Positions 1 through 46,113 of a stretch of 46,113 bases of DNA are shown in pieces. Source of the DNA: Phormidesmis priestleyi ULC007 (GTDB lineage Bacteria > Cyanobacteriota > Cyanobacteriia > Leptolyngbyales > Leptolyngbyaceae); NCBI RefSeq assembly GCF_001895925.1, contig NZ_MPPI01000002.1:1-46113 (forward strand), written 5' to 3'. Below the pieces are notes generated by a model. That model was not told the DNA's origin, ran no database searches, and saw nothing but the letters and a program-made list of their open reading frames with translations. The translations under genes were made by a program, and so were the position numbers. Within the stretch, counting starts at the first letter, position 1, and each line of letters begins with the position of its first letter.

Positions 1-1038
1 CTCTCAGCAGAGCCAATTCCACTGCGGCGCGATGCGGCTGTCATGGAGTCAGACCTGTCTTCAAATTTGGCGGTGATTTCCGCCGATCGTGATTACCCCC
101 ACGCAACTTTGAGCCATTCGCTGCAAGATTCAGAAGCCGACTATGACTTGACAAACGCTTCAACCCCCGATGATTATTTAGAGTCTTCTGAAGAACTGTT
201 GCGAAGTTTGGCGAGAGAAGAAGCTCAAGTCCGAGTCGATCGCAGCTTTTTAGAAAGCCTCGTGACTCCGCTAGGCGTGGGAGCGATGCTGATGTTGCTG
301 CTGTCAAGTGCCATGTTTGGCTATGTGATTATGAACCCCTCAAGTTTGAGCAGGTTGAGCCAAATTTTTGCCCGACGAGAAGCCGCGCCTAGCCCAGTGC
401 CCACTGCCCAGGAGTCTCAAGGAGACATTCCTAACACGCCACCGCTTGACGCTAAAGAGTTTGTTGACTTGGGGTTAGGCAATCTGACCACTTTAAAGAC
501 TCGTCCGACGAGTGGGTTGCCCCAAAACAGCAAGCCTCCCTCCGCTACAAAGGCTTCACCCTCGGCATCGGTGTCCCCGGCTGCCTTACCTGCTGCGAGT
601 CAGCCCAGTCCTGTTGCTGCCCCAAGTGTGCCCGCTCCTGCAAATGTGAGTGCTGGAAGCGTACCTGTTCGTTCTGCGCCAGTGATCAGACCCAACCCTG
701 CCCCAGCAGTTAGCTATCCACGATCGTCCTACATCCCAGCACCAACGATCAGATCTGCCCCGATCGCGCCTTCAACTGTGCCCATTCCTCGCCCTCAGCC
801 TCCGATCGAGCGTGCCCCGGCCCCATCTCCATCCCCAACGGTCACTTATCACGTCGATACGCCTTATGACAGCGATCGTACCTACGACAAAATTCAGCAG
901 AGCAATGCGGGGGCTGAGTTTGTCAATACGCCTGAAGGTGGCTTTATTCGATCGGGGAGCTATCGCAGCGAGGCAGAAGCCAAGGCAAAAGTTGAAGAAT
1001 TGCAAAATCAAGGAATTCCTGCCGAAGTCCGCAAATAG
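1..1038 (+). CDS. SPOR-like domain membrane protein (5' end probably outside window)
   Basis: The frame is open to the left edge, so the true start may lie outside. The first in-frame ATG is at 43, but no ribosome site precedes it. Counting from that ATG (331 residues), the protein has an acidic N-terminal part and one hydrophobic membrane segment at about 77-97. A long Pro/Ala/Ser-rich linker follows at about 100-265. The last 45 residues contain a G-S-Y-R-S-E-A-E-A pattern like a SPOR repeat, a fold that in other bacteria binds glycan strands at division sites. A single-pass, envelope-facing protein is inferred. The gene is followed after 71 bases by a PspA/Vipp1 gene on the same strand. 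The function is not known; the SPOR assignment is by pattern only. Confidence 0.75.
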   Translation, partial: LSAEPIPLRRDAAVMESDLSSNLAVISADRDYPHATLSHSLQDSEADYDLTNASTPDDYLESSEELLRSLAREEAQVRVDRSFLESLVTPLGVGAMLMLLLSSAMFGYVIMNPSSLSRLSQIFARREAAPSPVPTAQESQGDIPNTPPLDAKEFVDLGLGNLTTLKTRPTSGLPQNSKPPSATKASPSASVSPAALPAASQPSPVAAPSVPAPANVSAGSVPVRSAPVIRPNPAPAVSYPRSSYIPAPTIRSAPIAPSTVPIPRPQPPIERAPAPSPSPTVTYHVDTPYDSDRTYDKIQQSNAGAEFVNTPEGGFIRSGSYRSEAEAKAKVEELQNQGIPAEVRK

Positions 1039-1109
1039 TAGGAAATCGCAACCGAAAAGGTACGGTAATATTGAGTAACTAGCGAGAGCCGTATTACCGG
1101 AGATCAGCG

Positions 1110-1853
1110 ATGGGACTTTTTGACCGAATTTGGCGAGCGATTCGTGCAAACATTAACCACCTGGTTGGTCAGGCTGAAGATCCAGAAAAGATTCTGGAGC
1201 AGACGGTTTTGGATATGCAGGACGACCTGATTCAGCTTCGGCAGGCAGTGGCGCAGGCGATCGCGACCCAAAAGCGCACCGAGCGGCAGTGTTCTCAAGC
1301 CAAATCGCTGTCAGAAGAATGGTATCGCCGCGCTCAACTTGCCCTGCAAAAAGGTGACGAACCCTTGGCGAGAGAAGCGCTGACTCGTCGCAAATCTTAT
1401 CAAGAGACCGCAGTGGCGATGGAAGCGCAGTTGACTCAACAGAGAGCGATCGTCACGCAGCTCAAGCAAAACATGATGAAGCTGGAAAGCAAAATTTCAG
1501 AAGCGAAGACCAAAAAAGATCTTTATATCGCTCGCGCCCGGTCTGCAAAAGCCTCTCAGCAACTGAATGAAATGTTGAGCAACGTCGGCACTGGCAGCGC
1601 CATGAATGCGTTTGAGCGGATGGAAGAAAAAGTGTTGCAGCTAGAGGCACAATCAGAAGCGATCGCGGAGTTAGGCACCGATGATTTAGAGAAGCGGTTT
1701 GAGGCACTCGGCGAAACCAATGAAATTGACGCAGAATTAGCCTCAATGAAAAATCAGCTGATGTCGGGCACTCCGTCTCAGTTGCCTGCTTCGGCTCAAC
1801 TTGACGTTGATCCAGAGTTAGAGAAGCTACGATCGCAGATTCGCGAAACCTGA
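1110..1853 (+). CDS. pspA: PspA/IM30 (Vipp1) family membrane-remodelling protein
   Basis: This 247-residue, almost wholly helical coiled-coil protein starts MGLFDR, followed by an amphipathic N-terminal helix and the AEDPEK-L-EQ signature of the family. PspA and Vipp1 are ESCRT-III-like proteins that polymerise on the inner face of membranes; in cyanobacteria Vipp1 supports thylakoid upkeep. After the PspA core there is a short linker and a final helix (about 233-247, DPELEKLRSQIRET), which resembles the C-terminal extension that separates Vipp1 from PspA. The choice between the two names is therefore open. A GGAG ribosome site lies just before the ATG. The next gene starts 13 bases after its stop, so the two are probably cotranscribed. 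Confidence 0.9.
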   Translation: MGLFDRIWRAIRANINHLVGQAEDPEKILEQTVLDMQDDLIQLRQAVAQAIATQKRTERQCSQAKSLSEEWYRRAQLALQKGDEPLAREALTRRKSYQETAVAMEAQLTQQRAIVTQLKQNMMKLESKISEAKTKKDLYIARARSAKASQQLNEMLSNVGTGSAMNAFERMEEKVLQLEAQSEAIAELGTDDLEKRFEALGETNEIDAELASMKNQLMSGTPSQLPASAQLDVDPELEKLRSQIRET

Positions 1854-1866
1854 GTTCTGACGATTC

Positions 1867-2328
1867 ATGACTGAAAGCATCGAAGCGATTCACAATTTTT
1901 TAAAGCTGTCTGACCACATTGCTACAGCAGGGCAGCCGATCGAGAACCAGTTCGCCGCGATCAAAGAAGCAGGCTATCAAACGGTCATAAATCTAGCTCC
2001 GCCAGGATCGACGAATGCAATTCCTCACGAAAAAGACATTGTAGAGTCGCTGGGAATGGACTATGTTTACATTCCTGTGATTTGGACGAATCCAACAATT
2101 GAAGATCTCGATCGCTTCTTTGCAGTCATTAACGCCAACGCCGAACAACCTATTTTTGTCCACTGCGCCAAGAACATGAGAGTTTCTGCATTTATGTATC
2201 TCTATCGGTGCTTGCACGATCGCAATAATGATCAGCAAGCAGAACAAGATTTACACAGAATTTGGATTCCGAATGAGACGTGGCAAGCGTTTATTCAACG
2301 AGCGATCGAACATTACCGATCGGCTTAA
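1867..2328 (+). CDS. Protein tyrosine phosphatase-like protein (CX4R loop)
   Basis: This 153-residue protein has a phosphatase-type signature VHCAKNMR. The nucleophile would be Cys100 and the phosphate-binding arginine Arg105, within a short alpha/beta fold. The spacing is C-x4-R rather than the C-x5-R of classical tyrosine phosphatases; I recall the shorter loop from the beta-lactamase-hydrolase-like (DUF442) group, which also shares the AGQP stretch near residue 21. The substrate is unknown. It follows the PspA/Vipp1 gene by 13 bases on the same strand, so a role in the same envelope process is possible but only inferred from position. It converges on the serine hydrolase gene with five bases between the stops. 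Confidence 0.75.
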   Translation: MTESIEAIHNFLKLSDHIATAGQPIENQFAAIKEAGYQTVINLAPPGSTNAIPHEKDIVESLGMDYVYIPVIWTNPTIEDLDRFFAVINANAEQPIFVHCAKNMRVSAFMYLYRCLHDRNNDQQAEQDLHRIWIPNETWQAFIQRAIEHYRSA

Positions 2329-2333
2329 TCAAT

Positions 2334-3269
2334 TCATAGAGAACTTATTGCCTCGACGACCTGCTGAGAAACAAACGGCAAAATTGCTTCATTGGCACTG
2401 TGGGGTTTGCCCTCGGTGAAAACGACTAATAGATAAGGTCGAAGCGTTGGCAGCTCGATATAGGCGGCATCGTGACGGACTTGACTCGTCAATCCTGCTT
2501 TTGACCACAACTGCGCCCCTTGAGGCAGCCCACCGCCTAAAAAGCCAGTCACCTGATTTTCTGGGTCAGCATTGAGATCGTCAGAGTTGAGCGATCGCCG
2601 CAGCAAATTCATCATCGTCTGCGATCGGGCAGCAGACACCGCCACTCCGCCAATAATGCTGTGCAACAATTGCGCCGCCGCATGAGTTGTCAGCATATTG
2701 CGATTCTCGAAGGTGTCGCCGACAAATGCTCGTTCTCGACCATAAGCCCCGTCACACCAGGTTTTCTGATTCATATTCACCGTGGCTAACTCTGACCAGC
2801 CCAACCCCTGAAAATAGCGATTGACAATATTGCGCTGCTGCTTCCAAGTTTCAAACGGGGCGGCAGGCAGTTCGGGTCCGCTGGTGGTGCCCGTCAGAAT
2901 GTCCATCACCAGACTCGTAGCATCATTGCTCGAATCGACAATCATGTCGCGCAGTGCCCGCTCAAACTCATTTGAAGTCTGAATCATGCCTTTCTCTAAC
3001 CATTCTTGCGCGGCAACCAAATAGAACAATTTGACGATACTAGCAGGATAGATGCGCTCGACTCCTCGATAGCTAAAGCCACGCACTGACTGTTGCCAAA
3101 ACTCATTGAAGTTAATTGCGCCGCCTGTGTTGACAAAAACTGGCGGATCATAAACTAGCCAGGTGATCGCAATCTGGTTTTGTGCCAAACTCGGAAACTC
3201 TGCCCAAGTGGTTTCGAGAATCCGATCGCCCAACGTTTGTAATGGTTCGTCTTTGCGGAAGAAAGTCAT
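2334..3269 (-). CDS. Class A beta-lactamase-like serine hydrolase
   Basis: This 311-residue protein has the three landmarks of the penicillin-recognising serine hydrolases. These are an SxxK tetrad at 77-80 (S-I-V-K, in a YPAS context), an SND-like triad at 114-116, and a K-x-G box (KAGLTS) in the C-terminal third. In the family the SxxK serine forms an acyl-enzyme with beta-lactams or peptidoglycan peptides. No signal peptide is obvious: the N-terminus (MTFFRKDEP) is charged, so the location is unclear. Cyanobacterial members are usually annotated simply as serine hydrolases, and resistance should not be assumed. It is divergent from the NlpC/P60 gene, leaving a 63-base shared promoter region; both may act on cell-wall peptides. 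Confidence 0.85.
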   Translation of the reverse strand: MTFFRKDEPLQTLGDRILETTWAEFPSLAQNQIAITWLVYDPPVFVNTGGAINFNEFWQQSVRGFSYRGVERIYPASIVKLFYLVAAQEWLEKGMIQTSNEFERALRDMIVDSSNDATSLVMDILTGTTSGPELPAAPFETWKQQRNIVNRYFQGLGWSELATVNMNQKTWCDGAYGRERAFVGDTFENRNMLTTHAAAQLLHSIIGGVAVSAARSQTMMNLLRRSLNSDDLNADPENQVTGFLGGGLPQGAQLWSKAGLTSQVRHDAAYIELPTLRPYLLVVFTEGKPHSANEAILPFVSQQVVEAISSL

Positions 3270-3332
3270 AATCAGTTTTTGAGGCGTGAGCCGTTAATAA
3301 TTAACTGGGTTTATTTATCGCTCATTTGTTGT

Positions 3333-3998
3333 ATGCAGTATCTCATCAAAGCTAACCTTAATCTCTACACCTCGCCCAAACTCAACAGTCTGGCAACTCA
3401 AGCTGAAGCCGATCGCCGCTTGACCATTCTCTCTAGCCCTCAAAATTCTCCGCTGCAAGTCCGCCTTTGCGAAGACGACTATCCAGGTTGGTTGGCGGCT
3501 GAAGACAGCCAATTTCTAGAAGCATCTGCAACGCTTTATCAAGCGCCTGTGTGGTCAGAGGCAGAGATTCAGCGTCGAATTGCGGGGGCGATCGCGTTTA
3601 CTCGATCTGCGATGGCAGTGCCCAATTACTATCTCTGGGGCGGAACAGTTGCCCCAAATTATGACTGCTCTGGGCTAATGCAAGCTGCTTTCGCGTCGGC
3701 AGGGATTCGACTGCCGAGAGATGCCTATCAGCAAGAAGAATTTGTGAGAAAAATTGCCCTTTCTGATCTGATGCCGGGCGACTTAGTTTTTTTTGGTACG
3801 CCGATTAAAGCCACCCATGTCGGACTTTATCTAGGGAACGATCGCTACATTCACAGTTCCGGCAAAGATCAGGGACGCAATGGGATTGGGATTGATGAAC
3901 TGTCCGATCGAGGCAATGCCGTAAGTCGCACTTACTACGCGCAAGTGAGAGGCGCAGGACGAGTTGTAGAGAGCTATCAGCCAAAAGGGTTGTGTTGA
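3333..3998 (+). CDS. NlpC/P60 cell-wall endopeptidase with N-terminal SH3b-like domain
   Basis: Starting at the ATG at 3333 the protein has 221 residues; an upstream in-frame ATG at 3279 would add 18 unlikely residues. Residues 1-70 form an SH3b-like domain. Residues 80-220 are the NlpC/P60 domain with catalytic Cys112 (DCSG), His162 (THVGLYLG) and His174 (YIHSSG). Spacing and architecture match the cyanobacterial gamma-D-glutamyl-L-diamino-acid endopeptidases known structurally from Anabaena and Nostoc, which cleave murein stem peptides during recycling. There is no signal peptide, which agrees with a cytoplasmic recycling enzyme. It is transcribed divergently from the serine hydrolase gene. 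Confidence 0.92.
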   Translation: MQYLIKANLNLYTSPKLNSLATQAEADRRLTILSSPQNSPLQVRLCEDDYPGWLAAEDSQFLEASATLYQAPVWSEAEIQRRIAGAIAFTRSAMAVPNYYLWGGTVAPNYDCSGLMQAAFASAGIRLPRDAYQQEEFVRKIALSDLMPGDLVFFGTPIKATHVGLYLGNDRYIHSSGKDQGRNGIGIDELSDRGNAVSRTYYAQVRGAGRVVESYQPKGLC

Positions 3999-4136
3999 TC
4001 GGACATCTAAAACTCAACTTTGGCGATCGAGTCTGACAAGTTAACGACACAGATAAACGGCTGTCCGCCCCATCGCAGGGTTGGGCTGCGTTGTATGATG
4101 GTGTTGCCACTGAATGAGCTACTTCTCAAATTTGAA

Positions 4137-4565
4137 TTAGGGTTTCGATACAACCATTGCAACCATAATCCCCATGCCAATCATGCAGATTAGCTGGGCG
4201 AAGAACAAGGAAAACCGAAAACCAACAACCATGTTGCTCTGCTTAAAACCAATATGAATAATAGTTTGCATAATACGGGCAACGAGTAGCAGAGTTGCCA
4301 GGATATCCAGGACTGGGCTTCGTGTGTCTGTTGCAACAATAACAACCACAATGGCAGTATAAATAGGCAGATTTTCTAGACAGTTGGCGTGAGATCGCAT
4401 CGCTCGGCGATACCAATCGTCTCCGTGGGGTATATCTGCTGGAAATTCATTGGGTTTGGCTCTGCCCGTTAAAATGCGACTCCAGCGGTAAATGCCAATG
4501 GTGCCCAGCAAAACCACCAGCGTCCACCCCGCGAAGCCGAGTAAAACCCAAAGTGGAATGGTCAT
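4137..4565 (-). CDS. MAPEG family membrane protein
   Basis: This 142-residue protein has four predicted membrane helices (about 5-25, 66-82, 84-102 and 117-138). It carries the MAPEG signature RSHANCLENLP (residues about 56-66), where Arg, Asn and Glu are the conserved glutathione-contacting positions of the family. MAPEG proteins include microsomal glutathione transferases and eicosanoid enzymes; bacterial members are mostly of unknown substrate. It stands alone, with 138 bases to the NlpC/P60 gene that converges on it and a 600-base, mostly non-coding stretch upstream. Confidence 0.88.
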   Translation of the reverse strand: MTIPLWVLLGFAGWTLVVLLGTIGIYRWSRILTGRAKPNEFPADIPHGDDWYRRAMRSHANCLENLPIYTAIVVVIVATDTRSPVLDILATLLLVARIMQTIIHIGFKQSNMVVGFRFSLFFAQLICMIGMGIMVAMVVSKP

Positions 4566-5034
4566 AGTCTTGACTGCGTGAATGCTTTTCAGCGTGACTT
4601 AAGAGAATATAGTACCGCGATTGCAGCCCAACGATCGAGTTGAACCGCACCAGATCGATTGCAGCTACTGTCAACTAAAGTTAACAGTGCGGTTAACCCT
4701 ACCTACTATGCTTCGCGTGTCGGTTCCAACGAGGTTGTTCTACGAAACTGGGGATGGATAGAGTGTTCCCAACAGGTAACATTTGTATCCAGTTCTCGTG
4801 GAACTATTGATTATACGGAAACTTTCCGTGTATCTCCCCGCACTTCCCGAAAAAACGATCGCTCCGCAGTTCCCCATCGGGTAATCGCATCACCTCAAAA
4901 ATTTAGCATTCCAAAAAACAAAAAACTCCTGTAGAATACATCGCAGTGATGAAGTTGTGCCCCGAAATCTGATCGGCAAATCAGACTCCGAGGACTTCCA
5001 TCCCTAGTTACCGACAATAACTCAGGAGGCGTTC
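4566..5034. other. Non-coding stretch with two dyads
   Basis: No convincing gene is seen. Two dyads stand out. One has 10-base arms (4667-4676 ACTGTCAACT and 4679-4688 AGTTAACAGT) matching at nine positions. The other has 7-base perfect arms ACGGAAA/TTTCCGT around a single base (4815-4829). Such compact dyads are protein-binding shapes rather than terminators. A short hairpin, TCTGAT (4968-4973) with ATCAGA (4980-4985), lies 50 bases before the small ORF at 5035. An open frame at 4659-4934 has no ribosome site or recognisable composition and is not called. Confidence 0.4.
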
Positions 5035-5154
5035 ATGATTGTACACCGTCAGCTTTGCTATGGGATCTTGAAAGGCTGGAATCAAGATCCTGCATACATT
5101 CTTCATCCCTTTAGAATGTCTGAGAAATCAGCATTCTTGTCCTCTTTGAACTAA
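5035..5154 (+). CDS. Possible small protein or leader peptide (39 residues)
   Basis: A 39-codon frame starts with ATG at 5035, preceded by a perfect AGGAGG (5024-5029) at a five-base spacing, the strongest ribosome site in this part of the window. It ends with TAA at 5154, and the ATG of the 123-residue gene follows 18 bases later. The peptide begins MIVHRQLCYG and ends LSSLN. It has one Cys and no clear membrane segment or signal sequence. The strong ribosome site and tight spacing suggest a translated upstream gene or a leader for the next one. I do not recognise the sequence, and short frames do occur by chance. Confidence 0.45.
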   Translation: MIVHRQLCYGILKGWNQDPAYILHPFRMSEKSAFLSSLN

Positions 5155-5172
5155 CCGAGAGGACAAAATAAT

Positions 5173-5544
5173 ATGGGAGTTAGGACTGTGATTCCTAGCT
5201 CGATCGCGTTCACCGTTGAGTTGCGTTGCTCAACCGAAAAGCGTTATCGAGTCAGTGTGACTTTGGATTTGCAAGAGCGTTATATCTTCCTTTCGTCTGG
5301 CATTCTCGTGAATGTTAGCGATCGCATTGAAGAGTTTGTTTCACAACTGAGTGAAATTGCGTCCAATCAACTAGCATTTCTCAAATGGGATGGCACGAGT
5401 GACTTGACGACTGAATATCAAATTGTTCGAGTTTTACCGGGCTATCAAATTGAACGTTCTTTAGTGAAGTTCAACATCGCGATCGGTAATGGTTCTCTAA
5501 TTCAAGTGGAGGAGGTGCACAACAAAATCACCATCCAACTCTAG
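5173..5544 (+). CDS. Hypothetical protein, 123 residues
   Basis: I do not recognise this family. The protein is soluble-looking and rich in beta-type alternation (FTVELRCSTEKRYRVSVTLD; KFNIAIGNGSLIQVEE), with one helical stretch near the middle (about 52-66, DRIEEFVSQLSEIAS). A GAGAGG ribosome site lies ten bases before the ATG. Codon use resembles neighbouring genes, including GCGATCGC-type sites inside the frame (around 5320). It probably shares a transcript with the small ORF upstream. Downstream it converges on nadE, with a MITE-like inverted repeat in the gap. Confidence 0.6.
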   Translation: MGVRTVIPSSIAFTVELRCSTEKRYRVSVTLDLQERYIFLSSGILVNVSDRIEEFVSQLSEIASNQLAFLKWDGTSDLTTEYQIVRVLPGYQIERSLVKFNIAIGNGSLIQVEEVHNKITIQL

Positions 5545-5617
5545 GAGGTTGGGCGTTAGGGAGCCATTGATTAACGTCAGTTCGACGAGTTTTTTCGCTT
5601 CGTTAAGAGCGGCTTCT

Positions 5618-5698
5618 GCCCCCTAAATCCCCCATTCTGGGGGACTTCAAGCCAAAATTTCCGATTCAAAGTCCCCCATTTTGGGGGATTTAGGGGGC
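5618..5698. repeat. MITE-like inverted repeat element, copy 1
   Basis: Two 29-base arms, 5618-5646 and 5670-5698, are near-perfect inverted copies of each other: GCCCCCTAAATCCCCCA, a three-base spacer, then TGGGGGACT. Each arm also contains its own small palindrome (CCCCCA/TGGGGG). The arms enclose 23 bases. The whole can fold into a long hairpin on either strand. It lies between the convergent 3' ends of the 123-residue gene and nadE, and could also act as a transcription barrier. A second copy is at 35914-35995. There is no transposase gene and no clear target duplication. Confidence 0.85.
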
Positions 5699-5789
5699 TT
5701 CCCGAATTCACAATCGGAGTGAACCCTGTCGAACTGACGCTTGATTAACTCTTGGAAAACTGTGAAGCAATCCTTGAATAGTCTCCAAG

Positions 5790-7511
5790 TCAAACAGGCT
5801 GAGAGGGTTGTTTCGCAGGATCGTTTGCAATGGTCGCAGTTCGAGCAATCCATTTAGTAGCGATCGGCATTCTCCAGCCTGTGCCAAAAGCGCGATCGGT
5901 GATTTTCAATCCTGGTGGCGCTTGGCGACGTTTGAATTCTGCGATCGTCACGAGTTTAACCACGCGATCTACCACAACTTGATCATGTCCAGCAGCAACA
6001 ATTTCGGTAGCGGACTGATGTTGATGAATCAAGCGATCGAGTATGTCATCCAAAATCTCGTAGGCTGGCAGCGAGTCTTGATCGACTTGCCCCGGCTTTA
6101 ACTCAGCGCTCGGTGCCTTAGTAACAATGTGGGTAGGAATGATGTCAGAACCCAGCCATTTACAGATCGAGTAGACGCGGGTTTTAGGCACATCTGCGAT
6201 CGCTGCAAGTCCCCCATTCATATCACCATACAGAGTACAGTAGCCGACCGCCATCTCAGATTTGTTGCCTGTGGAGATTAACAAATAGCCGAATTTGTTG
6301 GAGATTGCCATCAACAATGTGCCTCGAATCCGAGACTGAAGATTCTCTTCGGCAACACCAAACTCTGTGCCTGTAAATAAGTCTTCTAGAGTTTGGTCAT
6401 AGCTTTGCATGAGATGCCCGATCGCCAACATTTGAGTTTTAATCCCAATATTTTTGGCGAGTTTTAACGCATCTTCAACCGAGTGATCAGAACTGTAAGG
6501 CGAAGGCATGAGAACGCCTAATACATTCTCGGCACCGAGCGCGGCGGCAGCGATCGCAGCAACTAAAGCCGAATCAATTCCACCACTTAACCCCAACACA
6601 ACTTTAGAAAAGCCACACTTGCGCGCATAGTCACGTACGCCCATTACCAGCGCTGCCCAGATTTCAGCTTCGTCACAGTCAGGAGCAGGAGCCACAGAAC
6701 TAGGCAGAAAATCCTGAGTTTCGGGATTGTAGTCGATCGCCACCCAATCTTCCTCAAAGACACGAGCACGACAAACTAGATTTCCGTGACGATCGACCGC
6801 AACACTGTTCCCGTCAAAAATCAAATCGTCATTGCCGCCGACTTGATTGGCATAGACGATCGGCTGATCAAACCGTACCGCCCCATGTTGCAGCATCGCT
6901 TCTCGCAAACGTTGTTTGCCGACTGTATAAGGAGATGCCGAAAGATTGATCGTAAAATCAACACCTTGTTGAGCAAGATCGGCGATCGGGTTCAGTGTAT
7001 AACTCCGTTTGCCCCAAAACTCTTCATCATTCCAAAGGTCTTCGCAAATGGTGACACCAATCCGCACAGATTGACCCAAATGCTCTAAGGTGAACTGATT
7101 TGGCTCCTTTCCAGGCTCAAAATAGCGGTCTTCATCAAACACGTCATAAGTTGGCAACAGGCGTTTGTGAAAGATTTGGAGAATTTGTCCTTGTTCTAAA
7201 AGAGCGACGCTGTTGAACAGAGGTTTGCCGCCATTTTGCAGCGATCGCGCATTCGGTTCCACAGTTCCCACCAAAACCGCGACTCCTGATGGAAGTTGCT
7301 CTGCTAACTCTAGTAGCGTCCGAGTGATCGCCTCAACAAAACTCGGATTCATCAACAAATCACGCGGCGGATAGCCACACAGAGACAATTCTGGAGTGAG
7401 TAGTAATCGCACTCCTTCACTTGCGGCTCGTTGTGCAGCTTGCAAGATTTGTTGAGCATTTCCTGCTAAATCTCCGATCGTCGGATTGAGTTGAGCGATC
7501 GCAATTTTCAT
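5790..7511 (-). CDS. nadE: Glutamine-dependent NAD+ synthase
   Basis: This is a 573-residue two-domain enzyme. Residues 1-260 are a nitrilase-fold glutaminase with the triad Glu41 (TPELSLCGYPP), Lys116 (FHKRLLP) and Cys156 (TICEDLW). Residues 280-550 are the NAD synthase domain with the ATP-pyrophosphatase loop SGGIDS at 309-314. The glutaminase releases ammonia that is channelled to adenylated deamido-NAD, giving NAD. The gene is last in the pncB-nadD-nrtR-nadE unit, 11 bases after nrtR. The length is usual for the glutamine-using form. The final step of the pathway is therefore encoded beside the first two. Confidence 0.98.
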   Translation of the reverse strand: MKIAIAQLNPTIGDLAGNAQQILQAAQRAASEGVRLLLTPELSLCGYPPRDLLMNPSFVEAITRTLLELAEQLPSGVAVLVGTVEPNARSLQNGGKPLFNSVALLEQGQILQIFHKRLLPTYDVFDEDRYFEPGKEPNQFTLEHLGQSVRIGVTICEDLWNDEEFWGKRSYTLNPIADLAQQGVDFTINLSASPYTVGKQRLREAMLQHGAVRFDQPIVYANQVGGNDDLIFDGNSVAVDRHGNLVCRARVFEEDWVAIDYNPETQDFLPSSVAPAPDCDEAEIWAALVMGVRDYARKCGFSKVVLGLSGGIDSALVAAIAAAALGAENVLGVLMPSPYSSDHSVEDALKLAKNIGIKTQMLAIGHLMQSYDQTLEDLFTGTEFGVAEENLQSRIRGTLLMAISNKFGYLLISTGNKSEMAVGYCTLYGDMNGGLAAIADVPKTRVYSICKWLGSDIIPTHIVTKAPSAELKPGQVDQDSLPAYEILDDILDRLIHQHQSATEIVAAGHDQVVVDRVVKLVTIAEFKRRQAPPGLKITDRAFGTGWRMPIATKWIARTATIANDPAKQPSQPV

Positions 7512-7522
7512 GTTCTACTCAC

Positions 7523-8266
7523 TTAAATAAATACCAAAGGTTTGTCTTTAAGAGGCGCAAATGCCTCGGCATCAAATCGATATAAACTTGCTGGACGACC
7601 CGCCCCCCGTGAGGCTTTGATTCCCGTATCTCTGAGAAAACCTAGTTTGAGAAGGCGCGATCGAAAGTTTGAATAATCCGAAAAGTTGTCCCCCAACACT
7701 GTTGTATAGAGTTGAAACAAATCACTCAACGTAAAAACTTCGGGCAACACATCAAACGCGACTGGGCTATATTCCAGCTTGTTTCTAAGTCGGCAGTGCC
7801 CATATTCCAAAATCTTGTTGTGGTCAAATGCCAACTGCGGCAACTGATCTAAGGGATACCAGGCAATGCCGCTCACACCATCTGCAATCAGTTCGGCTTC
7901 GGCATAGCGCACCAGCGCAAAATAACTGACCGACAGATAACGCACCCCATAACTATCCTCTGCCTCACGCGGATCACGATTCGGACCGCCAAACGTGTAG
8001 AGTTGCTCTAAATAAAGATTTCGCGCCCGAATCTTTTCAGACAGAATCCGGTAGGCAGCATTTTCCAAAGATTCACCCTGCCTGACTAGCGTTCCGGGCA
8101 AACTCCACTGTCCCAGAAAGGGTTCTTCTTGGCGCATCACCAGCAGCACCAGCAGCCGATTCAGCGCCGTATCGACCGAAAAGATTGCGTTATCAACGCC
8201 CACTCTAAAATCTGCTAACGCCTCTCCTGCTAATAAGTGGGCAATTTTTCTCTGCGTGCGTGACAT
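7523..8266 (-). CDS. nrtR: NrtR-type regulator (degenerate Nudix domain plus winged helix)
   Basis: This 247-residue protein has a Nudix fold (about 20-150) followed by a winged-helix region (about 170-247) ending in the GAGRPASLYRF pattern typical of NrtR. The Nudix box is broken: where active enzymes have G-x5-E-x7-REUxEExG, this one has Thr59, Glu65, Arg73-Ile-Leu-Ser-Glu-Lys78 and Arg80, so two catalytic acids and both key glycines are changed. NrtR proteins bind ADP-ribose and repress NAD genes. The gene overlaps the 3' end of nadD by 37 bases and precedes nadE by 11, so it probably senses and controls its own operon. An active Nudix hydrolase is the less likely alternative. Confidence 0.85.
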   Translation of the reverse strand: MSRTQRKIAHLLAGEALADFRVGVDNAIFSVDTALNRLLVLLVMRQEEPFLGQWSLPGTLVRQGESLENAAYRILSEKIRARNLYLEQLYTFGGPNRDPREAEDSYGVRYLSVSYFALVRYAEAELIADGVSGIAWYPLDQLPQLAFDHNKILEYGHCRLRNKLEYSPVAFDVLPEVFTLSDLFQLYTTVLGDNFSDYSNFRSRLLKLGFLRDTGIKASRGAGRPASLYRFDAEAFAPLKDKPLVFI

Positions 8267-8826
8267 TTGTACAGTTGCTCCCGATCGATATAAGCCTGAA
8301 TTGGAGAAGTCACCCCCTCCGTTTCTCCCTGTTCACGGTAGGCGGTAGACGAGACATTTGGGGCATTGAGATCCGCGATCGTCACGTCGGCTCCCATCTG
8401 CCGCAAAGGGTCTAGCTCTTTGTCTGCAATCAAATATCCGGGTCTGGGCACCACTAAAAGCTTGACCCGATCAAGCAAGTCTCTCGCCCGAAACCATTTT
8501 GGCAGTTGACCCACCAAATCAGACCCGACAACTAGCGTAAATTCTGCACCCTGCCAGCGTTCCTGCGCCTGCTCTACTGTGATCACGGTGCGAGAATTGC
8601 TCAACTCTGGATAGACCTGAATGTTGTGTCGAAATGAGTCTAAGTCACTAATCAGCAATCGCAACATCTCAGTGCGGTGGTCTAACGCCGTTTGGTGAGA
8701 CTTAAACGGGTTATCTGATGCCCAAACCGCGACTTGATCAAAGTACTGAGAAAGCCAGCACAAAATGGCGAGATGTCCTCTCGTAGGGGGGTCAGCGCTA
8801 GTGCCAAACAATGCAACTCTTAACAT
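8230..8826 (-). CDS. nadD: Nicotinate-nucleotide adenylyltransferase
   Basis: This 198-residue nucleotidyltransferase has the family motif GTSADPPTRGH at residues 8-18, where the His binds ATP phosphates, and a late SSTAYRE motif matching the ISSTxxR signature. NadD joins nicotinate mononucleotide to AMP, giving deamido-NAD, the substrate of NadE. It starts with ATG 44 bases after pncB, and its last 37 bases are shared with the start of nrtR. In many bacteria nadD sits with yqeK and rsfS; here those two are 6 kb away, and nadD has moved into an NAD-specific operon. Confidence 0.95.
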   Translation of the reverse strand: MLRVALFGTSADPPTRGHLAILCWLSQYFDQVAVWASDNPFKSHQTALDHRTEMLRLLISDLDSFRHNIQVYPELSNSRTVITVEQAQERWQGAEFTLVVGSDLVGQLPKWFRARDLLDRVKLLVVPRPGYLIADKELDPLRQMGADVTIADLNAPNVSSTAYREQGETEGVTSPIQAYIDREQLYKCHARREKLPTY

Positions 8827-8870
8827 AGGTTAAATGGGTGAAGGAGAATCTTTAATCTAGAAGCGTTCAC

Positions 8871-10220
8871 TCAATCGGTTGTTTTTCGTCGAGTTTTTTT
8901 GATTAGAGCGGACAGATCGTCAGAAAGATCTAACGGAATCGATTCGGGCTGATCGATATCCCGAACTGAGGCGGACAAACTGGCAACAGAAGCGATCGTT
9001 CGTTCAGCGATCGTACTCAAACTGTCTGATTCTTGCACTCGCTGCCCCTGTTTGAAAACAAGCTGCATCAAAGGCTGTTCGTGATCAGGAGTTTCGTGGA
9101 TTAAACCTAAGCGATCGCACTGCACGATTCCGTTTTCAACGCGACGAAAAATCTGCTTCCGTCCCGGATGGGTAATCTTGCCTGGAGATTCTTTCATCAC
9201 TGGAATGCCGTCAATCTCCACCAGTTTATAGACTCCGTTTACTGGAGAACCTGTCACGAGTTGCGTTCCAATGCCATAACCATTGATGCAGGCTCCTGCC
9301 GCCTTTAGTTCAGCAATCTTCCATTCATCTAAGTCACCACTCGCAATGATGGCGACTCCGGGCAAGAGCGATCGCACCTGCTGAGACAGCGACGCGAGAT
9401 CACCCGAATCGATTCGCACTCCCGATAGTTGAAGTCCCGCTTTCATTTGCTCGGACAAATCGCGGGCAGCAGCGATCGTGTCATAAGTGTCAATCAACAG
9501 CGGCGCACCCGGAAAGTAGCGGTGAAATGCCGTAAATGCCTCTGCCTCAGTGCCTTCTGTCGCACTCAATGCCATCACGAGCGCATGGGCCATCGTTCCA
9601 GAAGGTGTGCGTCCTAGCTTCACGGCAGCTAAGACATTAGACGTGGCATCTAACCCGGCTGCCAATGCTGCACGAGCCGCCCACAAAGCACCTTGGGGAC
9701 TGAAAGCTCTGCGAGTGCCAAACTCTAATAGGGTTGCGTCTACTCCGGCTACGTCACGCATTCGCGCCGATCGAGTTGCCACTAGGGTTTGATAGTTCAG
9801 CGTGTTTAGTAAATAGGTTTCGACGAGTTGCGCTTGCCAGAGAGGGGCTTCTATCCGCAGTAACGGCTCGTTAGCGAAGATGGCGGTTCCCTCTGGCACT
9901 GCCCAAACGTCGCCGCTAAATCGAGCTTCTTGCAGTACAGCCCAAAATTGGGTCGGTGCATGCTCAAAAGCGCCCATCGACTGGAGAGCTTCAACCTGAG
10001 TAGAACTGAATCGAAATTTCTCTAGATAATCTAGAGCTTGAGCCAGCCCCATCGCAATCAAATACCCAAATCTTTCAGGCAAGCGCCGAACGGTCATCTC
10101 AAAGCTGGCGCGACGCTGATCTAGATGTTCGCCCACATAACAGGCTGCCATCGTCAACTGATATAGATCAGTGAGAAGGCTGTAATCGTCTGGCGTTAGC
10201 GTCAGTTCTATGTCTTCCAC
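8871..10220 (-). CDS. pncB: Nicotinate phosphoribosyltransferase
   Basis: The enzyme converts nicotinate and phosphoribosyl pyrophosphate to nicotinate mononucleotide, the entry step of the Preiss-Handler pathway. The DYSLLTDLYQLTM start, the GTMAHALVMA motif and the RIDSGDLASLS phosphate-binding stretch mark the family. I choose the GTG at 10220 (449 residues): a perfect AAGGAG (10227-10232) precedes it by six bases. A longer frame reaches a TTG at 10316, but that codon lies inside the -35 region of a good promoter with TATAAT at 10287-10292. It is the first gene of the NAD unit. Confidence 0.95.
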   Translation of the reverse strand: MEDIELTLTPDDYSLLTDLYQLTMAACYVGEHLDQRRASFEMTVRRLPERFGYLIAMGLAQALDYLEKFRFSSTQVEALQSMGAFEHAPTQFWAVLQEARFSGDVWAVPEGTAIFANEPLLRIEAPLWQAQLVETYLLNTLNYQTLVATRSARMRDVAGVDATLLEFGTRRAFSPQGALWAARAALAAGLDATSNVLAAVKLGRTPSGTMAHALVMALSATEGTEAEAFTAFHRYFPGAPLLIDTYDTIAAARDLSEQMKAGLQLSGVRIDSGDLASLSQQVRSLLPGVAIIASGDLDEWKIAELKAAGACINGYGIGTQLVTGSPVNGVYKLVEIDGIPVMKESPGKITHPGRKQIFRRVENGIVQCDRLGLIHETPDHEQPLMQLVFKQGQRVQESDSLSTIAERTIASVASLSASVRDIDQPESIPLDLSDDLSALIKKTRRKTTD

Positions 10221-10286
10221 CCGATTCTCCTTAAGTTGATTAAGTTCGCTTGCAGGAAGAGAAGTTTGATGGCTCTTACTTCTAGA

Positions 10287-10316
10287 ATTATAGTCAAAAG
10301 AACCAAAAATATGCAA
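10287..10316 (-). promoter_or_regulatory. Probable promoter of pncB-nadD-nrtR-nadE
   Basis: On the minus strand a perfect -10 box TATAAT (10287-10292) stands 18 bases from a TTGCAT -35-like box (10311-10316). Transcription would begin near 10280, giving a leader of about 60 bases before the GTG at 10220. An 8-base palindrome TTCTAGAA (10280-10287) covers the expected start point, a classic position for a repressor operator; whether NrtR binds there is unknown. Confidence 0.5.
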
Positions 10317-10490
10317 ACAAAAAACCAGTTTTTTCTGCTAACGAAACACAATGCTCCCAAATGTCCATGAATCTGTTTGCGATTAAAGATTGAGAATGTA
10401 GTATTTTTAGTGATTTTTATCAAAAATGTATATCTTGGGTGATATCCATTTGATTTGTGAAAGCGAGAGATCCGTATCCAGACACGGCAG

Positions 10491-10540
10491 TGCCATGCCC
10501 ATCCAAAAGCGTAGGGGCATGGCATGCGGTGCCCCGTCCG
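10491..10540. repeat. Palindromic GC-rich element
   Basis: A perfect 10-base stem, TGCCATGCCC (10491-10500) with GGGCATGGCA (10515-10524), encloses 14 bases. The right arm also forms an overlapping palindrome, GGGGCA...TGCCCC (10514-10535), starting with GTAGGGGC. GTAGGGGC palindromes are common intergenic repeats in cyanobacteria, and this looks like a degraded one. No T-run follows on either strand. Confidence 0.5.
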
Positions 10541-10578
10541 ATGGAGCGATCAGTCACAATTGCTTCCGAAATCGGTAT

Positions 10579-10620
10579 GAGAGGGCGATCGACTTGATAA
10601 GTGCCGAAGGAGCAACCCCA
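10579..10620 (+). promoter_or_regulatory. Glycine-riboswitch-like aptamer fragment (3' half missing)
   Basis: On the plus strand GAGAGGGC (10579-10586) is followed by GTGCCGAAGGAGCAACCCC (10601-10619). GCCGAAGGAGCAA is identical to the conserved core I recall for the first aptamer of the Bacillus subtilis gcvT glycine riboswitch, and GAGAG is the conserved 5' side of its P1 stem. The required 3' partner (CTCTCAGG) is not found downstream. Instead the sequence runs straight into the 3' end of the oppositely oriented ABC gene (stop at 10624). A truncated relic is the most likely reading; a chance match remains possible. Confidence 0.4.
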
Positions 10621-10623
10621 GAT

Positions 10624-12534
10624 TTACGATGCAGAAAGTCCGCGTTGTTCTTGACGTTCGCGAATCCGATCGAGCGTCCCGACCGGAATCGCCGCAATTA
10701 ACTGCCGCGTATAGGGTTGTTGAGGGTGACGATAAATCGTGTCAGCCGTGCCGACCTCTTCAATTTTGCCTCGGTTCATCACGACGATGCGATCGCTCAT
10801 AAACTTCACCACACTGAGATCGTGAGAAATGAAGATATAGGTCAACCCAAATTCTGATTGCAGTTCTTTGAGCAGATTGAGCACTTGCGCCTGCACCGAG
10901 ACATCCAGCGCTGAGACAGACTCATCGCAGATGATGAACTTAGGATTAAGAGCTAGCGATCGGGCAATACAAACCCTTTGCCGCTGCCCACCCGAAAACT
11001 CGTGGGGATAGCGCTTCATCAAATCAGGGTCTAGTCCCACTCGCTGCAATAAATAAGCTGCCCGTTCCTGATGCTGTTTGCCCTTGCCGCGACTATAAAT
11101 TTGTAGCGGCTCCATCACGGCTTCCCCGATGTTGAGTCGCGGGTCGAGCGAACTGTAAGGATTTTGGAAGATAATTTGCGCTTCTCGTCGCAATTGACGA
11201 ACTTGTTTTGGCGGCAGCGACAGAATATCTTTGCCTTCAAATAGCACTTTTCCCGTTTTCGCTTCAATCAGCCGCAATAGCGTTCGTGCCAGGGTCGTTT
11301 TACCGCAACCCGATTCACCCACCAGTCCCAACGTCTCGCCAGGATATACGTCAAACGAGACATCGTTAACGGCCATCACATAGCGCTTGGTCTGCCCAAA
11401 AATGCCCCGCACCGGAAACGCGACCTGAAGATTTTGCACTGAGACGAGCGGCGGTTTTTTCTGAAGTTCTTGCAATCGCGAGTTAAATTCAGTGTCGCTA
11501 ATCTCCTCAGCACTGCGGAGCGCAGCATTCACATCTTGCTGTTTCGCTTCGATCAGCGTCTCCCCATTCCGCAGCCTAGAGACTTCCATAAAGTCTGAGA
11601 CGGTAGGCAGGTAGCGCAGGCGACGATCGGGCTGAGGGCGACAGGTCAGCAATCCCTTTGTGTAAGGGTGTTGAGGGTTAGAAAAAATGTCTAAAACAGA
11701 GCCATATTCGACAATTTTACCTTCATACATCACCGCAACTTGATCGGCAATTTCAGCGATTAAACTCAAATCATGGGTGATAAACATCATGCCCATGCCG
11801 CGCCGATTTCGCAAATCTCGCAGCAAGTCCAAAATCGTGGCTTGCACCGTCACATCGAGCGCAGTCGTCGGCTCATCAGCGATCAGCAAAGTGGGATTGC
11901 AAGAAATCGCCATCGCAATCATCACACGCTGAATCTGTCCGCCCGAAAGCTCGTGAGGGTAGCGATCGAGCATGGCTAATTTCTGTCGGTTGATCTGACG
12001 ATCGATCTCAACTTGACTCGGTTGCGTCCCATCTGGATAAAACTCTTCTAGAAATCGGCGTTTAAGCTCCTCGTCGGGCGGCAGCAGTTTCACTTCTTGC
12101 AAAAGTGAAACTGCTCGGCGCTGTGCCTGAGATTCAGAGATCTTTTCGTGTAGACGAATCGCCTCAGTCAGTTGAAACCCACACGTGTAGACCGGATTGA
12201 GCGAACTCATCGGCTCCTGAAAAATCATCGAAAGCCGATCGCCCCGATAATTTTGCAACTCCTTAACCGGAACGCGCAGTAGATCTATCGGTTCGCCGAT
12301 CGTTTCAGCATCACTAAACCAGATTTCGCCTCCCGTCACCCGACCCGGCGGATTGGGCACCAATCCCATCACTGCCAGCGACGTGACCGATTTTCCCGAA
12401 CCCGATTCCCCCACGATTCCTAGCGTCTGCCCCCGTTTCACCTGAAAAGAGATGCCATCCACCGCTTTCACAGTTCTTGTATCGGTTTTGAACTGTACCT
12501 GAAGGTCACGAACGTCAAGAATAATCTCACTCAT
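10624..12534 (-). CDS. Peptide-type ABC transporter, two fused ATP-binding domains
   Basis: This 636-residue protein is two DppD/DppF-like ATPases in tandem. The first has Walker A GESGSGKS near residue 45 and signature LSGGQIQRV; the second has GESGCGKT and FSGGQRQRV about 330 residues later. Each ends with the oligopeptide-binding cysteine-containing or proline-rich tail typical of dipeptide/oligopeptide, nickel or glutathione importers. Together the two would power a peptide-type importer, but no permease or binding-protein gene is nearby, so the substrate is open. I prefer the ATG at 12534 over a TTG nine bases upstream. The 3' end abuts the riboswitch-like fragment. Confidence 0.92.
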   Translation of the reverse strand: MSEIILDVRDLQVQFKTDTRTVKAVDGISFQVKRGQTLGIVGESGSGKSVTSLAVMGLVPNPPGRVTGGEIWFSDAETIGEPIDLLRVPVKELQNYRGDRLSMIFQEPMSSLNPVYTCGFQLTEAIRLHEKISESQAQRRAVSLLQEVKLLPPDEELKRRFLEEFYPDGTQPSQVEIDRQINRQKLAMLDRYPHELSGGQIQRVMIAMAISCNPTLLIADEPTTALDVTVQATILDLLRDLRNRRGMGMMFITHDLSLIAEIADQVAVMYEGKIVEYGSVLDIFSNPQHPYTKGLLTCRPQPDRRLRYLPTVSDFMEVSRLRNGETLIEAKQQDVNAALRSAEEISDTEFNSRLQELQKKPPLVSVQNLQVAFPVRGIFGQTKRYVMAVNDVSFDVYPGETLGLVGESGCGKTTLARTLLRLIEAKTGKVLFEGKDILSLPPKQVRQLRREAQIIFQNPYSSLDPRLNIGEAVMEPLQIYSRGKGKQHQERAAYLLQRVGLDPDLMKRYPHEFSGGQRQRVCIARSLALNPKFIICDESVSALDVSVQAQVLNLLKELQSEFGLTYIFISHDLSVVKFMSDRIVVMNRGKIEEVGTADTIYRHPQQPYTRQLIAAIPVGTLDRIRERQEQRGLSAS

Positions 12535-12663
12535 AGGTGGCAAGAGCGCAGTTGGCAGAGTTGTAATCTAAATTACGTGGATCTTAACAAGGCTTTTACG
12601 ATCGCGGTTGTGGTCGGTTCATCAGACATGAGTGATTTGTTAATGGTTCCTGACCGACGACGT

Positions 12664-13620
12664 TTAAAGCATTGATAATTCTCCAACGACATCCAGGCGT
12701 TTATAGCGCCCGATCGTCAGATAGGTGTCTGAGAGAGTTTCGGCAACAGAGGGCGTGATCCAGCCCATTTGTTTGAGAACGTGGATGGCGATCGCATATT
12801 TTGCCCGTTTAGCGCCATCCATAACTTTGATGGCTAACCCTAAACCTTCACCGACCCGTCCAACACACTGCACACCTTCGGCACCCGATTTGCTGACAAT
12901 TTCTCCTTCAGTCAGACGCATCAGTTCGGTGTCAAATTCTCCGTCGCCTGAAACCATGATCGGGTGATGCGTCATCGATCGCGAGATGCGCTCCATGTCT
13001 AGACTATTGCCAGATGCAAGCTGGGCATAGAGCCAAGCCAATTGTCGCAGTTGCATAAAATAAGTGGGCGCACCGCAATCATCTTTCGCCACAATAAATT
13101 CCGCGCCAGGAATTTTTAATAGCTCGGCGATCTTTGTCAAGATTAACTGCTGAACGGGGTGATTGGCTTGAAGATAGGTGTTGAGCGGCAGCCCACGCTG
13201 CTGACAGACTGCCAACATTCCAGCGTGCTTGCCAGAGCAGTTATCTTGCAACGGACTCTGTTTATTAGGAGGAATTGGACACTGCACCGCACCGGGGTCG
13301 ATGTCTGCTCTCCAAAGAATGTTAAAAACTTGTCTAACTTGATGAATTGACCCTTTGTGAGAGCTACAAATAATTGCTAGGTCACGATCGGTCAACCCAT
13401 ACCGCTCCAACGTTCCAGTCGTAGTGACCGCCAGCGCCTGAAACGGTTTCAAAGCAGAACGAGCAAACGTCGCTGCTTCTGCATTACCCGCCATTAGTAA
13501 GATGCGACCGCGATCGTCACAAATTGCCGCCTGAGCGTGATGCACAGATTCTATGATACCTTCGCGCAGAAGTCTGACTTCCAGTTCTGCCGATGCGTGA
13601 GTTCTTCTTCCCCTTGTCAT
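12664..13620 (-). CDS. Asparaginase (COG4448 / Rhizobium-type)
   Basis: This 318-residue protein has the hallmark motifs of the thermolabile Rhizobium-type L-asparaginase family: RSALKPFQA, CSSHKGS, NCSGKHAGM, DDCGAPTY and SKSGAEGVQC. The family is unrelated to E. coli AnsA/AnsB and belongs to the serine-lactamase-like fold, with the SxxK and the Cys/Lys zinc-site residues visible in those motifs. It would hydrolyse asparagine to aspartate and ammonia. It sits downstream of the CGLD27 gene and upstream of the ABC ATPase on the same strand. The family is clear; activity is inferred. Confidence 0.9.
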   Translation of the reverse strand: MTRGRRTHASAELEVRLLREGIIESVHHAQAAICDDRGRILLMAGNAEAATFARSALKPFQALAVTTTGTLERYGLTDRDLAIICSSHKGSIHQVRQVFNILWRADIDPGAVQCPIPPNKQSPLQDNCSGKHAGMLAVCQQRGLPLNTYLQANHPVQQLILTKIAELLKIPGAEFIVAKDDCGAPTYFMQLRQLAWLYAQLASGNSLDMERISRSMTHHPIMVSGDGEFDTELMRLTEGEIVSKSGAEGVQCVGRVGEGLGLAIKVMDGAKRAKYAIAIHVLKQMGWITPSVAETLSDTYLTIGRYKRLDVVGELSML

Positions 13621-13662
13621 GTGTAGAACTTTAACATTAGAGGGAGACAGGATAGAAAAAAT

Positions 13663-14157
13663 TTATAAGACCCACCAAGCTAGGCTCCCCGCACAAAACA
13701 TCAGACCCACAATCTGGAACGTGCGGCTAAGACGTTGCAAAACAGGCTCGACTTGATAGGTCACAATCAGCCGATCTTGCGTCAAAACTTCCACAGGCTT
13801 TTCCCACGTTTGACCGTCATACCAGCCCGATTCTTCATAAAAAACGCTGCTATTTAGCAGCCGAGTCTTGACATATCGCCACCCTAAATAGAGTCGCAGC
13901 AGCGCCAACGCGGGAATAATGCTGGCTCCTGCTGCTGCCAATAGCCCAAACTGAGTTGGGTGTTTTGCGGGCACAAAACTCACTGCCGCAACTGGGCCTG
14001 ACACCAACCAACTTAGACCCCACAGCACGATCGTCGGTTTAACATAGGCAAACAAGTCAAGCGTTGCCCAACGAAAAAACCAGGATTCTTTGAGGTCTTG
14101 ATATTCGTTAATCGGTCTCTGTTCCAGTGGGACTGGGCAAACGACGGATGAGTTCAT
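13663..14157 (-). CDS. CGLD27 (DUF1230) family membrane protein
   Basis: This 164-residue protein opens with CPVPLEQRPINEY and the ESWFFRW stretch that identify CGLD27, a family conserved in cyanobacteria, algae and plants. Three hydrophobic segments (about 38-58, 67-88 and 147-163) suggest a membrane protein, probably thylakoid or plasma membrane. Plant work links CGLD27 to iron-deficiency responses; the molecular role is unknown. I use the ATG at 14157; a TTG two codons upstream is a weaker choice. It lies between rsfS and the asparaginase gene. Confidence 0.88.
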   Translation of the reverse strand: MNSSVVCPVPLEQRPINEYQDLKESWFFRWATLDLFAYVKPTIVLWGLSWLVSGPVAAVSFVPAKHPTQFGLLAAAGASIIPALALLRLYLGWRYVKTRLLNSSVFYEESGWYDGQTWEKPVEVLTQDRLIVTYQVEPVLQRLSRTFQIVGLMFCAGSLAWWVL

Positions 14158-14212
14158 AACCAAGCCAAAGAAGGAAACAGAAACAGCCTATTCGTCAGTA
14201 TAAAAGAGTTTC

Positions 14213-14282
14213 GAGCGTTGAGTTTTAAGTTTTGAGTCACTTGAAGCGCGATGCCATAACTCTGATTTCAAGCTCAACGCTC
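14213..14282. repeat. Inverted repeat with AGTTTTGAG motif
   Basis: GAGCGTTGAG (14213-14222) and CTCAACGCTC (14273-14282) are perfect 10-base inverted arms, and the loop contains AGTTTTGAGT (14228-14237). The element fills the gap between rsfS and the CGLD27 gene. Related AGTTTTGAG sequences occur at 40079-40128 and 42411-42420. Confidence 0.6.
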
Positions 14283-14291
14283 AAACCCTCT

Positions 14292-14711
14292 CTAGCTGGC
14301 TATTTCTGCGTAAGCCATTCGGGGCGCGTGTCCCCAAAATGCTTCTAAGTCGTAGCGTTCTCGCTCTTGAGGCATCAAGACATGAACAATCACATCGCCG
14401 TAGTCTTCAAGCACCCAAGTGCCTTCTGAAACGCCTTCTGAGCGTAGGGGGCGGCGGTTCATCTTTTCAAGAATTTTGTCCTCGATCGAGGTCGCGATCG
14501 CCCGCACCTGCACTTTAGAGAAGCCTGTAATCACCACAAAATAATCGGCTAAAACGGTGACTTCTCCAACTTTCATCAGCGTAATTTCTTCACCTTTGCG
14601 ATCGTCGGCAGCTTCAGCAGCAAGCAGAGCCAGTTCGTAGCTACGATCGGGTGCGGTTTGAGTTGTGCCAGAGAAGGTAGAAAGAATTTGCTCTTTGGTG
14701 AAATCTGTCAT
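14292..14711 (-). CDS. rsfS: Ribosomal silencing factor RsfS (Iojap family)
   Basis: This 139-residue protein has the RsfS/DUF143 core: AALLAAEAADDRKGEEITLM, the ADYFVVITGFSKVQVRAI stretch and EGVSEGTWVLEDYGDVIVHV. RsfS binds ribosomal protein L14 on the large subunit and blocks joining of the subunits when nutrients are short. Its partner L14 is encoded in the same window (28415-28783). The gene follows yqeK by 85 bases, the usual yqeK-rsfS pairing. The length is normal. Confidence 0.95.
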   Translation of the reverse strand: MTDFTKEQILSTFSGTTQTAPDRSYELALLAAEAADDRKGEEITLMKVGEVTVLADYFVVITGFSKVQVRAIATSIEDKILEKMNRRPLRSEGVSEGTWVLEDYGDVIVHVLMPQERERYDLEAFWGHAPRMAYAEIAS

Positions 14712-14796
14712 TAATGGTTAAGTTCCTAATCTAAGTGGGTGTTAACGAGATTGGGTGAATCAATCTAGTAAGGCGGCATTGGCGTAAATTCCAAAG

Positions 14797-15429
14797 CTAA
14801 TGTTTTCTAGGACTGCGTTTGAAACCTTTTTGTAAAAACCAGTTGCGGGTCAAAACGGTGCGCGGATGAATCAAGTGACGAGCGTCTAATAAATGTCTTA
14901 AAGAATAATCAGCTAACCGCCAGATGGCTTGATCTAAGTCTTGCCGACTGAGGTGTCGCAATTCTTCTAACTCAGGAGTGTCGCCCCGTCCAGGTTCTAG
15001 CCCGTCTGCTAAATAGACCACACAGCTTAAAGCACTCATGCCCGGACTGCCCAGCGTGTGATCACAAATTGCTTGTAGGATATCTGGATCAAAAACGCCG
15101 AACTGATCCCGAGCCACGATCGCGCCCACCTCGGCATGTAGCAAATGCGGGTTTGCAATATCCACCGAATCAAGCGTTAACCCTTCTTTTTGCGCCATTT
15201 GCAACAGTCGCAGGGGCTTAAAAAACTTTGCTAAGTCGTGCATCAATCCTGCTTTTGCCGCTTTCCCTGCGTCTAGCCCGTGGCAATTTGCTAGCTCGAT
15301 CGCCATCTCTTCTACGCGCAAAATGTGTCGAACCCTGGTATCAGGAACGTTTGCTTTTAACCAGTTCAGAATTATCTCACGCTGATCGGGGTGAGTTGGC
15401 GGCGCTAATGGGTTTAGAGATTGAGACAC
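14797..15429 (-). CDS. yqeK: YqeK family HD-domain hydrolase (diadenosine tetraphosphatase)
   Basis: This 210-residue HD protein shows His and Asp metal ligands at VRHILRVEEM and LMHDLAKFF (HD pair at 64-65), then HAEVGA and CDHTLGSPGMS, matching YqeK. Members split diadenosine tetraphosphate symmetrically into two ADP, using a metal pair. The start is a GTG at 15429. The gene leads the yqeK-rsfS-CGLD27-asparaginase run and is divergent from the zinc peptidase gene, leaving 188 bases of shared promoter region. Confidence 0.93.
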   Translation of the reverse strand: MSQSLNPLAPPTHPDQREIILNWLKANVPDTRVRHILRVEEMAIELANCHGLDAGKAAKAGLMHDLAKFFKPLRLLQMAQKEGLTLDSVDIANPHLLHAEVGAIVARDQFGVFDPDILQAICDHTLGSPGMSALSCVVYLADGLEPGRGDTPELEELRHLSRQDLDQAIWRLADYSLRHLLDARHLIHPRTVLTRNWFLQKGFKRSPRKH

Positions 15430-15617
15430 AGTAGAAGTCAGAAAACTCCTGGATTCGCTGACTTTATTTTAGCGCAACGACTCAATCACTTCACTAAGCA
15501 TTACATCTCACTCTAATTGTTCTGCTCAACAAAAATCCCAACGGTCGCTAGATTGAAATGTTAGCATAGGCTCAAGTCTAGTCTGTCAAGCCGTTTCACG
15601 ACATTAGATGAGGTAAT

Positions 15618-16304
15618 ATGTTTTTCCATCCGTCCTATTTTTTACTGATTCCAGGCATGATCCTGGTGTGGTGGGCACAGCAGCGAGTTCAGAGTACTTA
15701 CCGCAAATATTCACAAATTCAATCTAGTTTGGGGCTGACGGGGGCTGAGGTTGCCGAAACTATCCTCAAGCGTATGGGCGTACAAAATGTAACGGTTGAA
15801 CCGATCGCAGGAGAACTGACGGATCACTATGACCCCACTGCAAAGGCTGTTCGGTTGTCTGAGGTGGTTTACGGGTCTAGCTCACTAGCTGCTGCCGCCG
15901 TTGCCGCTCACGAATGTGGTCACGTCTTGCAAGATGTGAAGGGCTACAAGCCAATGAATATCCGAGCCGCGTTGGTTCCGGCGGTCAATTTGGGGTCTAA
16001 TCTGGGCCCACTCCTGATCTTTGCAGGGTTATTTCTAGGTGCTTTGGGAGGCATTTTCATCAAGATTGGGATTGTCTTATTTGCGTCGGTAATTATCTTC
16101 CATCTCGTGACGCTGCCTGTCGAGTTTGATGCGTCGAGCCGTGCTCTCAGAATTATTGATGAGCTTGGTATTTTGCAAGGTGAGGAGAATCAAGGCGCTC
16201 GAAAAGTATTGAATGCTGCCGCTTTTACCTATGTAGCAACTGCGTTGTATGCAGTGTTGCAGTTGGCGCAATATCTCATAATTGCGATGTCACGCCGCAA
16301 TTAA
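15618..16304 (+). CDS. YugP-type zinc metallopeptidase (membrane)
   Basis: This 228-residue membrane protein begins with one hydrophobic helix (about 5-20). It then shows a zinc-binding HECGH at 98-102 and hydrophobic segments near 120-145 and 150-172. These features match the neutral zinc metallopeptidase family typified by Bacillus YugP. The substrate is unknown. A GAGG ribosome site lies a few bases before the ATG, and a clear intrinsic terminator follows 30 bases after the stop, so it is probably a single-gene unit. Confidence 0.92.
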   Translation: MFFHPSYFLLIPGMILVWWAQQRVQSTYRKYSQIQSSLGLTGAEVAETILKRMGVQNVTVEPIAGELTDHYDPTAKAVRLSEVVYGSSSLAAAAVAAHECGHVLQDVKGYKPMNIRAALVPAVNLGSNLGPLLIFAGLFLGALGGIFIKIGIVLFASVIIFHLVTLPVEFDASSRALRIIDELGILQGEENQGARKVLNAAAFTYVATALYAVLQLAQYLIIAMSRRN

Positions 16305-16333
16305 TTTTGCGTATCTCTAGCAATCATTTTTTG

Positions 16334-16363
16334 AAAGGGCATCTATACAAGATGTCCTTTTTT
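16334..16363 (+). terminator. Intrinsic terminator of the zinc peptidase gene
   Basis: AAAGGGCATCT (16334-16344) pairs with AGATGTCCTTT (16350-16360), with one G:U pair and a five-base loop, and is followed by a T-run (16358-16363). The opposite strand has an A-run at this place, so it stops plus-strand transcription only. Confidence 0.85.
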
Positions 16364-16442
16364 GTGCTATTCGCCTTCCTCTAATCCCATTGCAGAAGCG
16401 GATTGATCCTGACTGATTCAATAGATTTTAAGTCCCTATCGA

Positions 16443-17654
<1,212 letters not shown>

Positions 17655-17663
17655 CTAGCTGCC

Positions 17664-17900
17664 CTATTTCTTGTCGTCGGCTGTCGCGGTTTCGTCCACC
17701 ATGCCATATTTCCGCATGAAGCGTTCTACCCGACCTTCGGTATCAATAATCTTCTGAGTGCCCGTGAAAAATGGGTGATTTCCAGACCATACATCGACGT
17801 TGAGTTGGGGCTTAGTAGACCCGATCGTCATCACAACTTCACCATTGCAATAGACTTTGGCTTCGGGATACCACTTGGGGTGAATATCAGGCTTAGGCAT
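17664..17900 (-). CDS. rpmE: 50S ribosomal protein L31
   Basis: This 78-residue protein has the L31 core IHPKWYPEAKVYCNGE and the FTGTQKIIDTEGRVERFMRKYG tail split by the conserved Gly. Only one Cys is present, so it is the zinc-free form. L31 bridges the large and small subunits. It follows rpsI by 87 bases and precedes prfA. Confidence 0.97.
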   Translation of the reverse strand: MPKPDIHPKWYPEAKVYCNGEVVMTIGSTKPQLNVDVWSGNHPFFTGTQKIIDTEGRVERFMRKYGMVDETATADDKK

Positions 17901-17987
17901 TGAGAATCTCCGAACTTACTAGATCAATTTTAACATTTTGCTCAAGAGTCATTGGCGATCTTCGATCAACCAATGACAAGAATAAAG

Positions 17988-18395
17988 TTAGCGCTTCGAG
18001 AACTGAGGAGCTTTACGCGCTTTCCGCAAACCGTATTTCTTCCGCTCTTTGGCACGAGGGTCACGAGTCAAATAGCCTTCCGTTTTGAGAGGCTTCCGAT
18101 TTTCGGGGTCGAGCTGACAAAGCGCACGAGCCACCCCAAGACGAATGGCATCTGCTTGTCCAGTCAAGCCACCACCGTGAGCGTTGACGAGAATGTCATA
18201 CTCACCTTCCAATCCCAGCGTTTCGAGGGGAGCTTTCGCAGCCGACAAATATTCTGGGTTGAATTGGAGATATAAATCTCCGGGCTTGCCGTTAACCGTG
18301 ATTTGACCTTCACCGGGAACGAGGCGAACCCGTGCCACCGCAGATTTACGGCGACCTGTACCTAGATAGACGACGCGACCTTCGGTGGCTTGCAT
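17988..18395 (-). CDS. rpsI: 30S ribosomal protein S9
   Basis: This 135-residue protein contains [14 protein letters not shown] near the start and ends in the basic tail [16 protein letters not shown], whose last Arg reaches the P-site tRNA. Its ATG overlaps the TAA stop of rplM by one base (TAATG), so the two are translationally coupled, as in most bacteria. Confidence 0.98.
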
Positions 18396-18850
18396 TAGTT
18401 AGCTCCTTTTGGGATGGTGTTGATTTCGAGAACTTGAGGCTTTTGAGCCGCGTGAGGATGATTCGGGCCTGCATAGACGTTCATTTTGGTGAACAGTTGG
18501 CGACCCAGCGAGTTCTTCGGCAGCATTCCTTTGACAGCGCGTTCAATGATCCGCTCAGGGATGCGGGCTTGCAGCTTATCGAAAGTCTCGGTCTTCATCC
18601 CACCGGGGCGACCAGAGTTGCGACGATAGAGTTTCTGGGTGCGCTTTTTGCCCGTCACTTCAATTTTTTCGGCGTTGATGATAATTACAAAATCACCCGT
18701 ATCCATCGAAGGGGTGTAGGTCGGCTTGTTTTTACCGCGTAGCACCATCGCAACTTGGGTAGCAAGCCGGCCGAGCCGTTTATCTGTGGCATCCACAACG
18801 TACCAATTACGCTCTAGAGTAGCCTGGGGTGGGAGATAGGTTTTTTCCAT
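18395..18850 (-). CDS. rplM: 50S ribosomal protein L13
   Basis: This 151-residue protein has the L13 signature around [15 protein letters not shown] and the [15 protein letters not shown] loop. L13 is an early assembly protein of the large subunit. The gene follows truA by 61 bases and shares one base with rpsI. Confidence 0.98.
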
Positions 18851-18911
18851 GACAGTGTTTCGGTTAAAGGGTTAGACAGTTCTAGAGGAACCTCGCTTGG
18901 CGATCGCTTGA

Positions 18912-19790
18912 CTAACTCAAGCAATATTCAGGAGCCGTTCCAGAGGAACTTTTCTCAAGGGTCATCGCATTTGGCAAAACAAATCGGGGTTGAGTATCAT
19001 ACCAAACTTCGGGCGGAAAGGGCGATTCAGGATACCCAACTCGCAGCAGACACAAGCCTTGAGGGGGTGCCGCATATTTCACTTCGTCTCGTCGCTGTGC
19101 CGTCCAGATTTTGGTGAAATCATCGGGCGATCGCTCTCCTCGTCCTACCTGCACCAGCAAGCCGACTAAGAGCCGCATCATTCCATACAGAAATCCGCTT
19201 GACTGCACTTCGACTGTTACGAGTGACCCTTGACGCTGACACTCCGCCGCCTGAATATCTACCCAAGAGTGCGGACGAGTCGAACCTGCCCGGTGGAACG
19301 CCGCCATGTGATGCCGCCCAATCATCGGATCGAGTGCCGCCTGAATCAGCGTTTCATTCAACGGTGCGTGGTAGTAATGCCAAGCAAACGGGCAAACAAA
19401 CAGATTGGGACGCGCTTCCGTAAATAAGGTGTAACGGTAGCGTCGCCACGCGGCAGAAAATCGAGCGTGCCAGGTTGAATCAACCAAAACAGAAGCCCGA
19501 ATTAAGATATCGTTTGGCAGCCGCGAGTTCAAAACGTCTGCCCAGCGATGTGCCGGAATCAAGGTTTCTGCATCAAAATGGGCAACTTGAGCGGCTGCGT
19601 GAACTCCTGTATCAGTTCTTCCTGCCGCATGGATTACCACAGGGCGGTTAAGCACTGATCGCAGCGCTGTCTCAATATCTTCCTGCACCGTGCGTTGATT
19701 TGGCTGCCGTTGCCACCCATGAAAATGAGTGCCCAGGTATTGAATAACCAGGGCAACCCGTTGAGTGGATTGTGATTTAGCAGCCAGCAT
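18912..19790 (-). CDS. truA: tRNA pseudouridine synthase A
   Basis: TruA makes pseudouridine at tRNA positions 38-40. This 292-residue protein has the catalytic Asp60 in AGRTDTGVHA and the GTHFHGWQRQ substrate strand. About 20 extra C-terminal residues beyond the family core are low in conserved pattern. The gene starts 11 bases after rplQ, inside the ribosomal cluster, which is the common cyanobacterial arrangement. Confidence 0.97.
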   Translation of the reverse strand: MLAAKSQSTQRVALVIQYLGTHFHGWQRQPNQRTVQEDIETALRSVLNRPVVIHAAGRTDTGVHAAAQVAHFDAETLIPAHRWADVLNSRLPNDILIRASVLVDSTWHARFSAAWRRYRYTLFTEARPNLFVCPFAWHYYHAPLNETLIQAALDPMIGRHHMAAFHRAGSTRPHSWVDIQAAECQRQGSLVTVEVQSSGFLYGMMRLLVGLLVQVGRGERSPDDFTKIWTAQRRDEVKYAAPPQGLCLLRVGYPESPFPPEVWYDTQPRFVLPNAMTLEKSSSGTAPEYCLS

Positions 19791-19801
19791 GGTGTGAGAA
19801 A

Positions 19802-20152
19802 TCAGGTTAGCTCGATGATTGCCATTGCAGCATTGTCGCCGCGACGAGGAACGGTGCGAAGAATGCGAGTATAGCCACCTCGACGATCAGCGTACCGCTG
19901 AGGGGCTTGCTCAAATAATGCATGAACGAGTTGCTTGTCGTAGATATATCCCATCGCTTGACGACGAGCGGTGAGAGAGCCATCTTTGGCGAGAGTAATC
20001 ATTTTCTCAGCTTCCGATCGGAGAGCCTGAGCGCGAACCTTAGTCGTTTTAATTCGACCGTTGCGAATCAGTTCAGTGGTCAAGGCTCTTAAGAGCGCTC
20101 GACGCTGATCCGCAGGTTTGCCAAGCATTGGAACTTTACAACGGTGCCGCAT
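19802..20152 (-). CDS. rplQ: 50S ribosomal protein L17
   Basis: This 116-residue protein starts [20 protein letters not shown] and ends in the [17 protein letters not shown] strand, diagnostic of L17. It lies 76 bases after rpoA, the usual rpoA-rplQ pairing. Confidence 0.98.
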
Positions 20153-20228
20153 AGCTTTAGGGAGGGGGTCAGTTACAAGGAGTGGGACGTTCGTATTATA
20201 TGAAACGTCCCTATAAACGAATCACGAA

Positions 20229-21173
20229 CTAACTAGGCTTAGAGGATTTCTCCATCGGTAGGGTAATTCCTAAGCGTTGTTGAAGGGCTTCGACCACTTC
20301 TTCGGCAGATTTCTGACCGAAATTCTTTATTTCGAGCAGGTCTTCCTGAGTGTAGTCGAGCAGGTCAGCAACGGAATTGATTTGCGCTCGCTTTAGACAG
20401 TTGTAGGCACGCACCGAGAGTTGGAGTTCCTCGATCGGAATCTGACTCTCAGGACCTTCCTCACCAGGAAAGGGATCGTCTAGCGGCTCAGAGGGGATAT
20501 CTTTGAGCGGGTTAAACAGATCGACGAGAATATTAGCAGCTTGGCTCAACGCCTCTTGAGGAGTCAAACTGCCATTCGTCGCAATCTCCATAATCAAGCG
20601 GTCTTTTTCAAGAGAACCGCCTGCTCTCGCTTCAACACTGTAGTTCACCTTACGAACTGGCATAAAAACAGAGTCGATTTGGAGAAAATCAAGCGCAGCC
20701 GCATCTTCACGAGCTTTGTCAACCGTTCGATACCCTTTGCCTTTCTCGATTCTGAACTCCATCTCTAGCGTTGAGTTAGGAGCCAAGGTCGCGATGTACT
20801 GATCGGGATCGACGAGTTCTACATCTGAAGGTAAATCGAACTGTTCTGCTGTCACTGTCGCCGGACCTTGCACAAGCAATCGCCCAATTTGAGGCTGAGA
20901 AGAATGGCTCCTAAAAACCAATTTTTTCATGTTCAGCATGATATCGAGTACGTCTTCTCTCACTCCTGGAATCGTGGCGAACTCATGGCTGACACCCGCC
21001 ATCCGCACTGCCGTCACTGCTGCTCCTTCCAAATTGGATAGCAGCACCCGCCGCAGAGCGTTTCCAACGGTTGTTCCCTGACCACGCGCTAGGGGTTCCA
21101 GAATGAACTTACTATATTGGCTCTGGTCTTTGTCCGTAGTGGACTCTACACATTCAACCTGAAACTGTGCCAC
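20229..21173 (-). CDS. rpoA: DNA-directed RNA polymerase alpha subunit
   Basis: From the GTG at 21173 the protein has 315 residues, the usual cyanobacterial length. The longer frame to 21215 adds 14 residues without family support and overlaps the ribosome site (GGAGG about seven bases before the GTG). Residues 1-230 are the dimerisation domain (GTTVGNALRRVLLSNLEG). After an acidic linker, residues 245-305 form the C-terminal domain (LSVRAYNCLKRAQINSV) that contacts UP elements and activators. It sits between rpsK and rplQ. Confidence 0.98.
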   Translation of the reverse strand: MAQFQVECVESTTDKDQSQYSKFILEPLARGQGTTVGNALRRVLLSNLEGAAVTAVRMAGVSHEFATIPGVREDVLDIMLNMKKLVFRSHSSQPQIGRLLVQGPATVTAEQFDLPSDVELVDPDQYIATLAPNSTLEMEFRIEKGKGYRTVDKAREDAAALDFLQIDSVFMPVRKVNYSVEARAGGSLEKDRLIMEIATNGSLTPQEALSQAANILVDLFNPLKDIPSEPLDDPFPGEEGPESQIPIEELQLSVRAYNCLKRAQINSVADLLDYTQEDLLEIKNFGQKSAEEVVEALQQRLGITLPMEKSSKPS

Positions 21174-21296
21174 GGAGTGACCTCCTTCTCCTTCTCGCTG
21201 AGGGTGATCCCTCATTTGACTCTGAAATCAAATCTCGCTGCTGACTGTCAAAAGACAGATTGCAGCGTTCATCACTCACCATAGAAATTCGCGCCA

Positions 21297-21692
21297 CTAT
21301 ACCCGACGGCGCTTGGGCGGACGACAACCATTGTGAGGAATGGGAGTCACGTCACGAATCAGGGTGATTTCCAGCCCAGAGCCTTGCAGCGCCCGAATTG
21401 CAGTTTCACGACCTGCTCCGGGTCCGCTGACCATGACTTCACACTGGCGCATTCCTTGATCCATTGCCCGACGGGCTGCGCTCTCTGCCGCCGTTTGAGC
21501 CGCAAAGGGCGTTCCCTTTTTCGCGCCCTTAAATCCACTAGAACCAGCAGATGCCCAAGATACGACTTCGCCGCCAGTGTCGGAGATGGTGACGATCGTA
21601 TTGTTGAAGGTGGATGAAATATATGCCACCCCGCTCGGCACATTTTTCTTTTGCTTACGGGGTCCAGTCTTTCTAGTTGGTTGTCTCGCCAT
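21297..21692 (-). CDS. rpsK: 30S ribosomal protein S11
   Basis: This 131-residue protein has the [16 protein letters not shown] core and the [19 protein letters not shown]-terminus of S11, which lines the mRNA exit channel. It lies between rpsM and rpoA. The S4 gene that many bacteria carry here is absent. Confidence 0.98.
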
Positions 21693-21796
21693 GTCTAAAC
21701 TCTAGATCTAAGGTTCTAAATCGATGTGTGATTAAGTTGGCAACTTGCCCAAGCACTAGTCGTCTCAAGCGCAACTCAACAGTTGCCAAAAGTTAA

Positions 21797-22180
21797 TTAC
21801 TTCTTACCGGGTGCCTTCTTCTTACCTGCAACGGTACGACGACCGCCCCGACGGGTACGAGCATTAGTGCGGGTTCGCTGTCCGCGCACAGGCAAGCCCA
21901 GACGATGACGACGACCCCGATAGGTGCCGATGTCCATCAATCGCTTGATGTTCATGTTTTCCATTCGTCTCAGATCGCCTTCAACCTGATAGCCGCTCTC
22001 AACGGCTTCTCTCAGAGAAGACACATCGGCATCGCTCAAATCTTTAACGCGGATATCGGGATTCACACCTGTTTTGGCGATCACCTCTTTTGCCCGTGTC
22101 AATCCAATTCCGTAAATGTAAGTGAGACCAATCTCAACGCGCTTATCGCGAGGAAGGTCTACTCCGGCAATCCGTGCCAC
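21797..22180 (-). CDS. rpsM: 30S ribosomal protein S13
   Basis: This 127-residue protein opens with [17 protein letters not shown] and carries the H2TH region ([13 protein letters not shown]) and a basic tail [15 protein letters not shown]13 contacts the P-site tRNA and helps form the B1 bridge. It follows rpmJ, with a two-tier hairpin in the 97-base gap. Confidence 0.98.
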
Positions 22181-22234
22181 GCTTCTGTCTCCCTAACTTG
22201 AATTGCTTGAGGATGTTCATAATCACACAAAACC

Positions 22235-22268
22235 CCTGTCACAGAAGTCCTCTTCTTCGTATGACAGG
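22235..22268 (-). other. Two-tier stem-loop between rpmJ and rpsM
   Basis: An outer 7-base stem CCTGTCA (22235-22241) with TGACAGG (22262-22268) encloses an inner 5-base stem AGAAG (22243-22247) with CTTCT (22252-22256). On the transcribed minus strand the outer stem is followed by GG and a four-T run. It could be a partial terminator or an RNA-processing site that sets different levels for genes before and after it. Confidence 0.45.
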
Positions 22269-22277
22269 AAACCTGAT

Positions 22278-22391
22278 CTAGCCCTGACGCTGTTTATGCT
22301 TCGGGTTTTCACAAATCACCATGACGCGACCCCGACGGCGGATGACACGGCATTTTTCACAAATCTTCTTAACGGATGCTCGAACTTTCAT
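22278..22391 (-). CDS. rpmJ: 50S ribosomal protein L36
   Basis: This 37-residue protein starts [20 protein letters not shown] and ends with [11 protein letters not shown], the L36 zinc-ribbon pattern C-x2-C...C...H. The ATG is at 22391 and the TAG at 22278-22280. It is the usual cyanobacterial neighbour of infA and rpsM. Confidence 0.97.
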
Positions 22392-22496
22392 GCCCTAACC
22401 TGGCAACACTGCAACAAACATAATATCCTAACAATTTTTTATAGGAGTTGTCAAAGAAATCGTTCTATGACTAGCTTTAAAAGGCTTTTTTGAATC

Positions 22497-22724
22497 CTAC
22501 TTCTTGTTTCGTAGACGATAGGTAATTCTACCTTTTGTGAGGTCATAAGGCGTGAGTTCGACTTTGACGCGATCGCCCGGAAGAATTTTGATGTAATTCC
22601 GACGGATTTTCCCTGAAATGTGGGCTAACACGTTGAAGCCGTTATCGAGGTCAACGCGAAACATCGCATTCGGCAAGGAATCAATGACCGTTCCTTCCAT
22701 TTCGATGAGATCTTGTTTAGACAA
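22497..22724 (-). CDS. infA: Translation initiation factor IF-1
   Basis: This 75-residue OB-fold protein matches the family end to end: [12 protein letters not shown] at the start and [12 protein letters not shown]-like residues at the end. IF-1 occupies the A site during initiation. The start codon is TTG at 22724, preceded by GGAGG nine bases away; no ATG or GTG fits the family's N-terminus. A gap of 247 bases separates it from adk and may hold an internal promoter. Confidence 0.96.
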
Positions 22725-22971
22725 ACTTGAGTGCCTCCATTACTGTAAATGATTTCAGAAGTCAACAGAATCCGCGCAGGATTTTGTCAGCCTTCTTGAG
22801 TTTAGATCATTAAATTTGTTTTTAACTTCTCAGACACAGTTTGCTAGTCTCAATCTGTGGTAAGGGTGCGCCGCAACAAATTTCTATTGAGTCAAAACAG
22901 AGTATCAAGTCGAGAAACCAAGATTCGTCAGCGCTCAACCTTGGCTGGAGAAGAATCTGGCTAAACAATCG

Positions 22972-23520
22972 CTAAATGAGCTTGTCCAGTTGCTCTGTCA
23001 CCTCTTCCATCGGTTGGCTGCCATCGATCGTGGTGAGCTTTTCACGAGTCTGGTAGTAGTCGATTAAGGGAGCGGTTTGCTCTCGGTAGACTTCTAAACG
23101 ACGACGAATTACGTCTTCGTTGTCGTCTTTGCGACCTCGACTGAGCATTCGCTCGACCAAGGCTTCGTCAGGGACATCAAAATTGATGGCGCGATCGCAC
23201 GTCTGATTTAGCTCGATCAGCAGTCCATCTAACGAATCAGCCTGCACCACCGTGCGCGGATATCCATCTAGAATCCAACCAGGTTGAGCGTCAGGCTGTC
23301 CCAACCTTTCTCGAATCAAATCAATGACGAGTTGATCAGGAACCAGTTCACCGCCGTCCATATAACTCTGTGCTTTGACACCCAGAGTTGTTTGGCTAGA
23401 GACGGCTGCCCGTAGAATATCTCCCGTCGAGATGTGAGGGATATTGTGCAAGTCTGCTAAGAGTTTCGCTTGAGTTCCCTTACCTGCCCCGGGTGGTCCT
23501 AGAAAGATTAATCGCGCCAC
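22972..23520 (-). CDS. adk: Adenylate kinase
   Basis: This 182-residue enzyme has the P-loop [14 protein letters not shown] at about 7-20, the [10 protein letters not shown] motif and the short lid typical of cyanobacterial Adk. It interconverts two ADP with ATP and AMP. The GTG start shares one base with the TAG stop of secY (TAGTG), so the genes are translationally coupled. Confidence 0.97.
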
Positions 23521-24824
23521 TACTGTTTCACCATTCCTTCGTATCTTTGTGAGATGACATAAGTTTGAATCTGTTTTGCTGTGTCGATAGCCACACCAAC
23601 CAGAATCAGCAAAGAGGTGGCACCGAAGCCTTGGAAGGTCGGAACTCGCGTGGCAGTCTCAACAAACGTAGGGACGATCGCGACAATTCCTAAGAAAATC
23701 GCTCCCAGAAACGTCAATCGATTCAAGACGCGCTCAATATACTCAGTGGTCGCCTTGCCAGGACGAATGCCTGGAATACTCGCTCCCATCTTCTTCAAGT
23801 TCTTCGACATCTCATCGGGTTGAACCACCAAAGACGCATAGAAATAGCTAAAGAACAGAATCAAGATCAGATAAAGAACGCTGTGTTGCCAAGAGTTTGG
23901 ACCTAAATAAGTGCTGATAAACTGGCTGATGGAGGCGTTTTGAAATGCTTGAGCGACTAGTGCAGGTAACGTCAAAACAGTGGAGGCGAAAATAATCGGC
24001 ATCACGCCGCCTTGATTGAGACGAAGCGGCAGATAGCTGCTTTTCTCTAGATAAGTCCGACGACCGACTTGACGGCGCGCAGAGATAATGGGGATTCTGC
24101 GAGTTCCTTCTTGGACAAAGACGATGCCAACGACCATCGCTAGAAAGACGAGCAGAAGAATCACGACCCCGCCGACCACATTACGATCGCCACTCTGTGC
24201 CAATTCAAAAGTTTGACCCAGCGATCGTGGCAGCGTCGAGACAATGTTCAAGAAAATCAGCAAGGATGCGCCGTTTCCGATGCCTCGCTCTGTGATTAGC
24301 TCTCCCACCCACATCACAAACATAGAGCCTGCGGTTAACGCCAGCACCGTTTCAGTGATGAATAAAGGACCCCAATCTGAAGCAAACGGACGGAGTAACC
24401 CGATCGTCAGCATCAAACTCTGAACGACTGCCCATCCCCCCGCCACGTATCTTGTGATTTGTGAGATTTTGCGTCGTCCTGCTTCACCTTCATTTTTCTG
24501 CAAATCTTCCAGTGCCGGGATCGCGGCTGTCAGCAGTTGCAAAATAATGGAAGCATTGATAAAGGGAAGAATGCCTAAAGCAAAAATTCCTAATGTTCTT
24601 AAACCGCCTCCAGCAAATAAGTCAACAAAGCTAAGAGCCGTGTTGCCTTGAATATTGGCGGCGAAAGCAGCGCGATCGATGCCTGGGAGTGGAATATAAA
24701 TGCCCAGACGAACCAGAATTAATAAGCCAACAGTCAGCAGTAAACGCCCTCTCAGTCCGGCGGCTTGAGCCATCTGAACAAAGGTTTCCTGCGCGGTTGG
24801 AGTTTTATCTCGACTAACGACCAT
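23520..24824 (-). CDS. secY: Preprotein translocase channel SecY
   Basis: SecY forms the protein-conducting channel of the Sec system in plasma and thylakoid membranes. From the ATG at 24824 it has 434 residues and ten membrane segments, with the early PLPGID motif and the late [14 protein letters not shown] loop that touches the ribosome or SecA. An upstream in-frame ATG at 24902 adds 26 unlikely residues. Its partner gene secG is at the far end of the window (43745-43978). Confidence 0.97.
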
Positions 24825-24963
24825 AAAGGGATACCTCTTACATACTCGCAGTTGTCTAGCAAAATGACTCATCGGCAGTTGCCACAGACTGCAAAGCGTC
24901 ATCCCTCAAATCGAAGGACAACGTTTACACACTCTTTCAGATGACCCGTTACAGACCAGAGAG

Positions 24964-25440
24964 CTACGCCTTGGCGCGATGCCAGGTCGGTTTGCCAACC
25001 AGCACTTCACAAGTTCCACCTGCTGCCTCAATTTTAGCGCGGGCGTTTTCCGTGAACCCAGTTGCCTGAACGGTCAGCTTTGCCGACAGATCGCCATCTC
25101 CCAAAATCTTGAGCGGACCGTCATCGGTCGTAACAATCCCAGCCTCCATCAGTGAAGACAAATTCACCTCAGTATTGGCGGGAAGGGATGCCAAATCGCC
25201 GACATTAATCGTAGTGTAGTGCTTCCGATTGATGACGGTGAAATAACTTAATTTAGGTAAACGACGATAGAGAGGCGTTTGACCCCCCTCAAAACCGGGG
25301 CGAGTGGGACGACCCGATCGAGACTTTTGACCCCGCATTCCAAAGCCGCCGCTTGCGCCCTGTCCTGCCGCAATGCCTCGACCAATTCGGCGCTTGCGCT
25401 TGGTTGAGCCTTCTTGAGGCACAGCATCTTCTAATCTCAT
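24964..25440 (-). CDS. rplO: 50S ribosomal protein L15
   Basis: This 158-residue protein has the glycine- and arginine-rich [20 protein letters not shown] loop and the [13 protein letters not shown] motif of L15, which threads into the large subunit. It directly follows rpsE; the L30 gene often found between them is absent. Confidence 0.97.
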
Positions 25441-25512
25441 AATTCGTTGCTCTTAGTTAAGGACTACTCAAGAAATTAAGTGAACCGCGAAGACTCACGA
25501 TTCACTATTTGC

Positions 25513-26037
25513 TCAAGTTGCGTAGAGATTCTCGATCGGAACACCGCGCTCTTCTGCCACATCAGCAAAGGTGCGGAGGTTATCTAACGCGCTGACCGCA
25601 GCCCGCGCATTATTAAGAGGATTGCCAGAACCGAGTTGCTTCGCCAAGATATTCTTGACACCTGCGAGTTCGAGAACGGTACGAACGGCTCCCCCAGCAA
25701 TTACTCCAGTACCAGGAGCGGCAGGGCGCATCATCACTTTTGCACCACCACCCGCACCTTGAGCCGGGTGAGGAATCGAATTGGATTTGGTCAGAGGCAC
25801 TTCAACGAGGTGCTTTTTGCCATCTGCCACGCCTTTCTTGACCGCGCCGATTACGTCACTGGCTTTGCCGACTCCTACGCCGACTTGACCTTTTTCGTTA
25901 CCGACGACGACAATAGCGCGGAAGCTGAGTTTTTTACCGCCCTTGACCACTTTGGTCACACGACGAATTTGCACGACCCGCTCTTGCCAGTCTGATTTCT
26001 CTTCGCGAGGTTTGTTGCTCTTGCGACCTTTTGCCAT
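25513..26037 (-). CDS. rpsE: 30S ribosomal protein S5
   Basis: This 174-residue protein has the double-stranded RNA-binding region [20 protein letters not shown] and the [19 protein letters not shown] segment of S5, a fidelity protein near the decoding centre. It lies between rplR and rplO. Confidence 0.98.
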
Positions 26038-26047
26038 GTTTTTTCTC

Positions 26048-26410
26048 CTAGAAGTCTAGACCAGCTTCGCGGGCAGCTTCGGCTAGCGATTTTACCCGTC
26101 CGTGATAGAGGTTGCCCCCACGATCGAAGACCACTTTTTGAATGCCTTGGGCGATCGCCCGTTGAGCCACCAACTTGCCGACCTCAGTCGAAGCCTCACA
26201 GTTTGAACCTGACTCAACTTTACCCTTGATTTCTGGATCGACCGTCGAAGCAGAAACCAGAGTGTGTTGGGTGGTGTCGTCAATCACCTGAACATAGATG
26301 TGCTGGTTAGAGCGAAACACTGCGAGACGAGGACGCTCTGAAGTTCCGGTAACGGTACGACGAACCCGTGCGTGACGACGACGGGTTGATTCTCGACGAG
26401 TCATTTTCAT
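26048..26410 (-). CDS. rplR: 50S ribosomal protein L18
   Basis: This 120-residue protein has the [14 protein letters not shown] start and the [19 protein letters not shown] tail of L18, which anchors 5S rRNA with L5. The ATG is three bases after the rplF stop; a second ATG two codons later is an equal alternative. Confidence 0.97.
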
Positions 26411-26413
26411 GAT

Positions 26414-26962
26414 CTATTTCTTCCCTTTACCACCAGTCTTACCAACTTTGCGTCTGACCACTTCGCCAGCATATCGAATGCCCTTGCCTTTGTAGGGTTC
26501 GGGAGGACGTACCGCCCGAATTTTGGCGGCAGTATTTCCAACAATTTCTTTATCGATGCCACTGACAGTCACGTTAGTGTTGCCTTCAACCGCGACCTGA
26601 ATTCCCTCTGGTGGGGCAATATCTACAGGTTTGCTGTAGCCCACGTTGAGAATTAGGTTTCGCCCTTGAACTTGGGCACGATAACCGACACCCTGAATTT
26701 CGAGCTTTCGCTGAAATCCGGTAAAGACCCCTTCAACCATATTGGCGACGAGGGTGCGGCATAAACCATGACGTTGACGAGCCGCACGCGAGTCATCTCG
26801 CTGCTTGACTTCGATCGTCGTTCCGTCTTGTTCAACAATCACTTCTGGCGGCAAAACTCTGGAGAGTTCGCCTTTAGGACCTTTGACTGAAACATGTTGC
26901 CCATCAAGGGTGACCGTCACCGTTGCGGGAACATCAATAATACGCTTACCAATCCGAGACAT
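26414..26962 (-). CDS. rplF: 50S ribosomal protein L6
   Basis: This 182-residue protein shows the duplicated L6 fold, with [19 protein letters not shown] near the end, which contacts the sarcin-ricin loop. It lies between rpsH and rplR. Confidence 0.98.
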
Positions 26963-27032
26963 AACTGATCACCTTTTTTGAATAAAAGCTGTTCGCTGTG
27001 AGCCAGTCAACAGCAACGACTAATATCCAGAC

Positions 27033-27434
27033 TCACCAGACATAACAAAGGACTTCGCCGCCGACTCCGGTGCGCCGAGCTTCGCGATCGGTCATGATGC
27101 CGCTGGATGTCGAGACGATCGCAATGCCGATGCCACCTAACACACGAGGAAGTTCCTTGCGGTTAGCGTAAACTCGCAGTCCGGGTTTGCTGACTCGCTT
27201 GAGGGCAGTGATAATCGGCTTGCGACTTTTGCCCCGATATTTGAGACCCAGCACGAGATGACGCTCAACGCCTTCTCCCGCTTCTTCATAGTCAGCAATA
27301 AAGCCTTCTGCCTTCAGCACATTGGCAATGCTGCGCGTCATCTTGGTCGATGGCACTTTGGTCGTTTGGTGTCTTGCTAGGCTTGCATTTCGGATGCGAG
27401 TCAGCATATCTGAAATTGTGTCGTTAACCGCCAT
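27033..27434 (-). CDS. rpsH: 30S ribosomal protein S8
   Basis: This 133-residue protein starts [17 protein letters not shown] and ends with the [20 protein letters not shown] motif of S8, a central-domain assembly protein. It directly follows rplE; the S14 gene common at this place in other phyla is missing. Confidence 0.98.
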
Positions 27435-27457
27435 AGTTCCCTCTTAATGAAACTGCA

Positions 27458-28003
27458 TCAGTTGTCCCGGAATGGCATGCCCAGTTCTTTAAGCAGGGCG
27501 CGACCTTCTTCGTCGGAGTTTGCAGTGGTGATGATTGAAATGTCCATACCGCGAATCTGATCGATGCTGTCATATTCGATCTCCGGGAAGATCAACTGCT
27601 CTCTCAGACCTAGCGTGTAGTTTCCTCGTCCGTCGAAGCTCTTGGGGCTGATGCCTCTAAAGTCACGAATCCGAGGCAGCGAAAGATTGATCAACCGATC
27701 GAGAAAAGTAAACATTCGATCACCGCGCAGTGTCACCATCACGCCGACGGGCATTCCTTCGCGGATTTTGAAGCCAGCGATCGCTTTCTTGGCGCGGGTC
27801 ACAACGGGCTTTTGTCCCGTGATCGTCGCAATCTCGTTGATCGAAGCTTCCAACGCTTTCGCATTTTGTGAAGCTTCACCGAGTCCCCGGTTGATCGTGA
27901 TTTTCGCCACTTTCGGAACTTGATGGAGGTTCGTGTAACTAAACTGCTCCGTCAGCTTCGGGACGATCTTTTCTTGATAGATATCTTTTAATCGTTGAGC
28001 CAT
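27458..28003 (-). CDS. rplE: 50S ribosomal protein L5
   Basis: This 181-residue protein has [16 protein letters not shown] and the [20 protein letters not shown] motif of L5, which binds 5S rRNA and reaches the P-site tRNA. It lies 64 bases after rplX. Confidence 0.98.
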
Positions 28004-28067
28004 ATTTGGGTTCCTCTTCCCTGGGCTTGGTCAGGGGCTAGTGGAGTCTTGAGGCGCGTCGCGTCTC

Positions 28068-28415
28068 TTAATCGATGATCTCGCCCGTCTTTTTTAACAT
28101 CCGAACTTTCTTGCCGTCGGCGTTGACGGTGTAGCAGATGCGGCTTGCCACTTTCTGCTTTTCGGAGTAAACCATGACGTTAGAGCTATGAATTGGGGCT
28201 TCTTGAGTGACAATCTGACCCGATTCGCCTTCTTGCTGTGGTTTGACGTGTTTGGTGCGAACATTCACACCCTTGACCACGACTTTGCTCAATTTAGGAA
28301 GGGTTTGCAGGATTTCGCCAATCTTGCCTTTGTCACTGCCCGCGATGATTTTTACGGTGTCGCCTTTTTTGACATGCATCTTGTGACGCACAACTTCTTT
28401 CTGAACCCTTGCCAT
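28068..28415 (-). CDS. rplX: 50S ribosomal protein L24
   Basis: This 115-residue KOW-domain protein has [20 protein letters not shown], the hallmark of L24, an assembly initiator near the exit tunnel. The ATG overlaps the TAA of rplN by one base. Confidence 0.97.
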
Positions 28416-28783
28416 TACAGAACCTCCGGAGCGAGGGAAACGATTTTGGTAAAGTTTTTCTCGCGCAATTCACGAGCAACGGGGCCAAATACCCGCGTGC
28501 CTCTGGGGTTGCCGTCTTGGTTGATAATCACGGCTGCGTTGTCGTCAAATCGAATGCTCATACCGCTATCGCGCCGCATTGTGTGTCGAGTCCGAACAAT
28601 CACCGCACGAACCACATCCGATTTTTTGACCGCCATGTTAGGGAGCGCATCCTTAACCACCGCAATGATTACATCCCCGACTCCGCCATAGCGACGATTA
28701 CCGCCACCAATCACCCGGATACACATCAGCTTTCGAGCGCCGCTGTTGTCCGCTACATTCAGATAACTTTCTTGTTGAATCAT
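28415..28783 (-). CDS. rplN: 50S ribosomal protein L14
   Basis: This 122-residue protein starts [20 protein letters not shown], the invariant L14 opening. It is the docking site for RsfS, whose gene is in this window at 14292-14711. Confidence 0.98.
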
Positions 28784-28800
28784 GTCTAAGTCCCTCGCAT

Positions 28801-29052
28801 TTAACCTTTAGAGGCAGTACCCAGGATTTCGGACACGACCCAACGCTTGGTGCGGCTGAGAGGTCGGGTTTCCTGAATGCGGACGCGATCGCCCGTTTTG
28901 CACTTGTTTTCTTCATCGTGCGCTTTGTAGCGCTGAGTGTTGACGACAATTTTGCCGTATTTGGGGTGAGCGGCTCGGTTCTCGATCGCCACAACGATGG
29001 TCTTATCCATCTTGTCGCTGACCACTACACCGACTCTTTCTTTGACTGCCAT
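28801..29052 (-). CDS. rpsQ: 30S ribosomal protein S17
   Basis: This 83-residue OB-fold protein has [18 protein letters not shown] and the [18 protein letters not shown] motif of S17, a primary 16S rRNA binder. It lies between rpmC and rplN. Confidence 0.97.
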
Positions 29053-29120
29053 TGCAATTACTCCAGTAAAAAGGATGAAACAAAAAGGTGAATTTAGAAC
29101 CAGATCTTGAATTCAGCCTT

Positions 29121-29333
29121 CTAGTCTTCAGTCTTTTTCAACTGCCGCTCTCGCTCGACAGTCAGCAGTTGAGAAAGCTGATGTCGTGTGTGCTTGAACA
29201 GATGAGGCTTTTCTAATTGGCGAGTGCCCTTTTGCATTCTCAGTGTAAAAAGCTGCTTTTTGACGGCAACGATTTGGTCTGCCAATTCTTGGTCGCCTAG
29301 ATTTCTGGCTTCTTCGATCTTAGGAAGAGGCAT
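29121..29333 (-). CDS. rpmC: 50S ribosomal protein L29
   Basis: This 70-residue, helical hairpin protein has the LRMQKGTRQLEKPHLFKHTR-type L29 core. L29 lies at the exit tunnel near the site used by trigger factor and SRP. It starts three bases after rplP. Confidence 0.96.
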   Translation of the reverse strand: MPLPKIEEARNLGDQELADQIVAVKKQLFTLRMQKGTRQLEKPHLFKHTRHQLSQLLTVERERQLKKTED

Positions 29334-29336
29334 AGG

Positions 29337-29759
29337 TTAAGACTCCTCCGTGGTTTGACGGGTAATAAATTTCGTCTTGATGGGCAGTTTGAATGCCGCA
29401 AGACGCATCGCTTCACGAGCGATTTCTTCAGTCACGCCCGCAATCTCAAACATGATGCGACCCGGCTTGACGACTGCGACCCAAAACTCAGGCGCACCTT
29501 TACCAGAACCCATTCGGGTTTCGGCAGGGCGCATCGTCACGGGCTTGTCAGGGAAGACGCGAATCCAGATTTTGCCACCCCGACGAATGTAGCGAGTCAT
29601 CGCACGACGACCCGCTTCGATTTGACGAGAGGTAATCCAGGACGGCTCTAGGGCTTGTAGACCGAAATCTCCAAAGTTGAGGTCGCTTCCGCGAGAAGCC
29701 ATTCCTCTCATTCGACCGCGCTGCTGTTTGCGGAATTTTGTTCTTCTTGGGCTTAACAT
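29337..29759 (-). CDS. rplP: 50S ribosomal protein L16
   Basis: This 140-residue protein starts [19 protein letters not shown] and has the [19 protein letters not shown] motif of L16, which helps place the A-site tRNA. The ATG lacks a good ribosome site (only GAG nearby). Twenty bases upstream the transcript carries four CUCCUGA repeats. Confidence 0.97.
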
Positions 29760-29778
29760 GACTCGATACCAATTAAAT

Positions 29779-29806
29779 TCAGGAGTCAGGAGTCAGGAGT
29801 CAGGAG
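29779..29806. repeat. Tandem heptamer repeat, 4 x TCAGGAG
   Basis: Four perfect, contiguous copies of TCAGGAG on the plus strand fill part of the gap between rpsC and rplP. On the messenger strand they read CTCCTGA, preceded by a further CCTC. Heptamer arrays of this type are widespread between genes in filamentous cyanobacteria. Finding one inside the ribosomal cluster, next to a start codon, is uncommon. Confidence 0.9.
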
Positions 29807-29823
29807 GATTAGTCCTGCATCCT

Positions 29824-30576
29824 TTATCCTTCGTTCGATCGGTCTTCAAATTGTTGGCGACGACGCTGTTGACGACGACGGGGTTGGTTAGAAGGAGGAG
29901 CGGCATCAATAAGTTCTTGACCGGGGATGATTTCACCCTTGAAGACCCAGATTTTGATCCCCAAAATTCCGTAGATGGTTTGAGCAGTAACGTAGGCGTA
30001 GTCAATGTCAGCTCTTAGCGTATGCAGAGGAACCCGACCTTCACGAGTCCATTCAGGACGCGCGATTTCAGCCCCGTTTAAACGACCACTGACTTGAATT
30101 TTGATGCCTTCAACGCCTGCTCGTTGAGCGCGTTGAATCGCTTGACGAACCACGCGACGGAAGGAAACCCGACGCTCTAGCTGTTCGGCAATATATTCGC
30201 CGATTAAGGCAGCATCGGCATCGACACGAGCCACTTCGACGACGTTGACGCGAATTTGACGATCGCTGCTGCCCAATGCTTCTTGCAGTCCCAAGCGTAG
30301 GGTTTCAATCCCGGCACCACCGCGACCCACAATTACACCAGGGCGAGAAGTGCGAATTTCTAAATCAATCTGATCGGCTTTACGCTCGATCCGAATCTCA
30401 GAAATTCCAGGCTTTTTAAGGTTGTCAAGATTTTTGGGATTCTTAGCGAAAAACTCGCGAATCTTGAAATCTTCTTTCAACAGTTCAGGATAGCGGCTAG
30501 TATCGGCATACCACCGAGAGCGGTGATCTTTGATGATCCCTAGCCGAAACCCAGTTGGATTAATTTTCTGTCCCAC
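29824..30576 (-). CDS. rpsC: 30S ribosomal protein S3
   Basis: This 250-residue protein starts [13 protein letters not shown] after a GTG start. It has the KH domain ([15 protein letters not shown]) and a C-terminal domain with [16 protein letters not shown]. The last 25 residues are very basic and Gln/Arg-rich. S3 lies at the mRNA entry channel. It follows rplV by 46 bases. Confidence 0.98.
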
Positions 30577-30622
30577 GAATGCGTTCCTCTGAGATAAAGC
30601 AGTTTAAGTAGGAATAACTGAA

Positions 30623-30979
30623 CTAGGATTCGGCTCCGGGAGCCACTGCCACGGTGATGTGACAAGTCGGCTTGCGAATTTGGTAAGCCCGACCCTGTGC
30701 CCGCGGTCTAAACCGCTTCAGCGAAGGACCTTGATCGGCAAATGCTTGGCTCACCACCAAACTTGCCCGCTCCATGCCTTCATTGTGTTCAGCATTTGCT
30801 GCCGCAGAACGCAGCACTTTGAGTACAGGCTCACAGGCGCGATAAGGCATGAACTCCAGAATGATCAATGCCTCCCGGTAAGACAGTCCTCGAATTTGGT
30901 CGAGAACTCGGCGCACCTTGTGAGGGGACATGCGGATGTAACGTGCGATCGCTTTAACTTCAGTCGTATCAGTAGCCAT
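30623..30979 (-). CDS. rplV: 50S ribosomal protein L22
   Basis: This 118-residue protein has the [20 protein letters not shown] start and the extended loop motif [19 protein letters not shown] of L22, whose hairpin lines the exit tunnel. It lies between rpsS and rpsC. Confidence 0.98.
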
Positions 30980-31056
30980 AGTTTTCTCCTTACGGGCGGG
31001 CGAGGGATTGCAATCAGGCTTTCACCCGTCACCCTCACACTCTGCTGCCCTTTCTC

Positions 31057-31335
31057 CTATCGACGTGCTTTCTTATCGCTACCTGCGTGTCCCCGGAAAG
31101 TCCGAGTCGGAGCAAATTCGCCGAGTTTGTGACCGACCATTTGCTCAGAGACATAGACGGGAACGTGCTGACGACCGTTGTGAACGGCGATCGTGTGTCC
31201 AATCATCTGAGGCAAAATTGTCGAGGCTCGTGACCAGGTTTTGATGACTTGCTTGTCACCTCTGGCGTTGAGCGCTTCAACCTTACTCATCAGGTGGTCA
31301 GCAACAAAGGGACCTTTTTTAAGTGAACGTGCCAT
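31057..31335 (-). CDS. rpsS: 30S ribosomal protein S19
   Basis: This 92-residue protein starts [16 protein letters not shown] and ends in [19 protein letters not shown], both diagnostic of S19, a subunit-head protein that pairs with S13. It lies 20 bases after rplB. Confidence 0.98.
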
Positions 31336-31355
31336 GTGAGTCTCCCTAAGTCAAA

Positions 31356-32219
31356 TTACGATTCCCGTCCGCCGCGTCCACGTTTCGAGGACTTACGACG
31401 ACGACGCACAATCAGCGCACTGCTTAACTTCTTCTTGTTGCGAGTTTTGCGTCCCAGAGTCGGCTTACCCCAAGGTGTGACAGGACCCGCACGCCCGATC
31501 GGTGCCTTTCCTTCTCCACCACCATGAGGGTGATCAACGGGGTTCATGACGCTACCGCGCACTTGAGGACGACGACCTTTGTGACGGGTGCGCCCAGCTT
31601 TGCCCAGGTTGATATTTCTCGCTTCGAGGTTGCCCACCTGTCCGATCGTGGCGTAACACTCTTTGCGAATCATTCGCACTTCAGTCGAGGGCAATTTTAA
31701 GGTGACATAATCACCCTCCTTCGCCGCAACTTGAGCCGCTGCACCTGCCGCCCGAACAATCTGACCCCCTTTGCCAGGAACGAGTTCAACGTTATGAACG
31801 ATCGTACCGAGCGGAATCTTTTCGAGGGGCAATGCGTTGCCGATCTCGATCGGAGCATCAGGACCGGAACGAATTACAGTGCCGACCTTAAGGTTGTTGG
31901 GATGAAGAATATAGCGCTTTTCACCATCACTATAAAACACCAGAGCCAGACGAGCGTTGCGGTTTGGATCATATTCGATCGCCGCCACTCGCGCCGGAAT
32001 ATTCAACTTGTCACGACGAAAATCAATGATGCGATAGAGGCGTTTGTGACCGCCGCCCCGGTGACGACAGGTGATCACGCCTCGGTTGTTGCGTCCTTTA
32101 TCCCGGTGTTTAGTCGTAGTTAGAGACTTTTCAGGCTCGGTCTTCGTGATCTCACTGAAGTCAGAAACACTACGCTGGCGACTACCAGGAGTCAAGGGTC
32201 GATAAATTCGGATGCCCAT
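31356..32219 (-). CDS. rplB: 50S ribosomal protein L2
   Basis: This 287-residue protein has the L2 C-terminal motif [20 protein letters not shown], whose His sits near the peptidyl-transferase centre, and a very basic tail. The start [17 protein letters not shown] is typical. It follows rplW by 22 bases. Confidence 0.98.
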
Positions 32220-32241
32220 AATTTGCTACTCTCAGGGGTTT

Positions 32242-32544
32242 CTAAACTTCTGGGAACAAGGTGATTGAATCCCCGTCTGCTAGGGTGACGATCGCTTTCT
32301 TATAGTGAGGTCTGTGACCTGCAAACTTGCCGACACGACGAGCCTTGCGAGGAGGATGCTGAGTGGTAACTCCAGTCACCTTCACCTCAAACATCAGTTC
32401 GACGGCTGCCTTGATCTCAGGCTTGGTGGCTTTAGGCTGAACCTCAAAGGTGTATTGGTTGAGTTCCAATCTCTGAGTCGCTTTCTCAGTGATAATTGGA
32501 CGCCGAATTAAATCCGCTAAGTTGCGGGGGCTGAAATCACTCAC
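32242..32544 (-). CDS. rplW: 50S ribosomal protein L23
   Basis: This 100-residue protein begins (V/M)[19 protein letters not shown], the cyanobacterial L23 opening. I choose the GTG at 32544: a perfect AGGAGG lies six bases upstream, inside the end of rplD. A frame open further to 32589 would add 15 residues foreign to the family. The start overlaps the rplD stop by 8 bases. L23 is the docking site for trigger factor and SRP. Confidence 0.96.
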
Positions 32545-33169
32545 CGTATACCTCCTGGATCTTCTCAAGAGCAGCAGGGGTCGCCACAATGTGGTCGGCT
32601 GCTAGCAAATCAAATACGTTTAGATTATTTGCCGAGATCAGTCTGAGCTTTTCAATGTTGCGAGCAGATAGATAGACCATCTCGTTCCGCTCTGCCATGA
32701 TGATTAGCACTTTCTTATCTGGCTCAACACCCCATCGGCTAAGGGCTTGCACCATTTCTCTAGTCTTGGGACGGGACAACTGAGCCGCAAAGTCTTCAAC
32801 GACAATCAAATCAGCGACGCGACTTTGGAATGCCGTCCGCAGTGCCAAACGTCGCTCTTTGCGATTCATCTTCAGGGTGTAATCTCTGGGTTTCGGTCCA
32901 AAGATTACGCCACCCCCACGCCATAGAGGAGAACGAATAGAACCCGCACGAGCGCGACCTGTTCCTTTCTGTCTCCAGGGTTTGCGTCCGCCCCCGCGCA
33001 CTTCTGCACGAGTCTTGGTGGAAGCGGTGCCTTGACGCTGATTCGCCAACTGACGAACCAATGCTCTGTGGACGACATGAGCCGCACTTTCTTCTCTGGC
33101 AACTTTAAGCTCGATCGAGGCTTGCCCCGCATCGTCTCCCTGCCAATTTTTCACTACACAATCAACCAT
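32537..33169 (-). CDS. rplD: 50S ribosomal protein L4
   Basis: This 210-residue protein has the [20 protein letters not shown] loop of L4 that reaches the exit tunnel. Its last codons contain the ribosome site for rplW, with which it overlaps by 8 bases. It follows rplC by 17 bases. Confidence 0.98.
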
Positions 33170-33186
33170 TTCTGTCTCCTTCTGCC

Positions 33187-33834
33187 CTAGCGCCCAACTT
33201 TCTTAGCGGGCATGATTTGCACCAGAGCACCGGGCTTGCCGGGAACTGCTCCTTTGATCAAAATCAAGTTCCGTTCCGTATCTACACGCACCACGGTCAA
33301 CTTCTTGATCGTGACTTGAGTTCCGCCCAAACGACCCGCCATCCGCTTACCAGGGTAGACACGTCCGGGGGTGGTGCCTGCCCCGGTCGAACCGGGAGCG
33401 CGGTGGTTTTTAGAACCGTGAGACATGGGGCCTCGTGCGAAGTTGTGACGCTTCTGATAACCCGCAAAGCCTTTACCAATGCTGGTGCCTGTCACATCGA
33501 CGATCTGACCTGCTTCAAAGATGTCAGCTTTGATCTCTTGACCTAACTCGTAGGCGCTGTAATCTTCTGAAGGTAGGTATTGGCGCATCTCAGTAAGATG
33601 CCGCAGGGGAGCAGAATTGGATTTGGCGAGGTGCCCCAATTCAGGTTTGCTCAATGACTTGACTCGTGTTTCACCAAACCCGATTTGAACGGCAGTATAG
33701 CCATCTGTTTCAGGAGTTTTGACTTGGGTGATGGGGCAAGGCCCTGCTTGAATGACGGTCACAGGAATTGATTTCCCTGTTTCGTCAAACACTTGAGTCA
33801 TGCCGAGCTTTGTGCCGAGAATGCCGACAGCCAC
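33187..33834 (-). CDS. rplC: 50S ribosomal protein L3
   Basis: This 215-residue protein starts [17 protein letters not shown] after a GTG start (33834) with AAGGAG ten bases upstream. It has the [20 protein letters not shown] loop that approaches the peptidyl-transferase centre. It is the first gene of the cluster; the S10 gene that gives the operon its name elsewhere is not upstream of it. Confidence 0.98.
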
Positions 33835-34427
33835 GGTAACTGGTCTCCTTTTCTACACACTTGAACATAGCGAAACCACGACTTTGAGGACGCAGCTTCG
33901 TTATCGAACGGATTCCACGGTCTGAGACCAGATGAATCTTACCTCTCGTGATTTAAGAGGCAGCGGATTCCGCATTCCTTTAGACACTTTGGTCGATTCT
34001 GCAAAGCTGCTTGAGAGCTGCTGACTGGCATTGCTCTTTTGTGCTTCTCCCGCCTGGACTTGAACAAATAGTTGCTCAGTATCCGTTGATGGCTGGGGTC
34101 AAACGCGCAAGCTGGGTTTTGCAAACCCTGAAGAAGTTTCTCGCTCCTTCGCCCGAAGTCTCGAAACAATTTCCCTCACGCGAGGTGAAAAAGCTTTCCG
34201 AGATGCGCTACAGCTTATTACTATAGCTCAAATTTGATTGCTCTCTCACGGAAATTGCACAATTAGAAATTTAGCGACAGTTAAGTAGTGTAATACAGTG
34301 GTGTGGCGATCGTCTACTAAATTGCCCAAATTTCTTTTCTCAGGTGAACAGTTAACAAAGTTTGATCACAACGATCGGATAGAAAACAATTCGAGAAATG
34401 CTTATTCTAGGGTCATCCTGAAAAAGA
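33835..34427. other. Non-coding stretch upstream of the ribosomal cluster
   Basis: Nearly 600 bases separate rplC (minus) from the eamA remnant (plus). The promoter of the whole ribosomal cluster must lie in or near 33850-34010, but I cannot single out a convincing -10/-35 pair. Short frames on both strands (around 33939-34226 and 34298-34489) have no ribosome site or familiar composition. No tRNA or recognisable small RNA was found. Confidence 0.4.
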
Positions 34428-34699
34428 CTCGCTGTGATCATGTTGCCATTAACCTTCGTGTTAGGAAGTCCCTGGACGTTAAACCCTAGTGCAATTCCTT
34501 GGAGTGCTTTATTCGCATTGTTTTTTTAACACAGCAATCGCTTACACAGATCATGGTTACGTTTTTGATTCCAATCAGTGCTTTATTTCTTAGCGTGTTT
34601 ATTCTCCGTAAACACTTGCATTGGAAGACGTTCGCAGGCACGATATCAATCTTTGTAGGTCTAGCAGCGATCGCCGGACGATTGCTCAGAACATTATGA
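34428..34699 (+). pseudogene. Decayed EamA/DMT-family transporter remnant
   Basis: Two pieces in different frames look like the second half of an EamA (drug/metabolite) transporter. The first (34440-34529) reads MLPLTFVLGSPWTLNP and onward through IPWSALFALFF to a stop. The second (about 34553-34699) reads MVTFLIPISALFLSVFILRK, then a TFAGTISIFVGLAAIAGRLL segment. The family's helices that should join them are missing, so there has been a deletion and a frameshift. The whole N-terminal half is also gone. The remnant's TGA overlaps the ada ATG (ATGA at 34696-34699), so an intact ancestor probably shared an operon with ada. Confidence 0.7.
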
Positions 34700-35781
34700 C
34701 TCAACTGATTGAAGAAACCTTTTGGCAAGCAGTGCTCGATCGCGATCCCAGTTTCAACGGAAAAATCTTTTACGGCGTACACTCCACGAAAATCTATTGT
34801 CGTCCACCTTGTCCCAGCCGTAGACCCAATCGAAATCAGGTTTCATTCTATCGATCGCCCCAAGCTGCCGAAGCAGACAATTTTCGTCCTTGTAAGCGAT
34901 GTCATCCGCAGACTGTGATCGCTCCCAATCCCACAAAAGATAACGTCATTGCAACTTGCCGTTACATCGAAGACCAATCCGAACACATTCCCACTCTCGC
35001 CGAGTTAAGCGATCGCGTTGAAATGAGTCCGAGTTATCTGCAACGACTCTTTAAGCAAATGATTGGCGTGACTCCTCTTGAGTATGCAACTGCTCATCGA
35101 ATCAAGCATTTAAAGCAACATCTTCATCAAGGGGAAGCGGTTACTTATGCTCTTTATGAAGTGGGTTATGGATCGAGTAGCCGACTTTACGAAACTTCAT
35201 CGGAGAACTTTGGAATGACTCCCGCATCTTATAAGCAACATGGCAAAGGGGAAGAAATTCGTTATGCGATCGTCAATTCTCCCCTCAATTTCCTTATGAT
35301 CGTAGCCACAGACCGAGGACTATGCAGCGTTCAACTTGGCGACTCGCTCGCAGAACTTGAAGACCAACTCCGCACTGAATTCCGTCATGCTTCAATTCGT
35401 GAAACGGATGACCTTCAGAACTGGATGCAAGCGATCGTGAACTACCTAAGCGGCAATTTGCCCTTACCGGATCTGCCTTGTGATGTCAGAGCGACTGCCT
35501 TTCAGATTCAGGTTTGGGAGGCGCTTAAAAAGATCCCGATCGGAACCACTGTTCATTACAGCGATGTTGCTTGCACGATCGGACAGCCAACTTCAGTTCG
35601 GGCGGTGGCTCGTGCTTGTGCAACTAACCCGATCGCGCTTCTGGTTCCGTGTCATCGAGTCACTCCTAAATCGGGCGGGCTAGGAGGTTATCGCTGGGGA
35701 GTCAGCCGCAAACAGGCACTTCTCGATCTGGAGAAACGTGCTATTAAACTAGCCGCAGAAAACAAAGCCATCATAAGTTGA
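34696..35781 (+). CDS. ada: Ada: methylphosphotriester/O6-methylguanine repair protein and regulator
   Basis: From the ATG at 34696 the protein has 361 residues with the full Ada layout. It has a zinc-binding N-terminal domain with four Cys at 35, 39, 66 and 69 (YCRPPCPSRRP; CKRCHP), where the first accepts the methyl group from phosphotriesters. An AraC-type helix-turn-helix follows (about 80-185), then a methyltransferase domain with acceptor Cys319 in VPCHRV. Spacings match E. coli Ada (Cys38 and Cys321). Methylated Ada activates its own gene in that species; the same may hold here. The start overlaps the eamA remnant. Confidence 0.97.
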   Translation: MTQLIEETFWQAVLDRDPSFNGKIFYGVHSTKIYCRPPCPSRRPNRNQVSFYRSPQAAEADNFRPCKRCHPQTVIAPNPTKDNVIATCRYIEDQSEHIPTLAELSDRVEMSPSYLQRLFKQMIGVTPLEYATAHRIKHLKQHLHQGEAVTYALYEVGYGSSSRLYETSSENFGMTPASYKQHGKGEEIRYAIVNSPLNFLMIVATDRGLCSVQLGDSLAELEDQLRTEFRHASIRETDDLQNWMQAIVNYLSGNLPLPDLPCDVRATAFQIQVWEALKKIPIGTTVHYSDVACTIGQPTSVRAVARACATNPIALLVPCHRVTPKSGGLGGYRWGVSRKQALLDLEKRAIKLAAENKAIIS

Positions 35782-35913
35782 ATTGATGATGATCAGGCGG
35801 CTACCTTCGCAAATGACTTAGGAACGTGGATTTATTAAGGTGTAACTTCTCGCCATCTCCCTAAGGAGTTACGGTGTACACCAATCTTTGTCGCTGCGTT
35901 TGGGTCGGCTTCA

Positions 35914-35995
35914 GCCTCCTAAATCCCCCATTCTGGGGGACTTTGAGCTAAGACTCTGGTTTCAAAGTCCCTCACTCGTGGGGGATTTAGGGGGC
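35914..35995. repeat. MITE-like inverted repeat element, copy 2
   Basis: This is the same design as at 5618-5698. The left arm at 35914-35942 (GCCTCCTAAATCCCCCA, TTC, TGGGGGACT) differs from copy 1 at one base. The right arm at 35966-35995 carries TTCAAAGTCC before it, as in copy 1, then a more diverged CTCACTCG and GGGGGATTTAGGGGGC. It lies between ada and ndhN in a 467-base gap with no other feature I can name. Confidence 0.82.
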
Positions 35996-36248
35996 AAAAG
36001 TCTCGGCGATGACAAATCAGAGGACTTTTACAGGTTATTTAATCCACGATCCTTAGCGTCTCACCTATCGTATGGATAGAACTTTTTAATCAGTGAAGCT
36101 CCTCACTGAACAGTAGAATGATCTCTAGAAACTTAAGATTAAAGCTATAGCATGTCTTCAAGGCTTCTCTCCCAAAAATTGAGGTCGTAGAAGCGGAAAT
36201 ACTATTTTGTTTTAGACAGCACAAAACCAAGGGGCGGAACACAAATCT

Positions 36249-36725
36249 ATGGCACTGATCACAACAGGCGGACAACTGATTCGAGACTTAGAAAAATTTG
36301 GAGCACTGGGCGTATACGTCCCGCTAGAAGGCGGATTTGAAGGACGCTATCGACGGCGAATTCGGGCAGCAGGCTACACCTCTTTGAGCATCACCGCACG
36401 AGGATTGGGTGACGTTGCCATGTATTTGACGGGTGTACACGGCGTTCGTCCTCCTCACTTAGGCAAGAAAAGTTCGGGTTCTGGAGCAGCCGTGGGTTAC
36501 ACCTACTTTATTCCTCCGATCGTCAATACCCAAATCGAAAATCTTCCTCCCAAATCAAAAGGCTTGCTGCTGTGGATTATTGAAGGACACATTCTTTCTA
36601 GCCAGGAGCTAGAGTTTCTCTCTAACCTGCCTTCTTTAGAACCTCGACTCAAAATTGTGATTGAGTTAGGAGGAGAACGCTACTTCCGATGGACTCCGCT
36701 CAAAGACGCGATCGCTGCTGCATAA
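36249..36725 (+). CDS. ndhN: NAD(P)H-quinone oxidoreductase subunit N
   Basis: This 158-residue protein starts MALITTGGQLIRDLEKFGAL and continues with VPLEGGFEGRYRRRIRAAGY, both typical of NdhN. NdhN is a peripheral subunit found only in the photosynthetic NDH-1 complex of cyanobacteria and chloroplasts, which runs cyclic electron flow and CO2 uptake. It contacts the ferredoxin-binding side. A terminator-like hairpin lies between it and ldpA. Confidence 0.97.
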   Translation: MALITTGGQLIRDLEKFGALGVYVPLEGGFEGRYRRRIRAAGYTSLSITARGLGDVAMYLTGVHGVRPPHLGKKSSGSGAAVGYTYFIPPIVNTQIENLPPKSKGLLLWIIEGHILSSQELEFLSNLPSLEPRLKIVIELGGERYFRWTPLKDAIAAA

Positions 36726-36748
36726 AGCCAAAAAAATTGTCGTCTCAC

Positions 36749-36786
36749 CGATCCCATCTTCACAGCAACGAGGATGGGATCGTTTC
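36749..36786 (+). terminator. Probable terminator after ndhN
   Basis: CGATCCCATC (36749-36758) and GATGGGATCG (36773-36782) form a perfect 10-base stem with a 14-base loop, followed only by TTTCG. The stem is strong but the T-run weak, so read-through into ldpA is possible. Confidence 0.6.
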
Positions 36787-36848
36787 GTAGTATGAAAATT
36801 TGTGCCGTTCGGCTCGTAATTATCTGACTGGCGCATTAGCATAGAGAA

Positions 36849-38000
36849 GTGACTGATTTCTTAAACCCTCTACGCTCACTCAAGGAAGGTCACTGGTTCA
36901 AGCTCATTTGTGGAGCGAGTTCCCACCACCTTCCTGCCATTCGGAGTCTTACGCTCGCCTATGCGATCGCGGGGGCAGACTGCATTGATGTCGCCGCTGA
37001 CCCGGCCATTATCTCGACTGCGCGCGAAGCTTTAGCCGTGGCAAATAGTTTGGCTGAAGAGGCGCAAGAAAAAGGATTTGCCGCTAGAAAATCACCTTGG
37101 TTAATGGTGAGTCTCAACGATGGGGAAGACCCTCATTTTAGAAAGGCTGAGTTTAGCGCTGCCAACTGTCCGATCGAGTGTTCAAGACCCTGCGAATCAA
37201 TTTGTCCTGCTGACGCGATCGTGTTCGATCGTCCAGACCATTTCTCTGGAGTGATTGATACCCTCTGCTACGGCTGCGGTCGCTGTTTGCCAATTTGCCC
37301 GATCCAACACATTTCTACTCGCTCTTATGTTTACACGCCAGAGGCGATATCTCCGCTGATTTTGCAAGCAGGGATAGATGCGATCGAGATTCACACTCAG
37401 CCTGGACGGTTAGCCGATTTTAAGCGATTGTGGAAGGCGATCGCGCCACAAGCCCATCAACTTAAGCTTATAGCCATTAGCTGTCCTGATGGCGAAGACT
37501 TGATTGATTATCTATGGGCAATCCACGAGACGATTTCTCCGCTTCCCTGTCATCTGATTTGGCAAACTGATGGTCGCCCAATGAGTGGTGACATTGGTGA
37601 TGGAGCCACACGTGCCTGCGTTAAGTTAGGGCAAAAAGTTCTCGCCGCAGGGCTACCCGGATCGGTGCAGCTAGCTGGTGGAACAAATCGTCATACCGTT
37701 CCTAAACTCAGGACTTTAGGGCTGCTAAAGAATAAAAGTAGTACAATAGTATCAAAATCGATTTCAGGAATCGCTTACGGAAGTTATGCCCGGAGTTTGC
37801 TTTTGCCTATTCTCAGCCAATTAGACGCGATGGAGATTAAACCATTGAAGATTGCTCAAAAGATATATCACAACAGCCCCTCGCCCAGTGATCCAAACAT
37901 CAACTCGCTGCTAACTCGTCTTGAATCGAGTCCTGCTCTCTTGTGGGAAGCCGTTGATCTAGCCCATCAGTTAGTTTCCCAACTCAAAAGCGCCTGTTAG
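36849..38000 (+). CDS. ldpA: Light-dependent period protein LdpA (two [4Fe-4S] clusters)
   Basis: This 383-residue protein starts with GTG at 36849. Eight Cys form two iron-sulfur motifs: C107-x3-C-x3-C-x3-C119 and C140-x2-C-x2-C-x3-C150. With the KEGHWFKLICGASSHHLP start they identify LdpA. In Synechococcus elongatus LdpA passes redox (light intensity) information to the circadian clock and associates with KaiA and CikA. It follows ndhN, a subunit of the complex that sets plastoquinone redox state, so the pairing is sensible, but a functional link is inferred. Confidence 0.95.
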   Translation: MTDFLNPLRSLKEGHWFKLICGASSHHLPAIRSLTLAYAIAGADCIDVAADPAIISTAREALAVANSLAEEAQEKGFAARKSPWLMVSLNDGEDPHFRKAEFSAANCPIECSRPCESICPADAIVFDRPDHFSGVIDTLCYGCGRCLPICPIQHISTRSYVYTPEAISPLILQAGIDAIEIHTQPGRLADFKRLWKAIAPQAHQLKLIAISCPDGEDLIDYLWAIHETISPLPCHLIWQTDGRPMSGDIGDGATRACVKLGQKVLAAGLPGSVQLAGGTNRHTVPKLRTLGLLKNKSSTIVSKSISGIAYGSYARSLLLPILSQLDAMEIKPLKIAQKIYHNSPSPSDPNINSLLTRLESSPALLWEAVDLAHQLVSQLKSAC

Positions 38001-38128
38001 CAGAAATTAGACCTTCAAACGACTCAGGTGCTTCAGAATACATCTACTAAGGTCAAAGACTCTCTACGCTAGCTGACAGGCTGCTTACGTTCTCGGTTTC
38101 GTTTCCTCAAGCTGTTTCACAAATTGTC

Positions 38129-40075
38129 ATGGTGAATCGTAGCGATATTAACTTCTCAGACCCCTCATTCAACGCTGAATCTTCTCTTCATTTAACGTCT
38201 GCAAGCCAATCTCAACCAGACATTTCTAGTGCTGGAGATGGTGAAAATGCTGAAAGCCCTGTTGTACTGACTATGCAAAACACGGACGATCTCGATAAAC
38301 TCCTGAGCATCTTGCCCGATCCGATTCGAGTGCGTTTAGAAGAACACCCTCAACTTGACAGCCTCATCGAAGTAGTGATGGATCTGGGAAGACGACCCGA
38401 AGCCCGGTTTCCTGGCAAAGCAGAATATTTGTCTGAAACACCCATCACCCAAAACGACCTCAACGAGAGCATTACCAGAGTGGGCGACTTTGGTGGAGAC
38501 AATCGCGCTGGCATTGAGCGCACTCTGCATCGGATTAGCGCGATTCGCAACCGTCGTGGAGAAGTGATTGGTCTGACCTGCCGCGTGGGACGGGCGATTT
38601 TTGGCACGATCGGCATGATTCGCGATCTAGTCGAGAGCGGTCGCTCAATTTTGATGCTGGGTCGTCCTGGGGTCGGCAAAACAACGGCTTTAAGAGAAAT
38701 TGCGCGCGTGTTGGCAGACGAGTTAGACAAGCGCGTCGTGATCATTGACACTTCAAACGAAATTGCTGGAGATGGAGACGTGCCCCATCCTGCGATCGGA
38801 CGGGCCCGAAGAATGCAAGTTTCTCGCCCTGAGCTTCAGCACCAGGTGATGATCGAAGCCGTCGAAAACCACATGCCAGAAGTGATCGTGATTGACGAAA
38901 TCGGCACCGAGTTAGAAGCTCTAGCAGCCCGCACGATCGCAGAACGTGGCGTTCAACTCGTCGGCACCGCTCACGGAAATCAGTTAGAAAACTTGATCAA
39001 AAATCCCACCCTCTCTGATCTAGTGGGAGGCATTCAGTCTGTGACATTGGGCGATGAAGAAGCGAGACGGCGCGGCAGCCAAAAGAGTGTTTTAGAACGC
39101 AAAGCCCCGCCAACATTTGACATTGCAGTTGAAATGACAGAGCGGCAAAAATGGGTAGTGCATGAACAGGTTGCAGAAACGATCGATATGCTGCTTCGGG
39201 GCAGGAAGCCCAACCCTGAAGTCAGAACCGTTAACGAGACTGGAGAAGTCACGGTGACTCATGAGTTGTCGAGCAGCCCAGAGATGCAAACTGGAGGGCG
39301 ATCGCGATCGAGCAGTGTTCGCCATAATCCCCTCTCGATCGCGCCAACGTCATCTCAGGAAGGATTTTTTACTCCTCCTCCTCAAGGGCGCGGCTGGCGA
39401 TCGTCTGGCAAGATCAAACCGACTCAAGCCGCGCCTCTGTCGCCCGAACAGCAAACCTTTGAGCAATTGCTGGATGTGTCTTTGAGCCGAGCGTTTGACG
39501 CGAGAGATGAAGGGCTACGAAGCGAAGATTCTGAGAATGGGGAGTATATTCCCGGCCCCAACGGCGAGGATTTGCCGTTACATATCTATCCCTATGGCGT
39601 GAGTCGGCATCAGTTAGATCAAGTCGTTCGCACGCTGAATCTTCCGGTCGTGTTGACCAAAGACATTGATAACGCGGATGCAGTTTTGGCACTGCGATCG
39701 CACGTCAAAAATCATTCTAAACTGCGCCATTTAGCAAAATCTCGTCAAATTCCCATTCACACACTCAAGGCTAGCAGTGTGCCGCAGATTGCCCATTCTC
39801 TGCGCCGACTGCTGAATATGGATGACCCCGCCATGCCTGACGCAGCCGAACTAGACCTGTTTGTACGAGGAGACAGCGAAGACGAACTTGAGGCACTCGA
39901 AGAAGCCAGACTTGCGGTGGAACAGATTGTCATTCCCAAAGGGCAACCAGTCGAACTCTTGCCACGCTCTGGGCTGGTTCGCAAAATGCAGCATGAGCTT
40001 GTAGAGCACTACCACTTGCAATCCCGCAGTTTTGGAGACGAACCAAACCGCAGACTGCGAATCTACCCAGCATAA
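38129..40075 (+). CDS. Ycf45-type AAA ATPase with C-terminal R3H domain
   Basis: In this 648-residue protein, residues 45-350 form a SpoIIIAA-like ATPase with Walker [10 protein letters not shown] (178-186, Lys184) and Walker B VIVIDE (Asp256-Glu257). Residues 380-440 are a low-complexity, Ser/Pro-rich linker, then a region shared with chloroplast-encoded Ycf45. The last 35 residues contain an R-x3-H motif ([11 protein letters not shown]) typical of the single-strand nucleic-acid-binding R3H domain. A nucleic-acid-dependent ATPase is likely; the process is unknown. It stands 128 bases after ldpA and precedes hisC. Confidence 0.9.
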
Positions 40076-40078
40076 TCA

Positions 40079-40128
40079 AGAGTTTTGAGGTTTGAATTTA
40101 GGCACGTCGCTGCTAGACTCAAAACTCT
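40079..40128. repeat. Inverted repeat with AGTTTTGAG motif
   Basis: AGAGTTTTGAG (40079-40089) and CTCAAAACTCT (40118-40128) are perfect 11-base arms enclosing 28 bases, four bases after the ATPase stop codon. It could act as a weak terminator or protect the 3' end of the message. The motif recurs at 14228 and 42411. Confidence 0.65.
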
Positions 40129-40166
40129 CACAGATTGCTGTTCATCCCCTCAAAACTCTCTTTGCC

Positions 40167-41291
40167 ATGCTTGAGTTCATTCGCTCAGACCTTGCCCAAC
40201 TTGCGGCTTATAACACTCAACACACCGACAATTCTCAGGAATCTAAATCCTCAGAAATTTTGGTCGATCGAGTGGATGTCAACGAAAGTCCCTATGACTT
40301 GCCCGATGAACTCAAGCAAAAACTTAGCTGGACTTATCAGCAAGCAATCGAAAATAATCGCTATCCCGACGGTGGATATGAAAGCTTGAAACGCGCGATC
40401 GCTGACTATGTAAATGAGTCAGCTAACAACATCACCGCCGCTAATATCTCGATCGGCAACGGCTCGGATGAGTTAATCCGCTCTCTACTAATCGCAACTT
40501 GTATTGGGGGAGAAGGCTCAATTCTAGTCGCCGACCCAACCTTTTCGATGTATAGAATTCTGGCACAGACTTTAGGAGTTTCGGTGGTGACGATCGGGCG
40601 TTCTCTCACCAATTTTGAGATGGACTTAACAGAGGCTCAAACCGCGATCGCAGTCACCCAGACTCCTCCGATTCGAGCCGTTTTTGTCGTTCACCCCAAC
40701 TCACCTACTGGAAACGCGCTCACCTTTGCAGAGTTATCTTGGTTGCGAAGTCTTCCTCAAAATATTTTGGTTGCAGTAGATGAGGCATATTTTGAGTTTA
40801 GTCAAACGAGCGTAGCCGACGAGCTGTTGCAACATCCAAATTGGGTAATTTTGAGAACGTTCTCAAAGGCATTTCGACTAGCCGCCCATCGAGTGGGGTA
40901 TGCGATCGCCGATCCCGAATTAATCACAGCTTTAGAAAAAGTCCGTCTCCCCTACAATCTTTCCAGCTTTACTCAGGCAGCAGCTTTGGTGGCGGTCACT
41001 CATCGCCGTCAGCTACTCTCCACAATTTCGCTGACTTTGACTGAGCGAACCCGACTCACCCAAGCCCTTTCCCAGCACCCAGAATTTCAGGTTTGGGAGA
41101 GTGCCGCTAATTTTGTCTACTTACGTCTAAAAAACGCAGATGCTAACGAAAAACTGGCTACAATTTGTCAAACTCTTAAAGACCAGGGAACTTTGATTCG
41201 GCACACTGGCAACGGGCTGCGAATCTCGATCGGCACACCTGAAGAAAATCAGCGAACCATTGCGCGATTCAAAAAAGTTTCAAAGTACTAA
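40167..41291 (+). CDS. hisC: Histidinol-phosphate aminotransferase
   Basis: From the ATG at 40167 this fold-type I PLP enzyme has 374 residues; a TTG at 40092 would add 25 residues across an inverted repeat and is unlikely. Family landmarks are [10 protein letters not shown], the NRYPDGG substrate loop, HPNSPTGN, Asp205 and Tyr208 (VDEAYFEF), and PLP lysine Lys234 in [13 protein letters not shown]. It would transfer the amino group from glutamate in histidine synthesis; related cyanobacterial paralogues may act on other substrates. Its TAA overlaps the stop of the convergent gene. Confidence 0.93.
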
Positions 41292-41779
41292 TTTTTAGGG
41301 ATGATTTCTAAACTGCCCGAACCTTGACGCACCATTTGAATTGTATGAGGCAGAACCCCAACCAACAGCGCGAAAGCATCATCGGGCAACTGCGCGATCG
41401 TGTCTGCTCCAAAATAATTTTCAAACTGATTCAAAATCAACTGAGCGCGCTGCAACGGCACAGGGTTGTCGGTAAATTGCTGAGTTAGTCTGATCCACTG
41501 CCGTCTAATTAAATAGGCTTTCTGACGTTCCTCTTGATCTGCGGGGTGGATCAAAGAAAGATCACCTACGGGCAAAATTCCTTCGCAGTTGAGGTCAAAA
41601 AAGCTTCCGACAGCAGCACCAGGACCAGCAAACTCAGCGTGAAATCGCTTATAAATGATCAACCCATTGCGTCTGCGACTGTTAACGACCAGCAACTTTC
41701 CATCGTTTAGTTGAGTCAAAATATCCTGCACGATCGCGGGTTCGACAACGCCCTGATGATTCAGGCTCTCGTTTTTCAT
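41288..41779 (-). CDS. Conserved-looking hypothetical protein, 163 residues
   Basis: I do not recognise a named family. The protein is soluble, begins with an unstructured stretch and then shows [20 protein letters not shown] and a Gly/Pro turn [13 protein letters not shown]. The C-terminal half (about 85-150) looks helical, ending in [20 protein letters not shown]. The last two coding lines resemble a helical bundle used for small-molecule or protein binding, but nothing firm can be said. The stop codon shares bases with the hisC stop on the other strand. Confidence 0.75.
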
Positions 41780-42171
41780 ACGGTCGAAGCCTTGAAAGCT
41801 GGTAACACGGCTATGGCAGATGAGGGAGCAGTTTAGCAGTTGAAGTCAAATTGTCACAACATTAAGCACCAAGCTACCCAAATTACCTGGCTCCCTTGCT
41901 GTAACCGAAAGACATCAGTATAACGGTCTTTTAACCACAGACAGTTAACCTTGCAACTATATTCTAGGGTAACTCGCTAAGATCAGGAGAATTCGGTCAG
42001 GACTTTGAAGTATCTGTGAAGACAAACTCAAAATCTTAGAGAACTCTCCAATAAAATCTTTATAAAGATTAATATTATGTTGCTTTACCATCAATCAAGT
42101 CGTACAGAAACTCAGCCAAAATGATAAGCTCGATGACCTAAGGCGATTCTATCGAAGCAAACAGGTGAGTC
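41780..42171. other. AT-rich intergenic stretch with a perfect palindrome
   Basis: No gene is seen. The region separates divergent genes and must hold both promoters. A perfect 16-base palindrome AATCTTTATAAAGATT lies at 42055-42070, about 100 bases before the 75-residue gene; its shape and AT content suit a regulator-binding site. The surroundings are distinctly more AT-rich than the flanking genes. Confidence 0.5.
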
Positions 42172-42399
42172 ATGAGTAATCAGCCGATCGAGCAAAGCTT
42201 TGATGAGAGCCTCAATTCTGGGCTAACGCCGCCGCCCCGCGAACCCTACCGATCGAGTTTGCAAGAAGACATCGGGCAAGGATGGGCGTTTGTGCAGTTT
42301 GTCTGGCGTATTTCAAAGCGAATTCGGGGAGGCAAAAACCGCATTCGTTTTATCGTTGGGCTAATTTTTTGGAAGCCTTTCTTGCCCGATGATCAGTAG
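42172..42399 (+). CDS. Small hypothetical protein, 75 residues
   Basis: I do not recognise the family. The first 30 residues are polar and Pro-rich (SGLTPPPREPYRSSL). Residues 36-50 are aromatic-rich (GWAFVQFVWRISKRIRGGK) and the end has a short hydrophobic stretch (FIVGLIFWKPF). A peripheral membrane association is possible. The ATG has an AGGTGAG ribosome site. It precedes the hydroxylase-like gene by 48 bases on the same strand, with AGTTTTGAGT in the gap. Confidence 0.6.
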   Translation: MSNQPIEQSFDESLNSGLTPPPREPYRSSLQEDIGQGWAFVQFVWRISKRIRGGKNRIRFIVGLIFWKPFLPDDQ

Positions 42400-42447
42400 A
42401 GGCATTGCAGAGTTTTGAGTGTTGTGTGTTGAGTTTCAAGCAACGTC

Positions 42448-42957
42448 ATGTATTACGACCCGCATCAGTTTGAATTTGTCGATCGACTTGAGTCTAATTG
42501 GCTCGTTATCAAAGATGAACTCAGTCGCTTAACGGCTGAAGATTTCGTTCCCTATCCTGAAAGATATTTGCTGCAAAAGAAAACCGGGTGGGAGATTTTT
42601 GGCATTTATTTTTTAGGTGTTAAAATAGACATCAACTGCGAACTCTGCCCAGAAACCGCCAAATTAGTCAAAAGCATTCCTGGAATGGTCACAGCAGGCT
42701 TTTCTCGACTGGCACCAGGCGCGCATATTGTGCCTCATTCTGGCAAGCCAAGCAGTGTCTTGCGGTGTCACTTAGGGCTGTCAGTGCCTGAGAAATGCGC
42801 CCTTCGAGTCTCGTCAGACATCAAAGCGTGGGTCAACGGTGAGTGTCTTGTGTTTGATGACACCTCTGAGCATGAAGCCTGGAATCTGAGCGATCGCCAC
42901 CGAGATATCTTGCTTCTCGACTTTAAAATTCCACCAGGTTTTGCTTTAGAGCGCTAG
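42448..42957 (+). CDS. Aspartyl/asparaginyl beta-hydroxylase family protein
   Basis: This 169-residue protein is essentially one jelly-roll dioxygenase domain. The family's iron ligands are seen as His97 (IVPHSG) and His142 (FDDTSEHEAWN), and the 2-oxoglutarate or substrate contacts as RCHLGL (Arg106, His108) and the late RDILLLDF (Arg152). Members hydroxylate Asp or Asn side chains or small molecules. The size is that of free-standing bacterial forms. It ends seven bases before the convergent protease gene. Confidence 0.88.
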   Translation: MYYDPHQFEFVDRLESNWLVIKDELSRLTAEDFVPYPERYLLQKKTGWEIFGIYFLGVKIDINCELCPETAKLVKSIPGMVTAGFSRLAPGAHIVPHSGKPSSVLRCHLGLSVPEKCALRVSSDIKAWVNGECLVFDDTSEHEAWNLSDRHRDILLLDFKIPPGFALER

Positions 42958-42964
42958 ATATCAG

Positions 42965-43741
42965 TCACTCAGCGCCTTGCTCAGGCACTGCCCAACCCAA
43001 ACGAGTCGGCTGTTCGTAAATTCGTTTTAAGGTGTTCATATCTCTGGGTGAGATCAACGGCGGATTGTGAACCTGAGAGAAATATAGGGCATCCGTTTCT
43101 AGAGAACTGTGCCCCCAAATTCCCAAGGCGTGACCCAATTCATGACGAGCCGATGCCAACACGTAGCTCTCTGCCTGATTGGGTTGCACTACAACCAGAC
43201 AGCGATGCGCCAAAACTGGCAGCGCGTTGGGTATAGATTTTCTATAGAGTTCATATCGTGTTTCAGCCGCCCGAATTCGCTGTGAACCGAAGGGCTGTCC
43301 AGGTGCGACTCGAAGCGGCAAGAACGATCGCTGCACCACAATATCGCCTACTTCTACTCGATTGACGACTTGCAAAGGCAGGTAAACAGCCCACTCTTGC
43401 ACCGCTTGACTCACTGCCTTAATCCAGGCTTGGGCGCGGGCAGGATTTGCGACTTCTGATGCCTCGATCGGCTGCACATAAACCTTAATCGGAAACTCTG
43501 ACCACACTAAATAGTCAGGCTGAGTTTTTTGGACTTGATCGAAATAGTCTCCCCGATTTGCAGGGTCGCTCCATTGGGCTAGCAGCGGCGGTAAGGGGTG
43601 AGCTTTAAGGACTGGAAGTGTCTCTTGGGCGAGAGAAGAAGATTGCAAAATCACCAAAATCAGCGTCAGAAAAATGCCCCCAAACCAGCAAACCATTGCC
43701 AGAGGGTGCATTCTGCCTCGACGTAAATTCCATTTAGCCAA
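42965..43741 (-). CDS. Metzincin-like zinc protease with N-terminal signal/anchor
   Basis: This 258-residue protein has a hydrophobic segment at 15-34 after a basic start, suggesting export or anchoring. The zinc site is HELGHALGIWGHS (200-212), a matrixin-like pattern with the third His one place later than in HExxHxxGxxH. From 43741 it begins with TTG; an ATG at 43711 also fits but removes the positive residues before the membrane segment, so I keep the longer form. The substrate is unknown. It follows secG by three bases, so it may be cotranscribed with the Sec subunit. Confidence 0.85.
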   Translation of the reverse strand: MAKWNLRRGRMHPLAMVCWFGGIFLTLILVILQSSSLAQETLPVLKAHPLPPLLAQWSDPANRGDYFDQVQKTQPDYLVWSEFPIKVYVQPIEASEVANPARAQAWIKAVSQAVQEWAVYLPLQVVNRVEVGDIVVQRSFLPLRVAPGQPFGSQRIRAAETRYELYRKSIPNALPVLAHRCLVVVQPNQAESYVLASARHELGHALGIWGHSSLETDALYFSQVHNPPLISPRDMNTLKRIYEQPTRLGWAVPEQGAE

Positions 43742-43744
43742 TGC

Positions 43745-43978
43745 TTATCGACCTACCCAACCCGCACTGAGCACGATCGTCAAACCCATAAAGAGAACGG
43801 TAAGCGTCCAGGTGATGCGGTTGAGGGTCGTCTCAGCGCTTTTGGTACTCGTAAACAATTGAGCCTGTCCGCCCAACCCGCTCAAACCATCTCCTTTAGG
43901 GCTGTGCAGCAGCACGAGAATGATGATCCCGACTGCACAAAACATCCAAATCGTCCTTAGAATCAAAACCAGCGTCAT
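43745..43978 (-). CDS. secG: Preprotein translocase subunit SecG
   Basis: This 77-residue protein has two membrane helices (about 5-23 and 53-73) and a loop HSPKGDGLSGLGGQAQLFTS, the SecG signature. SecG helps SecA-driven export through SecYE; secY is in this window at 23520-24824. It follows gpmI by 67 bases. Confidence 0.96.
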   Translation of the reverse strand: MTLVLILRTIWMFCAVGIIILVLLHSPKGDGLSGLGGQAQLFTSTKSAETTLNRITWTLTVLFMGLTIVLSAGWVGR

Positions 43979-44045
43979 GATGACAAATCCAATTAAAACA
44001 ATTAGGTGAGTTGATCGTGACTTCTACAACTCGTCGCTAGATTCA

Positions 44046-45644
44046 TTATCGCGCAATCTTGACCGGAGTTCGATTTGCCCGCACGTCAAATGCAGCAGAT
44101 TCTACGATCGAGCGACCCGTCATCTCAGTGGGCTGCGGCAGCCTGAGAATATCTAAAATCGTCGGGGCAATGTCGGCTAACCGACCATCTTCTCTAAGAG
44201 CAACGTCTGTTCCGTGGCCGGGAATCTTCAGCCCTTCTCCTTCTACCAGGATAAACGGCACCGGGTTAGTGGTGTGAGCTGTCCAGGGGTTGCCGTTTTC
44301 GTCCCACATCAGTTCAGCATTTCCGTGGTCGGCAGTGATTATGGCAGTGCCTCCAGCGCGATTGACCTTTTCTAACAGGCGACCCAAACAGCGATCGACC
44401 GCTTCTAAAGCAGTGACTGTCGCATCCAGTTGCCCTGTGTGCCCCACCATATCGGGGTTTGCATAGTTGATGACCACCAGAGAATAGACTTGCTTCTCGA
44501 TTGCCGCGGTCGCGACATCGGTGACTTTCTCTGCCGACATTGCCGGAGCGCTATCGTAAGTCATTACCATCGGACTCGGCACCAGTTCTCGATCTTCACC
44601 GGGGAACGGCTCTTCTAAACCACCGTTAAAAAAGTAAGTGACGTGGGCATATTTCTCAGTTTCTGCGGTGCGAAATTGGCGTAACCCATGCTCAGAAATG
44701 ACTTGACCCAAAATGTTATTTAAGTTTTGCGGCTCAAACGCTACCAGAACCGGAAGCAATGCGTCGTATTGCGTAAACGTCACCAAGGGCAGGGGGCGAA
44801 TCTGCTCTCGCTCAAAGCCTTTGAACTTGGGATCAGCCAGAGCTTGAGTCAGTTGACGCGCTCGATCGGGACGGAAGTTAAAGAAAATCACGCCATCCCC
44901 AGGGTTGATCGCACCCGGTGCGATGCGAGTTGGGATCACAAACTCATCGGTTTTACCTTCAGCGTAGGAGGCTTGTAAAACGTCTAGCGCCGATCGACCA
45001 TCGCCTTCGCCATCTTGAGTCATCACGTCGTAAGCCAGTTTGACGCGATCCCATCGATGATCGCGATCGAGGCTGTAATAACGACCGCTCAGAGTGACAA
45101 TGCGACCCGTGCCAATGCGATCGCAATAGTCTTGCAGCCGTTGAATTGCGTCTGCCCCTTCAGTTTGCTGAGTGTCTCGTCCATCGGTAATGGCGTGAAT
45201 GCAGACATTCTCGATGCCTTGCTCTTTGGCCAAATCGAGCAAACCAAATAGATGACTGAGGTGAGAATGCACTCCACCGTCTGAACATAAGCCAACCAGG
45301 TGCAATTTTCCCTGATTGCGCTGCACCTCTTGGCAAACTTTCACTAGGTTGGGATTACTTAATAAGCTGCGATCTTCAACCGCATCTGAAATTCGCACTA
45401 ACTCTTGAGGAACCACTCTGCCCGCACCAATATTGAGGTGCCCGACTTCTGAGTTGCCCATTTGCCCATCGGGTAACCCGACATCTTTCCCGGCTGTGCG
45501 AATCAACGTGTGGGGATAGGCTGCCCACAAGCTATTCATCACGGGTGTTTTAGCGGCGGCAATGGCGTTTCCGTCTGTTTCTTCGCGGTAACCCCAACCG
45601 TCTAGGATGATCAGCACTACAGGAGAGACAGGCACCTGTGCCAT
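44046..45644 (-). CDS. gpmI: 2,3-bisphosphoglycerate-independent phosphoglycerate mutase
   Basis: This 532-residue, two-domain alkaline-phosphatase-fold enzyme has the start VSPVVLIILDGWGYREE. The phosphoserine nucleophile is Ser65 in MGNSEVGHLN, and the C-terminal metal site is in ADHGNAELMWDENG. It interconverts 3- and 2-phosphoglycerate using two metal ions, usually manganese. The AAGGA ribosome site and a probable promoter lie just upstream. It heads a gpmI-secG-protease run. Confidence 0.98.
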   Translation of the reverse strand: MAQVPVSPVVLIILDGWGYREETDGNAIAAAKTPVMNSLWAAYPHTLIRTAGKDVGLPDGQMGNSEVGHLNIGAGRVVPQELVRISDAVEDRSLLSNPNLVKVCQEVQRNQGKLHLVGLCSDGGVHSHLSHLFGLLDLAKEQGIENVCIHAITDGRDTQQTEGADAIQRLQDYCDRIGTGRIVTLSGRYYSLDRDHRWDRVKLAYDVMTQDGEGDGRSALDVLQASYAEGKTDEFVIPTRIAPGAINPGDGVIFFNFRPDRARQLTQALADPKFKGFEREQIRPLPLVTFTQYDALLPVLVAFEPQNLNNILGQVISEHGLRQFRTAETEKYAHVTYFFNGGLEEPFPGEDRELVPSPMVMTYDSAPAMSAEKVTDVATAAIEKQVYSLVVINYANPDMVGHTGQLDATVTALEAVDRCLGRLLEKVNRAGGTAIITADHGNAELMWDENGNPWTAHTTNPVPFILVEGEGLKIPGHGTDVALREDGRLADIAPTILDILRLPQPTEMTGRSIVESAAFDVRANRTPVKIAR

Positions 45645-45679
45645 AAAGAATTCCTTCTAATGAATAATTTCTTCCGCAA

Positions 45680-45708
45680 ATCATACCATTGCGATCGAGA
45701 TCCTTAAA
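45680..45708 (-). promoter_or_regulatory. Probable gpmI promoter
   Basis: On the minus strand a -10 box TATGAT (45680-45685) has the extended TGG just upstream. It stands 17 bases from a weak -35 box TTTAAG (45703-45708). Transcription would start near 45673, about 28 bases before the ATG. Confidence 0.4.
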
Positions 45709-45897
45709 ACGATTCACTCCCAGCAGATTCACTCTATATAAGAAGTAAATCTTAGGTTGTGCTGATGTGGAAATGATGGGATCTCGATCGCTGAGGTGAC
45801 TATTGATTAACCGCTTGGAATGGTGAGCGTTCTATCACTTCACCTGAGTGCGAGTTTTCAAAGCTTTGTCATGACTTACCTCTTACTTTTACCGAAA

Positions 45898-46113
45898 TTA
45901 ACGGCTCTTTTGAGTTTTCTTTGTCTTTTCTTTCTCTTTCTGTTTTTCTCGCTTTGACTCAATTTTGGCGGTTTTCTCGGCTTCGATCGCGTCTAACCGC
46001 ACTTTGTCTTTCTCTTCGGCAATTTTATCGAGATAGTAGTGATAGTCTCCACGATAGAGGCGCAGTTCGCCATCTCGGATCTCGACGATTTTGTTGACTG
46101 TCTGAGAAATGAA
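45898..46113 (-). CDS. ABC-F family ATPase, C-terminal part (cut by window edge)
   Basis: Seventy-one residues and a TAA stop at 45898-45900 are inside the window; the 5' part lies beyond the right edge. The visible part opens ISQTVNKIVEIRDGELRLYR, the stretch after the second ATPase domain of ABC-F proteins (EttA/Uup type), then GDYHYYLDKIAEEK and a highly charged Lys/Glu helix to the end. ABC-F proteins act on ribosomes as translation factors rather than transporters. The subfamily cannot be set from this fragment. Confidence 0.85.
   Translation of the reverse strand, partial: FISQTVNKIVEIRDGELRLYRGDYHYYLDKIAEEKDKVRLDAIEAEKTAKIESKREKQKEKEKTKKTQKSR

Follow-up and report, generated by a model that had tools for sequence, protein, structure and literature searches.

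A conserved palindrome before the pncB-nadD-nrtR-nadE genes of Phormidesmis priestleyi is a predicted NrtR operator shared with nadA

Described NrtR systems and the Phormidesmis gene run

The NrtR family of transcriptional regulators is that of Rodionov et al. 2008, and its operator motifs are reported to differ among bacterial groups (PMC4666351; this source and PMC6800001 are cited throughout for excerpts of their text). The NrtR of Synechocystis, which resembles the protein considered here in being a cyanobacterial NAD regulator of the NrtR family, is described as responsive to ADP-ribose, in whose presence it loses DNA binding (PMC4666351). (Note that this likeness is drawn from the literature; the loci that we fetched included none named Synechocystis.) MsNrtR of Mycobacterium smegmatis is reported to control nadA, together with nadB and nadC, and shares with the present case a degenerate Nudix motif and a palindromic site with seven bases between its half-sites; however, its half-site is GTTTTCGA rather than TTWTGGT, and it is encoded next to nadABC, on the other strand, and not within a pncB-nadD-nrtR-nadE run (PMC6800001). 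The solved structure closest by sequence to our regulator is that of BtAraR of Bacteroides thetaiotaomicron (PDB 5bs6, 125 bits), a member of the same family that is said to sense arabinose and to control arabinose genes (PMC4666351), whereas the recurrent targets here are NAD genes. SoNrtR of Shewanella oneidensis (PDB 3gz5, 3gz6 and 3gz8) is built of the same two domains and aligns with residues 24-232 of the query, but at only 102 bits.

We analyzed a stretch of 46,113 nucleotides (hereafter the window) on contig NZ_MPPI01000002.1 of Phormidesmis priestleyi ULC007 (assembly GCF_001895925.1). The sequence-only reading had placed pncB, nadD, nrtR and nadE in one minus-strand run from 10220 to 5790 with gaps of 44, -37 and 11 bases, and all of this was recovered. 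The first gene, pncB (8871-10220), starts with a GTG at 10220, is preceded by AAGGAG at 10232-10227, and encodes a nicotinate phosphoribosyltransferase (NF006696, 622 bits, cut-off 503). It is followed on the same strand by nadD (8230-8826), encoding a nicotinate-nucleotide adenylyltransferase (NF000842, 253 bits, cut-off 167), by nrtR (7523-8266), encoding a Nudix-related transcriptional regulator, and by nadE (5790-7511), encoding an NAD synthase that has an amidase domain at its N terminus (NF010588, 762 bits, cut-off 479) and in which Pfam places a carbon-nitrogen hydrolase domain (CN_hydrolase, residues 2-256) ahead of NAD_synthase (residues 285-531). (Note that nrtR is taken to start at the first ATG and may in fact start further in.) With PncB, NadD and NadE each above the cut-off of its family, the encoded enzymes take nicotinate to NAD, as had been claimed, and the three genes that define a Preiss-Handler operon occur together in the window. 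The four genes are presumably a single transcription unit, one that would serve nicotinate salvage and the last two steps of NAD synthesis common to both routes. Downstream of nadE lies an inverted repeat able to form a hairpin (5618-5698, no strand assigned), with arms at 5618-5647 and 5669-5698 that are 90% complementary; it is a possible terminator. (The same sequence is a dispersed repeat of the P. priestleyi genome.)

The arrangement had been described as tidier than usual in bacteria. Among the best 80 nrtR loci, nearly all of them named as cyanobacteria, the identical four genes occur in identical order in 58, and in 41 of these 58 all gaps are 300 bases or less; the order found in the window is thus the common one, and its recurrence indicates that the arrangement is more than chance. 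Within the fetched stretches of the 80 loci, nadD was present in 79, pncB in 67 and nadE in 64, with pncB lying more than 400 bases before nadD in four of the 67 that carry it. Judged by these gene orders, the cluster is orderly but ordinary, and common among cyanobacteria.

The pncB promoter and the predicted operator

A single good promoter had been proposed ahead of pncB. The element named, TATAAT at 10287-10292 on the minus strand, is present and falls within a conserved block, but the promoter as a whole is less good than that description implies: TATAAT is absent from the output of a promoter consensus scan, having been missed because the -35 part matches the consensus at only three of six positions. 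(This weak -35-like sequence, TTGCAT at 10311-10316 on the minus strand, was placed by hand from the sequence and gives a spacer of 18.) What argues for the reality of the promoter is the conservation of the TATAAT block. In particular, when 19 upstream regions from the same family, that of the window included, were aligned, the fully conserved columns in 19 of 19 all lay within the block that holds TATAAT.

Through conservation alone we discovered in this region a palindrome with the consensus TTWTGGT-N7-ACYATAA, which in the window reads TTTTGGT-N7-ACTATAA and overlaps TATAAT. This predicted NrtR operator, TTTTGGTTCTTTTGACTATAA (10288-10308, minus strand), includes five of the six -10 bases in its right half. 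One promoter with a strongly conserved palindrome therefore precedes pncB, as an earlier proposal for a gel shift with the nrtR product had presumed. The box is conserved, at 12 or more of 14 positions, in 64 of 66 pncB upstream regions (the exceptions being L095 and L110), whereas 3300 dinucleotide shuffles reached 12 of 14 three times and never more; it is also conserved in 19 of 19 regions of the family. Exact boxes in the 1.05 Mb of the best 80 loci numbered 61, against 0.07 expected from base composition; 57 of them precede pncB and four precede nadD, with none elsewhere. At 13 or more of 14 positions the box was found before pncB in 63 of 65 cases and before nadD in 5 of 77, and before nrtR (0 of 80) and nadE (0 of 64) in none of these related loci. 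Boxes with two mismatches were rejected as a genome-wide signal, since their counts (52 and 73) resembled those of the control (60 and 74). (A further two-mismatch match lies in the window at 10425-10405.) A known RNA element was also considered for positions 5000-11500 and set aside, as Rfam gave no match reaching the gathering score.

In 16 loci nadD leads, pncB being either missing or further than 400 bases away; five of these have a box, two run into contig ends and nine have none. An uncontrolled promoter must serve in the nine, which lends something to the idea that the run in the window is not one operon and that nadE, or nadD and the genes after it, have extra promoters outside this control. 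The gap before nadE is, moreover, large in several relatives, and six of the 58 four-gene loci contain a gap of at least 1 kb. We nevertheless consider separate promoters unlikely, given that the gaps in the window are so short and that the promoter scan listed no minus-strand site inside the run, although its silence is weak evidence with scan counts below those of shuffled sequence.

The palindrome at nadA and the wider regulon

The P. priestleyi genome contains three exact boxes, at pncB, at the de novo NAD gene nadA on another contig, and inside a glycosyltransferase-like frame; the last of these we took as chance. A box upstream of nadA is present in 29 of the 30 closest genomes (all but L164). 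It was found in 16 of 20 nrtR-bearing genomes and in 1 of 20 that lack nrtR (Fisher p = 2e-6, uncorrected for kinship), and the pooled count for nrtR-bearing genomes is 45 of 50 examined. Four nrtR-bearing genomes of one lineage (f5), with a divergent NadA, have no box at nadA. (One genome without nrtR, G094, carries a 13 of 14 box there.)

Across 59 genomes we counted 73 exact boxes, compared with one match to the reversed pattern, and 68 of the 73 precede NAD genes, a placement made partly by coordinates alone. Coordinates left 13 boxes unplaced, namely the one in the glycosyltransferase-like frame and 12 whose surroundings were fetched. Eight of these 12 precede pncB, nadD-nrtR-nadE or nadE, one precedes the gene for a 371-aa protein, and three had no NAD gene nearby by tblastn with five NAD proteins. 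In one genome in which the operon is split (G038), pncB, nadE and nadA are each preceded by a box. The presence of the box at nadA makes the predicted regulon wider than the operon, and the operon cannot be called self-contained as it had been, the source of nicotinate also lying outside it. To judge from these genomic data, salvage and de novo synthesis of NAD appear to be under one common switch.

As the palindrome is known from conservation alone, it might be bound by another regulator, with nrtR merely travelling with NAD genes. We regard this as most improbable: the nadA box tracks nrtR, the targets are overwhelmingly NAD genes, and the N7 between half-sites agrees with the layout reported for the mycobacterial NrtR site (PMC6800001). 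The 68 of 73 exact boxes before NAD genes likewise led us to reject assignment to the AraR/XylR branch, whose recurrent targets are pentose genes.

Literature listings and excerpts of papers, which did not take in Rodionov et al. 2008 or Gerdes et al. 2006, showed no description of an operator at a cyanobacterial nadA. The predicted operator would be a precise site through which many cyanobacteria control NAD, and it would tie de novo synthesis to salvage through one regulator, and NAD(H) supply matters for photosynthesis, dark metabolism and the engineering of cyanobacteria. The general picture of NrtR is unchanged, control of nadA having been described in mycobacteria (PMC6800001) and the kind of NrtR being known from earlier tests of the Synechocystis protein (PMC4666351).

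With respect to the supply of nicotinate, the P. priestleyi genome has six isochorismatase-family matches, and the best score among the five scanned (L175 was left out) was 39 bits against a PncA cut-off of 174. At L268, an exact box begins 61 bases before the gene for the 371-aa protein, which is recognized by no Pfam or NCBIfam model; the genome of the window has a 70% identical homologue, without a box. (Note that, of the genes near the five exact boxes not before NAD genes, the family-library scan covered the 371-aa protein only.) A distinctly doubtful extension would make cyanobacterial NrtR the single valve on both NAD routes, at nadA and at the pncB-nadD-nrtR-nadE run, in most of the lineages that retain it. 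In some of them it would also control the 371-aa protein as a nicotinamidase-like cysteine hydrolase. If true, this hydrolase would supply nicotinate for PncB, closing a recycling loop.

The regulator and its predicted mode of action

NrtR very probably represses its own four-gene operon and nadA through the promoter box and is released by a ligand, which is probably ADP-ribose. (We infer the binding of NrtR to the box, repression rather than activation, and, by analogy with relatives, ADP-ribose as the ligand.) When NAD is ample, an NrtR dimer on 10308-10288 would fill most of the promoter spacer and cover five of the six -10 bases, excluding RNA polymerase. On breakdown of NAD, a product, most likely ADP-ribose, would bind the Nudix-like domain, the repressor would let go, and PncB, NadD, NrtR and NadE would be made, so that nrtR would be autoregulated. 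The same repressor would hold the nadA promoter through the matching box, and de novo synthesis and salvage would thus be raised together.

The product of the third gene had been read as an NrtR-type regulator, and its domains bear this out: NUDIX (residues 27-153) is joined to an NrtR/AraR-type winged helix (AraR_C, 166-247; NrtR_WHD, 170-231), all over Pfam cut-offs. The protein reaches 116 bits with NF050029, the NCBIfam equivalog for the ADPR-responsive repressor, whose cut-off is 400, and is thus filed only in the wider family. Because it falls below this cut-off and finds its best solved relative in BtAraR, sequence alone cannot name the ligand. The shortfall against NF050029 favors a different ligand or mode, and ligands reported across the family include ADP-ribose, NAD and arabinose (PMC4666351; PMC6800001). 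The regulator might accordingly be an activator or, as has been reported for Corynebacterium NdnR, a repressor that binds together with NAD or another intermediate of NAD metabolism as its co-repressor. We think this rather unlikely, because the position of the box, over most of the spacer as well as the -10 element, is easier to reconcile with repression than with activation, and because the reported release of Synechocystis NrtR by ADP-ribose speaks against another ligand (PMC4666351).

The Nudix-like domain has probably lost catalysis. We compared the Nudix signature GX5EX7REUXEEXGU over 81 sequences, with the register set by eye, and found that all 81 have T for the first G and K for the final E of the EE pair. 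At least 79 of the 81 have I, V or T where the signature has the E of RE, whereas the signature residues E65, R73 and E77 are retained in every one.

The four-gene run and its order in relatives

The sequence-only reading placed four genes of the window in one minus-strand run, and the coordinates bear this out: pncB (10220-8871), nadD (8826-8230), nrtR, the third gene (8266-7523), and nadE (7511-5790) lie in succession at intergenic distances of 44, -37 and 11 bases. Family models clearly name the enzymes encoded by pncB, nadD and nadE. In the genome of the window (G000; assembly of 5.68 Mb, 118 contigs, completeness 99%, contamination 2.8%), a genome-wide search for the NAPRTase family, in which we would expect NadV to match, gave one match, pncB; besides nadD of the run, the nucleotidyltransferase family gave two, CoaD and an HldE-like protein. 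The nadA gene is also present. (Note that parts of the assembly may be present in duplicate: contigs C101 and C118 carry the same pattern at identical coordinates, and contigs C62 and C69 have equal family scores.)

A match to nrtR at E 1e-10 or better occurs in 232 of 291 genomes of the class. The run had been described as tidier than the scattered arrangement usual in bacteria; however, pncB-nadD-nrtR-nadE occurs in this order and on one strand in 58 of the 80 best nrtR loci outside the window, a set of best matches hence biased towards the window's relatives, and the arrangement is thus not unusual. (By record title these loci are cyanobacterial, except L067, from a metagenome bin labelled Tatlockia.) All gaps are at most 300 bases in 41 of the 58, and a gap of at least 1 kb is found in six. 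The other patterns comprise the first three genes (9 loci), nadD-nrtR-nadE (6), nadD-nrtR (6) and nrtR alone (1), some of the shorter ones reflecting contigs that end early.

A predicted operator before pncB

Regions upstream of pncB share the palindrome TTWTGGT-N7-ACYATAA (hereafter the box), which, scored against the strict form TTATGGT-N7-ACCATAA, reaches at least 12 of 14 in 64 of 66 cases. These comprise the window and 65 of 67 pncB-bearing loci (L067 and L078 start too close to the gene and were left out); the two regions below 12 are those of L095 and L110. Among 3300 dinucleotide shuffles a score of 12 was reached three times and 13 never. The predicted NrtR operator of the window, TTTTGGTTCTTTTGACTATAA (10308-10288, minus strand), scores 14 of 14, as do those of 18 genomes of the same family, and in the upstream alignment of this family (19 of 19, window included) the fully conserved columns fall within the box. 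The box overlaps the TATAAT -10 element (10292-10287, minus strand) by five of its six bases and covers most of the spacer as well, a layout we infer to be that of a polymerase-blocking repressor. A second, weaker match with two mismatches lies upstream of the box by about 100 bases (10405-10425, minus strand); such matches occur in G000 at the chance rate.

Within 1.05 Mb of loci we counted 61 exact boxes, versus 0.07 expected from base composition. Of these, 57 lie immediately before pncB and four before nadD, in loci that lack pncB or have it far away. At 13 of 14 or better, the box precedes pncB in 63 of 65 related loci and nadD in 5 of 77, and was found before neither nrtR (0 of 80) nor nadE (0 of 64). 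Nine of the 16 nadD-led loci lack the box (five have it and two could not be judged), which argues that the box does not control the shortened run in every lineage.

nadA and the wider predicted regulon

The operon had also been read as self-contained. This view does not hold, since one of three exact boxes in G000 lies at the nadA promoter on contig C26 (the others precede pncB or fall inside a frame that we read as a glycosyltransferase), and nadA carries the box in most nrtR-bearing genomes inspected; the predicted regulon is wider than the operon. Because matches with two mismatches were no commoner in G000 than those of a reversed control, we used only exact or near-exact boxes. Of 116 genomes sampled, 107 have nadA, and 70 of these were inspected. 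The nadA box is present in 29 of the 30 closest genomes, all with an nrtR match, in 16 of 20 more distant, hand-chosen nrtR-bearing genomes, and in 1 of 20 genomes without an nrtR match (G094, 13 of 14). The four distant nrtR-bearing genomes that lack it, G004, G029, G068 and G111 (L197-L200), belong to lineage f5 and have a divergent NadA; the regulator there may have other target genes or another operator.

Across 59 genomes we counted 73 exact boxes followed by a T, spread over 43 of the genomes, versus one for the reversed pattern. By coordinates, 40 lie before nadA and 20 at 2.0 to 2.7 kb before nrtR, which is the start of the operon (pncB was confirmed by sequence for four, G000, G015, G034 and G048, and 16 are placed by coordinates alone). 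Of the remaining 13, eight precede pncB, nadD-nrtR-nadE or nadE by tblastn; the last five are the glycosyltransferase site, one before a 371-aa protein, and three without a NAD gene (L266, L272, L276). G038 has a split run in which an exact box stands before each of pncB, nadE and nadA (L273, L274; nadA on contig C119); this speaks for a box that serves a regulator rather than any single gene.

The box before the 371-aa protein, a single case in the 59 genomes, starts 61 bases before the gene in G039 (L268:210-1322, plus strand). This protein has no match in Pfam, NCBIfam or PDB; its LAIDVQNTF, MDTH and SHCV stretches, which we take to be motifs of isochorismatase-type cysteine hydrolases, suggest a member of that group. 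Possibly it is a nicotinamidase, in which case it would feed PncB. A homologue in G000 (L277; 70% identity over query residues 3-338) has no box before it (best 9 of 14).

The regulator, its proposed action and the repeats beside nadE

The NrtR-type protein comprises a Nudix-like domain followed by a C-terminal winged helix. Sequence places it in the family and does not by itself name the ligand, because the nearest solved relative is BtAraR (125 bits), ahead of SoNrtR (102 bits), and the NCBIfam equivalog for ADP-ribose-responsive NrtR scores 116 bits, far below its cut-off of 400. With the register of the Nudix catalytic signature set by eye, all 81 aligned homologues have a different residue at two of its positions, and at least 79 of the 81 at a third; three positions are kept, a pattern consistent with a sensor that has lost hydrolysis.

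NrtR most likely represses its own operon and nadA, and a signal of NAD breakdown, probably ADP-ribose, would free it from DNA; one de novo gene would then go up together with salvage and the two final steps that both routes share. The operon and its regulator are a case of an already known kind. According to PMC4666351, ADP-ribose suppresses DNA binding by NrtR of Shewanella and Synechocystis, whereas NdnR of Corynebacterium responds to NAD. PMC6800001 places nadABC under mycobacterial NrtR via GTTTTCGA-N7-TCGAAAAC; its spacing equals that of the cyanobacterial box, which would fit the same dimer geometry. For Synechocystis, PMC7196632 describes inhibition of NadE by NAD that PII relieves in part; such enzyme-level control would form a further layer beside NrtR. 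In the partial texts searched, a set that the 2008 founding NrtR and 2006 cyanobacterial NAD-gene papers lie outside, we found no nadA operator of cyanobacteria.

A hairpin downstream of nadE (5618-5698) belongs to a palindromic repeat dispersed in the genome and may act here as a terminator; its arm, GCCCCCTAAATCCCCCA, occurs in G000 with at most one mismatch 253 + 268 times, versus 5 + 2 for the control. Beyond it, a repeat of about 700 bases (about 4880-5573) holds a 123-aa ORF (5173-5544, plus strand) with no Pfam family (best match E 0.14). There are 21 copies of this ORF in G000, the 20 others being 79-94% identical in protein. Of 17 other copies compared at the DNA level, most align with the window over about 4880-5570 (78-92% identity). 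The repeat could represent either a small mobile unit or a gene family that is spreading.
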